Positions 1 through 64,000 of a stretch of 64,000 nt of DNA are shown piece by piece. This DNA comes from an uncultured Eubacteriales bacterium. Lineage in GTDB: Bacteria; Bacillota; Clostridia; Lachnospirales; Lachnospiraceae. Both the position numbers and the translations under genes were made by a program. The stretch spans positions 1 through 64,000 of the forward strand of contig CASFBK010000012.1 of NCBI GenBank assembly GCA_949292785.1, written 5' to 3'. How positions within the stretch are numbered: position 1 is the stretch's first letter; each line of letters opens with the position of its first letter. The notes below the pieces were generated by a model, which was given only the letters and a program-made list of their open reading frames with translations, was not told where the DNA came from and searched no databases.

Positions 1-36
1 AGTCGCTTGCGACATAATTCCACTTGTGCGACACAT

Positions 37-73
37 ATTACACTTAGCGAGGTAATTTCGAGCTTAGTGTAAT
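37..73. repeat. Hairpin-forming intergenic repeat, family A
   Basis: Two 12-bp arms, ATTACACTTAGC and GCTTAGTGTAAT, pair with one mismatch around a short AT-rich loop containing GGTAATTTCG. A related string (TTAGTGAGGT, then TTTTCGAGCTTA) occurs near 57270-57295, and CTTAGTGA-type strings recur near 18910-18980. It carries no open frame and looks like a degraded dispersed intergenic repeat. Confidence 0.45.
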
Positions 74-87
74 AGCGTACACAGTAG

Positions 88-176
88 TGCGCATCCTGCG
101 CGGAGTGCTTTTTGCTCTATAGGAATCACAATTTTACGCTTTAACGTAACACGGTATTTCCTATAGAGTAAAAAAA
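88..176. repeat. Hairpin-forming intergenic repeat, family B, copy 1
   Basis: An ~89-bp element with a perfect 11-bp inverted repeat (CTCTATAGGAA at 115-125 and TTCCTATAGAG at 158-168) enclosing about 32 nt. It aligns over its whole length with 35634-35727: both share GCATCC, CGGAG-GCTTTTT, ATAGGAA, GCTTTAA and a terminal A-run. Two intergenic copies in one 64-kb window suggest a dispersed, possibly MITE-like or structured-RNA repeat. Confidence 0.55.
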
Positions 177-199
177 GAGTCTAGCAAATACTAGACTCA
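170..199 (-). terminator. Rho-independent terminator of the tRNA operon
   Basis: Read on the minus strand, GAGTCTAG and CTAGACTC form a perfect 8-bp stem around TATTTG, followed by seven T residues. It lies directly downstream of the last tRNA gene. Confidence 0.85.
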
Positions 200-205
200 T
201 AGCTA

Positions 206-278
206 AGCGATAGACGGGGCTCGAACCCGCGGTCTCGACCTTGGCAAGGTCGCGCGTTACCAACTACGCCACTATCGC
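206..278 (-). tRNA. tRNA-Gly (anticodon GCC)
   Basis: A 73-nt cloverleaf reads on the minus strand. The acceptor stem is GCGATAG/CTATCGC, the anticodon stem is CGACC/GGTCG with loop TTGCCAA, and the T arm carries GGTTCGAGCC. The anticodon GCC reads GGC and GGU glycine codons. The 3' CCA is not encoded. It is the last gene of a three-tRNA operon. Confidence 0.95.
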
Positions 279-337
279 ATATACACATCGCATAAGTAAC
301 ACCAGGCTCGATAATACCTGACCAAGTGCTCAATGCA

Positions 338-408
338 AGCGGGTGATGGGAATCGAACCCACGTATCCAGCTTGGAAGGCTGGTGTTCTACCATTGAACT
401 ACACCCGC
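338..408 (-). tRNA. tRNA-Gly (anticodon UCC)
   Basis: A 71-nt cloverleaf on the minus strand with acceptor GCGGGTG/CACCCGC, anticodon stem CCAGC/GCTGG and loop CTTCCAA, giving anticodon UCC for GGA and GGG codons. The T arm is GGGTTCGATTCCC. CCA is not encoded. It differs from the neighbouring Gly tRNA in all stems, so it is a distinct isoacceptor and not a duplicate. Confidence 0.95.
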
Positions 409-412
409 GGAG

Positions 413-485
<73 letters not shown>

Positions 486-509
486 CCGCTGCACTTCAGC
501 AACGGTATT

Positions 510-538
510 ATTTTATCTGTTTTTAAAACAATTGTCAA
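510..538 (-). promoter_or_regulatory. Sigma-A promoter of the tRNA operon
   Basis: On the minus strand a perfect TTGACA (533-538) is followed after 17 bp by TAAAAT (510-515). It sits about 25 bp upstream of the tRNA-Phe 5' end and is the obvious promoter for all three tRNA genes. Confidence 0.85.
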
Positions 539-568
539 TACTTTTTTTCAATTTTTTCAAAATAAAAA

Positions 569-2062
569 TTATATATACTGTTCCAGGCTATCCGTTGTCT
601 GCTTAATCTGGCGGATTGCCTCCTTCGCCTGATGTGCAAATTCCAGATTCTGTTCGCTCATATTACTTGCCTGCTCGGCACTTGCAGTTACTTCTTCTGT
701 TGTAGCCGATAACTGCGAAATATTCTCAACAATCTTATTGTTGGAATCTGACAGATTTGTAATTCTGCCATCAATTTCATTAATATTATCTATCAGCTCT
801 ACCATATTGGCATTCAGTTTTTCAAAGGTATCTGCCGCAGAATGAATCATCTCATTCTGACTCTCCGTTGCTCCTACTGAGCTTTCTACCGATACAACCA
901 CTTCATTCGCATTTTCATTCAATTCATTGATGATTCTTGTAATTTCTTCCGTTGAACTCCTAGTCTGCTCTGCCAACTGACGTATCTGCTCTGCAACCAC
1001 CGCAAAGCCTCTTCCGGCTTCTCCTGCTCTGGCACTTTCAATGGATGCATTTAGCGCCAGCAGATTCGTCTGACTGGAAATATTTAAAATGATACCGGCA
1101 ATTTCTCCTACTTCCTTTGTCTTATTTTGTAATCGTTCCATTGCCTCTGTAACGTCATTATTTGTATCTGCAATCTGAACAGACTGCTCCTTCAGCTCCT
1201 CCATCACTTTCATATTTTCCTGAATACTTGTATTAGATTCGGTGGCAATACTAACCATCTTCTTGGAGCTTTCTTCCGTCAGATTAATCGCTTCCTGAAT
1301 ACTCCGGGTCATATTATTCTGCTCTTCAATATTCTGCGCTGTCAGGCTTGTGGCAGAAGAAATCTCCTGCATACTGCTTGTCACCGTTTCTGTTGCTTCT
1401 ACCAGACTGTTTACCATTTCTGTACTTCTGTCGGATTCTTCCTTGACCGTTCTGGAAATGGATACAATGTCCTCCAGCATCGTCTTCTGCTTTTTGCCCT
1501 GCTCTGCTACGCTTCCTAATGCATCATCACTGAACTGTTTCGAAATAGTTCCTACTCTTGTCAGCACATAAAATGCTCCTAAAGAAATAAGTATCGCACA
1601 AAGGGAACTTACATCCTGCTCTATGTCTCCCTTTACATTTCTGATAATCTCTACTAAAAAATAAAGTACGGTATAGATGATAACATTTCTCTTATACGCC
1701 TTTTTGTCATAATAAGGAATCTGCACTGCCAGCACGCAGATTAATATCAGGTTTATAAACGTTGCATGGCTTTGTACTCCTAACAGGAAAAACTCTAATC
1801 CCAATTCTATGGTAATGGCTGTCTTTAACTTTTTACTGGACCTGTCTCCAAAAAATATTATTACATTGATAATACACGCGATAATGATAACTACCGTATT
1901 TCCTATTGCCGTAGGCAAAGCAAGATTCTTTGCCACAATTTCCAGCCATAAATACAGCAACAATATCAACATCAGGGCATCTGCAGCAATAAGATAGAGC
2001 CGATTCATTGCATGATATCGCTCCCTCTCATCATTATAACGATATTTATTTTCTCCACTCAT
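569..2062 (-). CDS. Methyl-accepting chemotaxis protein without extracellular sensor
   Basis: A 497-residue receptor. The N-terminal half has about six hydrophobic segments with short loops and no sizeable extracellular domain. The C-terminal ~270 residues are the coiled-coil cytoplasmic signalling domain with the classic hairpin tip (motifs [16 protein letters not shown] and [12 protein letters not shown]), which binds CheA/CheW. No HAMP domain is visible, so it may sense something in or near the membrane. The start is the ATG preceded by GGAGGAGGAAGAAGT; an upstream in-frame ATG at 2131 lacks such a site. No other chemotaxis gene is in the window, so it is an orphan receptor. The ligand is unknown. 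Confidence 0.88.
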
Positions 2063-2231
2063 ACTTCTTCCTCCTCCGTTATTTGCATACACTTTCGTAC
2101 CATATCTGCCAATTATTTTATTTAACCCCATTATAATACACTTTACAGCATTGTTCCAGAATTTTTATATCATATACTGTTTTTGTAGTACATTTTTTAA
2201 TGTTTTGGTATATTTTGCAATTACTCTCTTA

Positions 2232-2260
2232 TTGACCCTTTGCGCGAAAGATGTTAATAT
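2232..2260 (+). promoter_or_regulatory. Sigma-A promoter of the CoA-transferase gene
   Basis: TTGACC (2232-2237), a 17-bp spacer and TAATAT (2255-2260) lie about 70 bp upstream of the start codon. This near-consensus layout suggests strong, monocistronic expression. Confidence 0.75.
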
Positions 2261-2329
2261 ACAAGTATGTTACAGATTTAACAATCTTATTATTTATTAA
2301 ATTTAATCTATTTTTCAGGAGGTCATATC

Positions 2330-3670
2330 ATGGATTTCAATCAGGAATATCAGCAGAAGCTCGTATCTGCTGAGGAAGCTGTCAAAGTCATCAATTCCGG
2401 TGACTGGGTAGATTATGGCTGGTGTACCGGTACTGCGGATGCACTGGACAAGGCACTTGCAAAACGTACCGACGAACTGAAGGACGTAAACCTTCGCGGC
2501 GGTATTCTCTTAAAACCACTGGCTGTATTTGAACGTGAGGATGCCGGTGAACATTTTACATGGAACTCCTGGCATATGTCCGGTATTGAACGTAAATTAA
2601 TCAACCGCGGCTGTGCTTTCTATGCACCAATTCGTTATTCTGAACTTCCACGTTACTATCGTGAATCTGATACCAAAAATAACGTAGCAATGTTTCAGGT
2701 AGCTCCAATGGACAAGCATGGATACTTTAACTTTGGACCAAACGCATCTCACATGGCTGCCGTATGCGAAACATCCCAGAAGATTATTGTAGAAGTAAAT
2801 GAAAATATGCCTCGTTGTCTGGGCGGCTTTGAAAACGGAATTCACATTTCTCAGGTAGACTTTATCGTAGAAGGTGAGAATTCTGCTATCGGTGAACTTG
2901 GCGGCGGCGGAGCTGCTACTGATGTAGATAAGGCTGTTGCAAAATTAATCGTAGATGAGATTCCAAACGGTGCCTGTCTGCAGTTAGGAATCGGCGGTAT
3001 GCCAAACGCAGTAGGTTCCCTGATTGCAGAATCCGACTTAAAAGACCTGGGTGTTCATACCGAAATGTATGTAGATGCTTTTGTTGATATTGCAAAAGCC
3101 GGAAAAATCAATGGTTCTAAGAAAAACATCGACCGTTACCGTCAGGCCTATGCATTTGGTGCAGGAACGAAAAAGATGTATGACTATCTGGATGAAAATC
3201 CGGAACTGTTAAGCGCTCCGGTAAGCTACACCAACGACATCCGTTCTATCTCTGCACTGGATAACTTTATGTCCATCAATAATGCAGTTGATATCGACTT
3301 ATTTGGTCAGGTAAGTTCTGAGACCTCCGGTATCAAACATATCAGCGGTGCCGGCGGACAGTTAGACTTCGTACTTGGCGCTTATCTTTCTAATGGTGGT
3401 AAGAGCTTTATCTGCTGTTCTTCCACCTTTAAGACAAAAGACGGAGAAGTAAAGTCCAGAATCCTACCAACCCTTCATCCGGGTTCTGTTGTTACCGATA
3501 CGCGTGCAAACATTCACTATCTGGTAACAGAATATGGTAAGGTAAACTTAAAGGGATTATCTGCATGGCAGAAATGCGAGAAGATTATCTCCGTGGCACA
3601 TCCTGATTTCAGAGATGAACTGATTAAAGAAGCAGAGAAAATGCACATCTGGAGAAGAAGCAATAAATAA
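2330..3670 (+). CDS. but: Butyryl-CoA:acetate CoA-transferase
   Basis: A 446-residue CoA-transferase of the 4-hydroxybutyrate/butyryl-CoA:acetate type. It moves CoA from butyryl-CoA to acetate, releasing butyrate in the last step of the main gut butyrate route. Seen: N-terminal YGWCTGTA, the central GIGGMPNAV segment, HTEMYVDAF with Glu245 in the position of the family's catalytic glutamate, and [13 protein letters not shown] near residue 343. Length matches the family. The start follows CAGGAGG with good spacing. It is monocistronic, with a strong promoter and its own terminator. A related acyl-CoA:acetate transferase specificity cannot be excluded from sequence alone. Confidence 0.88.
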
Positions 3671-3684
3671 GTTTTTTAACAAAG

Positions 3685-3720
3685 GACCGTTTTCCAATCA
3701 TTGGGAAAACGGTCTTTTCT
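3685..3720 (+). terminator. Rho-independent terminator after but
   Basis: GACCGTTTTCC (3685-3695) and GGAAAACGGTC (3704-3714) form an 11-bp stem followed by TTTTCTT. It starts 14 bp after the CoA-transferase stop. Confidence 0.9.
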
Positions 3721-3740
3721 TATATTAAACTACAATATGG

Positions 3741-4856
3741 TCATTGTTTCTTTTTCAACAACGCGGTACTGATAAACGCAACAAATGGTACTGTTAGAAT
3801 TACACCAAGCGTTGCTGCAATTCCCTGAATAATCTCTATTCCTATATCATACATATTTAAAACCTGATAATAATTATATTTGTAGCTGTAAATATAAACC
3901 AATGTATTAATAGAACTTCCGGTAAATGCTAGTATCAATGTATTAGACATGGTACCCATCATGTCCTTTCCTACATTAATACCTGACTGAAACAGTTCTT
4001 TCCCGGATAAAGCAGGATTTTTCTCATGTATTTCGTTTACAGTAGATGCTACTGACATAGCAACATCCATTACCGCTCCCAAGGTGGATATGAGAATTCC
4101 AGCAAACATCAGCTCACCCACCCGGATATTTGTTATAAGCCCAATATAATCCAGACTTTCTATATCAGATACATTATACCCGGAAATATGTGTGAGCTTT
4201 CCAAAAATATAGGCGAATAATGCCGAAATCGTTACTCCTGCAATAGTTCCTAGAATGGCACAAATCGTTTTTATCGTCATACCATCTATCAAATACATCA
4301 CTACAACGGTTGTAATAACCGTAATCAAAATTGCACAAAGAATCGGAGAGTACCCTCGGTATATCATTGGTAAAAATAAAAAGATAATGCATACAAAAGT
4401 AAAAACCAATCCCAGGGCGGAATTTAATCCTTTCTTGCCCCCAATCAGCCAGAGCATCACAAGGAAAAATGCGACAATCCCATATAGCATATTTCCTCTG
4501 TCATAATTATACACACTTGCACTCAGGCTGTCTCCGTATTCACTTATAATAGCAATTACCTTTAATCCTACCGTGCAGTCTGCACCATACAGATAGCTGG
4601 AGGTACTAGTTGCCTCTACAATCTCTCCCTTGTGCTCTCCAGTACGTATTTTCAGTTTGACACTCTGCTGTCCGGTACGGGTTCCGCTTTCCTGTATATT
4701 GTCCTGCAGAATTTCTACTACTTCTGCCTTTTCAAAGGTTCGCCCTTCATTCTCCATAATTTCATCACGCTCTACCTGATTTACAACATAGAGTGAAATC
4801 GTGAATAACAAGAGACATACTCCAATTACTATCTGTCTGATGCGCTGCTTTTTCAA
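3741..4856 (-). CDS. YibE/F family membrane protein
   Basis: A 371-residue integral membrane protein of the YibE/F family, whose function is not established. One N-terminal membrane anchor is followed by a soluble extracellular segment of about 100 residues with a small beta-rich domain. Seven or so membrane helices follow, with polar motifs SSINTLVY and GAVMDVAMS typical of the family. The start is a TTG (4854-4856), chosen because AAGGAGAAAGAACA lies directly upstream and no better codon follows. It runs tail to tail with the CoA-transferase and is followed upstream by the metallophosphoesterase gene, 26 bp away, so the two may be cotranscribed. Confidence 0.8.
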   Translation of the reverse strand: MKKQRIRQIVIGVCLLLFTISLYVVNQVERDEIMENEGRTFEKAEVVEILQDNIQESGTRTGQQSVKLKIRTGEHKGEIVEATSTSSYLYGADCTVGLKVIAIISEYGDSLSASVYNYDRGNMLYGIVAFFLVMLWLIGGKKGLNSALGLVFTFVCIIFLFLPMIYRGYSPILCAILITVITTVVVMYLIDGMTIKTICAILGTIAGVTISALFAYIFGKLTHISGYNVSDIESLDYIGLITNIRVGELMFAGILISTLGAVMDVAMSVASTVNEIHEKNPALSGKELFQSGINVGKDMMGTMSNTLILAFTGSSINTLVYIYSYKYNYYQVLNMYDIGIEIIQGIAATLGVILTVPFVAFISTALLKKKQ

Positions 4857-4882
4857 TGTTCTTTCTCCTTGAAACTTTTATA

Positions 4883-7405
4883 CTATATTTGTTTTTTCTT
4901 TTTCTTATATACCATGGTTCCTGCTGCTCCGGCACCTGCCACTGCTAATAAAACACACCAGATAACGATATTTTGTGTATCTCCTGTTTTTACTTTACCG
5001 GTTTTCTCTGTCTTGGATGTTGATGCTGTGGAATCCTTTGTTGTTTCTGCCGCCTGCTGAGCTGTCAGCACGATTACATAATCAGAAGCGTGGGTAAATT
5101 GCAGGGATACATTTCCTTCCGTATCTACAGTTCCTTTATGGATAAATTCCATTTTTCCTTCACTGTTATAATAATACAAATTTCCAATCTTTCCGTTATG
5201 TTCTTTTCCTACATTTATCGTAAGAACTGCTGTAAATCCGAACTGTCCATTGTGTGACAGCGAAATCTGAATAGACGGATTGCTTCCTGCCAAAGCTGAA
5301 ATTACATTTTCCGGAATATTTTTGGTATTCTTTATCACTTCTAAATCAACATCCTGTAATCCAGCCTCCGTAATCGTCGTTCCATCAATCTTCCATGTGT
5401 ATCCAGACATTTGAACTTCTAACGTAATGTTCTTTCCTTTCGCTGCTTCTAATATTTCCTTAGGCAATACAGTGGCATCCCCCATAGAAACAGTGACTAT
5501 TTCTCCATTTTTTGCATTTTCTATCTGTGAAACTACCTGTGCAATTTTTTCATCTGCTAAAGTTCCACTATTATTGTTGTTTCCATTATCGTCTTCATTT
5601 TCGGAAGGCACTTCAACTAATTTCAGTGTACTATATGCAGCTTTTAATGCTACCAATGCATTTTCTACTTCAGAAGATTTTGCCTGTGCATTGTCTAATA
5701 CTTCCTTTGCCCCCTGAAGCGCTGCTGTAAATGCGGCATATGACTCTTCTGTATATTTTGCAGATTCCAGATTCAAAGCTTCCATCTTATTTACTTCATC
5801 CTGCAAAGCAGTCTTGTCTACACTTTTAATAATCGTAAATGTCTTGTCTATTGCTTCATTTGTATCGGAACGATATGTAGTAATCTTAAAGCTTGTTTCA
5901 TCTACGCTTACTACAGAATAGGTCGGCACATCCTCCTGCCATCTTGCAGCAATATAGCTCTGCATACGGGGAACTAAGTCATAATACTTACTTCCGGATG
6001 CACTGTTTGCTGTCATATATAAGATTCCTTCCGGGTCTACTGCTGTCTCTACATCCTTTGTTACAGCCACTACTGCTTCCTCATCCATAATGGAATGAAG
6101 ATAATCTAAGTATGCCTGTTCTGCCTCATCTGTTGTTTCGTCCTGAATATTTCCCGGTGCAACCGTTCTTGTTTCCGGGTTTTCTCCTGCGTCCATATCT
6201 TTCTCCAGCTGTTCATCAAACGCATCATCTGTATAAGTGATATCCTTTACTCCATCACCGGATAATAATTGTGAGCGGGAATAAGCATGGTCATGACCTG
6301 TCAAAACAACGTCTACATCGTATTCCTCAAAATATGGAATTAATGCATATCTTAAATTTACAATCTCAGGCTCGTTGGAATGTTCTGCAGAACCATAAAT
6401 ATCCTGGTGAAGTGTTACAATTCGCCATTTACAATCTTTGTTCGCCTCTACTGCTTCCTTCATAAATTCTCCATGCTCTACCGGATTGGTATCCTGTGTG
6501 TTGAGCATCATGAATAATACGTCTCCATAAGTAAACCAGTAATCACCGCCTACAATACCATTAGAACCTTTTTCACTAAGATTTGGGATATTAAAGTGAT
6601 ACTGATAATTTTGATTATCTGCATCATGATTTCCAACGGTGGTTGCTACTGGTACGGACTTTAACACGTCCGGGCTTAAATATCCGGCATATTCAATTTC
6701 ACTGACCGTATAATCTGCTACCTTTTTGGCATTTGTCTGAATCTGGTCTCCGGCAGACAAGATAAAGCTTACATTTCCACCAGCTTTCAGCATCGCCTGA
6801 TTCAGCGTGTTTGCCCAATTAAAGCTGTCACTTTGTACGGAATCATACTGCGCCTGCTTAAAAGTATCTTTTGCGATATCCTCCGGGCTTTTTGCTTTTT
6901 CTTCATTGGAAGAACCAATCTGTGGGTCTCCCACAAATACAAACTGAAATGAATTGCTATCCTGGGTTGTAAAAGATTCAATCGCTTTTCCCGCTGCCTG
7001 ATAATAATAAGTTGTATTTGCTTCCAGATTGCTTAACGTTACTTTGTTGCTGTTGTATCCCGTCTGTGCTGCTGATTGATTTACATTTGCCTGTGTTCCA
7101 TCACTTAAATCTGATGCTTTTCCATAGATAAAGGAGACCGCCTCTCCTTCCTTAGAATACCACGCAAAATTCATTTCGGTTTCACTAGAACCCGGTGTCA
7201 TGGATACCTGCGTCCAATCCTCACTCAATCCTGCCCATTCACTCTTCCATGCATCATAGGCTCCATTTGCTGCTGCAGCGGTCTCTTCTGCCTTGGTGGA
7301 ACCATCCGGCGCCGCCCCCGCATATGCTGATAACGCAGTCATACCTACAGTTGCAACAGATAATGCAGCAACCAAAACTCTGCTCCATCTACTCCATTTT
7401 CTCAT
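4883..7405 (-). CDS. Secreted, cell-wall anchored metallophosphoesterase (purple acid phosphatase-like)
   Basis: An 840-residue extracellular protein. In order: signal peptide (1-28), a purple acid phosphatase-type Fn3 domain (about 63-148), a calcineurin-like phosphoesterase domain with GDPQ (159), GDQ (219), GNHD (258), TLHQD and GHDHAYSR, a helical FIVAR-like segment (ALQDEVNKMEAL onward), a beta-rich domain and a C-terminal VKTGD signal, hydrophobic span and lysine tail resembling an LPXTG sorting signal. It probably hydrolyses phosphate esters at the cell surface. The ATG at 7403-7405 is preferred over two upstream ATGs because GGAGG lies 7 bp before it. A sortase gene lies 4 kb away; its pairing with this protein is inference. 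Confidence 0.85.
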   Translation of the reverse strand: MRKWSRWSRVLVAALSVATVGMTALSAYAGAAPDGSTKAEETAAAANGAYDAWKSEWAGLSEDWTQVSMTPGSSETEMNFAWYSKEGEAVSFIYGKASDLSDGTQANVNQSAAQTGYNSNKVTLSNLEANTTYYYQAAGKAIESFTTQDSNSFQFVFVGDPQIGSSNEEKAKSPEDIAKDTFKQAQYDSVQSDSFNWANTLNQAMLKAGGNVSFILSAGDQIQTNAKKVADYTVSEIEYAGYLSPDVLKSVPVATTVGNHDADNQNYQYHFNIPNLSEKGSNGIVGGDYWFTYGDVLFMMLNTQDTNPVEHGEFMKEAVEANKDCKWRIVTLHQDIYGSAEHSNEPEIVNLRYALIPYFEEYDVDVVLTGHDHAYSRSQLLSGDGVKDITYTDDAFDEQLEKDMDAGENPETRTVAPGNIQDETTDEAEQAYLDYLHSIMDEEAVVAVTKDVETAVDPEGILYMTANSASGSKYYDLVPRMQSYIAARWQEDVPTYSVVSVDETSFKITTYRSDTNEAIDKTFTIIKSVDKTALQDEVNKMEALNLESAKYTEESYAAFTAALQGAKEVLDNAQAKSSEVENALVALKAAYSTLKLVEVPSENEDDNGNNNNSGTLADEKIAQVVSQIENAKNGEIVTVSMGDATVLPKEILEAAKGKNITLEVQMSGYTWKIDGTTITEAGLQDVDLEVIKNTKNIPENVISALAGSNPSIQISLSHNGQFGFTAVLTINVGKEHNGKIGNLYYYNSEGKMEFIHKGTVDTEGNVSLQFTHASDYVIVLTAQQAAETTKDSTASTSKTEKTGKVKTGDTQNIVIWCVLLAVAGAGAAGTMVYKKKKKQI

Positions 7406-7486
7406 TTCTTTTTCCTCCATAAACATTTCATACTGATAATATACGTGAGGTATTATAAACTTCTCTCGTAAGAATCGTGTGTGGGC

Positions 7487-7514
7487 TTTGTAAAACTTCC
7501 GTAAGTTTTACAAA
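7487..7514. repeat. Perfect 12-bp inverted repeat upstream of the metallophosphoesterase gene
   Basis: TTTGTAAAACTT (7487-7498) and AAGTTTTACAAA (7503-7514) are separated by CCGT. No T-run follows on either strand, so it is unlikely to be a simple terminator. It sits about 80 bp upstream of the phosphoesterase start and 22 bp downstream of the pullulanase terminator, which fits a regulator operator or a structured leader. Confidence 0.5.
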
Positions 7515-7528
7515 TACAATGGGCACTG

Positions 7529-7571
7529 CAAAAAAGACTGTATGTACCGGACAACTTCCGTACATACAGTC
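7529..7571 (-). terminator. Rho-independent terminator of the pullulanase gene
   Basis: On the minus strand GACTGTATGTAC pairs with GTACATACAGTC over 12 bp and is followed by TTTTTTGCAG. The stem covers 7536-7571, just beyond the pullulanase stop. Confidence 0.88.
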
Positions 7572-7598
7572 TTCTTTTACATTAAATTCATTATTCTG

Positions 7599-10220
7599 TT
7601 ATTTTTTTACCAGTACCATACAGGAGATGGACTCTACGCTTACTTCACCGCTTACGGTTTCTAATACTTCATTTCCCGCAGTCTGTCCTTTCACATATAC
7701 ATCCCAGCTTCCATCCGGAAGTGTTACTGTAATATCTTCTTCGAACGGATTATAAATGACAAATACATTTCCGGATTCTCCTACTGCTTCCGGCGCAATC
7801 TCATATACGATTGCTTCTTCATGGTCTGCCTGCTCATAGAACTTAATCTGGTCTAACGTTACATTTTCCATCCGCAGAGATTCATGTGCCTTACGGAATG
7901 CAATGAGTCCTTTGTAGAATTCATATACCATCTTGGTATTTTCATCCTCTAAGGAATCCCATTTAATGCTGTTTACAGAGTCCGGAGACGCATAGCTGTT
8001 TTCATCAAAGGTACCGTCTTCCTTTACTTTGGAACGGAGCATCTCTTCTCCTGCCAGAATAAACGGTACACCCTGAGAAGTATATACAATGGATGCAGCC
8101 AGCAGATTCTGTTTGATTCTGTCTTCTAAGGTATCGTCTGCACTGGTGGAGTTAATCTTATCCCACAACGTCAGATTGTCATGACAGCAGGTATAATTAA
8201 TTACCTGTGTTGCGTTCTTAGACCAGCCTGGCTTTCCTCTGACAGACTTCATGACCATGCCGTAATCCTCTACGTTACCGTTTACATAGCCACCTTCTTC
8301 TGCCTCAAAAACGCTTCCCTTTACACTGTCTCTGATGTTATCGGAAAACAGTGCCATTCCCGGCATATCTACTGCATTTTCCTGAATTGCCAGCTTTACA
8401 TTTGCCTTAGTCGGTGTCGTAGTTAAATCCCAGCCTTCTCCGTACATAATAATCGATGGGTCAATCTCATCTAAAGATGCACGAATGGCATTAATGGTAT
8501 CTACATCTGTCAGACCTACCAGGTCAAAGCGGAATCCGTCGATATGATATTCTTCTGCCCAGTAAGTAACAGAATCTACGATATATTTTGATACCATTGC
8601 TCTTTCAGAAGCTACATCATTTCCGCAGCCGGAGCCATTGGACCATACACCGTTTTCGTCGATACGATGGAAATATCCCGGTACAATCTGGTTAAAGCAG
8701 AAGTCAGTTCCACTGTAAGTATGATTATATACCACATCCAATACAACACTGATTCCATTTTCATGGAGCGTCTGTACCATTTCCTTAAATTCCTCTACAC
8801 GTACTTCTCCATGATATGGGTCAGTGGAATAAGAGCCTTCCGGTACATTGTAGTTCTTCGGGTCATATCCCCAGTTATACTGGTCACTATCCAGTTTTGT
8901 TTCATCTACAGTAGCATAATCATAAACCGGATTTAAATGAAGATGAGTGATTCCCAGTTCCTTCATATGGTCCAGTCCGGTGGAAATACCGCTTGATGTT
9001 TTCGTTCCGGTTTCGGTCAGTCCTAAGTATTTTCCTACATTCGTAATTCCTGAACTTTCATCCGCAGAAAGGTCACGAACCTGAAGCTCATAAATAAATG
9101 CATCGGTAATCTTTAAATCTGTATTCGGACGCTTGTCCTCTTCCCAGCCTTCCGGATTGGTGGATGCCATATCAATTACCATAGCGCGGTCGCCGTTTAC
9201 ACCGGTTGTCTTGGCATAAGGGTCACATGCCTCGTTCTCCTGTCCGTCTACCTTTACCGTATAGGTATAGTATACACCGTTTAAATCTCCGGACTTCTCC
9301 ACGCTCCAAACGCCCTTGTCACCCTGCTTCATTTCCAGCGTCTCAATCTTATCATCTTTTCCTGCTTCCCCTTCTTCATAAAGGTTCACAGAAACGGCAT
9401 CTGCAGTAGGCGCCCATACCTTAAAGGTAGTTGCCTCCTTGGTCCAGTTTGCTCCTAAGTCATTTCCATCATAGGAATATTCTGTTTCAAATTCTTCCGT
9501 AGAATAAACATCCGGCATTCCTGCCTTTACCGGGCTGCCATCCGCTAAGGATACATAATAATCTCCTCGCTTTTCAAAGGAATCTTTGATTGTTGCAACT
9601 CCTTTTTTGTTGCTCACTGAAATCTTTGTTGTTTCCATTTCTTTTAAATCTCCATCTAAAATCTTTATATTTTCTATTTCTTCCTGGCTCAGTTCACCGG
9701 ACACCATAAATTCCACCGTCTGATAATCATCTCTTACATGAACACTATAAATACTTACGCCAGTCTGTACATCATCCCCCATAACTACTTCAAAGTTCTC
9801 TTCTCCCGAAGTTACGTATACGTCTACCGTTCCGGAGAGTACCTCTGCTAACTCTACAAAACGGTCACTTTCCGTATCCTTTGCCTCCCACTCATTCAGT
9901 CTTACGATGAACCCAAGCTTCAGGGTCTCAGGCGCTAAGGTAATTGTAGTGACGACTCCCTTATCATCCTTTGTTCCTTCCTCAAATTTGTAGGAACTTC
10001 CATCACCATCTGTCCAGAACCACACATTCCAGCCATCGTAGTTATCATCACTTCTTAGGTAATGCAGATTCACAGTTATTTCCTGTGAAACGTTTTCCTG
10101 ATTTTCTGTGGTTTGCTGTGTCTTAGTCGTATCCGTATTATTTTTTTCGGCACAACCTATAATTGAACACAGCAGAGAGACTGTCAATAATATGGCAGTC
10201 CATTTTTTTATTTTTTTCAT
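7599..10220 (-). CDS. Lipoprotein type I pullulanase / alpha-1,6-debranching GH13 enzyme
   Basis: An 873-residue exported debranching enzyme cleaving alpha-1,6 bonds in pullulan or branched starch. In order: lipoprotein signal with Cys23 (IIGC), an aromatic-rich CBM41-like module (about 45-150), a beta domain, a CBM48 module (FKVWAPTADAVSVNLYEE) and a GH13 catalytic domain. Catalytic motifs are VVLDVVYNHT, GFRFDLVGL with nucleophile Asp566, YGEGWD with acid/base Glu595, and CCHDNLTLWD. YNWGYDPKNYNVPEGSY is typical of the pullulanase subfamily. The start follows GGGAGGG; an upstream ATG overlaps that site and is rejected. The ribosome binding site can pair with an upstream CCCTCCC (see 10227-10275). 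It lies between epimerase and phosphatase genes. Confidence 0.92.
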   Translation of the reverse strand: MKKIKKWTAILLTVSLLCSIIGCAEKNNTDTTKTQQTTENQENVSQEITVNLHYLRSDDNYDGWNVWFWTDGDGSSYKFEEGTKDDKGVVTTITLAPETLKLGFIVRLNEWEAKDTESDRFVELAEVLSGTVDVYVTSGEENFEVVMGDDVQTGVSIYSVHVRDDYQTVEFMVSGELSQEEIENIKILDGDLKEMETTKISVSNKKGVATIKDSFEKRGDYYVSLADGSPVKAGMPDVYSTEEFETEYSYDGNDLGANWTKEATTFKVWAPTADAVSVNLYEEGEAGKDDKIETLEMKQGDKGVWSVEKSGDLNGVYYTYTVKVDGQENEACDPYAKTTGVNGDRAMVIDMASTNPEGWEEDKRPNTDLKITDAFIYELQVRDLSADESSGITNVGKYLGLTETGTKTSSGISTGLDHMKELGITHLHLNPVYDYATVDETKLDSDQYNWGYDPKNYNVPEGSYSTDPYHGEVRVEEFKEMVQTLHENGISVVLDVVYNHTYSGTDFCFNQIVPGYFHRIDENGVWSNGSGCGNDVASERAMVSKYIVDSVTYWAEEYHIDGFRFDLVGLTDVDTINAIRASLDEIDPSIIMYGEGWDLTTTPTKANVKLAIQENAVDMPGMALFSDNIRDSVKGSVFEAEEGGYVNGNVEDYGMVMKSVRGKPGWSKNATQVINYTCCHDNLTLWDKINSTSADDTLEDRIKQNLLAASIVYTSQGVPFILAGEEMLRSKVKEDGTFDENSYASPDSVNSIKWDSLEDENTKMVYEFYKGLIAFRKAHESLRMENVTLDQIKFYEQADHEEAIVYEIAPEAVGESGNVFVIYNPFEEDITVTLPDGSWDVYVKGQTAGNEVLETVSGEVSVESISCMVLVKK

Positions 10221-10226
10221 AAAAAG

Positions 10227-10275
10227 CCCTCCCATTAGTCCTTATTACCTATATCATAAAAGACGAACGGGAGGG
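10227..10275 (-). promoter_or_regulatory. Leader hairpin covering the pullulanase ribosome binding site
   Basis: In the minus-strand transcript CCCUCCCGUU pairs with AAUGGGAGGG over 10 bp including one G-U. The 3' arm contains the GGGAGG ribosome binding site of the pullulanase gene. Such a helix would hide the site and could make translation initiation conditional. Confidence 0.55.
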
Positions 10276-10319
10276 TGTATATATCAATTTTCTTTTATTC
10301 GTGTTGTTTTCTTACGCTT

Positions 10320-11360
10320 CTATCTTAAATATAAGCGGTATGTGGTCTTAGAGCGATAAACTTCTCCGGCTTTCACAACAGGGGAGGGGAAATTTTCCTG
10401 ATTTACTGCATTGGGATAGAACTGGGTCTCTAAGCAAAAGCCATTCCGGTCGCCATATTCTACTCCATGCTTTCCTTTCTGAGCTCCAATCGAATTCCCT
10501 GTATACAACTGCACACCACAGCAATCGGTAGATGCTTCCATGGCAATTCCGGTTTCCTTACAGTATGCATTTGCTATTATGCTCATTTCTCCGGGCTTGT
10601 CCCTTAATACATAGTTGTGGTCATAGCCTCCGCCTAACTTAAGCTGTTCAAACGCTGCATCAATGTCACTTCCGATTGGCTTCATGGTACGAAAGTCCAT
10701 TGGGGTTCCTTCTACCGGTGCAATCTCTCCGGTAGGAATATTCTTTGCATCCATCGGGGTATAACTGTCTGCCAAAATCTGTAATTCCTGCTCCGCCACG
10801 GAACCGCTGTCATGCCCCCCCAGATTGAAGTAAGAATGATTGGTAAAGTTCATAACGGTATCTGCATCCGCTTTGCCTATATAAGAAATTTCCAGCGTAT
10901 CGTCATCTGTAATCGTGTAGGTTACTTCAGCAGTCAGATTTCCCGGAAATCCCTGTTCCTCCTGGGAGCTGAAATGAGAAAGGGTAATGCTGTTATCTGT
11001 AACTTCCTTTACCTCCCACATCACTCTTCCGAACCCATTTTTTCCGCTGTGAAGATTGTTTCCTCTATCATTATCCTCTAACTGCCATGTCTTTCCATCT
11101 ATCACAAACCGACCATTGGCAATACGGTTTCCATTCCGCCCTATAGTGGCGCCAAAGCAGGAGAAATGCTCCTCATAACCGTCCACACTTTCATATCCTA
11201 AGACTACATCTCGTTCTATCCCCTCTTTATCCTTGAAAAGAAAAGCTACCAGAGTTGCACCGTAATCGGTAACCTTAATCGTCGTATGATTTTTATTTTC
11301 TAAACTATATAATATTGCCTGCGCCCCTTGTTTGGTTGTTCCAAATGATACCTTCTGCAT
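10320..11360 (-). CDS. galM: Aldose 1-epimerase (mutarotase)
   Basis: A 346-residue galactose-mutarotase-like enzyme interconverting alpha and beta anomers of glucose or galactose in the cytoplasm. Family motifs seen: GRNGNRIANG, NNLHSGKNGFGRV, NHSYFNLGGHDSG with the catalytic His, YDHNYVL, and LETQFYPNAVN with the catalytic Glu near the C terminus. Full length for GalM. The ATG at 11358-11360 is preferred because GCAGGAGG lies just upstream; an ATG 18 bp further up is poorly placed. It precedes the pullulanase gene by 99 bp and fits processing of starch-derived sugar. A TTGTAT-17-TAAAAT promoter lies upstream. Confidence 0.93.
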   Translation of the reverse strand: MQKVSFGTTKQGAQAILYSLENKNHTTIKVTDYGATLVAFLFKDKEGIERDVVLGYESVDGYEEHFSCFGATIGRNGNRIANGRFVIDGKTWQLEDNDRGNNLHSGKNGFGRVMWEVKEVTDNSITLSHFSSQEEQGFPGNLTAEVTYTITDDDTLEISYIGKADADTVMNFTNHSYFNLGGHDSGSVAEQELQILADSYTPMDAKNIPTGEIAPVEGTPMDFRTMKPIGSDIDAAFEQLKLGGGYDHNYVLRDKPGEMSIIANAYCKETGIAMEASTDCCGVQLYTGNSIGAQKGKHGVEYGDRNGFCLETQFYPNAVNQENFPSPVVKAGEVYRSKTTYRLYLR

Positions 11361-11405
11361 TAGTATATCCTCCTGCACTTTTCTAAAATCTTTCCTATAG
11401 ACTTT

Positions 11406-11434
11406 ATTTTATACTGATGTGGTGGCAAATACAA
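11406..11434 (-). promoter_or_regulatory. Probable promoter of galM
   Basis: On the minus strand TTGTAT (11429-11434), 17 bp, TAAAAT (11406-11411), 45 bp upstream of the galM start. Confidence 0.55.
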
Positions 11435-11481
11435 CCATTATTTTTCTACAAATTTTGATGGGGAAAAATGGCAATTTCTCA

Positions 11482-11510
11482 TTGCATGTTCCGTATAAAT
11501 CATATATTAT
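11482..11510 (+). promoter_or_regulatory. Possible promoter of the sortase gene
   Basis: TTGCAT (11482-11487), 17 bp, TATTAT (11505-11510), 44 bp before the sortase start codon. Moderate match in an AT-rich stretch. Confidence 0.4.
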
Positions 11511-11554
11511 TAATAGGTAGGGAAATAATTATTTTAAGAAGGAAGGTTTATCAC

Positions 11555-12592
11555 ATGAAAACCGAAGAACAATCTGATGCTAACATCCGGCAGCGACGGC
11601 GTATCCGATACATATCCATTCTCTGTATCCTGCTGATTGTGGGGGCACTGGTCTTTTTACTATACTATCATTTCATACAGCCATACCAGTCCGAGCAGGC
11701 GACTGACAAGTACCGAAACATTTATCATTCCACCGATGATACCGGAACTAAGGAGACCAGCAAAGACACCGGGACTAACGGCACACCGACTACCATCATT
11801 AACGAAAAAGTGGTTTCACAGGAAACTAAAATATTAACCTCCCATTTGACATGGGATGAGCTTGCAACATACAACGAGGACATCTGTGGCTGGATTACCA
11901 TGCCGAATACGAATATTGATTACCCTGTTGTTCAATCATCCGATGAAAACAACTCCAATTATTACCTGACACATAACCTTGATGGAAACGAGGACAAGAA
12001 CGGCTGCCTTTTCGCAGATTACCGTACTCAGGTTGGAGATAATCCCAAAAATATTGTCATCAATGGCCACAACATGAAATCTACCGGTCTTATGTTCCAC
12101 GATTTAGCCAACTATAATGACCTTGCTTTTTATCAGGACAATCCGGTGTTTACATTTAATACGCCGCTAGAGGATGCACAGTGGAAAATATTCGCATTGA
12201 TTAAGACAAACAACAATAAAAGCCACGGTATAAGATTTGACTACTTTCAAACTGACTTTGACACGGAGCTGGAATTTCTGAATTTTGTTTACCAGTTGGA
12301 ACTTCGCTCCATTTATTCCTATCCTGTAACCGTCAATGAAGATGATCAGATTTTAATTCTATCCACCTGTACCTATGAAATGAACGACATGCGTCTTTTG
12401 GTTGTTGCAAGAAAGGTACGGGATGGCGAAAGTACAGAGGTCGATACCTCCAAAGCATATCAAAAGAGCGAAGTCCTCTACCCGGATGCATGGTACGATT
12501 CTCACAGCACAATCCGCCCAGAGGAAACCTCCTTTGAAGAAGAACTTGAGGTCGGAAACGTTCCATGGTATGATGGCGGATATCATTACTAA
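11555..12592 (+). CDS. Class B sortase
   Basis: A 345-residue membrane-bound transpeptidase that cleaves a C-terminal sorting motif and joins the protein to the cell wall. A cytoplasmic basic N terminus and one membrane helix (about 18-38) are followed by a linker and the sortase B core: CGWITMPNTNIDYPVV (111), NGHN with catalytic His172, STCTYE with catalytic Cys272, and MRLLVVARKV with Arg280. The start at 11555 follows GAAGGAAGG; the frame stays open upstream but without a ribosome binding site. It is the only plus-strand gene of its cluster and points toward genes for two KTG-anchored proteins, which are its likely substrates by inference. Confidence 0.9.
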   Translation: MKTEEQSDANIRQRRRIRYISILCILLIVGALVFLLYYHFIQPYQSEQATDKYRNIYHSTDDTGTKETSKDTGTNGTPTTIINEKVVSQETKILTSHLTWDELATYNEDICGWITMPNTNIDYPVVQSSDENNSNYYLTHNLDGNEDKNGCLFADYRTQVGDNPKNIVINGHNMKSTGLMFHDLANYNDLAFYQDNPVFTFNTPLEDAQWKIFALIKTNNNKSHGIRFDYFQTDFDTELEFLNFVYQLELRSIYSYPVTVNEDDQILILSTCTYEMNDMRLLVVARKVRDGESTEVDTSKAYQKSEVLYPDAWYDSHSTIRPEETSFEEELEVGNVPWYDGGYHY

Positions 12593-12626
12593 GAAAGATA
12601 AAAGGAAACTATTAATTTACTCCCCT

Positions 12627-12662
12627 AAAAAAGAGACAGAGCAAACACTCTGTCTCTTCTTT
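12627..12662. terminator. Bidirectional terminator between sortase and surface protein genes
   Basis: AAGAGACAGAG (12631-12641) and CTCTGTCTCTT (12648-12658) form a perfect 11-bp stem. The plus strand continues CTTTCTT and the minus strand TTTTTTAGG, so it can serve both converging genes. Confidence 0.85.
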
Positions 12663-12689
12663 CTTATCAACATTCATTGAGGTATTATA

Positions 12690-13928
12690 TTATGCTCTTT
12701 TTTTCTTAAGGCATACAATACCTGCTGCTGCACCTAATGCTAAAAGACTTGTTGCAGCAACTGCAGTGGTATCGCCTGTCTTCGGAGCTTTCTTAGGTTC
12801 CTCTTTCTTTGGCTCATCCTTCTTTGTATCTGCTGCTGATGTCTGTGCTGCTGGTGTCTGTGCTGCCGGCTCCTGTGCTGCCGGGTCTTGTGCTGGCTGT
12901 GGTTCTGGTTCCGGAGTATCTACTGCTACCGCACTGCCTGTCAATCTTGCATTTGTAATGGTTGCTGTTACACCTGGATTTGGTTCAGTATCATCCCCAT
13001 ACTGCAGATGAATACCACCTTGACCTGTAACAATAGCTGCTAAATCAATGCCAGAAGCTGCTAAATCAACTTTAATGGAACCACCTGTAAGTGGGAAATC
13101 ACCGTCATTTGCATTTACAAGTACCGCATTTTTATCATCCTCATGTCCCGGAGCAAACCATAAATCTTTACCAACTACTCCGTCACCTGGTACTGGTTCT
13201 ATCTGTATACGAAGTGTTGTAATGTCTCCGGTGTAGTCAAACTCTAAATACTTTGAATCTGCCGGAGCTCCGTCAAAGCTAACCCATCCATTATAGTTAT
13301 ATCCTCCTGTAGCAGAAGCTTTAAGTGTTTTGTTCATTTTGTCTAACGGAATTTCTCCTTTTGAGTCAACCTGAGGCTCTTCTGGCTTTGTTTGGTCATC
13401 TGACTTTTCATCCGGAGTTGATGTTGCTTTACCACCAGTTAATTTTGCGGCTTTAATATGAAATGTTCCATCTGTTAATGCACCATCTCCATAATGGATA
13501 TGAAGGCCTCCTTCCACAGCATATTTAGAAATATCAACTCCTGATTTTTCCAAATCAATAACAATATCCGTATCTTCCGCTACATCAAGCGGAATGTCAC
13601 TATCGTCTGTAGTTACAAAATGATCTGCCTGATTTTTATCGAACCATACTGTCTTTTTAGCCTCCTGGTCTTTATCTTCAAATTCAAGACGAAGATATGT
13701 AACGTTTCCGGTATAAGTAAGCTCTAAATACTTTGAATCTGCCGGAGCTCCGTTAAGGGAAGCATAACCAACATAATCGTATGCACCTGTACCCGTAAAT
13801 TCCTTAATCAGATTTGTTACTTCAAAATCGCTCTCACCTTCAGCAAATACCGGTGTTTTTCCAACCCCAAATACCAGTGCTGCTGCCATGACTGCTGTCA
13901 TGAATCTTTTTAATTTTTTCATCCTCAT
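12690..13928 (-). CDS. KTGD-anchored surface protein with two copies of an unrecognised ~130-residue domain
   Basis: A 412-residue secreted protein. A signal peptide ending near VFAEG is followed by two copies of a ~130-residue beta-rich domain. Each copy has a GYxxYNGW-like start, GAPADSKYLE, TLRI or YLRLEFE, a VxxDLxxSGxD segment and GxHxxYGD before a conserved LTG end. A Pro/Ala/Glu/Lys-rich linker and a sorting-like tail (APKTGD, hydrophobic span, KKKRA) follow. The sequence suggests a surface beta-sandwich, possibly glycan-binding; no known family was recognised. The same domain occurs once in the protein at 16287-16988. The start follows AAAGGAGG. It ends the 16.2-12.7 kb gene run and converges on the sortase. 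Confidence 0.8.
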   Translation of the reverse strand: MRMKKLKRFMTAVMAAALVFGVGKTPVFAEGESDFEVTNLIKEFTGTGAYDYVGYASLNGAPADSKYLELTYTGNVTYLRLEFEDKDQEAKKTVWFDKNQADHFVTTDDSDIPLDVAEDTDIVIDLEKSGVDISKYAVEGGLHIHYGDGALTDGTFHIKAAKLTGGKATSTPDEKSDDQTKPEEPQVDSKGEIPLDKMNKTLKASATGGYNYNGWVSFDGAPADSKYLEFDYTGDITTLRIQIEPVPGDGVVGKDLWFAPGHEDDKNAVLVNANDGDFPLTGGSIKVDLAASGIDLAAIVTGQGGIHLQYGDDTEPNPGVTATITNARLTGSAVAVDTPEPEPQPAQDPAAQEPAAQTPAAQTSAADTKKDEPKKEEPKKAPKTGDTTAVAATSLLALGAAAGIVCLKKKRA

Positions 13929-13976
13929 TTTATAAAATCCTCCTTTAATCATGCGTAAAAACCCTGCTTACTATTT

Positions 13977-14603
13977 CTAGTTAGAATATAATTCCACCTC
14001 GGCCGCCTGACCTGCATTTGCTCCGGTGTTACTATAGAATACAATCTGCAGCCCCTTGATGTCTGTTGCATCAAATTCTGCAATTACCTGATTTCCGGTA
14101 TCCGGATTAAAGTCGTACCCCTGCTTTTCTACTATGGTCTCATAATTTTCACCATCGGTGCTGACCTGTATTTCGAACTCCTGTGTACGCTTTCCCCAGA
14201 TTGGGTCTGGATTCAGCAGCAGGCGCATTGCATGAATGCTGACCGGTTCCTCAAAGGTATAGGTAAGTGTATTTGGATAATTATTTCCTTCACCTTCCCA
14301 GTAAGAAGCACCATCAGTATCTCCATCAATGGTATTTCTTGCTGTATAATTTCCAGTACATGCATTGGCATCCACCTTAGAAGCCTCCGGTGCAATGTTG
14401 GTTCCCTCCGGCACTTCTGCCACGTATTCTTCCCTTACAAAGTCCGGATGCTCCATGCTTTCCGTCTGCTCCGGCGCCTTTACCTGCGTTACATTTTCTT
14501 TGGGAATTCCTGCATTTTTAGCGGTTGTGTACTCCATGCCAAGCAATACGCCAACTACGCACACACCGACTGCCAGGACTATTGTCAATATTTTCTTTTT
14601 CAT
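13977..14603 (-). CDS. Membrane-anchored F5/8 type C (discoidin-like) protein
   Basis: A 208-residue protein with one N-terminal membrane helix (about 5-22), an acidic linker and a C-terminal ~135-residue discoidin-like beta-sandwich. Seen: NIAPEASKVDANA, the IDGDTDGASYWEG segment typical of CBM32/F5-8C domains, TLTYTFEEPVSIHAMRL, and WGKRTQEFEIQVSTDGENYE. It is probably anchored outside the membrane and binds a glycan. The start follows AGGAGGCCAGGT. It sits 10 bp downstream of the beta-helix gene and 48 bp upstream of the two-domain surface protein gene, so all three are probably one transcript. No catalytic domain is present. Confidence 0.8.
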   Translation of the reverse strand: MKKKILTIVLAVGVCVVGVLLGMEYTTAKNAGIPKENVTQVKAPEQTESMEHPDFVREEYVAEVPEGTNIAPEASKVDANACTGNYTARNTIDGDTDGASYWEGEGNNYPNTLTYTFEEPVSIHAMRLLLNPDPIWGKRTQEFEIQVSTDGENYETIVEKQGYDFNPDTGNQVIAEFDATDIKGLQIVFYSNTGANAGQAAEVELYSN

Positions 14604-14613
14604 ACCTGGCCTC

Positions 14614-16176
14614 CTATTCTATGGAAAGATTAGCGGTCGTCTCTTCGTCAATATCAAAACCGCCCTCGGTGAAGTCTTTAATATCCTTACCAAGTACATT
14701 CAAATTCTTAATTGTTACTCCGTCTACGATATGCTCTGCATCATATCCATGAATTCTGGACGGGCACTCCCTGCCAGATAATACGGTAAGACCGTCTATT
14801 GTCACATTCTTAATCTGTCCACGTTCTTTGGTGGTAGACCAGTTACCGTTTAAAGCAATATTCATATCAATCAGATATGGCGCTTCTGAACCGTCTCCTG
14901 AACCCATCTCAGCATCTTCTACCACAATATTTTTAAACAAAATATCTTCTACCGTTGCGTCGTCCGCATTATGAACAGAAACCACCGGTTTGTGGAAATT
15001 ATGTAATACGGTAATGTTTTCAAATGTAATATCCTTAATGAAGGAATGCGGATGCTTGCCCTTATTGGTCTCATAACCGATTTCCATTGACTGCGCCAGG
15101 TCGGTCCATAACTGTATGTCATGGAAATTAATGCTTTCTGAATTACCCATGTAATTCTTAACAACGAGGGAATCATCCCAGCTTCGAACGAAGCAGTCCT
15201 TTACTTCCATATTTCTACAGGACTGTAAGGTAATTCCGTCTCCATTTGGTCTGGAAGAAATAATTCTGATTCCGTCAATCAGTCCATTCTCTGTCTCATA
15301 TCCCTGGCATACCCATGCATTTGGATTCAACAGGATGATATCCTGCGCCGTAATATCCTTACAGTTATCAAACTGCAATGCAATATGTGCCACCTTTCCT
15401 TTCCAGCCTTCGTATTGGGAGCCATCAATGATTCCGCGCCCCATAACTTTTACATTATCCACAAAGCTGCAGTTGACGGTTCCGTGAATAACTGCACCGC
15501 CGGATACATACAATGTCTGTCCGCTTTCTAAGTTGATTGTGTCTATATCCCATTCTCCTGGTCCAACATACAGTACATTTTCGTCATCAAAGTCCGGTAC
15601 ATCCTTTTCTATGTCATTTGCAAAAATATGTAATGCCCGAACTACACTGTCATTAAAGGTCACCGTATAATTCCCCGGTTCAGTGATAGTAAAAGATACC
15701 TGATGATTTGCTGCGTCTACCTCTGCCTCTATTTTACTGCTTAGGGGGCTGACCTGTACGGATTGAAGGTCGATGTCCGGTACAGTTACCGTAATCTCTG
15801 CCTTTCCTTCAAAATCAAAATAGGTAATCGGTGTTCTTGCCTGATTTGGGTAATAGCTTGACTCCCAGCTTCTGGAATGATTTACGTTGGTATCGTAAAC
15901 ATAGCAGTCGTAGCCGTTTACACTTACCTTTGTATCGGTACAGTGCATCAGTCGGAAATCACGCTGATTTTCCGGCACACTTTCAATATCCTCTGCGGTA
16001 GCGTCCTTTAAGGATTTGGGGCCTTCGTACAACACCAGCTTGGAATCATTCCAGCTTTTTGCCACCTTGTAATCCCCAGACAAAGAAACCATCATTACGA
16101 TTCCTGCCACTATTAATATCAACAACAGGATATCAATAATAACCCATACCGCGTCTGATTTTTTCTTATTTTCCAT
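14614..16176 (-). CDS. Membrane-anchored right-handed beta-helix protein, GH28-like
   Basis: A 520-residue protein with one N-terminal membrane helix (about 10-32), a beta-rich N domain and a long parallel beta-helix. The helix contains SSRPNGDGITLQSC and SWDDSLVVKN, which resemble the NxD and DD acidic motifs of polygalacturonase-type GH28 and related dextranase-type enzymes. The usual GHG motif is replaced by SMEIGYET, so substrate and even activity are uncertain. It could cut a plant or host glycan while tethered to the cell. The start follows CAGGAGAATTTAC. It heads the three-gene run ending with the two-domain anchored protein. A hairpin at 16198-16231 separates it from the gene upstream. 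Confidence 0.75.
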   Translation of the reverse strand: MENKKKSDAVWVIIDILLLILIVAGIVMMVSLSGDYKVAKSWNDSKLVLYEGPKSLKDATAEDIESVPENQRDFRLMHCTDTKVSVNGYDCYVYDTNVNHSRSWESSYYPNQARTPITYFDFEGKAEITVTVPDIDLQSVQVSPLSSKIEAEVDAANHQVSFTITEPGNYTVTFNDSVVRALHIFANDIEKDVPDFDDENVLYVGPGEWDIDTINLESGQTLYVSGGAVIHGTVNCSFVDNVKVMGRGIIDGSQYEGWKGKVAHIALQFDNCKDITAQDIILLNPNAWVCQGYETENGLIDGIRIISSRPNGDGITLQSCRNMEVKDCFVRSWDDSLVVKNYMGNSESINFHDIQLWTDLAQSMEIGYETNKGKHPHSFIKDITFENITVLHNFHKPVVSVHNADDATVEDILFKNIVVEDAEMGSGDGSEAPYLIDMNIALNGNWSTTKERGQIKNVTIDGLTVLSGRECPSRIHGYDAEHIVDGVTIKNLNVLGKDIKDFTEGGFDIDEETTANLSIE

Positions 16177-16197
16177 GTAAATTCTCCTGTTCCTTTA

Positions 16198-16231
16198 AAC
16201 AAAAAGAGACAGGATAGATACTCTGCCTCTT
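16198..16231 (-). terminator. Terminator or attenuator between surface-protein gene and beta-helix gene
   Basis: On the minus strand AAGAGGCAGAG pairs imperfectly with CCTGTCTCTT around TATCTAT and is followed by TTTTG. Its sequence resembles the bidirectional terminator at 12627-12662. Partial read-through would let the 17.1-kb promoter feed the downstream genes. Confidence 0.65.
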
Positions 16232-16286
16232 CTTAATTGTCATTATTCATGAAGCATCAAGTGCCAAATATTTTGTATCACTGTGA

Positions 16287-16988
16287 TTATGCTGCTTTCT
16301 TTTTGTTGGAATATACAAGCACTGCGCCTGCACCCAATATTACAATACCTGCTACAGCAGTTGGAACAGCAGTGGAACCTGTTTTAGCTGCACCTTTACT
16401 TGTATCCGTTTTTTGAGTATTTTTTGCGTTTTCACCAGCTGTGCCGCTATTCTGGTCTCCTGCCGCTGCCGAAGAAGCTCCGGTCAATTTTGCATTGGAA
16501 ATGGTTACTACAGTTCCATCTGGTAAGGGGCTTTCATCAGCACCACCAAAATGCAGATGGAAACCACCCTTGTCAACATAATCAGCAAGATTGATTCCGG
16601 ATGCTGCTAAATCAATAGAAACAGTGCCGCCTGTAAGTACAAAATCCCCACCATTTGCATTTACAAACTTTGTTCCTTCATTGCCCGAATCGAACCAGTA
16701 TGGTCCAACCATTGTTGAATCATCATCACAATCCTTCTGAAACTCAATACGAAGTGTTGTAAGGTCTCCTGTATAGTCAAACTGCAAATATTTTGCATCC
16801 GCAGGTGCTCCTGCTAAGCTAATCCACCCATTATACTTGTAGAGTCCTGTGTCCGCAGGCTTAATTGTCTTTTCCATATCAGATAATGGAAAATCTTCTG
16901 CTGCCAAAACCGGTGTCTGGCAAAGTCCGAATGCCAGCGCCGCCGCCATAAAGGCTGTGATAATTCTTTTCACTTTTTTCATTTTCAT
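16287..16988 (-). CDS. KTG-anchored surface protein with one copy of the unrecognised domain
   Basis: A 233-residue secreted protein: signal peptide ending at VLAAED, one copy of the ~130-residue domain (YKYNGWISLAGAPADAKYL, TLRIEF, VSIDLAASGINL, GGFHLHFGG, ISNAKLTG), a Ser/Thr/Lys linker and a sorting-like tail (AAKTGS, hydrophobic span, NKKKAA). It is closest to the second repeat of the 12690-13928 product, which shares the DLAASGI segment and spacing. The start follows GAAGGAGG. It is the promoter-proximal gene of the locus, behind a near-consensus promoter with two palindromes. Likely a sortase-displayed adhesin or glycan-binding protein; that role is inferred only. Confidence 0.78.
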   Translation of the reverse strand: MKMKKVKRIITAFMAAALAFGLCQTPVLAAEDFPLSDMEKTIKPADTGLYKYNGWISLAGAPADAKYLQFDYTGDLTTLRIEFQKDCDDDSTMVGPYWFDSGNEGTKFVNANGGDFVLTGGTVSIDLAASGINLADYVDKGGFHLHFGGADESPLPDGTVVTISNAKLTGASSAAAGDQNSGTAGENAKNTQKTDTSKGAAKTGSTAVPTAVAGIVILGAGAVLVYSNKKKAA

Positions 16989-17046
16989 TTTTTAATCCTC
17001 CTTCAATTATATATGTGTTATTGCAACCCCATGAAAAAATTATATG

Positions 17047-17060
17047 GTTTGTCGTTAAAC
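17047..17060. promoter_or_regulatory. Operator-like palindrome, downstream copy
   Basis: GTTTGTCGTTAAAC is an imperfect version of the perfect palindrome at 17080-17093, differing at two positions. The two sites are 33 bp apart, about three helical turns. Confidence 0.5.
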
Positions 17061-17079
17061 TTGTGCCTTATTTTTAACA

Positions 17080-17093
17080 GTTTAACGTTAAAC
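17080..17093. promoter_or_regulatory. Operator-like perfect palindrome overlapping the transcription start
   Basis: GTTTAACGTTAAAC is a perfect 14-bp palindrome with a central CG, like LacI-family operators. It begins 3 bp downstream of the -10 element, where a bound repressor would block transcription. No LacI-family gene is in the window. Confidence 0.6.
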
Positions 17094-17095
17094 TT

Positions 17096-17124
17096 AATAT
17101 AAACAACTTTCTGTCATTTGTCAA
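17096..17124 (-). promoter_or_regulatory. Strong sigma-A promoter of the surface-protein locus
   Basis: On the minus strand a perfect TTGACA (17119-17124), 17 bp and TATATT (17096-17101). It lies 108 bp upstream of the start codon at 16988, leaving a leader that holds both palindromes. Confidence 0.8.
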
Positions 17125-17199
17125 CATGGATAATTGATATTTAATTATTTCTGTCTAAATTGTATAAATTGACGATTTTCTTTTTGTTAAAAATTTTTA

Positions 17200-17239
17200 T
17201 AAAAAAGAGACATTCCATCAATTTACGATGAAATGTCTC
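17200..17239 (-). terminator. Rho-independent terminator after tcdA
   Basis: On the minus strand GAGACATTTCATC pairs with GATGGAATGTCTC (one mismatch) around GTAAATT and is followed by TTTTTTAT. Confidence 0.88.
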
Positions 17240-17259
17240 CCAACTGTTATACATTCTTC

Positions 17260-18018
17260 TTATTTTACTGCAATCAAATCCTTCACTACTTCTCCCGCAA
17301 TAATCAGTCCCACCACAGAAGGGACAAATGCATTGCTTCCCGGTACCTGCCTGCGCTGGGTACACTTTCTTACGGTTCCCGGCGGACAGATACAGTTTGT
17401 TTTACAGCTAATCGCCATATCATCTACGGGAACCAAGGGCTTCTCTTTCGAATACACCACCTTTAAATGGTCAATTCCACGCTTCTTTAACTCCCTGCGC
17501 ATGACCTTTGCCAGCGGGCAGACAGATGTTTTATAAATATCTGCCACCTGAAACGCTGTAGGGTCCATTTTATTCCCTGCGCCCATGGAACTGATTATGG
17601 GTACGCCCGCTTTATCCGCCTGCACTGCCAGCTGCAATTTTCCACTGACGGTATCTATGGCATCTACGATATAATCATACTGGGAAAAATCAAATTGTTC
17701 TGCGGTATCCGGCAGATAAAAGGTCTTATAAATATTGACCTGCGCGTCCGGATTAATCTCCAGAATACGTTCCTTTGCCACATCTACCTTATATTTTCCC
17801 ACTGTTTTTGTGGTCGCATAAATCTGGCGATTGATATTGGTCAAACATACCTTATCATCATCAATCAAATCCAATGTTCCTACTCCACTGCGGGCAAGGG
17901 CTTCCACCGTATAGCCGCCTACGCCGCCGATACCAAAGACAGCTACCCGGGCATCCCGTAAGGATTCCATTCCTTTTTTTCCTATCAATAGTTCCGTTCT
18001 TGAAAATCGATTTAACAT
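17260..18018 (-). CDS. tcdA: tRNA threonylcarbamoyladenosine dehydratase (ThiF/E1 family)
   Basis: A 252-residue E1-like enzyme that uses ATP to cyclise t6A37 of ANN-decoding tRNAs to ct6A. Seen: nucleotide-binding VFGIGGVGGYTVEALARSG, DDDKVCLTNINRQ with the Asn-Arg-Gln of the adenylation site, DAIDTVSGKLQL, SSMGAGNKMDP, and the Cys-rich C-terminal part (CKTNC, CPPGTVRKC) typical of the CsdL/TcdA group. Length is normal. The gene overlaps the hemerythrin gene upstream by 7 bp, so translation is probably coupled. A good terminator follows. Alternative ThiF/MoeB roles are less likely because the typical TcdA ending is present. Confidence 0.88.
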   Translation of the reverse strand: MLNRFSRTELLIGKKGMESLRDARVAVFGIGGVGGYTVEALARSGVGTLDLIDDDKVCLTNINRQIYATTKTVGKYKVDVAKERILEINPDAQVNIYKTFYLPDTAEQFDFSQYDYIVDAIDTVSGKLQLAVQADKAGVPIISSMGAGNKMDPTAFQVADIYKTSVCPLAKVMRRELKKRGIDHLKVVYSKEKPLVPVDDMAISCKTNCICPPGTVRKCTQRRQVPGSNAFVPSVVGLIIAGEVVKDLIAVK

Positions 18019-18839
18019 TTTTCTCTGCTTTCTTCTCCAATTAATTTGTCTGCCTTTAAAATATGATTAATCAGCCATCCCAGCAGAAAATCCATTAACT
18101 CTTCCAGATACTGCTGCTGATTATCATCTACCTCTTCCAGGTTAATTTCTGTCAGTCTTTCTATAAAAGATTCATGTGCTCGTTTCTGAGCATCTATTCT
18201 GGAATAATTTATCTGTTCCATGTATTCTTCTTCATCGCTGAAATGCTCTTTGGTATAATCCCGCAATTCGTCCAATATGGATACGATTTCATCATATTTG
18301 TCATGTAGCAGCTCTGCCTTTATCAACTCATTTGCCCGTGCTATGATTTCAAATAATTTCTTATGTTCCCGGTCAATCATTTCCACACCGGTGAGATATT
18401 TGTCTGTAAACTCAGCAGGATTTTCCTCTTCCTTTAACGGATTCATTTTCCCAATCATCATATCACTGCTTAAAATATGATGATACAGCCATCTGGTGAG
18501 ATAACGCATGAGCTCTTCTAAAGTCTCCTGCTGTTCTTCGGGCGTATCCTTTCCGGCTAAGTCCAACATATCTATTTTTTCCCGAAACTGTGCATGCTGC
18601 TTTTTCTGCATGGGAAGCTCAGGGTCCTGAATACTCTCCATATATGCTTCTTCGTGTTCAAAGTGCGTATCTGCATACTCCCTCAAATCCTCTAACAATG
18701 CCTCTATCTGATGATATTTATCCATAACTACATCGTTATGAATCAGCTCCATAACCCCATTGATAATTTCAAACAAATGACGGTGTTCCTCATCAATCTG
18801 CGCAATCCCAATCAGACAATCTTCTGTAAAATGATACAT
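18012..18839 (-). CDS. Tandem hemerythrin protein
   Basis: A 275-residue soluble protein of two hemerythrin four-helix bundles (about 1-125 and 135-275). Both carry the di-iron ligand pattern: EEHRHLFEI, HFEHEEAYM, HAQF and HHILSSD in the first, and REHKKLFEI, HFSDEEEYM, HESF and NHILKAD in the second. The second copy has SDEEE where the first has EHEEA, so one His ligand differs. Such proteins bind O2, NO or iron in anaerobes and may protect against oxidants. The start follows AAAGGAGGAATATT; an ATG 24 bp upstream is rejected. Its 3' end overlaps tcdA by 7 bp. The fused two-domain layout is less common than single hemerythrins. Confidence 0.88.
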   Translation of the reverse strand: MYHFTEDCLIGIAQIDEEHRHLFEIINGVMELIHNDVVMDKYHQIEALLEDLREYADTHFEHEEAYMESIQDPELPMQKKQHAQFREKIDMLDLAGKDTPEEQQETLEELMRYLTRWLYHHILSSDMMIGKMNPLKEEENPAEFTDKYLTGVEMIDREHKKLFEIIARANELIKAELLHDKYDEIVSILDELRDYTKEHFSDEEEYMEQINYSRIDAQKRAHESFIERLTEINLEEVDDNQQQYLEELMDFLLGWLINHILKADKLIGEESREKC

Positions 18840-18904
18840 AATATTCCTCCTTTTCACATGCATTTATGAGTATACTTTTTTACTTTTCTCACTGATTTCC
18901 TATT

Positions 18905-18990
18905 ATACCATACTCACTAAGTGATTAGGTATTACTCGCTCTAAGTTCATACTTCGCTCTGACTCGTATTCACTAAGCGCTCCTATTATA
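18905..18990. repeat. Short intergenic repeat patch with two TATAATAGGA motifs
   Basis: Between the hemerythrin and spoVT genes lie recurring CTTAGTGA, GAGCGA and TACGAG-type strings. On the minus strand TATAATAGGA occurs twice, about 75 bp apart, each followed closely by a TTAGTGA or CAGTGAG string. This resembles a duplicated promoter or a decayed copy of the family A repeat, and it probably holds the hemerythrin promoter. Confidence 0.4.
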
Positions 18991-19000
18991 TCATAAATTT

Positions 19001-19031
19001 AAAAAAACAGACATACTTTTTGGTATGCCTG
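19001..19031 (-). terminator. Rho-independent terminator after spoVT
   Basis: On the minus strand CAGGCATACC pairs with GTATGTCTG around AAAAA and is followed by seven T residues. Confidence 0.85.
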
Positions 19032-19052
19032 CCTTTATATTTTAGATATTCA

Positions 19053-19601
19053 TCATTGTTCCATCTGTCTTCCTAAGAATCCTGCGGCTACTTTTGCCAG
19101 CTTTATCTCGGTTTCTCCCATCTCCGCTTTTTCTTCTTTTCCATACAGGACAACTGCTCCGATGGCATCTCCCTCGCAAATAATCGTCGATACCGCCTGT
19201 GCCGTATATTCTGCCGTATCATCTAATGTAACCTTTATAAATTCCGAGTCCCCCAGTCGTGCCAGAAAATTCTCCCTTTCTGTAATGACTGATTCTAATT
19301 GCTTGCTAATTGGTTTTCCATCATAGTCTTTTTTTCCACTTCCTGCCGCTGCCACGACATGATCTTTGTCTGTAATACAAATAAGGCATCCTGTATTCTG
19401 TGCCAGACTTTCTGCATATTGTCCCGCAAACTGACTCAGTTCTCCAATGGGCGAATATTTTTTCAATATAATTTCGCCCTCCCGGTCTGTAAAGATTTCC
19501 AATGGGTCGCCTTCTCGAATTCGTAATGTACGACGAATTTCTTTTGGCACTACCACTCTTCCCAAATCATCTATTCTTCTAACAATTCCTGTGGCTTTCA
19601 T
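19053..19601 (-). CDS. spoVT: Stage V sporulation regulator SpoVT
   Basis: A 182-residue transcription factor. The N-terminal AbrB-type swapped-hairpin DNA-binding domain reads MKATGIVRRIDDLGRVVVPK, and a C-terminal GAF-like domain contains GCLICITDKDHVVAAAG. SpoVT regulates forespore genes late in sporulation. The start was placed at the ATG behind GGAGGAATTTTTAT; the open frame extends 78 bp upstream through a large inverted repeat and is not expected to be translated. The length equals that of known SpoVT proteins. Its ribosome binding site lies in one arm of that inverted repeat (19611-19668), suggesting translational control. Its presence implies spore formation. Confidence 0.92.
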   Translation of the reverse strand: MKATGIVRRIDDLGRVVVPKEIRRTLRIREGDPLEIFTDREGEIILKKYSPIGELSQFAGQYAESLAQNTGCLICITDKDHVVAAAGSGKKDYDGKPISKQLESVITERENFLARLGDSEFIKVTLDDTAEYTAQAVSTIICEGDAIGAVVLYGKEEKAEMGETEIKLAKVAAGFLGRQMEQ

Positions 19602-19610
19602 ATAAAAATT

Positions 19611-19668
19611 CCTCCATTTACGCAAATAGTAGTTTTTGTATTTGCTACTATTATTTGTAAAATGGAGG
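19611..19668 (-). promoter_or_regulatory. Large inverted repeat hiding the spoVT ribosome binding site
   Basis: Arms of 22-24 nt (19611-19632 and 19645-19668) flank a 12-nt loop. In the minus-strand RNA the 5' arm begins CCUCCAUUU and the 3' arm ends AAAUGGAGG, so the Shine-Dalgarno GGAGG is paired. The stem is continuous at the loop end (AGTAG/CTACT) and imperfect in the middle. No T-run follows. Confidence 0.65.
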
Positions 19669-19692
19669 AATGTATGCATGATTTTTTAAGTT

Positions 19693-20091
19693 CTATTTTT
19701 TCTTCAAATGATAAAAGGTAAATGTTCCGGTATTCAACAACAGGTCTTTATCATCTAACACCTGAAATTGTACTACAGAAATATTTTTTCCGGGCTTAAT
19801 GACCTTTCCCTGGCATATAACGTAATCCGTGTTTCTTCCGGCTTTCAGATACTGGATACTGCCATCTACCGTAGTCACATAATACCCGTAGCTTGCTGCT
19901 GCAATTCCACATAAGGTATCTGCCGCAGCATAAAGAGCGCCTCCGTGAAAATCTCCATATATGTTGGTTAATTCTTTCCGAAACGGAAGCTTCGCCTTTA
20001 CACTTCCTTGAGAAACCTCAAGTATTTCTATGTTCAAAAGATTTCCAAAGGGATTTTGTTTTAATAATTCCTGACATTCTTCCGGTGACAC
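19693..20091 (-). CDS. PaaI-family hotdog thioesterase
   Basis: A 132-residue single-hotdog acyl-CoA thioesterase-like protein. Seen: the family signature FHGGALYAAADTLCGIAA (the HGG segment with an acidic residue further on), TTVDGSIQYLKAG and a beta-rich C-terminal half. It probably hydrolyses an aromatic or short-chain acyl-CoA in the cytoplasm; the substrate is unknown. The start is a GTG (20089-20091) behind AAGGAG. It lies downstream of the PPK2 gene, separated by a 16-bp tandem repeat, and upstream of spoVT. Confidence 0.85.
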   Translation of the reverse strand: MSPEECQELLKQNPFGNLLNIEILEVSQGSVKAKLPFRKELTNIYGDFHGGALYAAADTLCGIAAASYGYYVTTVDGSIQYLKAGRNTDYVICQGKVIKPGKNISVVQFQVLDDKDLLLNTGTFTFYHLKKK

Positions 20092-20120
20092 GATGCTGCT
20101 CCTTCCTGTTGCTTCTACTA

Positions 20121-20184
20121 CTATAATGCATGAACACTATAATGTCTGTTCACTATAACGCTCGTTCACTATAATGCCTGTTCA
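20121..20184. repeat. Four tandem copies of a 16-bp repeat
   Basis: Head-to-tail units at 20121, 20137, 20153 and 20169 have the consensus CTATAATGYCTGTTCA. The last unit encodes the final codons and stop of the PPK2 gene (EQAL then TAG), so the array seems to have grown outward from the gene end. Unit 1 differs most (CATGAACA). Confidence 0.9.
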
Positions 20185-21635
20185 ATGGCATCAATTACTA
20201 TCTTTAATGCTTTAATTCTGGCATACTTCTTATCATTGGATTCCAATATATGCCATGGTGCATAAGAGGTATTGGTCTTTTGCAGCATTTCATTGACTGC
20301 ACCTTCATACAAATCCCATTTCTCCCGATTGCGCCAGTCTTCTTCGGTAATCTTCCACTGCTTTTCCGGCGTATTCTGCCGCTCGTTAAAGCGTTCTAAC
20401 TGAGTTTCCTTATCAATCTGAACCCAGAACTTGATAATTACTGCTCCCCAGTCAGAAAGCTCTTTTTCAAATTCATTGATTTCATTATACGCTCTCTGCC
20501 AGTCATTTTCACTGCAAAAGCCTTCTAAACGTTCTACCATGACCCTGCCATACCAGGTTCTATCAAAAATGGCAATATGTCCGGTCTTGGGAAGCCTGTT
20601 CCAAAAACGCCAGAGATAATGTCTTGCCTTTTCCTTCGGCTCCGGACTTGCAATAGGATGTACCTCAAAGCCGCGCGGGTCCAAAGCTCCGGTAATCCGC
20701 TTGATATTCCCGCCTTTTCCTGCCGCATCCCATCCTTCATATGCAATGATAACCGGTACTTTCTTTCGATACAGCTTGTTATGAAGACTTCTAAGCTTCT
20801 TTTGAAGCTCATCTAATTGTTTTTGATATTCTTCTTCGGTGATTGTCTTATCCAGTGATACCTCTTGTAACTTCGGTATCTTCTCTAACGGAAATACATT
20901 CTGTAATAAAGGCACTGCCATGGCGCTGTTCTTAAGTGCCGTATCAATTCCACTGACCAGTGTTTCTAAGACCTGAAGCTCCGCCCATTTTTTATTTTTT
21001 GCATCTACAATATACCATGGGTCCGCAGATGCATTGGTATCATTGAGATAGCGGTCAAATACTGCCAGACACTTCTCATAATGCTTGTTCTGCCAGCTAT
21101 CCTTTGTATTTACCCTCCAACGGGTGTTTTTATCTTCTTCTAGTCCGTCAATCCGCTTCTTCTGCTCTTTCTGGCTGATTTGGAAGAAGAACTTCATTAC
21201 CAGATAACCATTGTCCGTAAGCTGACGCTCAAAGCGCTTGACACTTTCTATTTTTTTCTTGTAATCCTTTTCCTTCAAGGTACCATTCAGACAGTCTTCT
21301 GTCACCTCGTCCATCCATCCGGCATCTAAGAACATAAACTTTCCGGCTTCCGGAATCTTGACAAAATAGCGGTAAAGAAATGGCTTTCTGCGCTCCTCCT
21401 CTGTTGGCACATCCATGGTTGCCACCTTAAAAAAGCGTGGGTCGATGTTGCGGATTACTTTTCCAAGTACGCTTCCCTTTCCTGCTGTTCCCCATCCTTC
21501 AAACAGTACCAATACCGGCAGACCATGCTCTTTTATCATCATCTGCTGTCTGGAAAGCTTGTCCCTTGCTGCTTTCAGTCTTTCTTCCAGTTCTGCTTCT
21601 TCGGGTTTTTGTGGTTTGTTCCAATTCTCTAACAT
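20169..21635 (-). CDS. Two-domain polyphosphate kinase 2 (polyphosphate:AMP phosphotransferase-like)
   Basis: A 488-residue protein made of two PPK2 domains. Domain 1 (about 1-225) has the Walker A FEGWGTAGKGS. Domain 2 (about 255-488) has YEGWDAAGKGGNIKR and the lid/Walker B FDRTWYGR. Where active PPK2 domains carry DRSWY-like residues, domain 1 has LDAGWMDE, so it may be structural while domain 2 catalyses. Two-domain members phosphorylate AMP with polyphosphate. The start follows AAAGGAGGAGAAGG. It follows acylphosphatase and ArsC-like genes in one operon. The gene ends inside a 16-bp tandem repeat. Confidence 0.9.
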   Translation of the reverse strand: MLENWNKPQKPEEAELEERLKAARDKLSRQQMMIKEHGLPVLVLFEGWGTAGKGSVLGKVIRNIDPRFFKVATMDVPTEEERRKPFLYRYFVKIPEAGKFMFLDAGWMDEVTEDCLNGTLKEKDYKKKIESVKRFERQLTDNGYLVMKFFFQISQKEQKKRIDGLEEDKNTRWRVNTKDSWQNKHYEKCLAVFDRYLNDTNASADPWYIVDAKNKKWAELQVLETLVSGIDTALKNSAMAVPLLQNVFPLEKIPKLQEVSLDKTITEEEYQKQLDELQKKLRSLHNKLYRKKVPVIIAYEGWDAAGKGGNIKRITGALDPRGFEVHPIASPEPKEKARHYLWRFWNRLPKTGHIAIFDRTWYGRVMVERLEGFCSENDWQRAYNEINEFEKELSDWGAVIIKFWVQIDKETQLERFNERQNTPEKQWKITEEDWRNREKWDLYEGAVNEMLQKTNTSYAPWHILESNDKKYARIKALKIVIDAIEQAL

Positions 21636-21682
21636 GCCCTTCTCCTCCTTTATTATGAGCACTCATACCAGGCGGCTTTGTA

Positions 21683-21949
21683 TTAACCGCGTATCTGAAA
21701 TCCTTTTTCTTCCTGTAATTCCATCTGTTCCCGCAAAATACTGTCAATTCTGATATAACTGTCATGCTGCAAAATCTCAATTAAATTGTCAATTTGTTCC
21801 TTTGTGCCCTGAAGCTCCACGGTGACAGAGCCATCGTATTCATTCCGGGCAAATCCAGTGATTCCATGGTGCCTTGCTACATAGCATACCTTATAGCGAA
21901 AACCTACCCCCTGCACCCTTCCGGTAAATATCATATGTTCTCTTATCAT
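21683..21949 (-). CDS. acyP: Acylphosphatase
   Basis: An 88-residue enzyme hydrolysing acylphosphates such as acetyl phosphate. The signature GRVQGVGFRY carries the catalytic Arg, and GFARNEYDGSVTVELQG the catalytic Asn and the second family motif. The start was set at the ATG that overlaps the stop codon of the ArsC-like gene (ATGA), implying translational coupling; an in-frame ATG 21 bp upstream sits only 1 bp after a GGAGG. The product lies between ArsC-like and PPK2 genes in a phosphate-themed operon. Confidence 0.9.
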   Translation of the reverse strand: MIREHMIFTGRVQGVGFRYKVCYVARHHGITGFARNEYDGSVTVELQGTKEQIDNLIEILQHDSYIRIDSILREQMELQEEKGFQIRG

Positions 21950-22305
21950 TCTTTTAATAATTTCTCCCATTCCTCCGGCTTAAATCCGGTCAACACACCT
22001 TTATTGGTTACAAGCAGCGGTCTTTTTACCAGCATTCCGTCTGTAGACAAAAGCTCGTATTTTTCTTCTAAAGACATTTCCGGCAATCGGTCTTTTATCT
22101 TCAAGTCTTTATAGAGCATGCCGCTGGTATTAAAAAACTTTTTAATGTCCATACCGCTTTTTTCATGCCATTCCTTTAGCTCTTCTTTGGTAGGTTTGTC
22201 CTCCTTAATATGCCGGTCGGTAAATGTGACTCCCTGCTCCTGCAGCCATTTTTTTGCTTTCTGGCAGGTGCTGCATTTGGGATATTCTATGAATAAACAT
22301 TCCAT
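21946..22305 (-). CDS. ArsC/Spx-family thioredoxin-fold protein
   Basis: A 119-residue protein of the arsenate reductase-like family. It has the redox motif CSTC at residues 11-14, the family RPLLV segment and the NKGVLTGF ending. Members include arsenate reductases, Spx-type regulators and YffB-like proteins; no ars genes are nearby, so an arsenate role is not supported. The start follows AAAGGAGG. It is the first gene of an operon with acyP and the PPK2 gene, behind a consensus promoter at 22356-22384. Confidence 0.85.
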   Translation of the reverse strand: MECLFIEYPKCSTCQKAKKWLQEQGVTFTDRHIKEDKPTKEELKEWHEKSGMDIKKFFNTSGMLYKDLKIKDRLPEMSLEEKYELLSTDGMLVKRPLLVTNKGVLTGFKPEEWEKLLKE

Positions 22306-22355
22306 TGTTCTTGCCTCCTTTGCTGTTTCTTTCCCTGCAAATACTTATTATTTTC

Positions 22356-22384
22356 ATTATAGCAAATGATATGTGGAATTTCAA
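22356..22384 (-). promoter_or_regulatory. Sigma-A promoter of the arsC-like/acyP/ppk2 operon
   Basis: On the minus strand TTGAAA (22379-22384), 17 bp and a perfect TATAAT (22356-22361), 51 bp upstream of the first gene. Confidence 0.8.
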
Positions 22385-22547
22385 TTTTTACTGCGTTTTG
22401 ATTTTCTGCATTTCTGGCGGTCTCGTCACGCAATTATTTAACCTGTATTTTTTTTATTTTATTCTATATTTTTTCACAAATCTTGTATATACTATAAATT
22501 AATCTGGAATCATTTTCGGAAAATTTAAGTTAAGAGAGATGAAACAT

Positions 22548-23507
22548 ATGCCCGGCTTTACAACACATTATTTATTTGGATGGAACACTTACAAACAATT
22601 AAATCACAATAAAATAAAAAAAATACTCCATGACAATCATGCAGCCTACAGCCTTGGACTCCAGGGTCCTGATGTATTCTTTTATTTCCTTCCGTCTTAT
22701 CTGATACGTTCTGACAATATTGGGTCTATTGCCCACGAGGAACGCATCGGAACTTTCCTGCATTATCTGCTGGAAAGCCGTAAACTTTTCCCGGACTATG
22801 AGGAACGAAAAGTTGCAGAGGCTTATATCGCAGGATTTTTAGGCCATTACATGTTAGATGTCCATTGCCACCCGTACATTTACTGGAAGAGCCGATTTAA
22901 GGAAAGGAATTCCCGTTATCACGGAGCACATATGCGTCTGGAAGTGGATATTGATGCAGAACTGCTACAATTTTACAAACACCGTGCTCCCTCCCGATTC
23001 CGTCAGGAGTCTACCATTATGCTAACCACTTTACAGCGACGTACCATTGCGGCCATTTTATACTATGTCTATGCCAAAACTTATCCGGAGCTCCATATCA
23101 TGTACACCACCATGCGTGCTTCTATCCGTTCTATGCAGCTGGGCACCCATCTTCTGCATGACTCTTCCGGCAGGAAAAAAGTCCTGCTCCGCAAACTGGA
23201 GGGTATGATTTTAGGCCATCCCCTGTTATCCTCTATGATACCAAGTGACAGCCTGACCTTCTATATGGACCCACTGAATGTTCTCCATAAACGATGGCAT
23301 AATCCCTGGGATAAGAATTTTACTTCTACGGATTCCTTTTTCGACTTAATGGATGATGCTATGGAGAAGTATACGGTTGTATTAACGAAGCTTTCTGGGC
23401 TTTTTTCCAGTGAGCCTCATTCTGAAGCAGAATCCGAAAAAACGGCTGAGCTTTTGAAACAGCTTGGAAATAAATCGTATCACAGTGGGTTGGATGTGCT
23501 TAAATAA
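22548..23507 (+). CDS. Zinc-dependent phospholipase C-like protein
   Basis: A 319-residue protein with the Zn-dependent phospholipase C/S1-P1-like helical fold. The N terminus MPGFTTHYLFGW supplies a His ligand; GPDVFFY, HEERIGTFLHYLL and GFLGHYMLDVHCHPYIYW provide further metal-ligand His and Asp residues. There is no signal peptide, unlike secreted phospholipase C toxins, so it is probably cytoplasmic; its substrate is unknown. The second ATG is used because GAGAG is at suitable distance. It is monocistronic on the plus strand and converges on pdxT. Confidence 0.78.
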   Translation: MPGFTTHYLFGWNTYKQLNHNKIKKILHDNHAAYSLGLQGPDVFFYFLPSYLIRSDNIGSIAHEERIGTFLHYLLESRKLFPDYEERKVAEAYIAGFLGHYMLDVHCHPYIYWKSRFKERNSRYHGAHMRLEVDIDAELLQFYKHRAPSRFRQESTIMLTTLQRRTIAAILYYVYAKTYPELHIMYTTMRASIRSMQLGTHLLHDSSGRKKVLLRKLEGMILGHPLLSSMIPSDSLTFYMDPLNVLHKRWHNPWDKNFTSTDSFFDLMDDAMEKYTVVLTKLSGLFSSEPHSEAESEKTAELLKQLGNKSYHSGLDVLK

Positions 23508-23586
23508 ATATGTAGAAAATACGTCGTATTGTTACAACTCTTTTCCGCTACCACTTTACAATAGATAACTATTGCTATAGAACGCC

Positions 23587-24156
23587 CTATGATACATCCT
23601 TATAATTTAAGAAATACTTGTGTATCTTCTTATCACTGTCCAGCTCCGGATGAAAAGATAATGCCAGTATGTTCTTATTTTTTACTGCCACAATATTTCC
23701 ATCTACTTCCGCCAGCACTTGTGTATCCTCTTTTACCTTTTTAATATAAGGCGCTCGGATAAACGTCATTGGCACCATCCCAATTCCTTTTACTTCTCCT
23801 TCGGTGTAAAAGCTTCCAAGCTGTCTGCCATAGGCATTTCGTTTTACCACAGCCGGGAGCAGTCCCAGATGTGTCTGTTCCCCTCCCTCTATTTCATCTG
23901 CCAGAAGAATCATTCCGGCACAGGTGGCAAGTACCGGAAGTCCGTTTTCGATTCTGCGTTTTAATTCCTCATACATTCCAAGTTCCCGAATCAGTTTCCC
24001 CTGCACGGTACTCTCCCCGCCCGGAAGCACCAGCCCATCAAAATCCTGCGCTAAGTCTTCCTTTTTGCGCAGTTCAATGCACTCTGCTCCCAGACTTTCC
24101 AGTACCTTTTCATGTTCTATAAATGCGCCCTGTACCGCCAGTACCGCTATCTTCAT
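23587..24156 (-). CDS. pdxT: Pyridoxal 5'-phosphate synthase, glutaminase subunit
   Basis: A 189-residue class I glutamine amidotransferase supplying ammonia to PdxS for pyridoxal phosphate synthesis. Seen: MKIAVLAVQGAFIEHE, LPGGEST, the nucleophile segment VLATCAGMILLA, and the catalytic ALSFHPEL. The ATG at 24154-24156 is chosen over an in-frame GTG 9 bp upstream because GAGG is 8 bp before it. It begins 1 bp after the pdxS stop, so the two subunits are translated together. Confidence 0.95.
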   Translation of the reverse strand: MKIAVLAVQGAFIEHEKVLESLGAECIELRKKEDLAQDFDGLVLPGGESTVQGKLIRELGMYEELKRRIENGLPVLATCAGMILLADEIEGGEQTHLGLLPAVVKRNAYGRQLGSFYTEGEVKGIGMVPMTFIRAPYIKKVKEDTQVLAEVDGNIVAVKNKNILALSFHPELDSDKKIHKYFLNYKDVS

Positions 24157-24157
24157 A

Positions 24158-25033
24158 TTACTCACCTCGTTTTGCCATTAACAGCTCGATTTCCTGCTCA
24201 TTGATTCCTACCATTGCTTCTCCTAAATCTTCCGAAAGCTCCGCAAGCATCTTATAATCATTGAAGTTGGTTACTGCCTTTACGATTGCCTGGGCACGTT
24301 TCTTGGGATTCCCGGACTTGAAGATACCGGAACCTACGAATACGCCTTCTGCCCCTAACTGCATCATCAATGCTGCATCTGCCGGAGTTGCCACACCACC
24401 TGCTGCAAAGTTTACTACCGGAAGACGCTTGTTGTCATGTACATACTGCACCAGAGAAAATGGTACACGAAGCTCCTTTGCCGCCTCAAAAAGTTCATCT
24501 TCTCTCATAGAACCGATTCTTGCAATTTCCTGATTCATTTTGCGCATATGGCGTACTGCCTGCACTACATCCCCGGTTCCCGGTTCGCCCTTGGTACGAA
24601 TCATAGAAGCTCCCTCGTTGATTCTGCGAAGTGCCTCGCCTAAATCTTTTGCTCCGCAGACAAAAGGCACCTTGAACTTACTCTTATCAATATGGTACAC
24701 ATCATCCGCCGGAGAAAGCACTTCACTTTCGTCAATATAGTCAATTTCGATTGCCTCTAAAATCTGTGCTTCTGCAAAATGTCCGATTCTGCACTTTGCC
24801 ATAACCGGAATGGACACTGCCTCCTGGATTCCTTTTATCATAGCCGGGTCGCTCATTCTTGCCACACCGCCTGCTGCACGGATATCAGCCGGGATTCTTT
24901 CTAACGCCATAACTGCGCAGGCGCCTGCTTCCTCTGCAATCTTTGCCTGCTCCGGTGTAGTAACATCCATGATAACGCCACCCTTTAACATCTGTGCCAG
25001 TTCTTTGTTCAATTCATATCTTTTTTGTTCCAT
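24158..25033 (-). CDS. pdxS: Pyridoxal 5'-phosphate synthase, lyase subunit
   Basis: A 291-residue (beta/alpha)8 enzyme that builds pyridoxal phosphate from ribose 5-phosphate, glyceraldehyde 3-phosphate and ammonia. Seen: [40 protein letters not shown], the catalytic lysine segment [21 protein letters not shown], and [19 protein letters not shown]. Full length for the family. The start follows AAAAAGGAGAATG. It is divergent from pdxR, with a 147-bp regulatory gap. Confidence 0.97.
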
Positions 25034-25102
25034 TCTATCATTCTCCTTTTTCTTCGTATCCTTTTTCTTATTATTCTTTTCTTTACAAATCTGATGTTCC
25101 CT

Positions 25103-25160
25103 ATTATAATCAAAAGTGACCTTATTAAAATATCCATTTTAAATATATTCAGAATGGTCA
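25103..25160. promoter_or_regulatory. Divergent pdxS-pdxR regulatory region
   Basis: On the minus strand an extended -10 (TGATTATAAT, core at 25103-25108) faces pdxS with no good -35, as expected for an activated promoter. TGACC (25117-25121) and GGTCA (25156-25160) form a widely spaced inverted pair that could be part of a PdxR site. Confidence 0.4.
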
Positions 25161-25180
25161 GTTTAAGAAAGGAGTTTCAA

Positions 25181-26602
25181 ATGCTTACTTATTCTTTCGC
25201 CGATTTAGGTTCAGACAGCCTTTATGAACATTTATATAAATGCATCAAAAATGACATATTAAACGGGGTTTTGGCTATCGGAGAGAAGCTTCCTTCCAAA
25301 CGGAATTTTGCAAAGAATCTGAACATAAGTACCATCACCGTGGAAAATGCTTATGCCCAGTTGATGGCAGAGGGTTATATTTATTCTCTTCCGAAAAAGG
25401 GGTATTTTGTGGCGGATATTTCTACTTCTTTATTGGAAAACACAGTAACTGGAATTTCATTTTCAAAGCCTGTGGAAAATCCCCCTGCCGACTTCCCTGC
25501 AAACCGTGAAACTTATTTTGCCGACTTTGTTTCCAATAGTATCAGCCCGGATAATTTTCCCTTTTCCATCTGGGCAAAAATTATCCGGGAAGTAATTTCC
25601 GAAGAAAGCCAGGCTCTTATGACCAATCCGCCCGCCGGAGGAATTCCGGAACTTCGCAGTGCCATTGCACAATATCTCTTTCAATTTCGCGGCATGAAGG
25701 TGGACCCGGCGCAGATTATCATAGGAGCCGGTACCGAATATCTCTATGGTCTGCTGATACAGCTTTTCGGAAATGACAATACCTTTGCCGTAGAAGACCC
25801 GGGCTATCGAAAGATTGCACAGATTTATAACAGCCATCAGGCGCAGTGCCTTCATATTCCATTGGATAACTATGGGGTAGCGCTGTCGGCGTTGGAGGAA
25901 AGCGGTGCGGATATTATACATATTTCCCCTTCCCATCACTATCCTACGGGAATCGTAACGCCCATCAGTCGCCGCTATGAATTGCTGGGCTGGGCTTCTA
26001 AGTCCCCTTCCCGGTACATTATCGAGGATGATTATGACTGTGAGTTCCGTTTACAGGGAAAGCCCATTCCTTCCCTGCAAAGTATTGATGTCATGGAAAA
26101 GGTCATCTATATCAATACTTTTTCTAAAAGCCTCGCCTCTACCATCCGTATCAGCTACATGGTACTTCCACATCATCTATTGGAGCGGTTTTACAGACAG
26201 CTTGGCTTTTACTCCTGTACGGTATCTAACTTTGAGCAGTATACCCTTGCCCGCTTCATCAGTCATGGATATTTTGAAAAACATATTAATCGAACCAGAA
26301 ACTTTTACAAGACCCAACGGGACACACTGCTTAACTGTATCAAAAACAGCCCTCTCGCCTCCCGTTCCACAATTATGGAAGAGGATGCAGGGCTGCACTT
26401 TCTCTTGAAGTTAGACACCTCTCTGTCAGACGAAGATTTGATTGAAAAAGCAAAACAGGCAGGGCTTCACATTGCCTGCCTGTCAAAATACTATTATAAA
26501 CCGGAGCAAAAAATACAACACACTCTGGTGATGAACTACTCCGGTCTGGATCCGGATAAGATTCCCGAAGCTGTGAAAAGACTGAGCGAGTGCATCTGCT
26601 AA
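25181..26602 (+). CDS. pdxR: PdxR-type MocR regulator (GntR/aminotransferase fusion)
   Basis: A 473-residue regulator. An N-terminal GntR winged helix (YEHLYKCIKNDILNG, GEKLPSKRNFAKNL, ITVENAYAQLMAEGYI) is joined to a fold-type I aminotransferase-like domain containing GAGTEYLYGLLIQL, EDPGYRK and NTFSKSLAST, where the Lys would bind pyridoxal phosphate. MocR proteins next to pdxST activate pdxST when pyridoxal phosphate is scarce. The start follows AAAGGAGTTTCAA; the frame is open upstream but lacks a site. Its stop codon overlaps the stop of the converging dehydrogenase gene. Confidence 0.9.
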   Translation: MLTYSFADLGSDSLYEHLYKCIKNDILNGVLAIGEKLPSKRNFAKNLNISTITVENAYAQLMAEGYIYSLPKKGYFVADISTSLLENTVTGISFSKPVENPPADFPANRETYFADFVSNSISPDNFPFSIWAKIIREVISEESQALMTNPPAGGIPELRSAIAQYLFQFRGMKVDPAQIIIGAGTEYLYGLLIQLFGNDNTFAVEDPGYRKIAQIYNSHQAQCLHIPLDNYGVALSALEESGADIIHISPSHHYPTGIVTPISRRYELLGWASKSPSRYIIEDDYDCEFRLQGKPIPSLQSIDVMEKVIYINTFSKSLASTIRISYMVLPHHLLERFYRQLGFYSCTVSNFEQYTLARFISHGYFEKHINRTRNFYKTQRDTLLNCIKNSPLASRSTIMEEDAGLHFLLKLDTSLSDEDLIEKAKQAGLHIACLSKYYYKPEQKIQHTLVMNYSGLDPDKIPEAVKRLSECIC

Positions 26603-27525
26603 AATTCCTTAATCTGCTCCAAAATAATCTCCATCAATCTGGTTCTCGCCTCTACACTTGCCCAGGCAATGTGAGGCGTAATCAGCAGCTTATCGCTGTC
26701 TTTTATCCGTTTTAAAGGATTCTCACTGCTCATAGGTTCTACACAAAGTACATCTAATCCTGCCGCCGCAATCTCGCCCTGTTCCAAAGCATCTGCCAAA
26801 TCCGCTTCCACCACAATAGGACCTCTTCCTACATTAAGAAAAATAGCAGAGGATTTCATTTTAGAAAAAGCGGCTTTATCCATGAGATTCTCTGTCTGAG
26901 GAGTTAGTGGTGCATGTACCGATACAATATCGGACTCTGACAATAAGGTGTCAAAGTCTACCTGTTCATAATCCGGCTGACTGTTTTTCCCAGAGGTAGA
27001 ATAATAAATCACGCGGCAGCCAAAAAACTTCGCGATATCCGCAACTCTTCTTCCAATGGCTCCAAGCCCGATAATTCCCCATGTCATTTTATTAAGCTGT
27101 GAGAACTTCCGGTCAAAATGAGTAAACAAACGATCTTCGATATATTTCTCACTTTTCACATATTCATCGTAATATGGAAGATGTTCCAACAGATAGAACA
27201 GCATGGCAAAGGTATGTTGTGCCACAGACTCCGTGGAATAGCCTGCTACATTACGCCAGGCGATTCCACGCTGTTCCAGATACTCCTTATCCAAGTTATT
27301 GGTACCGGTCGCAGTTACACATACCAGCTTTAAATTCTTCGCTTCTCCTATGGTCTGCTGGTTGATAGGAACTTTATTTATAACAAGCACATCTGCATCT
27401 TTTCCCCGCTCTGCCGCTTGCACAGGGGTGGAAAAATCATATTTTACCACTTCCCCCAGCGCTTCATAGCCGGATAAGTCAATGTCTTCGCCTATGGATT
27501 TTGCATCCAGAAAAACAATTTTCAT
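26599..27525 (-). CDS. D-2-hydroxyacid dehydrogenase
   Basis: A 308-residue NAD(P)-dependent dehydrogenase of the D-isomer-specific 2-hydroxyacid family. Seen: the nucleotide-binding WGIIGLGAIGRRVA, catalytic Arg in FLNVGRGPIV, the Glu-containing VLCVEP and catalytic His in LITPHIAW. It may reduce hydroxypyruvate, glyoxylate or a related 2-oxoacid; the exact substrate cannot be read. It converges on pdxR with a 4-bp overlap at the stop codons and no room for a terminator, so the two transcripts must overlap. Confidence 0.88.
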   Translation of the reverse strand: MKIVFLDAKSIGEDIDLSGYEALGEVVKYDFSTPVQAAERGKDADVLVINKVPINQQTIGEAKNLKLVCVTATGTNNLDKEYLEQRGIAWRNVAGYSTESVAQHTFAMLFYLLEHLPYYDEYVKSEKYIEDRLFTHFDRKFSQLNKMTWGIIGLGAIGRRVADIAKFFGCRVIYYSTSGKNSQPDYEQVDFDTLLSESDIVSVHAPLTPQTENLMDKAAFSKMKSSAIFLNVGRGPIVVEADLADALEQGEIAAAGLDVLCVEPMSSENPLKRIKDSDKLLITPHIAWASVEARTRLMEIILEQIKEF

Positions 27526-27627
27526 GGGAAACCTCCTTATGTATTATCACCTTTACGGTAGATTATACTCTGTTTTCCCCTGTTTGACCACTATGTTTTC
27601 CGATGCGGTAATCGGTGAAATCTTGTT

Positions 27628-29025
27628 TTATTTTTCTTTGTAATTTACATAACCTCTCGGCTCATACGGATGTTTCTCCCAAAGTTCGTCTGCCTTCTCT
27701 TTCCACTGGCAGGCATAGTCTGCGCATTTTCCGCAAAGATGCTCTACCGTTTCCGGCGACTGCAAATCCGTAGATTTTGCTCCCGTCTCGTTTACCATTC
27801 GTTGCAGAATTTCGGGGTTTTCCAACATCGGGCAAGGTCTTAAATGATTATGATTAAATGGCTGATTTTCGTGATATGCCATAAACAATGGCTGTTTCAA
27901 CGCTTCTAACACACTGACGTCATGAATGTTGGCACCAGAATAATGAATAAATACACAAGGCTCCACGTCTCCATTGGCATTGATATGGAAGTAGTTTCTT
28001 CCTCCTGCAATACAGCCGCCTACATATTCACCATCATTTTGAAAATCAAAGGCAAAAATCTGTTTTCCACCCTCAAATCCGCGAATCTCACGAACTCGGT
28101 GATACATGTATTCACGCTGCTCTTTTGTTGGAAGTAACTCAAGTGCCGCATCATTTCCTACCGGCATATAATGGAAATACCATGCATAACGGCAACCCTT
28201 TTCAATTATCATATCCAGGAATTCATCTGCGGTTACGGTTTCTATGTTCTGACTGGTATAGCAGATAGAGGTTCCGAAAATCAGTCCATACTGTTTCAAT
28301 AAATCCATGGCATGCATTACCCTGTCAAATACACCTTCTCCACGCCGCAGGTCGTTTACTTTCTCAAATCCTTCCAAGCTAATGGAAAAAGAAAGGTTTC
28401 CTACCCGGCGCGCTTCTTCGCAGAACGCTTCATCTATCAGCGTTCCATTGGTAAACGCATGGAACTCGCAGTCATTGTGCTTTTCACAAAGCTTAATGAT
28501 ATCCGCTTTGCGTACCAGCGGCTCACCGCCTGTCATCATATAAAGATAGGTTCCAAGCTCTTTGCCCTGCGTAACAACACGATCCATATCCTCCAGGCTT
28601 AAATTCAGCTTATGACCATATTCTGCCGCCCAGCATCCGGTACACTTCAGATTACATGCACTGGTGGGATCCATCAATATCAGCCATGGTATATTACAGT
28701 TATGTACCTTCCTCATCTTACGAATGGTCTTGGTTCCCCGAAACGCTGCTTCATATCCAAGATTTAACGCCGTCATCTTTGCTACATGGGGATCTGTTTC
28801 ATCCAGCAGACGATTCACATACTGCATCCACTTTCCATCGGGATTTTGAATCATCTTTTTCGCACCTTCGTAAGATTCTGCAGTAAAATTATCTCCCATA
28901 AACTTCTGTGCTAAATCCAGAATCTGCATAAACCCTTTTTCTCTGTCCTTGTTTACATGACGCAGTGTCTGATTTACCGCTACGCTAAAAGCCTTTCTCT
29001 GTAAATCATGTGATAAATTACCCAT
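27628..29025 (-). CDS. Radical SAM/SPASM protein of unknown function
   Basis: A 465-residue protein. About 110 N-terminal helical residues precede a radical SAM core with CNLKCTGC (Cys124, Cys128, Cys131 binding the SAM [4Fe-4S] cluster) and GGEP. A C-terminal SPASM-like part has CIAGG, EPCVFIHY, RPCPML and CGKCADYAC, enough for auxiliary clusters. SPASM proteins often modify peptides or act as anaerobic maturases, but no precursor gene is adjacent. The nearest small peptide gene (29944-29997) is 0.9 kb away beyond another gene and a terminator. The start follows GGAGGGATAAAAACAT. Confidence 0.82.
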   Translation of the reverse strand: MGNLSHDLQRKAFSVAVNQTLRHVNKDREKGFMQILDLAQKFMGDNFTAESYEGAKKMIQNPDGKWMQYVNRLLDETDPHVAKMTALNLGYEAAFRGTKTIRKMRKVHNCNIPWLILMDPTSACNLKCTGCWAAEYGHKLNLSLEDMDRVVTQGKELGTYLYMMTGGEPLVRKADIIKLCEKHNDCEFHAFTNGTLIDEAFCEEARRVGNLSFSISLEGFEKVNDLRRGEGVFDRVMHAMDLLKQYGLIFGTSICYTSQNIETVTADEFLDMIIEKGCRYAWYFHYMPVGNDAALELLPTKEQREYMYHRVREIRGFEGGKQIFAFDFQNDGEYVGGCIAGGRNYFHINANGDVEPCVFIHYSGANIHDVSVLEALKQPLFMAYHENQPFNHNHLRPCPMLENPEILQRMVNETGAKSTDLQSPETVEHLCGKCADYACQWKEKADELWEKHPYEPRGYVNYKEK

Positions 29026-29099
29026 ATGTTTTTATCCCTCCGTTTTATCTTACGCATTAGAAGGCGAATCATGTCTCCTAATTCAACTTTTCTTCCTAT

Positions 29100-29150
29100 T
29101 AGTATAAGAAAAAACGGATTTTTTTCACATATGCAATACGATTCATATGT
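29100..29150 (-). promoter_or_regulatory. Upstream region of the radical SAM gene
   Basis: On the minus strand TATACT stands near 29105, with GTGAAA 16 bp before it. Directly upstream, ACATATG and CATATGT form an inverted repeat with a 10-bp spacer, a plausible regulator site. The element matches are weak. Confidence 0.3.
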
Positions 29151-29201
29151 ATGGTTTTATTAGACATTTCCTCTTTTTTGTCTGATTTTGTATACATTTT
29201 G

Positions 29202-29786
29202 TCATTTTTGTAGTCGTTGATATTGGATGTATTTTTCCTGTATCACTTCCCCTGCAAAGCCACTTCCGTTTTTGACCTGATAGTCAAAATATCCTTGTTT
29301 TGGCAGACCGTAGGTCTCTAAAATTGCCATAATTGTACCGCCATGTACCACGAATGCAACCTTCTCCCATTTCCTTTCATGGGACTTTTCCATACATGTT
29401 TCAAATGCTCTTTTACATCTCGCCTTAAAGTCTTCCGGATCTTCTCCCTCTGGAAAAGCAATGGTTCCACCGCTGTCAATAAATCTCTGATAGTCCGGGT
29501 CTCCATTTAACTCCTGATAATTCTTGTATTCAAATGCGCCAAAATCCAGTTCACGAAAATCCTCTACGATTTCCAATTCCTGCTCGTCTAACCCAAATAA
29601 GGCTTTGGCACTTTGAATACACCGAAGATAGGGGCTTACAAATACGCCATCCATCTGCCCCAGTTCTGCTCCCTTTTCTTTTAATGCGCTCCACTCCTCC
29701 GAAAGAATCTCTTCATCCGTTCTTCCAACATAACGGTATTCCCGATTTCCCTTGGTGGCTCCATGCCGGATAAAATATACGTTCAT
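29202..29786 (-). CDS. Histidine phosphatase family protein
   Basis: A 194-residue phosphoglycerate mutase-like phosphatase. Seen: the catalytic phosphohistidine motif FIRHGAT near residue 8, SPYLRCIQSAKAL with the second phosphate-binding Arg, the acidic FRELDFGAFE, and VVHGGTI with the second catalytic His. Similar proteins dephosphorylate sugar phosphates, alpha-ribazole phosphate (CobC) or phosphoglycerate; no cobalamin genes are nearby. It lies upstream of the radical SAM gene with a 176-bp gap holding a promoter. Confidence 0.87.
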   Translation of the reverse strand: MNVYFIRHGATKGNREYRYVGRTDEEILSEEWSALKEKGAELGQMDGVFVSPYLRCIQSAKALFGLDEQELEIVEDFRELDFGAFEYKNYQELNGDPDYQRFIDSGGTIAFPEGEDPEDFKARCKRAFETCMEKSHERKWEKVAFVVHGGTIMAILETYGLPKQGYFDYQVKNGSGFAGEVIQEKYIQYQRLQK

Positions 29787-29850
29787 ATCTGTTGCCTTTC
29801 ATTATTCTTTTTGTATACCATATTTTCTGAATTATTACAAGTTTCTGTTA

Positions 29851-29904
29851 TAAGAAAATAAGCTATTGTTTTATAGATGTGATTTCCCATCTATAAAACA
29901 ACAG
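29851..29904 (-). terminator. Terminator after the ABC transporter/minipeptide genes
   Basis: A 13-bp perfect stem (TTGTTTTATAGAT at 29866-29878, ATCTATAAAACAA at 29889-29901) extends with one mismatch by GCT/AGC. On the minus strand TTATTTTCTT follows. It ends the transcript 40 bp after the minipeptide stop. Confidence 0.8.
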
Positions 29905-29943
29905 CCCTTAATATGTGCATAGACAAACATCAACATATAAACA

Positions 29944-29997
29944 TTATTTACTTTTTCCAATTACCGGAAATGATCCTGCCTTTTTTTTCTTTCTCAT
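29944..29997 (-). CDS. Putative 17-residue basic peptide gene at the end of an ABC transporter operon
   Basis: The frame encodes MRKKKKAGSFPVIGKSK and stops at TAA. It is preceded by AAAGGAGGTG seven bases before the ATG, one of the best ribosome binding sites in the window. It sits 50 bp behind the ABC permease stop and before a terminator, so it should be cotranscribed. The lysine-rich start, GSFPVIG core and basic tail suggest a signal, antimicrobial or RiPP-like peptide exported by the adjacent transporter. No family was recognised. The evidence is the ribosome binding site, position and composition; expression is unproven. Confidence 0.55.
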   Translation of the reverse strand: MRKKKKAGSFPVIGKSK

Positions 29998-30047
29998 ACC
30001 AACACCTCCTTTCTTGCTCTAAATACAAATTTATTTTGAAACAAATA

Positions 30048-30806
30048 TTATTTTCTTTGCTTCCAATTAAAAAACCTACTTGTAAAATACATAATAATTA
30101 CGAAATATCCCAATAATATTACTATATCTCGTATTACAATAAAGTCGATCGTTCTATTTATCATCACATATCTCATGGCCTCTAACATATAGCTAAATGG
30201 CAATAATCTTTGAAAATACTGAACTACTTTGGGAAGGTTCTCTATTGTGTAATATACTGGTGTTCCAAACATTACGAAAAACATCATTACCATCGAAACC
30301 ACTTCTGATACTTGATAGTTGTCACTACATGTTCCTATTATTGCTCCAATTCCCGCCATTATAGCAATACTTAATAATATAATAATAACAATGACAATAT
30401 TAATATAAATTTTAACTCCAAAAATAACCTGTCCAAGTATTGGCATTATAATTAATGCCGGTATTGTACTTACAGAAGAACTAAGTAAATTACCAATCAA
30501 CGGCGTCCATCTACTTATAGGCAATGTTGCCATATGTTCAAATCCATTTCTACTTCTTATACCTATTAATATCTGCGCTAATGTAGTTATACATAAATTA
30601 GAAATAGATGTTATCATATTTCCCGATATGTAAATTACTGCTGTTTCTGCATCTATTTTAACCGGCATCATACATATCATAATAATTACCCCCAAAGGTA
30701 TTATCATTGAAAATAACGTTGTAAACACTATTAATGATTTTTGTTGTTTCATTCCTATAATAAAATATATCCATATTTCTGTAAGAAAATCTTTTATATT
30801 TATCAT
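30048..30806 (-). CDS. ABC-2 type transporter permease
   Basis: A 252-residue membrane protein with six predicted helices, the size and layout of ABC-2 permeases that work with BcrA/NatA-like ATPases for peptide or drug export. The middle has the polar SRNGFEHMATLPISRW loop between helices, typical of the coupling region. It is very AT-rich compared with the flanking chromosome. The ATPase gene lies 27 bp upstream and the 17-codon peptide gene 50 bp downstream. The substrate is unknown; the peptide is the obvious candidate. Confidence 0.85.
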   Translation of the reverse strand: MINIKDFLTEIWIYFIIGMKQQKSLIVFTTLFSMIIPLGVIIMICMMPVKIDAETAVIYISGNMITSISNLCITTLAQILIGIRSRNGFEHMATLPISRWTPLIGNLLSSSVSTIPALIIMPILGQVIFGVKIYINIVIVIIILLSIAIMAGIGAIIGTCSDNYQVSEVVSMVMMFFVMFGTPVYYTIENLPKVVQYFQRLLPFSYMLEAMRYVMINRTIDFIVIRDIVILLGYFVIIMYFTSRFFNWKQRK

Positions 30807-30833
30807 ATTATATCTATATATTCCTTTCTTAAA

Positions 30834-31787
30834 TCACTTCTCAATCTTTTCACCCATTATTTTTATGTAAATATCTTCTAGTGACGGTCTGACTATTTTT
30901 AAATTATTTATATCATCTTTGACTTTTTCATTTTTAAAAATAAACTCAACACAATTAAGCAATTCATTCTCATTAATATATACATATATATTTTTTCTGT
31001 CTACTTTACAATGAAATCCTTTTAATACATTTATAATTTCTTCACTTTTTACATCATCTTTCAATTCAAGTTCAATTCTAATTTCATTCTGCACTCGTTC
31101 ATATAAACTAGAAATTGTTCCTTCCTCAAGTATTCTTCCCTCTCCCATTATCAAAACACGATCTACTATTTGCTCTACCTCTGCTACATTATGTGTTATA
31201 AGCAATATTGAAGTTCCTTTTTCATTTTGAATCTTTTTTAAAAAATTCCAAAATAAACATCTTTTTTCCGGATCAAGTCCTGTTGTTGGCTCATCTAAAA
31301 TCAAAATAGATGGATTTCCAACAACTGCACAAGCCAATGCCGCAGCCTGTTTTTTTCCTCCACTTAAATTTTTGATTTGCCTGTTTAGTTCCTTTTCAAA
31401 ATCCAATTCGTGTGCCAAGTATGCAATTTCTTTTTTTATTTCTTCCTTTTCTACTTTCTTTAATTTGGCTGAATAATAGATTGCATCATATATTGATAAA
31501 TGATCCCAATGTTCAAACCTGCTTTGCATCATATATCCTATTTCTGATAACATTCTTTTTTTATTAGTACTTATGTCTATACCTTTAATTTTTATGTTTC
31601 CACTATCTGTTGATATATACCCAATTATCTGCTTTATTAAAGTACTTTTTCCCGCTCCATTTGGACCAAGAACAGCTAATATTTCTCTTTCTTTCAGACT
31701 AAATGTTATGTTCTTATTGGCACACACAGTTTCATTTTTCACTTTATACTTTTTACTTATATTAGATACTTCTAATAATGATTCCAT
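30834..31787 (-). CDS. ABC transporter ATP-binding protein
   Basis: A 317-residue ATPase: Walker A GPNGAGKST, Q loop MMQSRFEHWDH, signature NLSGGKKQAAALA, Walker B ILILDEPTTGLDP and H loop LLITHNV are all present. A ~90-residue C-terminal extension follows, as in BcrA/NatA-type ATPases. It partners with the permease just downstream. The ribosome binding site is weak (AAAGG, about 18 bases upstream). The gene belongs to the AT-rich accessory island and may confer peptide export or self-resistance. Confidence 0.9.
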   Translation of the reverse strand: MESLLEVSNISKKYKVKNETVCANKNITFSLKEREILAVLGPNGAGKSTLIKQIIGYISTDSGNIKIKGIDISTNKKRMLSEIGYMMQSRFEHWDHLSIYDAIYYSAKLKKVEKEEIKKEIAYLAHELDFEKELNRQIKNLSGGKKQAAALACAVVGNPSILILDEPTTGLDPEKRCLFWNFLKKIQNEKGTSILLITHNVAEVEQIVDRVLIMGEGRILEEGTISSLYERVQNEIRIELELKDDVKSEEIINVLKGFHCKVDRKNIYVYINENELLNCVEFIFKNEKVKDDINNLKIVRPSLEDIYIKIMGEKIEK

Positions 31788-31895
31788 ACTACTTCTTTTT
31801 AACCTTTCTTTATCATAAACATAGAACTATTATAATATCTACCATTCTTATAAACATTGTCTTTAAATTCACCTATTTTATTTAATGAACACAAT

Positions 31896-31985
31896 TTACA
31901 AAGTTCCATCTCTTGCAACCTCATCTTCCCCATTCGCCCAATAATCCTGAATCGCTTTCAGTTCTGCTTCTGCATATACTCCCAA
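31896..31985 (-). pseudogene. Orphan coding fragment behind the LRR gene
   Basis: A 29-codon in-frame stretch without a start (VYAEAELKAIQDYWANGEDE, then a short end) lies 12 bp past the LRR gene's stop. Its base composition is more GC-rich and protein-like than its surroundings. It looks like the 3' end of a lost gene, such as a displaced C-terminal part of an earlier toxin or immunity gene. Family not identified. Confidence 0.45.
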
Positions 31986-31997
31986 TTACACTTTTCT

Positions 31998-33098
31998 CTA
32001 CTTTTGAATCTCAATACCTGGAAACTGTTGATAAATCTGTTCTAATTCTTCCTCATTCTCTGCTAATGGTGTATCTATAACAGATAAATCCTTTAGATTT
32101 TTTAACTTTAAAATATCTTTTGCCTCTGACACGTTTGTTCCTGTCAGTCCAAGTCTCTCTAAATTATTCAATCCATTTAACATACCTAAATCTGAAATAT
32201 TACATCCCCGTAATGATAAATTCTTTAATTTTGAACATTCTGCTATTGCTGAATAATCTGTAAGTGATTGATTGACCAATACAAGCTCCTTTAAATTTTT
32301 TGCATTCTTTAAGAAATTTAAATCACTCAATTTCCCCTCTTTTACCGATAAATTTAGTGTCTCTATATTTGGACAATTTTCAAATATAATTCCTAACTCT
32401 TCTGCATTTCCGGCAAGCGGTGTATTCTCAAGGTCTAAATCTTTAAGCAATTTTAAGTTCACAATCTGCCCTGCTTTTGAAACATCACATCCCTTTATCC
32501 ACAAACTTTCCAATTCAGTAAGACCATCTAACATATCCAGCTCTCCTATATAACACCCATTAAAAAACAGACTTTTCAAATGCGGTATTTTTGAAATAGC
32601 CGAATAATCTTTTGTGGGTTGATAAAACAGCGTTAAATACTCTAAATTTTTTGCATTCTTTAAAAACTCTAAATTCTCTAACTCAAAATGGTCTTCCACT
32701 CCTATAAGCATCAAATAATTTATTTTGGAACAACTCTTTGTGATACCATCCAATTCTGTTTCCATCTGTTGAATCCAGTCTTCGTCATTCATATCTTTTC
32801 CTTTTACATATTCCACCTGACCTATTTCTAAACTTTCTAACTGTTTACATTTTTCTATATCTGTTAAAGTATCATAACGACCTGGATAGCGAATATTAAG
32901 ACTTGTTACCTCTTCTAAATTCTCTTCGCGAAATTTCTCCTCTGATTTTTCTTCCGACGAACTCCTTATCACAAATCCCATTCTTTCATCTTCAAATTTT
33001 ACTTTTCTCATCTGATCCAATATCATGGGGCGAATAACCGTAACTCCAAACACTAAAATAACGATTATCCAGCCACCTATAATTAATTTCTTCTTCAT
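31998..33098 (-). CDS. Membrane-anchored leucine-rich-repeat protein, candidate T7SS immunity protein
   Basis: A 366-residue protein: an N-terminal membrane anchor (about 4-24), a linker, then roughly twelve leucine-rich repeats of about 22-25 residues (LESLEIGQVEYV, LKSLFFNGCYIGELDML, LKNLSLRGCNISDLGML). Residues near 140-230 and 265-355 resemble each other, so the repeat array itself seems duplicated. Topology places the repeats outside the cell. The start codon overlaps the stop of the LXG-like gene (ATGA), so translation is coupled. T7SS effector genes are usually followed by immunity genes; an LRR immunity protein would be unusual. It could instead be a partner or adhesin. Confidence 0.7.
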   Translation of the reverse strand: MKKKLIIGGWIIVILVFGVTVIRPMILDQMRKVKFEDERMGFVIRSSSEEKSEEKFREENLEEVTSLNIRYPGRYDTLTDIEKCKQLESLEIGQVEYVKGKDMNDEDWIQQMETELDGITKSCSKINYLMLIGVEDHFELENLEFLKNAKNLEYLTLFYQPTKDYSAISKIPHLKSLFFNGCYIGELDMLDGLTELESLWIKGCDVSKAGQIVNLKLLKDLDLENTPLAGNAEELGIIFENCPNIETLNLSVKEGKLSDLNFLKNAKNLKELVLVNQSLTDYSAIAECSKLKNLSLRGCNISDLGMLNGLNNLERLGLTGTNVSEAKDILKLKNLKDLSVIDTPLAENEEELEQIYQQFPGIEIQK

Positions 33099-34903
33099 TC
33101 CATCTTATCCATTTCTTTCATTTTATTTTCGACAATATACCCATATAATTTTTTCATATCGTCAGGCAGTCCGTCTCCAAATTGATAAACCTCCTCCGGT
33201 CTTGTCAGTACTGTTTCTACTGTCAATCCATCCGGTGGAAATTCTTCTTTTATCAATTTCTCTAATTGCATAGGTATGCCATTCTCCTCGTTTCCAATAC
33301 TATTTAATGTATTAATTTTCTCTCTTGTCTTTTCACCTTCATATACAAAAATTTTATGTTCATTTTCCTTTTCATATTTCATATCATAATCCACAAAATT
33401 TGCAGAGCAATCATAATTACCGTAAATATATCCTGCTGAAAGCGCATCAAACTGCTCTTCTATAAATTTATGATTCTTTTGCGCTTGTTGTTGTCCCATC
33501 CAAAAGTCCATTCCAATCCCCACAATGATTCCTTTCCCCGGTATACTATCAACTACATGTTTCCTGATACGCCCCTCTGCTTTATCTGCAATATAATCCT
33601 CTAACGTGTACTGACCGAATCTGCAATCAAATAAATATCTCACATTATCTATCATTTTTTCATCAATAGCTCTTCCGTTTACTGTATTACTAACAGTAAT
33701 TGCAGATTCTAATAATTTATTTATTTGACCATATTCATCCGCTGTCTTATGTTCCAAAAATTCTACCACTAAATCACCATCTTTATTTTTCTTAATAGTA
33801 AACTTGGGATAGTCCGCCTGATACTCTCCATCAAATGATATACATTGATTAATTACATGCAATAACGTCAATCGTTGCAATAAAGCATCTCTTTGTCCTT
33901 CATATTCTAATACTTTAATATTATCCCCACTTGCTCTGGTCTCTTGCAACAGGCTCAATTTCTCAAAAGAAGCCTTCTCAATCCTGCCTATCATCTGCTC
34001 TAATTTTTCATGGTCTACATTCCACTCAGAAAAATCTCTTTTTTCATCCCATAATATTTCAAAATGATAGTCATGTCTATCTTTCATCATGCATTGCATA
34101 AATACAGCCAAATCCTCATCCTCTGCCAGCAAATAAGCCAACGCTATTACATCATACTCCTCCGCTGTAATCTCTCCCGCATCTTTTTTTAAGATTTTCT
34201 CCACTTCTTTTATATCAATGGTGATTTCTCCGTTTTCGGATACGGTAAACACACGGTTAAAATAGACATTATGAATATCAGTTCGCCAGCCTGCGTTCAT
34301 ATCAGGATGATATGCTCCGTCGTAGAAAGCTCCCTGCACACTGGTCAGTGCATCTTCTGCTATTGCACGGATGCTTTGTCCCTCTTCAAAAAGACCGCTG
34401 GTAAACTTTTCTACTGCGTCATACTGGTCTTCTTTTTCCTGCCATGCATCATAGAACCTCTGCTCGATTTCTGCCATCGCCTCATAATGTTCCACCTTGG
34501 TCTTATAATTTAAGCGCAGCAGGTTGGTCTCTGCCCGGCGCGCTTTTTTACGATACAGCTCTGCCTTTTCTTCATTCCGTATTTTTTCTTTCCGCGCGGA
34601 TTCTTTCTCTCCAAGTATTAATTCACCTTTCAGCTCCAGTCCGCCTACTGCCATCTTCAAAAACCGAAAATCACTGATGTCTGTCTCGTTTGCCAGCCGC
34701 ATGGTCTGCAATGCGGTTACATAATCATTCATCTGCTGCTTTAAAGCATCAAACGCCTCGCTTTTTATCCTTCCGTCGTCAATAAACGCCTGTATGCTTT
34801 TCTCTTCCCTGCGGAAGGCTTCATTGTCCTTTTCCAACTGACTGATTGCAGCATCGCACTGTACCCGTATTGCTTCCGGATTTAAATAAGAATTTTCGTT
34901 CAT
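33095..34903 (-). CDS. LXG-like type VII secretion effector with unrecognised C-terminal domain
   Basis: A 602-residue protein without signal peptide. The N-terminal ~215 residues are almost all helical (AIRVQCDAAISQLEKDNEAF to the FYDGAYHPDMNAGW segment) as in LXG domains that target T7SS. A middle region (215-390) includes ITAEEYDVIALAYLLAEDED. The C-terminal part (about 390-602) has CRFGQYTLEDYIAD and GMDFWMGQQQAQKNH and matches no toxin family I recognise. Identification rests largely on context: two small helical genes precede it and a coupled gene follows. The 5' part is richer in GC than the 3' part, suggesting C-terminal replacement. The start follows AAGGAAAATC. Confidence 0.65.
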   Translation of the reverse strand: MNENSYLNPEAIRVQCDAAISQLEKDNEAFRREEKSIQAFIDDGRIKSEAFDALKQQMNDYVTALQTMRLANETDISDFRFLKMAVGGLELKGELILGEKESARKEKIRNEEKAELYRKKARRAETNLLRLNYKTKVEHYEAMAEIEQRFYDAWQEKEDQYDAVEKFTSGLFEEGQSIRAIAEDALTSVQGAFYDGAYHPDMNAGWRTDIHNVYFNRVFTVSENGEITIDIKEVEKILKKDAGEITAEEYDVIALAYLLAEDEDLAVFMQCMMKDRHDYHFEILWDEKRDFSEWNVDHEKLEQMIGRIEKASFEKLSLLQETRASGDNIKVLEYEGQRDALLQRLTLLHVINQCISFDGEYQADYPKFTIKKNKDGDLVVEFLEHKTADEYGQINKLLESAITVSNTVNGRAIDEKMIDNVRYLFDCRFGQYTLEDYIADKAEGRIRKHVVDSIPGKGIIVGIGMDFWMGQQQAQKNHKFIEEQFDALSAGYIYGNYDCSANFVDYDMKYEKENEHKIFVYEGEKTREKINTLNSIGNEENGIPMQLEKLIKEEFPPDGLTVETVLTRPEEVYQFGDGLPDDMKKLYGYIVENKMKEMDKME

Positions 34904-34990
34904 ATGATTTTCCTTCGATTACCTTTCCTCTTCTTTGTGTTTTAATTGTATCATTTGTTGTTCCAGACCTTCCCTGTCGTCTTTCATCTG

Positions 34991-35287
34991 TTATCTTTGT
35001 TTTTTGACTTCCTGATGGAATTGCTCATTAAATTCCGTTTTCTTTCTTCGGAATGTCCGCATCAGATACTCCTTTTCATCAAGCAATTGAAAAATTTTTT
35101 TATCCCCTGCGGGGCATTCTCTTCTGATATTTTGCAAACGCGTATAAGAACGACTGATTTCCATATCTTCGTCCTCTTCTTCCTGCAATACCTGTCTTGT
35201 ATTCTGTTCCAAACGTTCCTGCTCTTCCTCTATCTGCCCTGCTTTTTTCCTTAACTGCTGTGTTTCTTCTTCCTTTGTATTTTTCAT
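34991..35287 (-). CDS. Small helical LXG-associated protein (DUF3958-like)
   Basis: A 98-residue, highly charged coiled-coil protein (EEETQQLRKKAGQIEEEQER). Its size, helical content and place between a WXG100-like gene and an LXG-like gene match the second helical partner of LXG effectors, which helps target the effector to the T7SS. The start follows AGGAGTGGCATA; the frame is open further upstream but that part overlaps the preceding gene. Family membership is inferred more from context than from motifs. Confidence 0.62.
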   Translation of the reverse strand: MKNTKEEETQQLRKKAGQIEEEQERLEQNTRQVLQEEEDEDMEISRSYTRLQNIRRECPAGDKKIFQLLDEKEYLMRTFRRKKTEFNEQFHQEVKKQR

Positions 35288-35297
35288 TATGCCACTC

Positions 35298-35588
35298 CTA
35301 TCCTTTCGTAAAACTGCTTTCCCACTGCTTTGCCAGCGTACTGTCATGTTCTAAAAAAGTCACGCCAAGACTTTTTATATTGGAAACTTCCTGTTTTATG
35401 GCACTGCCAAAGTTCTGCTTGGTCTGCTGAGTGTTCGCATAACTTCCCTGTCCTTTTGCATTTGCTGTAATGGTAGATTGATGATCGGATGGATTTAATG
35501 CAACATTTTCAAAATCCCCGGCTGCGCCTGAAATAGCTTGAACATCATCATTTACTGCCTCTTGATTTATTTTAATTTCTTTGTACAT
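35298..35588 (-). CDS. WXG100-like type VII secretion partner (TIGR04197/DUF3130-like)
   Basis: A 96-residue two-helix protein (MYKEIKINQEAVNDDVQAIS, a short turn, then TKQNFGSAIKQEVSNIKSLG and FLEHDSTLAKQW). Such WXG100-related proteins precede LXG effector genes and form a complex with the LXG helices for export. The start is the ATG after GAGAGGAAAG; an ATG 18 bp upstream has a poorer site. It is the first gene of the four-gene cassette. The secretion machinery itself (EssC, EsaA and others) is not in the window. Confidence 0.7.
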   Translation of the reverse strand: MYKEIKINQEAVNDDVQAISGAAGDFENVALNPSDHQSTITANAKGQGSYANTQQTKQNFGSAIKQEVSNIKSLGVTFLEHDSTLAKQWESSFTKG

Positions 35589-35633
35589 GTTATTCTTTCC
35601 TCTCATTATTTTTCCTTTTAAATATAGAACAAA

Positions 35634-35727
35634 GTGTGCATCCTTAGCGGAGCGCTTTTTATATCATAGGAAAGTTATACGTTTTCGTGCTTTAATGCAA
35701 CAAAATCTTTTCTATCATATAAAAAAA
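35634..35727. repeat. Hairpin-forming intergenic repeat, family B, copy 2
   Basis: It aligns end to end with 88-176: shared GCATCC, GCGGAG-GCTTTTT, CATAGGAA and GCTTTAA blocks and a closing A-run. The inner arms (ATATCATAGGAAAG and CTTTTCTATCATAT) pair with two mismatches. It lies upstream of the T7SS cassette and may carry or affect its promoter. Confidence 0.55.
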
Positions 35728-35760
35728 TTCTGCAGTTTCTAACAACCACACTGCAGAATT
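35721..35760 (-). terminator. Rho-independent terminator after sbcC
   Basis: On the minus strand AATTCTGCAGT pairs with ACTGCAGAATT over 11 bp and is followed by a T-run and ATAT. Confidence 0.85.
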
Positions 35761-35815
35761 CAAAACAACTTTATCACTTTTTATCGAAAAACACCATAAA
35801 CTTTGAGGAAAATTT

Positions 35816-38641
35816 TTAACTTTCCAATACCCAGTCCGCATGACTGCCACGCTCTCCCTTTTTTACAATGAGCTTTCGGTCTATCTGCTCTTTCAACTCT
35901 GTAACATGGGAAATGATTCCTACCAGTCTGCTGTCTCCTGCCAACTCTGTTAGAATTCCAATGGCTTTGGTTCTGGCTTCTTCATCCAACGAACCAAACC
36001 CCTCATCAATAAACATGGTATCAAGATGTACCTTTCCCGCCATACGCTGAATAATATCTGCCATTCCAAGCGCCATGGAAAGCGCTGCCATAAAGGACTC
36101 TCCTCCGGATAAGGTCTTTACATCTCTTACCTTATCCGTTACCAGGTCATATACGTCTAAATCCAGTCCTGCTTCTGCCCGTTTTCCCAGTTTCTCCAGG
36201 TCTCGGCACTGCAGAATGAACTGTCCACCGCTCATTTTCACCAGACGTCGGTTTGCCTCCGCTACAATATATCTGAAATAGCGCCGCTGCACATAGGTCT
36301 GCAAATCCAGTTTTGCCTGCTGATTCAGATTTCCATTAGCGGTACGGTCCAAAGTGCTGATTGTCATATATTCTTTTTCTAAGGAAACTCTTTCCTGATA
36401 CAGCTCCTTTAAATTCTTCCACGCCTGTTGATTACGGCTCAGCTCTCCTGCCAGTTTTGTTTTTGTCTGCTCTAACTGTTTCTGCTCTTTTTCAAGCTGA
36501 CCTGCCTCCGCTTCTAGGGAACTGGTATCTACCCTGTCTTTTCCAGAAAGCTCCTCTTTCATCTGTGCAAAATGCTCCTGTAACGTGACCAGCGTTCCCT
36601 GCCGGCTTGCCTGAAGCTGCTGCAAGTCCTGCAGCTTCTTTTCCTGTTCTGTCTTTTGACGCTCTAACTGCTGTTTTTCCTGTTCTGCCCTTTGCAGATT
36701 CTGATTTAATTCCTGCTCTGTCTCGTATGGCAGTTCTTCCACAAGATTCTGACATGTCCCATTTACAGTTTCCTGCTCTGCCTGAATCCGATAACATAAT
36801 TCTGTTGCCGTTTCTCTGCTCTGCGAGAGCGTTTCCTGCTCTTCTAAGAGCTTCTCCTGCTTCTTTTTTTGTATTTCACAATTTTTTTGCTTTTCTTCTG
36901 CCTCGGTACGTTGTTTTTTTATCTGCTGATACTCTGTCTTACACTGTATGCGCTGATAGCTGATTTCTTCTTTTGACACTTCTTTGCCAAACAGCCGCCT
37001 GGCATCCTGTGTCAGCAGGGAGTGTTCCTTTTCTAACTGCCCCTTTGCTTCCTGATAGGCTTCCTGTTTCTGGTGCAACAGTGTATCTGCCTGTTCTCTT
37101 CGTTTCTTTGCCGCTTCTACCTCCTGCTGGGTAACCGCATGTTCAGAAAGTCTTGCCTTTCTTGGATGCTCCAAGGAACCGCAGACCGGACAGGGTTCTT
37201 TCTCCTGCAATTTTTCTGCAATAATGCCGACCTGCTCTTCTATGAATATCCGGTTCTTTTCTTCATAGCCTCGACTCTTTTCCTCATAATCTGCCAGTGA
37301 CTTTCGCACTTCTTCCTGCTGTCTTTCACATACTGTATGCAGTTCTTCCAGATGTTCTGCCCTCTGCTCCATCTCTGCCAGCCTCTGCTGTTTTTCTTCC
37401 AGCCCTTTTTCCTGTTGATGCAGCTGTGCTAACCTTTCCGGTTCCTGTTCCAGCTGCTGAATCCCTTCCATATTTTTCTGTAATTCATTCTTTTTCTGAC
37501 TTAACTGCATTTCGATGTTAGCAAGCTTCTGCTCTGCCGCCTTTTTCTTTTCCTCTATCTTGGATAACAGTTCCTGTTTTTCTTTTAAAACGGCATACTT
37601 TGGAAGCAGCGCTTTCCACCCTGCAATTTTTTCTAACAGCTGCGGCATACGGCTGCTATATTGCTGTACCTGCTCCTGTAGCTGTTCCTCCTGTACCCGT
37701 ATCTGCTCTTTGCCCTGCTCTAATCGAAGTTTTACCTGTTCTATCTTTTCTTTTTCCTGGTCAAGCTGACTTAGGCGGTTATTAATCTCCTGCGCCTGCT
37801 TTCTTTTTAAGCTATTTTCCGTAAAAAGCTTCTGTTTTTCCTGTATCAGCCCTGCAAGCTCCCTTTCCTGACCGGTCATTTCCTGTAACATCTGCTCTAA
37901 CACCTGTAATGTCTGCTCTGCCTGGGTTTCCTGCTTTTCCCTGCACTGTTCCCACGCTTCCAGGCTCGGACTGTCCAGCGGGCACACCACGCCAGCCGCT
38001 TCATGCTCCCACAGCTTACGGTTGTCTGCCAGTTTCTGGTACACTTCCTTTCCCTGCTCCCGAAGCTGCTGCTGTATCATTCGGTAAATCCGGGTATCAA
38101 AAACCTTTTCAAAAATTTCTTTTCGCTCCTTTGAGGGTGCATGGAGCAGTTTCATAAATTCCCCCTGGGCAATCATGGATATCTGGGTAAACTGCCCTAC
38201 GTCCACACCGATGATTTCTGCGATTTTCTCATTAATATCACGGATTCTTCCCGGAAATACCTGACCATCCGGCAAGGTCAGCTCCACTGCCGCCGCCTCA
38301 TTCGTCAGCGTCAGTTCCCCCTCCTTATTCCGTCGTTTGCTGATTCTTTTGTAGTTGGGATTGCGGCGTATTCCATAGGTCTTGCCCTGATAGGAAAAAA
38401 TAAATTCCACAAAGGTAGGCGTACTGCCGTCTGCATACTGACTGCGCATCATATCCCCTTCTCTGCGCCCGCCGCTGGTCTGGTCAAAAAGTGCATAGGT
38501 AATGGCATCAAATATGGTAGTCTTTCCTGCTCCCGTATCTCCCGTGATGAGAAAAATACCGTTCCGCACCTTTTCAAAATCTATGGTCTCCACTCCGGCA
38601 TAAGAGCCGAACGCAGACATGGTAAGTCTTATCGGTCTCAT
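35816..38641 (-). CDS. sbcC: DNA double-strand break repair ATPase SbcC (Rad50-like)
   Basis: A 941-residue SMC-like ATPase. Walker A is GDTGAGKTTIFDAITYALF (about 34). Two long Gln/Glu/Lys-rich coiled coils flank the zinc hook CPVC (Cys484, Cys487). The C-terminal lobe has TLSGGESFMAALSMALG and Walker B MFIDEGFGSLD. With SbcD it opens hairpins and processes DNA ends. The ATG overlaps the sbcD stop (ATGA), a coupled pair. The coiled coils are unusually rich in glutamine. A long overlapping open frame on the other strand is an artefact of this composition. Confidence 0.95.
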   Translation of the reverse strand: MRPIRLTMSAFGSYAGVETIDFEKVRNGIFLITGDTGAGKTTIFDAITYALFDQTSGGRREGDMMRSQYADGSTPTFVEFIFSYQGKTYGIRRNPNYKRISKRRNKEGELTLTNEAAAVELTLPDGQVFPGRIRDINEKIAEIIGVDVGQFTQISMIAQGEFMKLLHAPSKERKEIFEKVFDTRIYRMIQQQLREQGKEVYQKLADNRKLWEHEAAGVVCPLDSPSLEAWEQCREKQETQAEQTLQVLEQMLQEMTGQERELAGLIQEKQKLFTENSLKRKQAQEINNRLSQLDQEKEKIEQVKLRLEQGKEQIRVQEEQLQEQVQQYSSRMPQLLEKIAGWKALLPKYAVLKEKQELLSKIEEKKKAAEQKLANIEMQLSQKKNELQKNMEGIQQLEQEPERLAQLHQQEKGLEEKQQRLAEMEQRAEHLEELHTVCERQQEEVRKSLADYEEKSRGYEEKNRIFIEEQVGIIAEKLQEKEPCPVCGSLEHPRKARLSEHAVTQQEVEAAKKRREQADTLLHQKQEAYQEAKGQLEKEHSLLTQDARRLFGKEVSKEEISYQRIQCKTEYQQIKKQRTEAEEKQKNCEIQKKKQEKLLEEQETLSQSRETATELCYRIQAEQETVNGTCQNLVEELPYETEQELNQNLQRAEQEKQQLERQKTEQEKKLQDLQQLQASRQGTLVTLQEHFAQMKEELSGKDRVDTSSLEAEAGQLEKEQKQLEQTKTKLAGELSRNQQAWKNLKELYQERVSLEKEYMTISTLDRTANGNLNQQAKLDLQTYVQRRYFRYIVAEANRRLVKMSGGQFILQCRDLEKLGKRAEAGLDLDVYDLVTDKVRDVKTLSGGESFMAALSMALGMADIIQRMAGKVHLDTMFIDEGFGSLDEEARTKAIGILTELAGDSRLVGIISHVTELKEQIDRKLIVKKGERGSHADWVLES

Positions 38642-39804
38642 GCCTCTTCCTCCTTACATTGATTGATGATTTTTGATACGATAGCTTCTTCTTCCCCGCT
38701 CATGGTCTGCTGATTCATTTCTTCATAAAAGGAACGAAAAATCTCCATGGGCTGTAACTGGATATCCAGCTCGTCCTTCTCTTCCATCAGCCCCTTGGTT
38801 CTGCTGTTTTCTATCCGAAGCTCTAAAATATTGTCATAGACCTCTTCCAGCTGTTCCTTGGGATTATATGGCTCTTTTTCATCGGTCATGGTAATACTGA
38901 CAAAGTCATGGCAATTCTCCTTGGTAGCACGCTCTAAAATTTCCTTTAACGTTCCCTTTTCCCTGCGGACTTCCTGTATTGGAACCAGTGGAATGGTCTC
39001 AATGACGGGTTCTTCTCCCTTTTTTCCTAATGTCACCATGGTGATGGATTTCTTATGATGCTCTTCACTGACCGAATACTTCAAAGGCGTACCGCAATAA
39101 CGGATATGGGGACTTTTTACCATCTGAGCTCCATGGATGTGTCCTAGCGCCGCATAGTCAAACTGCTCAATGACAGATACATCAATATTGTCAAGCCCGC
39201 CAACGGAAAGCACTGCTGTTTCTGACTCACAAAGCTCCGGCTTTTTTCCGCCGTTGCTGTAAAACTGATGGGATAACAGCACATTTCGCTTTGTATAGTC
39301 AATATGCTCGCGGGCTAATATCTCACGCACTGCACTTTCATAATCAGTAACAACACCTTCTTCAAACAGATGACGTACATATCCTGGTTTTAAAAAGGGA
39401 AGCAGATAAAAACTCACTGTTCCCCATTCGTCCTGTAGCTCTATTTTCTTTAGGTGCTCTCCCTCCTGCTGTGGCGGCAGAACCGACACATAAATATGGT
39501 GTTTTTCTAAAAAGCTGCTGGCATAATTCAGCCGCTGTGCACTGTCGTGATTTCCTGCAATCAACAGTATCGGCGTTCCTGTCACACGCTCTGAAAGCTC
39601 GTTTAAAAAATCATCGAACAGAGTATAGGCCTCTGCGGATGGTACCGATTTGTCAAAAATATCTCCGCAAATCAATATCGCATCCGGTGCATATTCCAAA
39701 GCCCGCTCTACGATTTGATGTAGGATTGCCTGCTGATTTTTCTTTAGATTATAATAATGCAGTTGTTTTCCTATGTGTAAATCCGATAAATGAAAAATTT
39801 TCAA
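38638..39804 (-). CDS. sbcD: DNA double-strand break repair nuclease SbcD (Mre11-like)
   Basis: A 388-residue Mn-dependent nuclease. All phosphoesterase motifs are present: LSDLHIGKQL, ICGDIFDKSVPS, LLIAGNHDSAQRL, LLSHQF, and ALGHIHGAQ. The C-terminal ~120 residues form the capping and SbcC-binding part. The start is a TTG (39802-39804) behind AAGGGAGC; no ATG is near. It overlaps sbcC by 4 bp and lies 36 bp after the patatin-like gene. Confidence 0.95.
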   Translation of the reverse strand: MKIFHLSDLHIGKQLHYYNLKKNQQAILHQIVERALEYAPDAILICGDIFDKSVPSAEAYTLFDDFLNELSERVTGTPILLIAGNHDSAQRLNYASSFLEKHHIYVSVLPPQQEGEHLKKIELQDEWGTVSFYLLPFLKPGYVRHLFEEGVVTDYESAVREILAREHIDYTKRNVLLSHQFYSNGGKKPELCESETAVLSVGGLDNIDVSVIEQFDYAALGHIHGAQMVKSPHIRYCGTPLKYSVSEEHHKKSITMVTLGKKGEEPVIETIPLVPIQEVRREKGTLKEILERATKENCHDFVSITMTDEKEPYNPKEQLEEVYDNILELRIENSRTKGLMEEKDELDIQLQPMEIFRSFYEEMNQQTMSGEEEAIVSKIINQCKEEEA

Positions 39805-39840
39805 TATTATGCTCCCTTCTCACACTAAATCCCAGGACCG

Positions 39841-40689
39841 CTACTCTATTCCCAGATACTTCTTCAGTTCCGGCATCCGTTCCTTTGCCATCTGATATCC
39901 CTCATCATATAACTGTCTGAGCTTTTCCGGATTGGATTCGGTACGTCCGATACCATAAGTTGTCTCTGGCGCTATCACAAAAACTTCTCCTGCCTTTTCC
40001 TGCTCTAATAACTCTTTCATGCAGGCATTGTACCGCTCCGGTCTCTTTTCTAAATCTTCCACAATTTTAGGATATTTCTTATAAAGCTTCTGGGAAATCT
40101 TTCCGGCGCGCTCTTGTTTCTTCACATAGCCCCGCTCTCTGGTAAGGATAACAATATTTTTGTCGCAGCCTTCCTTGACTGCCTGTTTATATGGAATAGA
40201 ATCGGACAGACCTCCATCCAGATAATAATACTTTCCCACCTTTACCGGCTGAAACAGAATCGGAAGGGCACAGCTTGCCACCAATACTTCATACTTATCA
40301 TCCCTTCGCGGCACTTCAAGATATTCCGGTTTTCCGGTATGAATGTTAGTAACGCCTGCCACTACTTTTCCCGGAAATGCCTCAAAGGCATCCATATCAA
40401 AGGGTAATAATTTATTAGGAACCTCCCCGAATGCAAATTCAAGATTATAAAAATTCCGGTTTTTCAGCAGATGTCTCGCTCCCATATAGCGCTTATCTCC
40501 CATGTATTTTGTGGCAAGTTCCAGATTCCTGCCCTTTTGCCTGGATAAATATGATACGCCATAAGCGATACCTGCGGATACTCCGATAAAATAATCCGGC
40601 ATAATACCCTCTTCTAAAAACACATCCGTGACACCACAACTAAATACTGTTCTGCTGGCGCCGCCTTCCATGGTAATTCCTAACTTCAT
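39841..40689 (-). CDS. Patatin-like phospholipase family protein
   Basis: A 282-residue serine hydrolase of the patatin/RssA-YjjU type. The nucleophile elbow is GVSAG (Ser near 39), the catalytic Asp is in DGGLSDSIP, and the oxyanion segment reads GGASRTVFSCG in place of the usual glycine-rich loop. It probably deacylates phospholipids or another lipid ester in the cytoplasm. There is no signal peptide. It lies upstream of sbcD in the same direction. Substrate unknown. Confidence 0.85.
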   Translation of the reverse strand: MKLGITMEGGASRTVFSCGVTDVFLEEGIMPDYFIGVSAGIAYGVSYLSRQKGRNLELATKYMGDKRYMGARHLLKNRNFYNLEFAFGEVPNKLLPFDMDAFEAFPGKVVAGVTNIHTGKPEYLEVPRRDDKYEVLVASCALPILFQPVKVGKYYYLDGGLSDSIPYKQAVKEGCDKNIVILTRERGYVKKQERAGKISQKLYKKYPKIVEDLEKRPERYNACMKELLEQEKAGEVFVIAPETTYGIGRTESNPEKLRQLYDEGYQMAKERMPELKKYLGIE

Positions 40690-40841
40690 TTAAACTCCTT
40701 CTTTCCTCTTAATTATACTAACGAAACCAATATACTCCTCATTATATAACTTTCCCGTTTACCGGGCAAGTGAAACTCTCCTTTGATTTCCATATATTTA
40801 CTTGAATTTTACACGCCTTTTACTCACATCCTAAAATACAT

Positions 40842-40870
40842 TTTACCTTATTTTGCTAAGCTAATATTAT
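40842..40870 (+). promoter_or_regulatory. Promoter of the small membrane protein gene
   Basis: TTTACC (40842-40847), 17 bp and TATTAT (40865-40870) end 17 bp before the start codon at 40888, so the leader would be very short. Confidence 0.45.
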
Positions 40871-40887
40871 CGAAAGGAGGATTTGTT

Positions 40888-41133
40888 ATGAAACAGTTAT
40901 ATAAACTTTCCCAGCAATTAGAAGCAAACGGTTTTGCATCCACAAATACTGCATATGTACTTCTGCGCACTTTGGCTGTATTTGTTCCTTCTCTCATTGC
41001 AGGACTTTTATTAAAAAATATCGTGCATCTGCCCGCTACCAGCCCGGAGGTATTTGTTATTATTTTCTGTGGATGGATTACTATCATCTTTGGCTTCTGG
41101 GGAGCACTTTTACATTTAATGCGAATGGGCTAA
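40888..41133 (+). CDS. Small membrane protein of unknown function
   Basis: An 81-residue protein with two predicted membrane helices (about 24-42 and 52-74) joined by a short loop, and a basic, soluble N terminus of about 20 residues. An excellent AAAGGAGGATTTGTT site precedes the ATG; the open frame extends upstream but without a site. Not recognised. It is a single gene between the divergent patatin-like gene and another small gene. Confidence 0.7.
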   Translation: MKQLYKLSQQLEANGFASTNTAYVLLRTLAVFVPSLIAGLLLKNIVHLPATSPEVFVIIFCGWITIIFGFWGALLHLMRMG

Positions 41134-41271
41134 TGCTTTACATTCTGACTTTTTCTTAATTTTATTCTTTTTTGTAATTTAAAAAGACTTTTTCTTCCTC
41201 TTCATGTATAATAAGCTTATAACTATTTACCAATGCACGGATGCAGCTTTGTTATCATGGAGGAGATGAAA

Positions 41272-41532
41272 ATGAACCAATCAGAAGAGCTTCGTATGAC
41301 ATACTCCGGACTCTTAATGTACAAAGGGGAAAAGACTGTCCGGGTAAAATTTGAACGGGGCAAAAATGACTTTGCCGAAGGAATTGTTCCCAGTGGTATT
41401 ATTGAGAAATCTTCCGGATTTTCTAAGGAAGAATTAGAACAGTTAAGTAATTATCTAAAATTCAATGCCGCTGATATTATGACAAAAGCAAAAGACGTAA
41501 ATCCAATCAGAGACTGGCTTAGAGAGAAATAA
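41272..41532 (+). CDS. Conserved-looking hypothetical protein
   Basis: An 86-residue soluble protein (MTYSGLLMYKGEKTVRVKFE, then FAEGIVPSGIIEKSSGFSKE and a C-terminal helix). It looks like a small beta-sheet followed by helices, with no known motif. The ATG at 41272 is chosen because GGAGG is 8 bp upstream. The gene ends within a strong hairpin (41511-41540). It converges on the MATE gene. Function unknown. Confidence 0.7.
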   Translation: MNQSEELRMTYSGLLMYKGEKTVRVKFERGKNDFAEGIVPSGIIEKSSGFSKEELEQLSNYLKFNAADIMTKAKDVNPIRDWLREK

Positions 41533-41540
41533 GCCAGTCT
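41511..41540. terminator. Hairpin between converging genes, weak terminator
   Basis: AGACTGGCTTA and TAAGCCAGTCT form a perfect 11-bp stem around GAGAGAAA and overlap the end of the small plus-strand gene. Neither side has a clear T-run, so termination efficiency is uncertain. It is also the only hairpin at the end of the nitrogen operon. Confidence 0.5.
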
Positions 41541-41544
41541 CTCC

Positions 41545-42912
41545 CTATGTGCTTATTCGTGGCTTTTTTCGAAAAGGCACTCTTTGTGCAATGACCATAT
41601 AAATGCTGCTTATGACCCAGCCTGCCGGGAGTGACAGCCAAACCGCACTGACTCCAAGGCAGGAGACCATCGTAAAAGCAAAACCCACTCGTACCATTAA
41701 GCTGATGAAACAGTTGACAAACAGAATCTTAAGACGCCCTTCTCCACGCAGCATTCCGCTTTGGCAGGAGGACAGTCCCATAAAGAAATAGAATATTGCC
41801 ATTTGTGAAATATACATAAGTCCTGTATCCACCGCATCCGCAGAAGATGTATCGGCGTCCAGATACAGCCCAATCAGCTGATTTTTGAACAGTATATTAA
41901 TGAAAAAAATTCCAACCGCCATGGCAGCACACAGCATAATTCCTGCCCAAAAGCCTTTTCCAATTCTTTCCCTCTTACCTGCACCAAGATTCTGCGCCGT
42001 ATAGGTAGAAAGTGCATTTCCCACAGCCATAAACGGCACGATTGCAAAGGAATCTATCTTATTTCCTGCCGTATATCCTGCAAGAACATCAGAGCCATAA
42101 CGATTTACAACAGATTGAATCAATAAGAGACCAATAGATGTTATGGAGCTTTGAATAATGGAAACAAAAGCATACGAGATCATTTCCTTCATAATATGGA
42201 AAGAAAAATAGTGAAATTCATATGACTTCCAGTCCTCAAAAAAATACACTCTTTTTATGAGAAGAACAAAGGACACCACAAACGAAAAGCTCTGTGCAAG
42301 AACTGTTGCCACTGCCGCACCCATAACTCCCATATGTAACAGACCCACAAATAATAAATCCAGCAAAATATTCAAAACCGAAGAAAGAATCAACAAAAAC
42401 AACGGCATTTTCGAGTTACCAAATGAACTGAATATGGATGATTGTACATTATAAAGGAACATAAATGGCATTCCAAGAGAATATATTTTCAGATATAATG
42501 CTGCTTCTTCCATAATATTCTCCGGCGTACCGAGAAACACCAGTACCGTTCTTGATAATAGAATTCCCAACAGACCGATTACAATGGAAAATATCAAAGA
42601 GAAGATTAGTACCGTAGAAACGGATGTCTTGACCTTCGCATAATTTTCTGAGCCATAATACTTAGAAATCAATACAGAGCAGCCTATACCGGTTCCTGTG
42701 GCAAATGCAATCATTACCATGGTAACCGCAAAAGAAGCCCCCACTGCTGCAAGAGCCGCATCTCCGTTAAAACGGCCTACTATAATCGTGTCTACGGTCT
42801 CATATAATTGAAAAAATAAATTCGCCAAAATCAAAGGTACTGCAAAGAGAAAGATTCCCTTTGCCGGTTGTCCCTTTACTAAATCTACACCATTTTTTTG
42901 TCCTTTACTCAT
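41545..42912 (-). CDS. MATE family efflux transporter
   Basis: A 455-residue membrane protein with twelve predicted helices in two related halves, each starting with a MATE-type segment (FAVPLILANLFFQLYETVDT in the first). MATE pumps expel cationic compounds using Na+ or H+. The gene overlaps the adenine deaminase gene by 8 bp and is the last gene of the nitrogen operon. Its cargo may therefore be a toxic intermediate or product of that pathway rather than a drug; this is inference. The start has GGAG 11 bases upstream. Confidence 0.88.
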   Translation of the reverse strand: MSKGQKNGVDLVKGQPAKGIFLFAVPLILANLFFQLYETVDTIIVGRFNGDAALAAVGASFAVTMVMIAFATGTGIGCSVLISKYYGSENYAKVKTSVSTVLIFSLIFSIVIGLLGILLSRTVLVFLGTPENIMEEAALYLKIYSLGMPFMFLYNVQSSIFSSFGNSKMPLFLLILSSVLNILLDLLFVGLLHMGVMGAAVATVLAQSFSFVVSFVLLIKRVYFFEDWKSYEFHYFSFHIMKEMISYAFVSIIQSSITSIGLLLIQSVVNRYGSDVLAGYTAGNKIDSFAIVPFMAVGNALSTYTAQNLGAGKRERIGKGFWAGIMLCAAMAVGIFFINILFKNQLIGLYLDADTSSADAVDTGLMYISQMAIFYFFMGLSSCQSGMLRGEGRLKILFVNCFISLMVRVGFAFTMVSCLGVSAVWLSLPAGWVISSIYMVIAQRVPFRKKPRIST

Positions 42913-44656
42913 TGTTGTTTACTCCATTTATAAGAACTCCATTTTCAATAATTCCCATATCCGTTAGTCCTATTTCGGGAATAGACGGACATAAGGATAC
43001 GGTCAGAGCAGCCATTAAAATCGGGTTTTCACTTCCCGTCAGCTTCAGCGCTTCATTAAAACGCCTGATTGCCTCCAACTCCTCCCAAAGACTTTTATCA
43101 CTGACAATTCCTCCAATCGGAAAACACCTTGTTCCTACAATCTTTCCATCAATACAAACCACATTTCCGCCTCCGATACGTTGTATTTCTTTTACCGCTA
43201 ACAACATATCCCGACGGTTGGTTCCGCTTACCACAATATTGTTTCCTTCTTGTGCACAGGAAGACGCAACTGCTCCTCTTTTGATTCCCAGCCCCTTTAT
43301 CAGGGCGGTTCCCACATGTTTTTCTCCCGTATATCTGTCGATAACAGAAATTGGAAGAATATCCTTGTCAATATCCGGTTTCGTGCATCCACTGATTTTT
43401 CTCGTCAGCAGGCTGCCCGGCAGCATTTCAATCGCTGCTGAAAAACAATCCGGACAGATATCCTCCTCTTCTAAATTCTCGGGAAGATGAATGGATTGAA
43501 GCAGCGCTTCCTCTCTTACCGGTGTAAAGGAAAACAATGCTTTTCCATGCTCTGCTATCTTTTCTCCACCAAAGAATACACTTTCAATAGCCACATGCTC
43601 CAAATCCTTTAGTAATAAAAAATCCGCATACCTTCCGGGGGCAATCACACCCATTTTATCCTCTATATGAAAATGCTTTGCCGGATTAATCGTCGCCATT
43701 TTAATTGCCTCAATGGGCGCGAGCCCTTCTGAAATGGCAATTCTTACACAATTATCAATACATCCATTGGCTGCTATATCCTCCGGTGACTTATCATCCG
43801 TACAGAACATAAGCTCTGACGTAGATATTTGATTTTGAACAACACCTTTTACCAGAGTGCTGCAATTTGGCTCGATGGTTCCCTCCCGAATCATAACAGA
43901 CATCCCTGCATTTAATCGTTCCATGAGTTCCTCAAAAGTTTCGCTTTCATGATCATCCCGCAAGCCTGCGGAGGCAGCGCCCATAATGGCATCTCTCCCA
44001 AGCCCCGGGCAGTGTCCGTTCATCATTTTTCCCAGAGAATGTGCATATGCCATTTTTTGAAGGGTACTTTCCTTCGAAAGGTCGTACGCATTCACTTCTC
44101 CCAGGGTCAGGACCCCCTCTGTCTGCATGAGCCTCGCGGTATCCTCCGGTGAGAAATCAGCACCGCTGTGCTCCATTCCTTCCGTAGCCGGCACCCTGGA
44201 TGGGAACTGTATATAAGCCCGCATCGGCATTGTTTTGAGCATTCGCACAAAAGCCAAAAAGCCTTTTTCTCCAGAAGCATTCACAAGCTGCATAGGGTCG
44301 GTCATGATACATCCTGTCCCATGGGGCACTGCTCCCTGTGCATATGCCAACGGATGAAGTCTGGATGACTCAATATGCATATGCGCATCAATAAAAGACG
44401 GCGTCATATACATTCCTTCACAATCCACAATTTCTTTTGCACTTGCATCAAACCGGGGACAAACCGAAACAATAACACCCTTTTTGATTCCTACACTTGC
44501 GTCTCTTATGATTTTACCGGTATATGTATTTATAATATTGGCATGGATAAAAAGCTTGTCAAATGGAATTTCTCCCTTTGCCGCTTTTATTTTTTCTTCT
44601 AACTCTAATCTCATTTCTCGCATCTCATTTTTTAACATACCTGTACATATTTCCAT
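42905..44656 (-). CDS. ade: Adenine deaminase
   Basis: A 583-residue amidohydrolase that turns adenine into hypoxanthine and ammonia. Motifs seen: FIDAHMHIESS (metal ligands), AVPHGTG, GEVNAYDL, NGHCPGL, AGLRDDHES, FCTDDKSPEDI and the C-terminal GGNVVCIDGK segment. Full length for Ade. The first in-frame ATG overlaps the ureohydrolase gene by 32 bp and has AGG at good distance; ATGs at 44638 and 44623 are alternatives. It overlaps the MATE gene. In this operon it would release ammonia from adenine next to an ammonium channel. Confidence 0.93.
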   Translation of the reverse strand: MEICTGMLKNEMREMRLELEEKIKAAKGEIPFDKLFIHANIINTYTGKIIRDASVGIKKGVIVSVCPRFDASAKEIVDCEGMYMTPSFIDAHMHIESSRLHPLAYAQGAVPHGTGCIMTDPMQLVNASGEKGFLAFVRMLKTMPMRAYIQFPSRVPATEGMEHSGADFSPEDTARLMQTEGVLTLGEVNAYDLSKESTLQKMAYAHSLGKMMNGHCPGLGRDAIMGAASAGLRDDHESETFEELMERLNAGMSVMIREGTIEPNCSTLVKGVVQNQISTSELMFCTDDKSPEDIAANGCIDNCVRIAISEGLAPIEAIKMATINPAKHFHIEDKMGVIAPGRYADFLLLKDLEHVAIESVFFGGEKIAEHGKALFSFTPVREEALLQSIHLPENLEEEDICPDCFSAAIEMLPGSLLTRKISGCTKPDIDKDILPISVIDRYTGEKHVGTALIKGLGIKRGAVASSCAQEGNNIVVSGTNRRDMLLAVKEIQRIGGGNVVCIDGKIVGTRCFPIGGIVSDKSLWEELEAIRRFNEALKLTGSENPILMAALTVSLCPSIPEIGLTDMGIIENGVLINGVNNNE

Positions 44657-45731
44657 TTAAAGCCTGATTGCACATTACATTAATTAAACATCTCGAAGCC
44701 GCAAGAGAGGTAATCTCACTTACATCAAAGGGAGGAGCAACTTCTACAACATCCATTCCACAGATTCCCGGAGCTGTAACCAGTTTCAACAGTCTTAACA
44801 GCTCTCTTGGAAGCATGCCTCCAAAATCAGGCGTACCTGTCCCCGGACAAAATGCGGCTTCCAATACATCAATATCAAGGCTTACATATACTGCTTTACA
44901 GTCTTTCCAAACAATGTCAAGAGCCGTCTCTGCCACCTTGTCAATTCCATATTTGTCAATATCTTCCATGGAAAATGCAGTAAGTCCACTATCACGGACA
45001 AACTTAGACCAGGACTTGCAGCAATTTCCTCCGATACCAATCTGTACTAAGTTTTTTGCGGAAATATTTGGCAGCTGTATCGAGTGGAACCACTCTGTTC
45101 CATGCATTTTCTCATCCTGCTGAATGGCATCACAATCACTGTGACGGTCAATATGAATCACTCCAATATTGCCATCAATATAAGGGCTGATGCCCCGCAG
45201 GGTCGGAAATGTTGTAGAATGGTCTCCGCCAAGAATAATGGGAACCGTCCCTTGTGAGCAGATATATCCGATGCCCTTTGTAATCTGGTCAAAGGTCTTT
45301 TCTGCATTAGCCGGAATGGTATAGATATCCCCTACATCACAGATTTTTAACTTTTCACAGAGGTCTACACCGTAATCCGGATTGAATGGTGATATCTGGG
45401 AAGATGCATGTCGAATTCCCTGTGGTCCAAGTCTGGAGCCGGAGCGGTTCGACGCTCCGCTGTCATATGGAATTCCCACTACTGCAATATCATAGTTGCC
45501 AACATCATGAACATCCTCACAAAAAGGACTTCTAAGAAAGGTTTCATGACCGGTATAGGTCGGTCCAAGTGATGTTCTTGTAAAACAGGAAATTCCTTCA
45601 CTTGTGATGCTATCTGCCGGTTCAAGTCCCTGCTGAATTGCTATTTTCAATAAGTTAGGAAATCTGGTATTTCCGAATGTATCATATTTATCTGCCATTT
45701 GCATGGCATGAAGCTCATTTCTATTAATCAT
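44625..45731 (-). CDS. Ureohydrolase (agmatinase/arginase superfamily) with N-terminal extension
   Basis: A 368-residue manganese- or nickel-type ureohydrolase that splits a guanidino compound to urea and an amine. Binuclear metal ligands are in GGDH (168-171), HIDRHSD (Asp195, His197, Asp199) and SLDID (Asp286, Asp288). The Ala usual in HxDAHxD is Arg, and the third acid after SLDID is Glu292-like (VLEA). A ~75-residue N-terminal extension makes it longer than typical agmatinases and closer to guanidine-hydrolase-like members. Substrate is therefore open: agmatine, guanidinobutyrate, guanidine or other. The start follows AAGGAGGAG, 13 bp behind the MerR gene. Confidence 0.85.
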   Translation of the reverse strand: MINRNELHAMQMADKYDTFGNTRFPNLLKIAIQQGLEPADSITSEGISCFTRTSLGPTYTGHETFLRSPFCEDVHDVGNYDIAVVGIPYDSGASNRSGSRLGPQGIRHASSQISPFNPDYGVDLCEKLKICDVGDIYTIPANAEKTFDQITKGIGYICSQGTVPIILGGDHSTTFPTLRGISPYIDGNIGVIHIDRHSDCDAIQQDEKMHGTEWFHSIQLPNISAKNLVQIGIGGNCCKSWSKFVRDSGLTAFSMEDIDKYGIDKVAETALDIVWKDCKAVYVSLDIDVLEAAFCPGTGTPDFGGMLPRELLRLLKLVTAPGICGMDVVEVAPPFDVSEITSLAASRCLINVMCNQALNGNMYRYVKK

Positions 45732-45744
45732 GGTTTTCTCCTCC

Positions 45745-46602
45745 TTACAGGTCAGTTCTTTTTACTGGAAACTGTAATTCAATTAATATCTCCTCACGGT
45801 CGTCTGTCAGCGTAATATCTATCTGATAAATCATAAAACCAATCTCTTCTAGTGCAACGCCTTCCTTCCGTGCATACTGTTTTATTCCATTGACCTTTTC
45901 CTCCAAATTGCCTTTATCATCATTAATATACATGCATACATACTTTCCTGCTGGAATTTTGCAGATACCTTCCTGTTCTTCCTTTGCTTCCGCATAAAAG
46001 ATTACAGGGCGCACCGTTTCATGGTGCAGATTTTTATGAATACTGACCGGGATTTCTATCGCCATTTTATTTGTTGCAAATATAGGCGATACCCCTTCCA
46101 TGCTTTTTTCTAATCTCATGTACTCCAGTGCAACATCCTTAGATGATAATTTTCCTTCTTTTCCAAAAAGGGCATATCTTTCCGGAATGGTCTTAAACAA
46201 TGGGGTATCCAGCGGTACCCTGCTCTCCTTTTGTACCTTAATAAATGCAAGCTTATCCATTAAAACTTTTCTAAGCTGCTGTTTTTCCTCTATCTCTTTA
46301 TTCAGGAGGGCAAGCTGTATGTTCAAAATATCCTCTGACTTATTTACCGTGCGGTTTTGCATAAACTCATGAATATCCTTAATCGGGATTTCCATCGCCC
46401 GCAATTCAAGAATTGTCCCAAGCCTCTCACACTGTTCCATGGAGTAATATCTTCGTTCATTTACCGGGTCAACGTAATCCGGTTTAAAAAGACCTATCTT
46501 GTCATAATACCGCAACGTGTCTGTAGAGACATTTCTGTACTTTGCAACCTGTGTAATTGACAAATAGTTTTGCAGCTTCTCTTTTCTTTCTTCTTCCGTC
46601 AT
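45745..46602 (-). CDS. MerR-family regulator with effector-binding C-terminal domain
   Basis: A 285-residue regulator. The N-terminal MerR helix-turn-helix reads YLSITQVAKYRNVSTDTLRY then NERRYYSMEQCERLG. A dimerising coiled coil (about 90-130) and a ~150-residue GyrI-like effector domain of BmrR type follow. Such regulators untwist promoters with 19-bp spacers when a small organic ligand binds. The 35-bp dyad at 53826-53860 in front of this very operon is the obvious target, making it autoregulated. The start follows AAAAGGAG; an upstream ATG is rejected. Confidence 0.9.
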   Translation of the reverse strand: MTEEERKEKLQNYLSITQVAKYRNVSTDTLRYYDKIGLFKPDYVDPVNERRYYSMEQCERLGTILELRAMEIPIKDIHEFMQNRTVNKSEDILNIQLALLNKEIEEKQQLRKVLMDKLAFIKVQKESRVPLDTPLFKTIPERYALFGKEGKLSSKDVALEYMRLEKSMEGVSPIFATNKMAIEIPVSIHKNLHHETVRPVIFYAEAKEEQEGICKIPAGKYVCMYINDDKGNLEEKVNGIKQYARKEGVALEEIGFMIYQIDITLTDDREEILIELQFPVKRTDL

Positions 46603-46650
46603 AGGTAACTCCTTTTCTAATACGGGGCACGGCTTATTCAAAAGCAAGAC

Positions 46651-48273
46651 TTATTCAAGAGCTTCCTTTCCCTCTGCACCGGTACGTATTTTCACTACAT
46701 TCTCAAGCTCGTATACAAAAATTTTTCCATCTCCGATATTTCCTGTATATAGAACTTCCTTAAGAGTATCAACAAGAAGCCCCAGCGGAACGGTGCTTAT
46801 CACAATTTCAACCTTTATCTTCGGAAGAAGATGGGAAGAATATTCTGCCCCCCGATAGATTTCGGTATTTCCCTTTTGAATTCCGCATCCGCATACCTGC
46901 GTTACTGTCATACCTGTAATTTCAATCTTATCCAATGCCTTTTTCAAAATTTCAAATTTAGAAGCATTCATTATAACAACTACATTCCGAATCCTTCCAT
47001 CCACTTCATAATCTGAAATATTAAGCTCTGTCGTCTCATCAATTGCTCTGATTTTTGAACTATTTGCTGCTTCTGCTGAAAGGAACTGAGCCGTATTAAA
47101 AAAGTCTGCATAGCTGCTTGCAAGTCCATGTTCACATTTATCAAGTCCTGTAATTTCTGTATCCTGACTAACACGTAACCCCAGCGTTACTTTAATCAAT
47201 GTAAATATTACAAACATAACAATAAGCACGAAAATAGCAGTTGCGAAAACTCCAAGGCACTGAATTCCAAATCCATTCCATTTTCCTGTATAAAACAGAC
47301 CTGTTTCGGTGGAAAATAATCCAACGAGAATAGAGCCTGTAGCTCCGCACATACCATGGACAGTGATTGCTCCTACCGGATCATCTACCTTCATCTTTGT
47401 AATCAGTTCAACTCCAAAAATCAGCACAAATGCAGCTGCTACTGCCGTAAGTATGGCTCCAAGGGGTGTCTCTACATCGCATCCTGCGGTAATTGCTACA
47501 AGACCTGCTAACACACCATTTAAAGTCATGGCAACATCCGGCTTGCCGTAACGTATCCATGTAAGGAACATGGTTACTACAGCACATGTTGCAGCACAGA
47601 TATTGGTATTGAATAATACCGTTCCTACTTGTGTAAGGGCGTGTGATGAATCATTCATCACAACTGCCCCGCCATTAAATCCAAACCATCCAAACCAGAG
47701 GATAAAAATTCCAAGAGCCCCGATTGTAAGATTATGCCCTGGGATTGCTCTTGCCTTCCCCTTCGAATCAAACTTTCCGATTCTTGCTCCCACAACATAT
47801 GCTCCTGCAAGGGCAGCCATACCGCCAACCACATGTACAGCGGTTCCGCCTGCACAATCATGGAATCCTAATGTCTTGAGCCATCCGCTTTCATTCCAGA
47901 TTGTTCTTACTGCAAGCGGATAAATGACAGCGCTCATAATTGCGGAATACGCAAGATACGCTTTAAATGCAGTTCGCCCTGCCATTGCACCTGATACAAT
48001 GGTAGTGGCTGTGGCACAAAACACGGTAGCATACATGATAAATGCCATGGAAGAAAAATCTGTTTCCTGAGGAGCACCTGTTCCATACATGATTCGGTAT
48101 CCTACTATCCAGAAAAGTATCGACCCCACACAGTAGTCCAACAGATTTTTCATAATGATATTTCCGGCATTCTTAGCTCTGGTAAAACCAGTCTCAAGCA
48201 TTGCGAATCCGGCTTGCATGAAAAAGACGAGGATGGTACATACCATAATCCAAATTACATTTTGATTCGTCAT
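46651..48273 (-). CDS. Ammonium transporter fused to a P-II regulatory domain
   Basis: A 540-residue fusion. Residues 1-~395 are an eleven-helix Amt channel (FFMQAGFAMLETG, AGGTAVHVVGGMAALAGA, WFGFNGGA). A linker follows. Residues ~430-540 are a GlnB/GlnK P-II domain with MNASKFEILKKAL, a T-loop GNTEIYRGAEYSS that keeps the uridylylatable Tyr, and the C-terminal IFVYELENVVKIRTG. Normally P-II is a separate protein that plugs Amt under nitrogen excess; here it is tethered. It sits between the oligopeptide-type importer and the MerR gene. Confidence 0.92.
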   Translation of the reverse strand: MTNQNVIWIMVCTILVFFMQAGFAMLETGFTRAKNAGNIIMKNLLDYCVGSILFWIVGYRIMYGTGAPQETDFSSMAFIMYATVFCATATTIVSGAMAGRTAFKAYLAYSAIMSAVIYPLAVRTIWNESGWLKTLGFHDCAGGTAVHVVGGMAALAGAYVVGARIGKFDSKGKARAIPGHNLTIGALGIFILWFGWFGFNGGAVVMNDSSHALTQVGTVLFNTNICAATCAVVTMFLTWIRYGKPDVAMTLNGVLAGLVAITAGCDVETPLGAILTAVAAAFVLIFGVELITKMKVDDPVGAITVHGMCGATGSILVGLFSTETGLFYTGKWNGFGIQCLGVFATAIFVLIVMFVIFTLIKVTLGLRVSQDTEITGLDKCEHGLASSYADFFNTAQFLSAEAANSSKIRAIDETTELNISDYEVDGRIRNVVVIMNASKFEILKKALDKIEITGMTVTQVCGCGIQKGNTEIYRGAEYSSHLLPKIKVEIVISTVPLGLLVDTLKEVLYTGNIGDGKIFVYELENVVKIRTGAEGKEALE

Positions 48274-48302
48274 AATGTCTATCCTCCTACATTAATTTAG
48301 GG

Positions 48303-49937
48303 TTACTTGTTAATAGATACATCCGCATAAGTAAAGTTGTACCACAGCATTGGACTTGGTGTATAAGAGTACCTGTTGCTAATTGCATAAGAGTCTTTCA
48401 GACTGTAAAGTCCAACGTATGGAACCTGCTCTGCGAAAATGGAATATGCCTGTGTATAGTAATTCATTTTTTCTTCGTCCGTAGTGGCAACGCTTGCTGA
48501 TTTCAGAAGCTCATCTGCTTCCGGATTAGACCATCCTGCCATATTTGTTCCACCTTCCCCGATACAGCTTGAAGAATAAAGCGGGCTGAAGAAACCAATT
48601 GGGTCAAGGTAATCACTCATCCAATAGATACCGCCTGCATCATAGCATACGCTTCCATCGTCCTGTGTTGTGTATCCATACATATAGCTGAAGAAATCAC
48701 TGGATGGAACTTCAACAATGTTCATTGTAATCATTCCACTGGCATCGACCTGTGATTTAATCAATTCTGCAAGCTTCTGGTATTTCGCTGAATAATAGTA
48801 ATCAAATTCAAATCCATCCGGATAAGCAGATGCTGCCAGATACTCTTTTACCTTATCGTAATCCTGTGAATAAGTTGCTGAACCGGAGATTGTCTCATCC
48901 CAGGCTGCTTCATCCATATACTGTGTTGCCTCCGGAAGTACGGCGACAGGACACTCCGATGCAAATGCACCGCCTACAACGGATGTAATTTCAGAAACAT
49001 TTAAACAACTTACAACAGCCTTTCTTGCATTTTCATCATTAAATGGTTCTGATGTTGTGTTAAATAACATATAGTACGCAGTTGTTCCGTTCCCTGTCAT
49101 AACGGTCATATCAGAAATGCTGTCATATACAGATTTTACGTCATTGGAAAAACCCTGAACAAAATCAACCTGACCGCTTTTTGCAGCCATCGCAAGTGAG
49201 CTTTCATCCTCAATAATATAGAACTCAACTGTATCAATATCTAATGTATCCGGGTCTCCCCACCAATACTCGTTCTTTTCCATCACAATTTCACTGCCGG
49301 ATGTCCAGGAAACAAGCTTATATGGTCCGGTGCCAACTGTAGTCTCCGGAGAAGAACCATAGGAATCTCCCGCAGCCTCTGCCACACTTTTTTCCATAAT
49401 GCAGAACGGAGAAGTTGCCGGGATATATTTCCAGGTAGAATCTTCATATGCCAAATGTACCGTGAGTGTTCTGGTTGCTTCGTCTACCTCAAAAGAATCA
49501 ACTGCTGCAAATAAGTAGCTCATATAATATCCGTCCTCTGTTACTCTCTGTAACGTATAAAGAACATCCTCCATTGTTAATTCATTACCATCACTGAATT
49601 TCACACCTTCCCGAATGTGATAGGTGTAAGTCAGTGGGTCAACTTCTTCCCAACTGTCTGCAAGTGCGGGTTCCACATCTGTTCCATCCTGCGTAAAATT
49701 TAACAAGGTATCATAGCAGTCATAACCTGCATAAAGAGAGGCTACTGTTGTAAAGTCTGCCGGGTCAAAGGATGCCGGCTCGCTATTGTACCCTACCTTC
49801 AGTACAGAATTGTCATCGGACCCCCCAGATGTGCCCGTTCCATCCTGCGGGGAGGAGCCGCAGGCAGTCATGCTGACCATTGTTGCAGCTGCTAATACTA
49901 CTGTTACTAATTTTTTGCTGAATTTTTTCATATTCAT
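48303..49937 (-). CDS. ABC transporter substrate-binding lipoprotein (Opp/Dpp family 5)
   Basis: A 544-residue lipoprotein with signal MNMKKFSKKL and lipobox MTACGSS, followed by a Gly/Ser linker and a family 5 solute-binding fold (YNSEPASFDPADF, LADSWEEVDPLTYTYHIREG, TVGTGPYKLVSW). The family binds peptides, nickel chelates or other amino compounds. It is encoded after its two ATPases and permeases. Because the rest of the operon breaks down guanidino compounds and adenine, the ligand may be such a compound or a peptide carrying it; that is inference. The start follows AAAGGATGATG. Confidence 0.9.
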   Translation of the reverse strand: MNMKKFSKKLVTVVLAAATMVSMTACGSSPQDGTGTSGGSDDNSVLKVGYNSEPASFDPADFTTVASLYAGYDCYDTLLNFTQDGTDVEPALADSWEEVDPLTYTYHIREGVKFSDGNELTMEDVLYTLQRVTEDGYYMSYLFAAVDSFEVDEATRTLTVHLAYEDSTWKYIPATSPFCIMEKSVAEAAGDSYGSSPETTVGTGPYKLVSWTSGSEIVMEKNEYWWGDPDTLDIDTVEFYIIEDESSLAMAAKSGQVDFVQGFSNDVKSVYDSISDMTVMTGNGTTAYYMLFNTTSEPFNDENARKAVVSCLNVSEITSVVGGAFASECPVAVLPEATQYMDEAAWDETISGSATYSQDYDKVKEYLAASAYPDGFEFDYYYSAKYQKLAELIKSQVDASGMITMNIVEVPSSDFFSYMYGYTTQDDGSVCYDAGGIYWMSDYLDPIGFFSPLYSSSCIGEGGTNMAGWSNPEADELLKSASVATTDEEKMNYYTQAYSIFAEQVPYVGLYSLKDSYAISNRYSYTPSPMLWYNFTYADVSINK

Positions 49938-49957
49938 AATTCATCATCCTTTCTTTT

Positions 49958-50938
49958 CTAATTATTTTTTAGTGGAAAATGACAGGCTACAAAATGTCCA
50001 TTTCCCATATCTTTTAATTTCGGCGTTTTGTTATCACACAGACCTTTTTTGAAATAAGCGCATCGCTCTGCAAATCGGCATCCCTCGGGAATATCGATTG
50101 CATTGGGAATATCACCTTCCAGAAGCTTATGCTCTGTCTTTTCCAGAGGGTGCTCCTTTGGCTTTGCTGCAATAAGCGCTTCCGTATAGGGATGAAGAAC
50201 ATGTCCATATACTTCTTTGATTGGTCCCATCTCCATAATTGCACCCAGATAGACAACTGCAACCTTGTCACAAACGTGTTTTACCACCGTCAAATCATGA
50301 GAAATAAACAAAATCGTTTTTCCAAAGTCGTTTTTTAAATCCATCATCAGGTTCAAAATATTGGCTTGGACTGATACATCCAGTGCTGATACCGGTTCAT
50401 CTGCCAGAATGAAATCCGGGTCTAACATGAGCGCCCTTGCCAATGCCAGTCTTTGGAGCTGCCCACCGGATATTCCACTTGGATATCTCGTTAGAACATC
50501 CTCCGGAAGACTGATATATTCCATCAGCTCCTTAATTTTCTTATCAATTTCTTCTTTCCGTATGCCGTGTATTTTTGCATTTTCCTCAAGGCTGTACCTG
50601 AGGGTCTTCTTCGGGTCGAAGGACGCCAACGGATTCTGGAATACCATCTGCATCTTTGGTCGCAAAGCATTCATTTCCTTTTTCGATAATTTCGAAATCT
50701 CTCTTCCTTCCACATAGATTTCTCCACTGTCCGGTTCCACCAACTTTAAAATGCATCTTCCAATAGTTGATTTTCCAGAGCCGCTTTCTCCGATTACTCC
50801 GAAGATTTCTCCCTTATTAATATCAAAGCTTACGTCATCCACAGCATGAACATATTGTATTTTTGCTTTTGCAAATTTGTAATCATCTATGGGAAAATAT
50901 TTTTTTACATTTCTAACACATATATATGGTTCAGACAT
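49958..50938 (-). CDS. Opp/Dpp-type ABC transporter ATPase (OppF-like)
   Basis: A 326-residue ATPase with Walker A GESGSGKSTIGR, signature ISGGQLQRLALARAL, Walker B FILADEPVSALD, H loop LFISHDL, and the C-terminal Cys-containing oligopeptide/nickel ATPase motif (CRFAERCAYF, LCDNKTP) that may hold an iron-sulfur cluster. It overlaps the OppD-like gene by 8 bp. The start follows GGAGGAGGTGC. It powers import with the OppD-like partner. Confidence 0.93.
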   Translation of the reverse strand: MSEPYICVRNVKKYFPIDDYKFAKAKIQYVHAVDDVSFDINKGEIFGVIGESGSGKSTIGRCILKLVEPDSGEIYVEGREISKLSKKEMNALRPKMQMVFQNPLASFDPKKTLRYSLEENAKIHGIRKEEIDKKIKELMEYISLPEDVLTRYPSGISGGQLQRLALARALMLDPDFILADEPVSALDVSVQANILNLMMDLKNDFGKTILFISHDLTVVKHVCDKVAVVYLGAIMEMGPIKEVYGHVLHPYTEALIAAKPKEHPLEKTEHKLLEGDIPNAIDIPEGCRFAERCAYFKKGLCDNKTPKLKDMGNGHFVACHFPLKNN

Positions 50939-51929
50939 TTTTCTGCACCTCCTCCCACCTTGGACAAGATGTGATATGTTCTTTTCCTACCGTAATTTGT
51001 GAGCACTGCATTTTTTTACATGCTTCGCGTTTCATCGTACATCTTGGTTCATAGGGACATCCTTCAAACACATCATATAGAAGCGGCGGTGTTCCCGGAA
51101 TTGCCCTTAACCGCCCTGCACCATCCGCCTCTTTTGGATTGCTGGCAAGTAAATCTTTTGTATAAGGATGCGATGGTCTGTCAAATATATCAACTACGCT
51201 TCCTGTCTCAGCAACTTTTCCGGCATACATTACGGTAACCGAATCACATATTTCAGCCACAACTCCCAGGTTATGGGTAATAATAATGACGGACATGCCG
51301 CTCTCTTTCTGGAGATTCTTAATCAGCCTTAAAATCTGAGCCTGAATTGTAACATCCAATGCGGTGGTAGGCTCATCCGCAATCAATAACTTTGGCTCAC
51401 AAATCAGTGCCATAGCAATCATAATTCTTTGAAGCATTCCTCCACTCATCTCAAAGGGATATTGATGGTATCTTTTTTCAGCCGGGGTAATACCAATTTT
51501 TTCAAACATTTCAATAACCTTATCATGTGCCTCAATCCTGTTGAGATGCTTTTTCTTTCTGACAACCTCAGCAACCTGTTCTCCGGCTTTCATAATTGGA
51601 TTTAAGGAAACCATTGGATCCTGAAAAATCATGGCAACATCATCGCCTCTGAACTTTTGCAGATTCCTTTTATCCAATGCCATAACATCCACTTCACTGC
51701 CATTCAGAGAAAAAAAGATATTTCCCCCATACCTGGTATGCTTTTCATTGTGAAGTCTTAGAATTGATTTGGAAGTAACACTTTTTCCACATCCGCTCTC
51801 TCCAACGATTCCATGAATTTCGCCCTTTTTAATCTCCAAATTAACACCCTGCACTGCATACACAATGCCTCTCGTGGTCATAAAATCAACGGAAAGATTT
51901 TTTAGTTCAAGTAAATTTTCATCTTTCAT
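50931..51929 (-). CDS. Opp/Dpp-type ABC transporter ATPase (OppD-like)
   Basis: A 332-residue ATPase with Walker A GESGCGKSVTSK, Q loop MIFQDPMVSLNP, signature MSGGMLQRIMIAMAL, Walker B LLIADEPTTALD and the C-terminal Cys cluster (GCPYEPRCTMKREACKKMQC). It overlaps the OppC-like gene by 11 bp and the OppF-like gene by 8 bp, which indicates one tightly coupled transcript. The start follows GGGAGGTACG. Confidence 0.93.
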   Translation of the reverse strand: MKDENLLELKNLSVDFMTTRGIVYAVQGVNLEIKKGEIHGIVGESGCGKSVTSKSILRLHNEKHTRYGGNIFFSLNGSEVDVMALDKRNLQKFRGDDVAMIFQDPMVSLNPIMKAGEQVAEVVRKKKHLNRIEAHDKVIEMFEKIGITPAEKRYHQYPFEMSGGMLQRIMIAMALICEPKLLIADEPTTALDVTIQAQILRLIKNLQKESGMSVIIITHNLGVVAEICDSVTVMYAGKVAETGSVVDIFDRPSHPYTKDLLASNPKEADGAGRLRAIPGTPPLLYDVFEGCPYEPRCTMKREACKKMQCSQITVGKEHITSCPRWEEVQKNV

Positions 51930-52824
51930 AATTTACGTACCTCCCAGCTCTTTCCTGTCTTGCCAGCATCTTCATATACTTTTTGAAGCTGGGCAGCTTC
52001 CTGGTAGATGGGTCCAGATAAGATTGAATCTGGTCACTAAAAAGGTTGATACAAACCGTTACAATAAGAATTGCAATGGCCGGAACTACCAATAGTGAAA
52101 CGCTGTTGTAAATATTTTCCATTCCATCCTTTAAAAGTGTTCCCCAGTCTGCATTTGGCGCCTGGACACCGAGTCCAAGGAAGCTAAGTGTTGCCATGGA
52201 TGTAATTGCCGTTCCGATATCTAACGTGAACTGAGATACCATTGTTGTGATTACATTTGGAAGAATATGAATAAATATAATTCTTCCCTCCGACATTCCC
52301 ATAGAATGACAGGCTTCTACATATAGCGCCTTTTTTTCTGTTATAATCATGGACCTTGCCATCTTCGCGGTAAGAGGAATATAGGATATTCCAATGGCAA
52401 TCACACCGGTATACATTCCTTTTCCTAATACTGCAATGAGAAGGAATGATAAAAGCAATGGTGGAAGGGATGCTAACAAATCAAATAATCTTGTAATTGC
52501 ACTATCTAAAAATCCGCCATAATATCCGCATAAGAGACCAATCGGAACACCAATCGCAACTTCAAATACGACAATCAAAATGGCATTAAATATAGAAATC
52601 CTTGCACTGCAAATTAATCTGGAAAACAAATCTCTTCCTAAACCATCCGTTCCTAAAAAGTGATTTCCTGTAAATACTTTGGCATAAATGGCACCAGAGT
52701 CTGTCTGAAGCGGATCATATGGAGCTATATATTCAGCCATAAGGGAAGTAATCAACACAATTAGAAGAATCATCCCTGTTATGACAAAGACTGGAGTAAA
52801 AATTGTACCTGCTTTTCTTTTCAT
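51919..52824 (-). CDS. Opp/Dpp-type ABC transporter permease (OppC-like)
   Basis: A 301-residue inner-membrane permease with six helices, the N-terminal OppC segment (YIAPYDPLQTDSGAIYA, FLGTDGLGRDLFSRLI) and the EAA coupling loop (EACHSMGMSEGRIIFIHILP). It forms the translocation channel with the OppB-like protein. The start has GGAAGG close upstream. It lies 21 bp behind the OppB-like gene. Confidence 0.92.
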   Translation of the reverse strand: MKRKAGTIFTPVFVITGMILLIVLITSLMAEYIAPYDPLQTDSGAIYAKVFTGNHFLGTDGLGRDLFSRLICSARISIFNAILIVVFEVAIGVPIGLLCGYYGGFLDSAITRLFDLLASLPPLLLSFLLIAVLGKGMYTGVIAIGISYIPLTAKMARSMIITEKKALYVEACHSMGMSEGRIIFIHILPNVITTMVSQFTLDIGTAITSMATLSFLGLGVQAPNADWGTLLKDGMENIYNSVSLLVVPAIAILIVTVCINLFSDQIQSYLDPSTRKLPSFKKYMKMLARQERAGRYVNYER

Positions 52825-52845
52825 TTCCTTCCCAACCTTTCTTTT

Positions 52846-53790
52846 TTATTTCAGTTCTACTCTTGGATCGAGAACTGTATAGAGCACATCAATAATAAAA
52901 CTCATAACCATATAAACGGTCAGCATAAACAAAACAAGAATCTGAATAATCGGAAAATTACTTTGCTGTATTGCGGTAACAAGAAGTCCTCCAATTCCCG
53001 GAATGGAAAAAACCTGTTCCACTATGACGGTGGAACCAACGGAAGCAGCAACCATATATCCGCCTGCTGTAATAACAGGAATCACCGCATTATGGAATGC
53101 ATGCTTGTAAGTGACGCTTCGTTCTCCAATTCCTTTTGCTTTCGCCGTGTCAATGTATGGCGACTGCAACTGTTTGATCATACTGCTTCTTGTGATACGT
53201 CCAAGCATTGCGATAGGCATCAGAGCCATGATGCAGCTAGGAATGGTAATCCTCTGCATATACTCGCTGAAGTTCGAGTAAGTTCCAATAAAATTGACTC
53301 CCGGGAACATATAAGTAATTACAATCAACGCAACTATGGAAACTAAAAAAGACGGCATACCCGTAATTATCAACATCAATGCCGATAATCCAGTATCTAC
53401 CGCCTCGTTGCGATTAAGCGCTGCTGTAACGCCCACAATTATTGCAATTATAAAACTAATGATTGAGCTCATGATGACCAGCCCAAAAGTAATTGGAAGT
53501 CGTGCCGCTATTAACTGTCTTATGTCCTGACCAGCAATATAGTCAATTCCAAAGTTGCCATTCAACACTTCCCTTATCCAAATAAGATATTGTGTAAACA
53601 AAGGTTTGTCCAGATTATATCTCTCTGTTAATGTTTGTTTCAACTCATCTGTTGCCCTGGCATTTCCTATCATGACTGATAAAGGATCGCTTCCAAAAAG
53701 CCTAAGCAGGAAAAAGATTAAAAATGAAGCAACGGCAAGAATAAAAATCATGGAGCAAAACCGTTTCAACACAAAAAGGAATCGTTTCAT
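52846..53790 (-). CDS. Opp/Dpp-type ABC transporter permease (OppB-like)
   Basis: A 314-residue permease with six helices. The N-terminal FLKRF-like anchor, the TLTERYNLDKPLFTQYL segment and the EAA-type loop (DTAKAKGIGERSVTYKHAF, then NAVIPV) identify the OppB/DppB subtype. It is the first gene of the ten-gene operon that runs to the MATE gene at 41.5 kb. AAAAAAGGAGTG precedes the ATG, and the MerR-type operator lies 36 bp upstream. Confidence 0.92.
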   Translation of the reverse strand: MKRFLFVLKRFCSMIFILAVASFLIFFLLRLFGSDPLSVMIGNARATDELKQTLTERYNLDKPLFTQYLIWIREVLNGNFGIDYIAGQDIRQLIAARLPITFGLVIMSSIISFIIAIIVGVTAALNRNEAVDTGLSALMLIITGMPSFLVSIVALIVITYMFPGVNFIGTYSNFSEYMQRITIPSCIMALMPIAMLGRITRSSMIKQLQSPYIDTAKAKGIGERSVTYKHAFHNAVIPVITAGGYMVAASVGSTVIVEQVFSIPGIGGLLVTAIQQSNFPIIQILVLFMLTVYMVMSFIIDVLYTVLDPRVELK

Positions 53791-53822
53791 ATAATCACTC
53801 CTTTTTTCTTTAAGTTATTTGT

Positions 53823-53860
53823 ATAATATATCTTGGAGTTGCTCCAACTTCAAGATATAT
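53823..53860 (-). promoter_or_regulatory. MerR-type promoter/operator of the nitrogen operon
   Basis: A 35-bp near-perfect palindrome (53826-53860) has 15-bp arms (ATATATCTTGGAGTT and AACTTCAAGATATAT, one mismatch) around GCTCC. On the minus strand TTGAAG (53848-53853) and TATTAT (53823-53828) are spaced by 19 bp, the overlong spacing typical of MerR-controlled promoters, with the dyad lying between them. An AT-rich stretch with long A and T runs lies just upstream. Confidence 0.8.
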
Positions 53861-53975
53861 TGAAAACTTTTTTCAATAATTTCTATTTTGTATAAAAAAA
53901 ATTTTTTTTAAGATTATTTCTTAGCAAAAATTCCTATATAAGAATGAAAATGCGCACAATAATTAAGGTCCCATA

Positions 53976-54010
53976 CAAAAAAAGTGTTGCAAAACTCGCA
54001 ACACTTTTTC
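53976..54010 (-). terminator. Rho-independent terminator after phoU
   Basis: On the minus strand AAAAAGTGTTGC pairs with GCAACACTTTTT around GAGTTTT and is followed by more T residues. It separates the pst operon from the downstream nitrogen operon promoter. Confidence 0.9.
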
Positions 54011-54028
54011 TCTTCCTATATTATCTTT

Positions 54029-54688
54029 TTATTCTACTTCCTGAACAGAATCATGCTGTCCGGTAATGGAATAAATCACCCATTCTGCAATGTTAGTCGC
54101 ATGGTCTCCAATACGTTCAAAATACTTTGCCACCATCAGCAAATCTGCTGCCTGCTCGCTGTGCTGTGCATTATTGCGAATCAGTTCCATCAATGTAGAC
54201 TTTACCTCATCAAACAAATCGTCTACCGTATCATCACTGTCAATGACTGACTGTGCCAGCTTCAAATCCTTCTGGACAAAGGCTTCCACACTTCGTGTCA
54301 CCATCAGCGTAGTCTCCATTGCCATCTGGGGAATCAGAGTCAAATCCTTGATATATGGTTCCTCTGCCAGTGCTATGGTAATTTCTGAAATATCAGACGC
54401 CTGGTCGCCGATACGCTCCATATCCGTAATCATTTTAAGGGCTGCCGATATGAGACGCAGGTCTCTTGCCACTGGCTGCTGCTGCAGCAACAGCTTCATG
54501 CAAAGTGCCTCAATATCTCTTTCCTGGTGGTCGACTTCCTGGTCAAACTCAATCGCCTTTTTTGCCGACTCCACATCCTTGCGTATCAATGCATTTACTG
54601 CCATCTGAATTGCCTGTTCAATCAGGTTTCCCATTTCAATCAATTCATTATTCAGTTGTTCTAATTGTCTGTCAAAACGATTTCTCAT
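54029..54688 (-). CDS. phoU: Phosphate transport regulator PhoU
   Basis: A 219-residue all-helical protein made of two similar three-helix bundles, each with the metal-binding E-D-x-x-D-type segment (DMERIGDQASDISEI and YFERIGDHATNIAEW). PhoU restrains Pst transport and signals phosphate sufficiency to the PhoR kinase, which is not in the window. The gene begins 2 bp after pstB, with AGGAAGG overlapping the pstB end. A terminator follows. Confidence 0.96.
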   Translation of the reverse strand: MRNRFDRQLEQLNNELIEMGNLIEQAIQMAVNALIRKDVESAKKAIEFDQEVDHQERDIEALCMKLLLQQQPVARDLRLISAALKMITDMERIGDQASDISEITIALAEEPYIKDLTLIPQMAMETTLMVTRSVEAFVQKDLKLAQSVIDSDDTVDDLFDEVKSTLMELIRNNAQHSEQAADLLMVAKYFERIGDHATNIAEWVIYSITGQHDSVQEVE

Positions 54689-54690
54689 AC

Positions 54691-55455
54691 TTAACCAAAC
54701 CTTCCTGTAATGTAATCTTCCGTTCTCTTGTCCTGCGGAACTGAGAACATCTTTTCTGTTTCCCCATGCTCAATGATTTCTCCTAACAGGAAAAATACGG
54801 TCTTATCGGAAACACGGGTTGCCTGCTGCATGTTATGGGTTACCATTACAATCGTATAGTCCTTCTTTAACTCTATGACTAAATCTTCTATCTTAGACGT
54901 TGAAATAGGGTCCAATGCGGAAGTTGGCTCATCCATCAAAATCACCTCAGGATTTACCGCAAGGGCACGTGCAATGCAGATTCTCTGCTGCTGTCCACCG
55001 GACAGACCCAAAGCGCTCTTTTTCAAGCGGTCCTTTACCTCATCCCAGATAGCAGCATCCCGCAAAGACTTCTCTACGATTTCATCTAACTTTGCCTTGT
55101 TGCGGATTCCATGGGTACGAGGTCCATAAGCGATGTTATCATACACGCTCATGGGAAATGGATTTGGTTTCTGGAATACCATCCCTACCCGCTTACGCAG
55201 TTCATTCGTATCTATATTGTGATAAATATCTACGCCATCTAGTGTTACTTCTCCGGTAATTTTACATCCCTCTACCAAATCATTCATACGGTTCAAGGAT
55301 TTTAATAACGTAGACTTTCCGCAGCCGGAAGGTCCGATAAAAGCAGTAATTTCATTGGACAAAATCGGCAGATTTACATTTTTTAACGCATGAAAATCTC
55401 CGTAATATAAATCCAGCCCGCTAATGTTGATTTTGGGTGTTGGTTGTTTTATCAT
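54691..55455 (-). CDS. pstB: Phosphate ABC transporter ATPase PstB
   Basis: A 254-residue ATPase with Walker [13 protein letters not shown], the PstB-typical LNRMNDL, the [21 protein letters not shown]-loop region, signature [16 protein letters not shown], and Walker [14 protein letters not shown]. It energises high-affinity phosphate import with PstC and PstA. The start at 55455 follows AAAAGGAG; an ATG 18 bp upstream is rejected. Confidence 0.97.
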
Positions 55456-55481
55456 AAAAATTCTCCTTTTCACTTCACAGC

Positions 55482-56342
55482 TTATACTTTGGCAATTTTT
55501 TTCGCAATCCGGTTTGAAATCCAGTTGATAATCATAACAATCACCAGAAGGACAACCGCAGTTGCATAGGCTTCATCTGTATGAAATCCCTCAGAGGACA
55601 ATGCATACATGTGATAAGCAAGGGTACGGCCGGAATCCATCAGCCAGGAAAGTCCCTTTCCGCTTACGACCTCTGTAACGGTTCCTGCAGTATACATAAG
55701 AGCTGCCGTTTCGCCTACAATACGTCCAATGGCAAGGATAACACCGGAAAGAATTCCCGGCACTGCTGACGGAAGTACAATGCGAAAAATAGTACGGACG
55801 CGTCCTGCGCCAAGCCCAAAGCTGCCTTCCCGGTAAGAATCCGGTACCGACTTAAGCGCCTCCTCCGTGGTACGCATAATAAGAGGCAAAATCATAATTG
55901 CCAATGTCAATGCACCTGCCAGTAATGAAAGACGAAACTTTAATGTTGTTACGAAAAACAACATACCAAACAAACCATATACAATCGATGGAATACCGGA
56001 CAATGTCTCTGCGGTAATCCGAACTACTTTGACAATCTTATTTCCTTTTTTTGCATATTCCACCATGTAAATAGCAGAGCCGATGCCAATGGGAACCGCA
56101 ACAATCAATGTCACTATGGTAATCAACAGTGTATTAATCAGCGCCGGCATCAACGATACATTTTCACTATTATATTCCCATGCAAAAAGACTGGGCTTAA
56201 TATGTGGGATTCCATTCCACAAAATATATACAATAAGGAAAAACAATGCACAAAAGGTAATCAATGCCGCTGCCATTACCAGGATATACAATACCCACGA
56301 CAGAGGACCTCGCTTTCCTTTGCTGAACTTCTCATTTTTCAT
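55482..56342 (-). CDS. pstA: Phosphate ABC transporter permease PstA
   Basis: A 286-residue permease with six helices and the family segments [15 protein letters not shown] and [17 protein letters not shown] in the coupling loop. It overlaps pstC by 4 bp (ATGA). Standard length. Confidence 0.96.
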
Positions 56343-57205
56343 GCTTCGTTCCTCCTATTCAAAGTAGAAAACAACAGATTAATAATCAAGATAAATACGA
56401 ACAGTACCACACCTGTGGCAATCAGCGCCTGCCTATGTAAATCTGCTGCATATCCCATTTCAATTACGATATTGGAGGTAAGTGTACGGACTCCCTGGAA
56501 AATACTGTCCGGAATACGCGGCTGGTTGCCGGCTACCATAATCACCGCCATGGTCTCTCCAATGGCACGACCGATTCCCAGAATCACCCCTGCCATGATA
56601 CCGGACTTTGCCGCCGGAACCACGGTAAAGAATACACTTCTTTCATGAGTTGCCCCAAGTGCCAGCGCCCCCTCATAATAGCTTTCCGGGACTGCACGTA
56701 TTGCAGACTCACTGACTCCGATAATGGTAGGCAGAATCATAAGTCCAAGTAACAACGAAGCCGTCAAAATACTGGTTCCTTTGCATTCAAACTTTCCAAA
56801 CAGTTCCCGCATGAACGGAACCAACACCACCAGACCGAAAAATCCGTATACAACGGAAGGAATTCCCGCCAGCAGGTCCACCGCAGACTTCAACGGTCCG
56901 TATATCTTCTTCGGACAAAAACGCGCCATAAAGACGGCTGTTAAAATACCAATCGGAACTCCCACGATAATTGCTCCTGCTGTAATATAAATACTACCGA
57001 TAATCATAGGAAGTATTCCATAGGATGCAGGAGAGTTATTCGGCGCCCATTTTGTCCCGGTCAAAAATGAAAATAAACCAATCTCCTTCATAGCCGGTAT
57101 TCCGTTCGCAAACAGGAATACGCAAATCAGCAGAACCGCCAGAATAGAGGTGAGCGCTGCTATGAAGAAAATAACATGTGCAAATCCTTCTTTTATTTTT
57201 CGCAT
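56339..57205 (-). CDS. pstC: Phosphate ABC transporter permease PstC
   Basis: A 288-residue permease with six helices and the family segments LLAGIPSVVYGFFGL and AVPESYYEGALALGAT. A hydrophobic N-terminal helix and extracellular loop (LTGTKWAPNNSPASYG) match PstC. AAGGAG lies before the start. A 185-bp gap with a hairpin and a family A-like repeat separates it from pstS. Confidence 0.96.
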   Translation of the reverse strand: MRKIKEGFAHVIFFIAALTSILAVLLICVFLFANGIPAMKEIGLFSFLTGTKWAPNNSPASYGILPMIIGSIYITAGAIIVGVPIGILTAVFMARFCPKKIYGPLKSAVDLLAGIPSVVYGFFGLVVLVPFMRELFGKFECKGTSILTASLLLGLMILPTIIGVSESAIRAVPESYYEGALALGATHERSVFFTVVPAAKSGIMAGVILGIGRAIGETMAVIMVAGNQPRIPDSIFQGVRTLTSNIVIEMGYAADLHRQALIATGVVLFVFILIINLLFSTLNRRNEA

Positions 57206-57235
57206 AAATTACTCCTTGTTATGAGCACTTAGCGA

Positions 57236-57300
57236 CTGTTTTTGGGTCGCTTACGTGCGATACATGCCGCCGTTAGTGAGGTGTTTTCGAGCTTACCAGG
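57236..57300. repeat. Intergenic repeat related to family A
   Basis: Between pstS and pstC the strings TTAGTGAGGT and TTTTCGAGCTTA match the 41-67 element (TTAGCGAGGT, then TTTCGAGCTTA). A surrounding GTCGCTTACGTGCGA also resembles GTCGCTTGCGACA at the window start. Confidence 0.45.
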
Positions 57301-57318
57301 CGACTTCATTTTTTCTGT

Positions 57319-57355
57319 GTTGAAAGGGACTGCCGTATACAGCAGCCCCCTTCAG
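57319..57355 (-). terminator. Hairpin between pstS and pstC, probable attenuator
   Basis: On the minus strand GGGGCTGC pairs with GCAGTCCC-type sequence (57326-57334 with 57342-57349) around TGTATAC, followed by TTTC. A partial terminator here would give more PstS than membrane components, as binding proteins usually need. Confidence 0.6.
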
Positions 57356-57390
57356 GGTTGGGATATCGAATAAAGGTGAACCTGGTAATT

Positions 57391-58323
57391 TTACCAAGTG
57401 GTTGTTTCACCTGTGAAGATTGCCTTAACTTCATCTGCTGTCATATCGTCAACAGTGTTTTCATTATTTACAACTACTGCAATACCATCGATTGCAATAA
57501 CGGTAGATGTTAAAGAGCTTTCGCTGTCTTTTAACTCTCTGGAAGCCATTCCGATATCCGCAGTTCCATCCATTGCTGCCTGGATACCGGTCGTAGAATC
57601 ACTCTGGTTGATTTCAATTTCAACATCCGGATTTACTTTTTCATAAGCTTCTTTTAATTTTTCCATAACAGGTGTTACAGAAGAAGACCCAGCGATTACC
57701 ACTTTTCCGCTAACGCCTGTGCTTTCAAATGCCTGTGCATCATCAACAGAAGCGATATAACCTGCATTTTCTACTACTGCCTGACCTTCTGCACTTAAGA
57801 TAAAGTTAATAAAGTCCTGAGTAGCATCGTTTGGTGTTCCATTTGTTGCAATGTTGAATGGTCTGGAAATTTTATATGTACCATTCTTAATGTTTTCTAC
57901 TGTTGCCTCTGCTCCGTCAATCTTTACCGCCTTCACTTCATCACTTAAGGAGCCAAGAGATACATATCCGATTGCATTTGGGTCACCAGCCACATTAGAT
58001 AATACGACTTCTGTGCTGTTTGCAATCACAGCTTCTACTGTGGTCATATCTGTTTTGTTGCCGTCAGCATCCTTTTCTTCCACTCCAAACAGTTCGATAA
58101 AAGCGCCTCTTGTACCGGAACCATCCTCACGAGATATTACAGTAATTCCTCCGCTTACGCCGGCTGCTTCTGTATCCTCTTTGTTTTCTGCGTTTGCATC
58201 TGCATCATTCTCTGTGCCCGCACCTGCATTACTTCCACTATTTACTGTGTTGTCTGAACCGCACCCAACCATTGCGGTGGCTGTCATAGCCATAACCATA
58301 AGAGCTACAATGAATTTTTTCAT
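57391..58323 (-). CDS. pstS: Phosphate-binding lipoprotein PstS, circularly permuted
   Basis: A 310-residue lipoprotein (lipobox MVGC, Cys21) and linker, then a phosphate-binding protein whose halves are swapped. The part normally second comes first: SREDGSGTRGAF (64), NAIGYVSLGSL (116), SRPFNIAT (153), FILSAEGQ (174). The part normally first follows: AGSSSVTPVMEKL (211), GTADIGMASREL (253), and the protein stops at AIFTGETTTW (301-310), which in ordinary PstS directly precedes the REDGSGTR loop. All phosphate-binding loops are kept. The start follows GAGAGGAAG; an upstream ATG is rejected. It is the first gene of pstSCAB-phoU, so it should be functional. Confidence 0.93.
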   Translation of the reverse strand: MKKFIVALMVMAMTATAMVGCGSDNTVNSGSNAGAGTENDADANAENKEDTEAAGVSGGITVISREDGSGTRGAFIELFGVEEKDADGNKTDMTTVEAVIANSTEVVLSNVAGDPNAIGYVSLGSLSDEVKAVKIDGAEATVENIKNGTYKISRPFNIATNGTPNDATQDFINFILSAEGQAVVENAGYIASVDDAQAFESTGVSGKVVIAGSSSVTPVMEKLKEAYEKVNPDVEIEINQSDSTTGIQAAMDGTADIGMASRELKDSESSLTSTVIAIDGIAVVVNNENTVDDMTADEVKAIFTGETTTW

Positions 58324-58399
58324 AATCTTTTCTTCCTCTCTTTTATTACTGTATTTCGTTTTCTTTTTCAACAGTGTTGTTCCTCACTGCAAAAAAGAG

Positions 58400-58460
58400 T
58401 ATACGGTAGAAAAGTAAAATATATATACTATATAATGAAAAATCTATGTAAAATGTTCGC
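58400..58460 (-). promoter_or_regulatory. pstS upstream region, possible PhoP-controlled promoter
   Basis: On the minus strand a very AT-rich stretch has TTTACATAGA and TTTTTCATTA in tandem and, further down, TATACT near 58400 without a good -35. This fits an activator-dependent promoter such as a Pho box promoter, but the repeats are loose. Confidence 0.35.
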
Positions 58461-58491
58461 AAAGAAAACGGAAAGATATTTTTTTTTAAAC

Positions 58492-58525
58492 AAAAAAAGT
58501 GTGGTCAGAATATCTCTAACCACAC
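58492..58525 (-). terminator. Rho-independent terminator after the amylase gene
   Basis: On the minus strand GTGTGGTTAG pairs with CTGACCACAC (one G-T mismatch) around AGATATT, followed by seven T residues. Confidence 0.88.
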
Positions 58526-58533
58526 CTTCTTGC

Positions 58534-61212
58534 TTATTTTGTATACACATAAGTCCCTACGGAACTCTTAGCACCAGAACTTCCTGAAATATAATATCCC
58601 AGTCCATCCGCTATTCCAGACGTAATATCTACGGTCTGTGCACCGGAACCATTATTAAAAATCAATCCTTTGACATCTGGGGCAATGTCAATTCGGTATA
58701 CCCTTTCATTAAATTCATTCAATCCTACATAGGTCATCTTATCTCCCGGCCAGGAAGAAGTGTTTTCACTTCCACCCCAGGTATATGCATATACCTCGTT
58801 CCAGTTATAATTATTTGTAAAGTATACGCTTATCGTATCTGACTGTTCGTCCTGAATTTTTGTATACTTATAACTCTTCGTTGCACTTTTCGTCTCATTT
58901 ACCGCTTCTATGGTCACTTCCGTTGTATCCGTAAAGGTCTTTGTAACGGAATCTGTAAAGGTCTCTGTGGTACCATTTATCCGGATGGTTGCCTTTTTCG
59001 CATTTTCTACGCTAAATGTTACGGTTGTACTTCCTTCAAATTCTGAGGACTCTACAGACGCTTTGATAACAGGCGTTTTCTCTACCGGTATCTCTTCTCC
59101 CTCCTGATAAAGTGTCCATTTGTTGGTGTCTGGTTGATACATGTAACCAATCTGTCCCATATCGAGGTCCGCCGTCTGAGAAGCACCGGAGTTACTGAAA
59201 ATAATATGATTATATTCTGCATCAGCATCTATCTGTAATGCATAAATATGATTTTCTGCATCACATTCAAACATCTTTTCGCCGGGCCATCCTCCATTGC
59301 TTACCACGGTAGAAGAACTGTCATTCCATGCATAAGCGGTTACAGAATCCCAGCCCTTTGTATTTTTAAAGAAAATACAATTTGTAAGGTCATATTCCCC
59401 TTTGTAATACGTATAAGTCTTAGTTACGGTTCCACACTCGTTCGTTCCTGTTACCGTTAATGTAACAGACTCTCCCTTTTGTAAGCCTGCGCCGATTTTC
59501 ACGGTTGTTTCACCAACAAAGCTTCCCGATTCTCCGGTAGATGTCTGATAGGAAGCGCTGTCTGCATAAGCAGCTCCTAAGGTAACGCTTAAGGAATCAC
59601 CATAAAATGTTGTTCCGTCTCCTACATTATTTTTAATCTGTACCGGATATTTCGTTCCCGGATTTGGCATTACATTCTGGTATACAACTGCAATTCCATA
59701 TTCACTGTCGATAGTTCCCCGCAGTACCCCGCCAGATACGGTAAAGGTATTTCCGGATACTTCATCCGTATAGGTACCATCTGCCATTCCATGTGCTGAC
59801 ATCTCAATGTTTCCGGAACCATTAAAGTTTGCAATAACCATTCCATTTCCCCGGACACAATATGCCATGTTATTTTCGCATCCCATCCGGTCTGCCTGGT
59901 CAACCATTCTGTTATTGAAATGATTGATTGCCGCCACTTCCTTAGAAGCCCAGATATAGGTCTCGCATTCTCCCATGATTGCCGGTGTCACAGTCTGCTG
60001 TAAATTTCCTTTCATGGCACCATCAACGTCATTCTCCAAGATTTCAGAAGAAGCATAAGGACGTACAAAAAACAGTCCTGCTGCATTATCCTTATTTGCC
60101 ACCATCGCCCAGGTTCTGACAATTGATTTGTCCGATGCATAACGGGAGGATTCATTCATATAAGTATCATGGGATTCTGCCCACAACACAGAAACCTCCG
60201 GCGCATAGTCCATATTTAAGGTATTTACATTGTTATTTCGGAATGCTTCTAGCAGATGATTTCCTGCAGAATTGTCTGTAACAGACATATATTTTGTATA
60301 CGAATCTATACTGAAATTGTCCCCTACGGTATTAAGTATTTCCCCATATACATATAAATCCCCGCCTGTTTTTTCTTTATAATGTGATCTTGCCTCATTT
60401 AATACGGTTGGCCAGAAATCACTTGCAAAAGAAGGATCATCATCTGGCGTTTCAATGTGTTTTGCCGCATCAAAACGGAAACCATCTACACCACAGTCAA
60501 TCAGTTCATCCAAATAATTTGCTACCATTGTCTGCACTCTTTTATCCGCAGTATTTAAATCCGGCATTCCCATTGTTCCCTGTGTAAAATGAAGTCTGCC
60601 GTCACTCATCCATACCTGATAATCATTAATGTGCCAATAACTTTCGTCTGTCAACATATCCGGATTCCAGTATTCTCCAACTTGCGGTGATACATCCGAC
60701 AGTGAATTCTGCCATCCCGTAATATTTCCCATGTGGTTTGCCACTACATCTACGATTACCTTAATTCCGTATTCCTCTGCTTTCGCACACATAGATTCCA
60801 GCTCTTCTTTTGTTCCCAGCCAGGTCTCTCCATTATCACACACAGAAAAGGCAACCGGTTGATATAATTTCCACCAGTTACCCGAGCCTCCTATGCCCGG
60901 AATTCCTACTTCTGTTCCCACAACACCCTCATAGGTATAATCCTTTGGCTGTGTTGCCGGTGAGGTCTGAATGGCGGAATATCCGCACTGAGCGATTAAT
61001 TCCATATTTTCCTCAATGGTCTTGTAAGACCAGTTCCAGCAATGCAGAATTGCTGCATCCTGAACATTGTCCACCAGTTCATACTGGTCTTTGCCTCCTG
61101 CTGCCTGCACTTGCTGTGGCGCTGTAACACTAATAGATGTAATTGTGAACAGCACAGCAAACAGAAGTGCCCACACACGCTGTGGCAGTCGCTTTTTGCT
61201 TTGCACTTTCAT
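58534..61212 (-). CDS. Secreted alpha-amylase (GH13) with two starch-binding modules
   Basis: An 892-residue exported amylase. Signal peptide (1-37), then a GH13 barrel with DVVANH (155), GFRFDAAKH with nucleophile Asp248, GEIL with acid/base Glu291 and ESHD with Asp349. An all-beta C domain, an Ig-like region and two CBM26-type starch-binding modules follow (IFFKNTKGWDSVTAYAW, WPGEKM and VYFTNNYNWNEVYAYTW, WPGDKM), separated by another Ig-like segment. It hydrolyses alpha-1,4 bonds in starch outside the cell. No wall-anchor motif is seen, so it is probably released. The start follows AAGGAGAGAGGG. With the pullulanase at 7.6-10.2 kb it covers both starch bond types. Confidence 0.94.
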   Translation of the reverse strand: MKVQSKKRLPQRVWALLFAVLFTITSISVTAPQQVQAAGGKDQYELVDNVQDAAILHCWNWSYKTIEENMELIAQCGYSAIQTSPATQPKDYTYEGVVGTEVGIPGIGGSGNWWKLYQPVAFSVCDNGETWLGTKEELESMCAKAEEYGIKVIVDVVANHMGNITGWQNSLSDVSPQVGEYWNPDMLTDESYWHINDYQVWMSDGRLHFTQGTMGMPDLNTADKRVQTMVANYLDELIDCGVDGFRFDAAKHIETPDDDPSFASDFWPTVLNEARSHYKEKTGGDLYVYGEILNTVGDNFSIDSYTKYMSVTDNSAGNHLLEAFRNNNVNTLNMDYAPEVSVLWAESHDTYMNESSRYASDKSIVRTWAMVANKDNAAGLFFVRPYASSEILENDVDGAMKGNLQQTVTPAIMGECETYIWASKEVAAINHFNNRMVDQADRMGCENNMAYCVRGNGMVIANFNGSGNIEMSAHGMADGTYTDEVSGNTFTVSGGVLRGTIDSEYGIAVVYQNVMPNPGTKYPVQIKNNVGDGTTFYGDSLSVTLGAAYADSASYQTSTGESGSFVGETTVKIGAGLQKGESVTLTVTGTNECGTVTKTYTYYKGEYDLTNCIFFKNTKGWDSVTAYAWNDSSSTVVSNGGWPGEKMFECDAENHIYALQIDADAEYNHIIFSNSGASQTADLDMGQIGYMYQPDTNKWTLYQEGEEIPVEKTPVIKASVESSEFEGSTTVTFSVENAKKATIRINGTTETFTDSVTKTFTDTTEVTIEAVNETKSATKSYKYTKIQDEQSDTISVYFTNNYNWNEVYAYTWGGSENTSSWPGDKMTYVGLNEFNERVYRIDIAPDVKGLIFNNGSGAQTVDITSGIADGLGYYISGSSGAKSSVGTYVYTK

Positions 61213-61313
61213 AAAACCCTCTCTCCTTAATTTTTTTGTTCCGTCTCCCTTCCACTGCATAGAAATTATGTTTGCCCCCAACACGTTCTAAACAGTCTGA
61301 AAAGTGACTAACA

Positions 61314-61342
61314 TTTATAATTATTATTGAAATACGGTGCAA
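61314..61342 (-). promoter_or_regulatory. Promoter of the amylase gene
   Basis: On the minus strand TTGCAC (61337-61342), 17 bp, TATAAA (61314-61319), about 100 bp upstream of the amylase start. Confidence 0.6.
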
Positions 61343-61393
61343 AGTCATTAAAATTTTTTACGATATCATGTTGTTTTTCTGTCTATTATACTC

Positions 61394-62278
61394 TTATATC
61401 TTTTTATCTTCCAAGAAACAGTCCGGATTCAAATCTTCTGTCCGCCGGTTCAATGGAATCTTCCAATACATCTCATATCTTTGCAGCTGTTCCTGATACA
61501 ACACTTCCGGTATCCCCCATATGTTTCCTGCTTCCTCCACCTTTCCCTCTTCATCTATGACACACTTTACTTCATTAATAATAAATTCCTTTGCAACGTC
61601 TACACCTGTACTTTTTATGATTTCTATAAAATCCCAGCTTACGTCTTTTGTCCAGAACCACACATTTTGTGAAAATCCCTGGGCGTTTGAAAATCGTATA
61701 AATGCATCCAGACCGTTGGCTAACTGTTTCGCATACTCACTGTCTTTTTGCGTTCCTTCCCCGATAACTTCTACATTATTTTCACCAACGCATAATTGAT
61801 ATCCGTTTTTTAGCCGGAATACATCTCCCTTCACAATGGTGGCACTGTTGTTTTCTATATTATATGCCTTCTTTTCCTGCGTGAGATAATCTGCATAAAA
61901 TTTTACCTGTGCAAGCTGCTTTGGCGAATACCCAATCGCCATTCTGCTCTCAAGTTTGTAACTTCCATTAATAGAAACTCTTTCTGTTACAGAATCTATC
62001 ATTTCATAGCGAATTTTGTATGTATCTTCCCGACCCTCTTCCGCTAAATCTTCTTTTTCTATAATCGTTCCCTCTTTCAGCATTTCGATATATTGCTTAA
62101 GGATTCTCTTTTGTCTTTCATCATACCCATCAATACTATCCGGTAATTCATCATTCGAGATTTCTCCGTTAAACCAGTCTACAAAATCTTTATTTACGGA
62201 TTCTTCTGCTGCCTGCAGTTTACCGCTTTTCATATTATAATAATATTCATATCTAACTTTATTATTGGTTCTTTCCAT
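61394..62278 (-). CDS. Protein of unknown function
   Basis: A 294-residue, acidic, soluble protein without signal peptide or membrane helix. The N-terminal third is helical and charged (DFVDWFNGEISNDELPDSID, RQKRILKQYIEML); the C-terminal two thirds appear mixed alpha/beta (VFRLKNGYQLCVGENNVEVI, VWFWTKDVSWDFIEIIKSTG). No catalytic motif was recognised. The ribosome binding site is weak (GGGATGA). It lies between agrD and the amylase gene, 115 bp beyond a hairpin, so it may be partly transcribed with agr. It could belong to a toxin-immunity class, but nothing in the sequence proves it. Confidence 0.65.
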   Translation of the reverse strand: MERTNNKVRYEYYYNMKSGKLQAAEESVNKDFVDWFNGEISNDELPDSIDGYDERQKRILKQYIEMLKEGTIIEKEDLAEEGREDTYKIRYEMIDSVTERVSINGSYKLESRMAIGYSPKQLAQVKFYADYLTQEKKAYNIENNSATIVKGDVFRLKNGYQLCVGENNVEVIGEGTQKDSEYAKQLANGLDAFIRFSNAQGFSQNVWFWTKDVSWDFIEIIKSTGVDVAKEFIINEVKCVIDEEGKVEEAGNIWGIPEVLYQEQLQRYEMYWKIPLNRRTEDLNPDCFLEDKKI

Positions 62279-62350
62279 AGATTTTCATCCCACTTACCAT
62301 TTTTTATGCTAATATTTTTATTGTTTTAATTCGGCGGGTTCAAAGCCCAT

Positions 62351-62392
62351 AAAAGCAGGAACTGACACACGAAATCATCCGTGCGCAGTTCC
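62351..62392 (-). terminator. Probable terminator of the agr operon
   Basis: On the minus strand GGAACTGCGCACG pairs with CGTGTGTCAGTTCC (one bulge) around GATGATTT; a short TGCTTTTATG tract follows. Strong stem, modest T-run. Confidence 0.6.
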
Positions 62393-62539
62393 CTACCATA
62401 CTGTATAATCTTTTGTTAATTTAAACTCCTCTTTTTCCAATTCAATACATCCGTATTATGAATTTTTCCATTAAAAATTATCAAAATTATACTCCACCGC
62501 TATTTTGCCTTTTTCAAAATAGCTCAATTCCTTTTTCAC
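62393..62539 (-). pseudogene. Possible degraded gene between agrD and the terminator
   Basis: One reading frame holds two protein-like stretches (KKELSYFEKGKIAVEYNFD and ELEKEEFKLTKDYTVW) separated by two in-frame stops about 20 nt apart. It would start at a GTG (62537-62539) 11 bp after agrD and end right at the terminator hairpin. It is either a decayed small gene of the agr operon or chance coding in AT-rich DNA. Family unknown. Confidence 0.3.
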
Positions 62540-62550
62540 TTTGTTCCCTA

Positions 62551-62688
62551 TTATTTTCTCTTTGGTCTCTTAGGCTGATAGATGATTCCTCCACAAACAG
62601 AGGCTTTCATCTTTCCTTCCATACCTGCTTCTGCTTTTGCCATTTTACCTAATACGCTCAACATCTGTGTCTTTCCTTCATGCTTCAT
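62551..62688 (-). CDS. agrD: AgrD-like cyclic lactone autoinducer precursor
   Basis: A 45-residue peptide: an amphipathic N-terminal leader (KTQMLSVLGKMAKAEAGM), then ASVCGGIIYQPKRPKRK. It aligns with clostridial AgrD at S-x-C-four residues-x-Q-P-x-x-P, so the predicted mature ring is Cys32 to Ile36 (CGGII), released by AgrB. The tail after the cut site is strongly basic, whereas many AgrD tails are acidic. GGAGG lies 10 bases upstream of the ATG, within the end of agrB, and the genes overlap by 11 bp. Sequence and context together make the call firm despite the small size. Confidence 0.85.
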   Translation of the reverse strand: MKHEGKTQMLSVLGKMAKAEAGMEGKMKASVCGGIIYQPKRPKRK

Positions 62689-63268
62689 ACTCTTTCACCT
62701 CCTGTCCCGCTATTTTTGCCATGAATATCAAAACTGCATTCATACCCATTCCCATAACTGCATATGTAACGCAGATTTCCCTTGCCTGCAGCACACATGC
62801 TATCCAGATACATCCAGCGACCAATATAACCAGCCACCTGGACGATTGCCGGCACACTTCTATTTCCTGCTCGTCTAATAACAGATTCGGATGATTTACC
62901 GGTGCAAAAATAAATATAGCGAAAATAGAAATCACCGCAATCATAGCATAAATAAAATGCTTTCCCATGATTGCCGGTGCCACAATCCGAATCATCAGGA
63001 AATAGCACACAACTGTTCCCACAAAACAACGCAGCGCTGTTTTTGCATGATAGCCTCCTGTTCTTTCCCGCAATGAGAAAAACACTATCATAAAGAAAAT
63101 CCCCGGAACAAATACTTTACAATAGATAGAAAGAATCACTAGTGCAGTGTAATTCAGTACCTTTCCAAGCAGCTTCTCAAATCCATATATGTATTCCTCT
63201 TCCTGTTCTTTTTCCACTAAATCATTTGTAATAAGACATTTTGTGAGATAATTTGCCAGACTATTCAT
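62678..63268 (-). CDS. agrB: Accessory gene regulator protein B (AgrB), peptide-processing protease
   Basis: A 196-residue membrane cysteine protease that cuts the AgrD tail, forms the thiolactone and helps export the signal. The catalytic His74 and Cys81 lie in RERTGGYHAKTALRCF, the family signature. About five hydrophobic segments follow. The start is behind GGAGGGGAGGTTAG. It overlaps agrD by 11 bp and follows the agrC-like kinase gene, with a terminator between. Confidence 0.95.
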   Translation of the reverse strand: MNSLANYLTKCLITNDLVEKEQEEEYIYGFEKLLGKVLNYTALVILSIYCKVFVPGIFFMIVFFSLRERTGGYHAKTALRCFVGTVVCYFLMIRIVAPAIMGKHFIYAMIAVISIFAIFIFAPVNHPNLLLDEQEIEVCRQSSRWLVILVAGCIWIACVLQAREICVTYAVMGMGMNAVLIFMAKIAGQEVKEYEA

Positions 63269-63351
63269 AATCTAACCTCCCCTCCTGAACCAGATATACC
63301 ATAATTTTCAACTTTATGAAATAGTTTTTGCACCAATCGGCGGTAAATGAC

Positions 63352-63382
63352 AAAAAAAGGCGGTCAGGATTCACCTGACCGC
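63352..63382 (-). terminator. Terminator at the end of the agrC-like gene
   Basis: On the minus strand GCGGTCAGG pairs with CCTGACCGC around TGAAT and is followed by CTTTTTTTG. The stem contains the last codons and stop of the kinase gene, so agrBD probably has its own promoter in the 63269-63351 gap. Confidence 0.88.
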
Positions 63383-64000
63383 AGTGTTTCATAGACTCCC
63401 TGCATTTCTTTTTTATTGAAAATAATGGTATAAGAAAACACGCCTTTATTTACCTCGCAAATGCCTTCCCCTCCATACTTCTCAATCACTTTTTTTATAT
63501 TATAAAGTCCGATTCCATGCTCCTGCTCGTTTTTCTTGCTGGTTTTTATCTCATTTCCTTTTATCCTCAGGTTTCCTTTGATTGGATTTTTTATAGATAA
63601 TATGACCCGTTCTTCCTGCTGAACAAACTTAAATTTTATCTGCTTTTGTTCTTTTTTTAGCTTATCGCATGCCTCGATGGCGTTATTCAACAGATTTGAC
63701 AGCAATACCACCAAATCCTTGTCCTCCATAAGAATTCCTCTCAACTCATTTAACACTGTAACCATGGAAATTCCGTTTTCCAGCGCCTGCTGATATTTCT
63801 GATTAATGATTACATCTGCCACCGGATTTAAGGTAGTAAAGTAATTCATATGCTGTTCTGATAAATTATTTATCTTACTGACATATTGTAATGCTTCCTT
63901 CTCTCTGTCTTCCTGCAACAATCCCTGAATACAGTTCAAATGATTTTTGAATTCGTGTACTTTCTTTTTCTGCTGGTTATACGCTAATTCCATACTTTCA
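63364..64000 (-). CDS. agrC: AgrC-like sensor histidine kinase, 5' part outside the window
   Basis: The last 211 codons of a GHKL-type kinase; the frame is open to the window edge, so the N-terminal membrane sensor lies beyond 64000. Seen: the H box VHEFKNHLNCIQGLL with the phospho-accepting His, the N box LLNNAIEACDKL, and a glycine-rich segment EHGIGLYNIKKVIEKYGG of the ATP site. Next to agrB and agrD it is the expected receptor for the cyclic peptide. The internal ATG at 63993 is probably not the start. A response regulator gene would lie upstream. Confidence 0.88.
   Translation of the reverse strand, partial: ESMELAYNQQKKKVHEFKNHLNCIQGLLQEDREKEALQYVSKINNLSEQHMNYFTTLNPVADVIINQKYQQALENGISMVTVLNELRGILMEDKDLVVLLSNLLNNAIEACDKLKKEQKQIKFKFVQQEERVILSIKNPIKGNLRIKGNEIKTSKKNEQEHGIGLYNIKKVIEKYGGEGICEVNKGVFSYTIIFNKKEMQGVYETLRSGES

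Follow-up and report, generated by a model that had tools for sequence, protein, structure and literature searches.

A circularly permuted phosphate-binding lipoprotein, PstS, at the head of a pst operon in a member of the Lachnospiraceae

Does a phosphate-binding protein whose two halves appear in reverse order represent a working PstS, or is its odd order an artefact? The question is raised by a gene for a 310-residue lipoprotein (57391..58323, minus strand) in the window analysed here, a stretch of 64,000 nucleotides from an uncultured Eubacteriales bacterium of the family Lachnospiraceae, in which sequence, profile, and structure-chain matches identify a circularly permuted PstS. The translation carries SREDGSGTR (residues 64-72; 58108-58134, minus strand), AIGYVSLGSL, AGSSSVTP, GTADIGMASREL, and IFTGETTTW (302-310) followed by the stop, and this order, claimed in the original prediction, is borne out by the profile and chain matches described below. 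The ribosome-binding site and lipobox claimed with it are both present, as AGAGGAAG 8 bases ahead of the pstS ATG and as a signal peptide with Cys21 read from the sequence (58261..58323, minus strand). The gene also stands first in pstSCAB-phoU as had been stated, being followed on the minus strand by pstC (56339..57205) and pstA (55482..56342), both assigned by BPD_transp_1 and place in the operon, pstB (54691..55455; ABC_tran, searched on 54694-55473), and phoU (54029..54688; PhoU domain, two stretches).

Profile, chain, and half-model matches place the canonical C-half first (residues 57-192; 57748..58155, minus strand) and the canonical N-half last, ending on W310 of IFTGETTTW (residues 203-310; 57394..57717, minus strand), with the old C- and N-termini joined at residues ~193-202 (57718..57747, minus strand), a join of 9-12 residues in all 92 permuted rows. 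The canonical comparison set consisted of 4gd5, 4q8r, and 30 canonical loci. Both canonical chains match PstS in two swapped pieces, and the 4gd5 alignment sets PstS residue 309, at the W end, against chain residue 143 and PstS residue 52 against chain residue 146; the opening in the chain thus falls where the cut had been predicted, after IFTG..W and before the SREDGSGTR loop, with the old ends joined. When 92 permuted and 30 canonical rows were sorted with half-models built from the permuted set, the window PstS read C-half then N-half and the canonical loci N-half then C-half.

The family profiles tell the same story. PF12849 matches PstS in two stretches (E 9.9e-36), the better being C-terminal (PstS 199-309 to profile 4-123), and the score of 124.3 bits against a gathering cut-off of 27 places the protein in PBP_like_2. 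Each half is homologous to the TIGR02136 model (E 1.2e-58), the best stretch again being C-terminal (PstS 196-309 to model 31-152), and in a search of the genome model positions 164-294 were found upstream of 31-156 at pstS (E 1.8e-28 and 4.8e-31). As two swapped stretches the whole protein scores 198.7 bits, under the curated cut-off of 206.6 bits, and PstS is therefore not filed as a curated, collinear TIGR02136 member. Because the canonical profile both splits and under-scores the permuted protein, surveys that require the curated score can miss it.

An assembly error or rearrangement inside pstS is suggested by nothing beyond the odd order of the halves, and can be dismissed with near certainty: the same order was found in 80 of 80 loci kept elsewhere (the best 80 of 504, chosen by likeness to the query) and in the class and family samples, and the crystal structure of a pneumococcal protein, PDB 4H1X, is collinear with the window PstS. 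Such a rearrangement, which the original prediction had named as evidence that would tell against it, is accordingly rejected on the strength of these relatives and of 4H1X. With the canonical TIGR02136 model as query, a choice that carries no bias toward the permuted order, the permuted pair was counted in 22 of 118 genomes of the class sample (any match in 87, a match over the cut-off in 45) and, as the family-wide search proposed at the outset confirmed, in 21 of 60 of the family sample (any match in 46, over the cut-off in 21). At phylum level, with the window PstS as query, a continuous permuted match (E <=1e-20) was present in 7 of 199 genomes; these architecture counts were all taken by eye from match tables. 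Permuted loci among the matches listed include Roseburia, Blautia, Anaerotruncus, Thermoclostridium, Tepidanaerobacter, Phascolarctobacterium, Streptococcus, and Coriobacteriales. Permuted PstS is a genuine and widespread form. Two consecutive permuted pstS genes stand ahead of pstC at loci L142 (from the gene table) and L041 (two permuted rows). At G144:C55:96417-97319 (minus strand) lies a further pair of pstS halves in permuted order, the second of its genome, which is interrupted by several stops and looks decayed.

Where, then, do the new ends of the chain lie? The predicted fold of the mature protein, drawn from permuted relatives only, is one collinear bilobed fold that matches 4H1X. 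The placing of the cut at the hinge is not supported. Residues 182-260 of the mature model superpose on their own onto canonical 9l8j_A and 4pqj_C at 1.3-1.4 Å and end within the strand 252-266, which is taken to be a crossing strand; these segment superpositions reject the hinge and would instead put the new C-terminus (290) and the new N-terminus (~38) in the second lobe. The earlier interpretation was partly upheld, in that the permuted PstS is real, and failed in its claim of a hinge position. Judged from this geometry, the chief physical change would be the exit of the N-terminal lipid tether from the opposite lobe, a shift that a flexible linker of ordinary length would probably absorb: the medians from the Cys to the fold are 21 residues in 84 permuted and 17.5 in 24 canonical rows, after omission of the rows without a lipobox by the rule used (8 of 92 and 6 of 30).

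In an alignment of 71 permuted sequences the pocket motifs of both halves do not vary; by E. coli numbering they are the phosphate-contacting loops. Of the 11 pocket positions named, 10 also qualify, by the cut-offs used, as columns that the permuted form has in common with 14 canonical relatives, in a comparison of 33 permuted and 14 canonical rows out of the 66 of the tree. The position of E. coli D56 is, in the alignments, Ser in the window PstS as it is in 4gd5 and 4q8r. Beside the pocket residue S243 stands D242 (57598-57600), which is Asp in 30 of the 33 permuted rows and Gly in all 14 canonical rows, and the contrast could be taken to mean that permuted PstS now serves a different oxyanion or acts purely as a sensor. 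We consider this very unlikely, given that the named motifs are common to both forms, that the operon includes phoU, and that no other PstS was found in the window genome. 4H1X, permuted yet carrying Gly at this position, speaks against redirection and also against an alteration of the pocket by the permutation itself, which was rejected on that ground. The window PstS probably works normally, and we infer that it binds phosphate; as in ordinary PstS, the pocket would draw residues from both halves, which would shut around phosphate, after which the loaded protein would dock on PstCA, with PstB driving import and PhoU exerting control.

A second PstS in the window genome was sought by protein search and by PF12849. 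Nine further matches in the protein search were weak (E at least 3e-4) and confined to residues 1-118, and a single further place exceeded the PF12849 cut-off (31.4 against 27 bits), in a frame that reads by eye as a LysR-type regulator. Sharing the window with pst are a PPK2 polyphosphate kinase in two matched stretches (20169-21662), an ammonium transporter fused to a P-II regulator domain (46651-48273), and a single protein in which a hemerythrin domain is matched twice (18012-18863), all on the minus strand.

The spacer between pstS and pstC has features of its own. Folding of a 194-nt stretch (MFE -59.4, z -4.6) gives a strong stem-loop at 57321..57354 (minus strand), similar to a hairpin in the spacer of the related locus L004, and this hairpin may set the ratio of PstS to PstC. 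Downstream of it and ahead of pstC lies a dispersed repeat of ~90 bp (57209-57306, minus strand; other copies at L163-L169), of which the window genome holds twelve copies above 80 bits, the window copy included. A start codon follows shortly after the AAGGAG-like end of the repeat in 7 of 8 aligned copies, and the proteins downstream look by eye mutually unrelated. The L004 spacer gave no blastn match to the repeat and has AAGGAGTAATT ahead of its pstC start. The window repeat therefore seems to occupy the precise position of a native ribosome-binding site, perhaps flanked by a duplicated short AAG, and may insert at sites of this kind instead of supplying one. Of 15 genomes searched from the same genus, one (G373) has weaker copies, three of which are spaced 92 bases apart.

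How the permuted form arose was approached by trees in which the PstS halves were put in a common order, the permuted rows being a hand-picked 36 of 92; three one-half ORFs were left out beforehand, and 9 of the 66 rows before the careful tree. The latter groups the permuted rows together with a canonical row, L136, among the deepest of them, and needs two changes, only 6% of bootstrap trees needing one; constraining a permuted clade lowers lnL by 0.15 (p-AU 0.474), and one clade is not rejected. The quick 66-row tree, with its long branches, needs three changes, of which starred branches force two, and scored 9.4 higher with the permuted group held together (p-AU 0.64). The permuted rows form one clade in the C-half tree (SH-aLRT 79), and the N-half tree shows three changes, with one clade not rejected (p-AU 0.715). 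A single origin is thus weakly supported by the PstS trees. The PstC and PstA tree, built from 50 of 53 pairs, gives a clearer picture: the permuted operons occupy one side of a branch with SH-aLRT 99.3 (29 against 21 rows). One origin, with the operon travelling as a unit, is the simplest reading; a single old event in Bacillota would have created permuted PstS, probably when pstS was duplicated in tandem and the two outer halves were then lost, leaving the old termini linked by ~10 residues and the chain open between IFTG..W and the SREDGSGTR loop. Among ORFs at the loci retrieved, none had the duplicated N-C-N-C arrangement of such an intermediate.

The separate clade of PstCA, with no exceptions among the 50 rows, could also mean that the permutation is functional, the moved anchor and ends altering opening or docking and PstCA having adapted, and it is in keeping with this that, of the two pneumococcal systems, it is the one with permuted PstS that is regulated by phosphate. 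Inheritance of the whole operon together would, however, yield the same PstCA tree, the tether linkers show no clear difference, and a single family has each form in 21 of 60 genomes, while some genomes carry the two side by side (G174, where the canonical PstS exceeds the cut-off, and G080). We regard a functional role of this kind as improbable, and would give no better chances to its fullest version, in which one circular permutation carried the lipid anchor over to the opposite lobe, PstC and PstA changed to suit it, and the transporter, with a docking geometry of its own, spread through Bacillota and reached Coriobacteriales as an alternative means of phosphate import. By far the likeliest explanation is a working, circularly permuted PstS from a single old Bacillota event, with fold and phosphate cleft kept. 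A central nutrient-uptake protein thereby offers a natural and common circular permutation, and the occurrence of both chain orders, in some cases within the same genome, provides natural pairs in which the effects of chain order and anchor position on binding proteins can be compared.

The window PstS, with its C-half before its N-half and its gene standing alongside phoU in a pst operon, is a new member of the form already present in the 4H1X crystal structure of SP_2084 from Streptococcus pneumoniae. SP_2084 is termed 'pstS 2' in the PDB and appears in PMC6722419 as the PstS of the Pst1 operon (SP_2084-8), beside PnpRS, with SP_1400 given as pstS2 in PMC11075461. The name SP_2084 does not appear in PMC4913102, and its pst1 is linked to that gene through its placing of pnpRS just upstream of pst1 and through PMC6722419. 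The same paper describes pst1 transcripts up ~210-fold at 10 uM phosphate, a requirement for Pst1 in best uptake at low phosphate after starvation, phosphate uptake lower by about half in an unencapsulated double Pst deletion, and unchanged low-phosphate growth when either operon, pst1 included, is deleted alone, the last of which counts against a working permuted PstS. A PstS in permuted order is thus very probably functional in living cells. Among open-licence papers, judged by title, no description of permuted PstS was found, nor any open-licence paper mentioning 4H1X, and the permuted form of 4H1X seems not to have received discussion. The two proteins differ in that 4H1X comes from Bacilli and has Gly where the window PstS has D242, and in that the pneumococcus also has a PstS of canonical order (4EXL) whereas none was found in the window genome. 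The canonical TIGR02136-subfamily PstS of Clostridium perfringens (4GD5 and 4Q8R) resembles the window PstS in the sequence and pocket motifs of each half, but has its N-half first, and its structural alignment with the window model spans 131 residues only. MglB-2 (Tp0684) of Treponema pallidum is, according to PMC4990184, another naturally permuted, tethered binding protein, for which anchoring was proposed as the reason; unlike PstS, it has the type I fold of sugar-binding proteins, is cut at a different point, takes glucose as its ligand, and has an extra lobe crossing.
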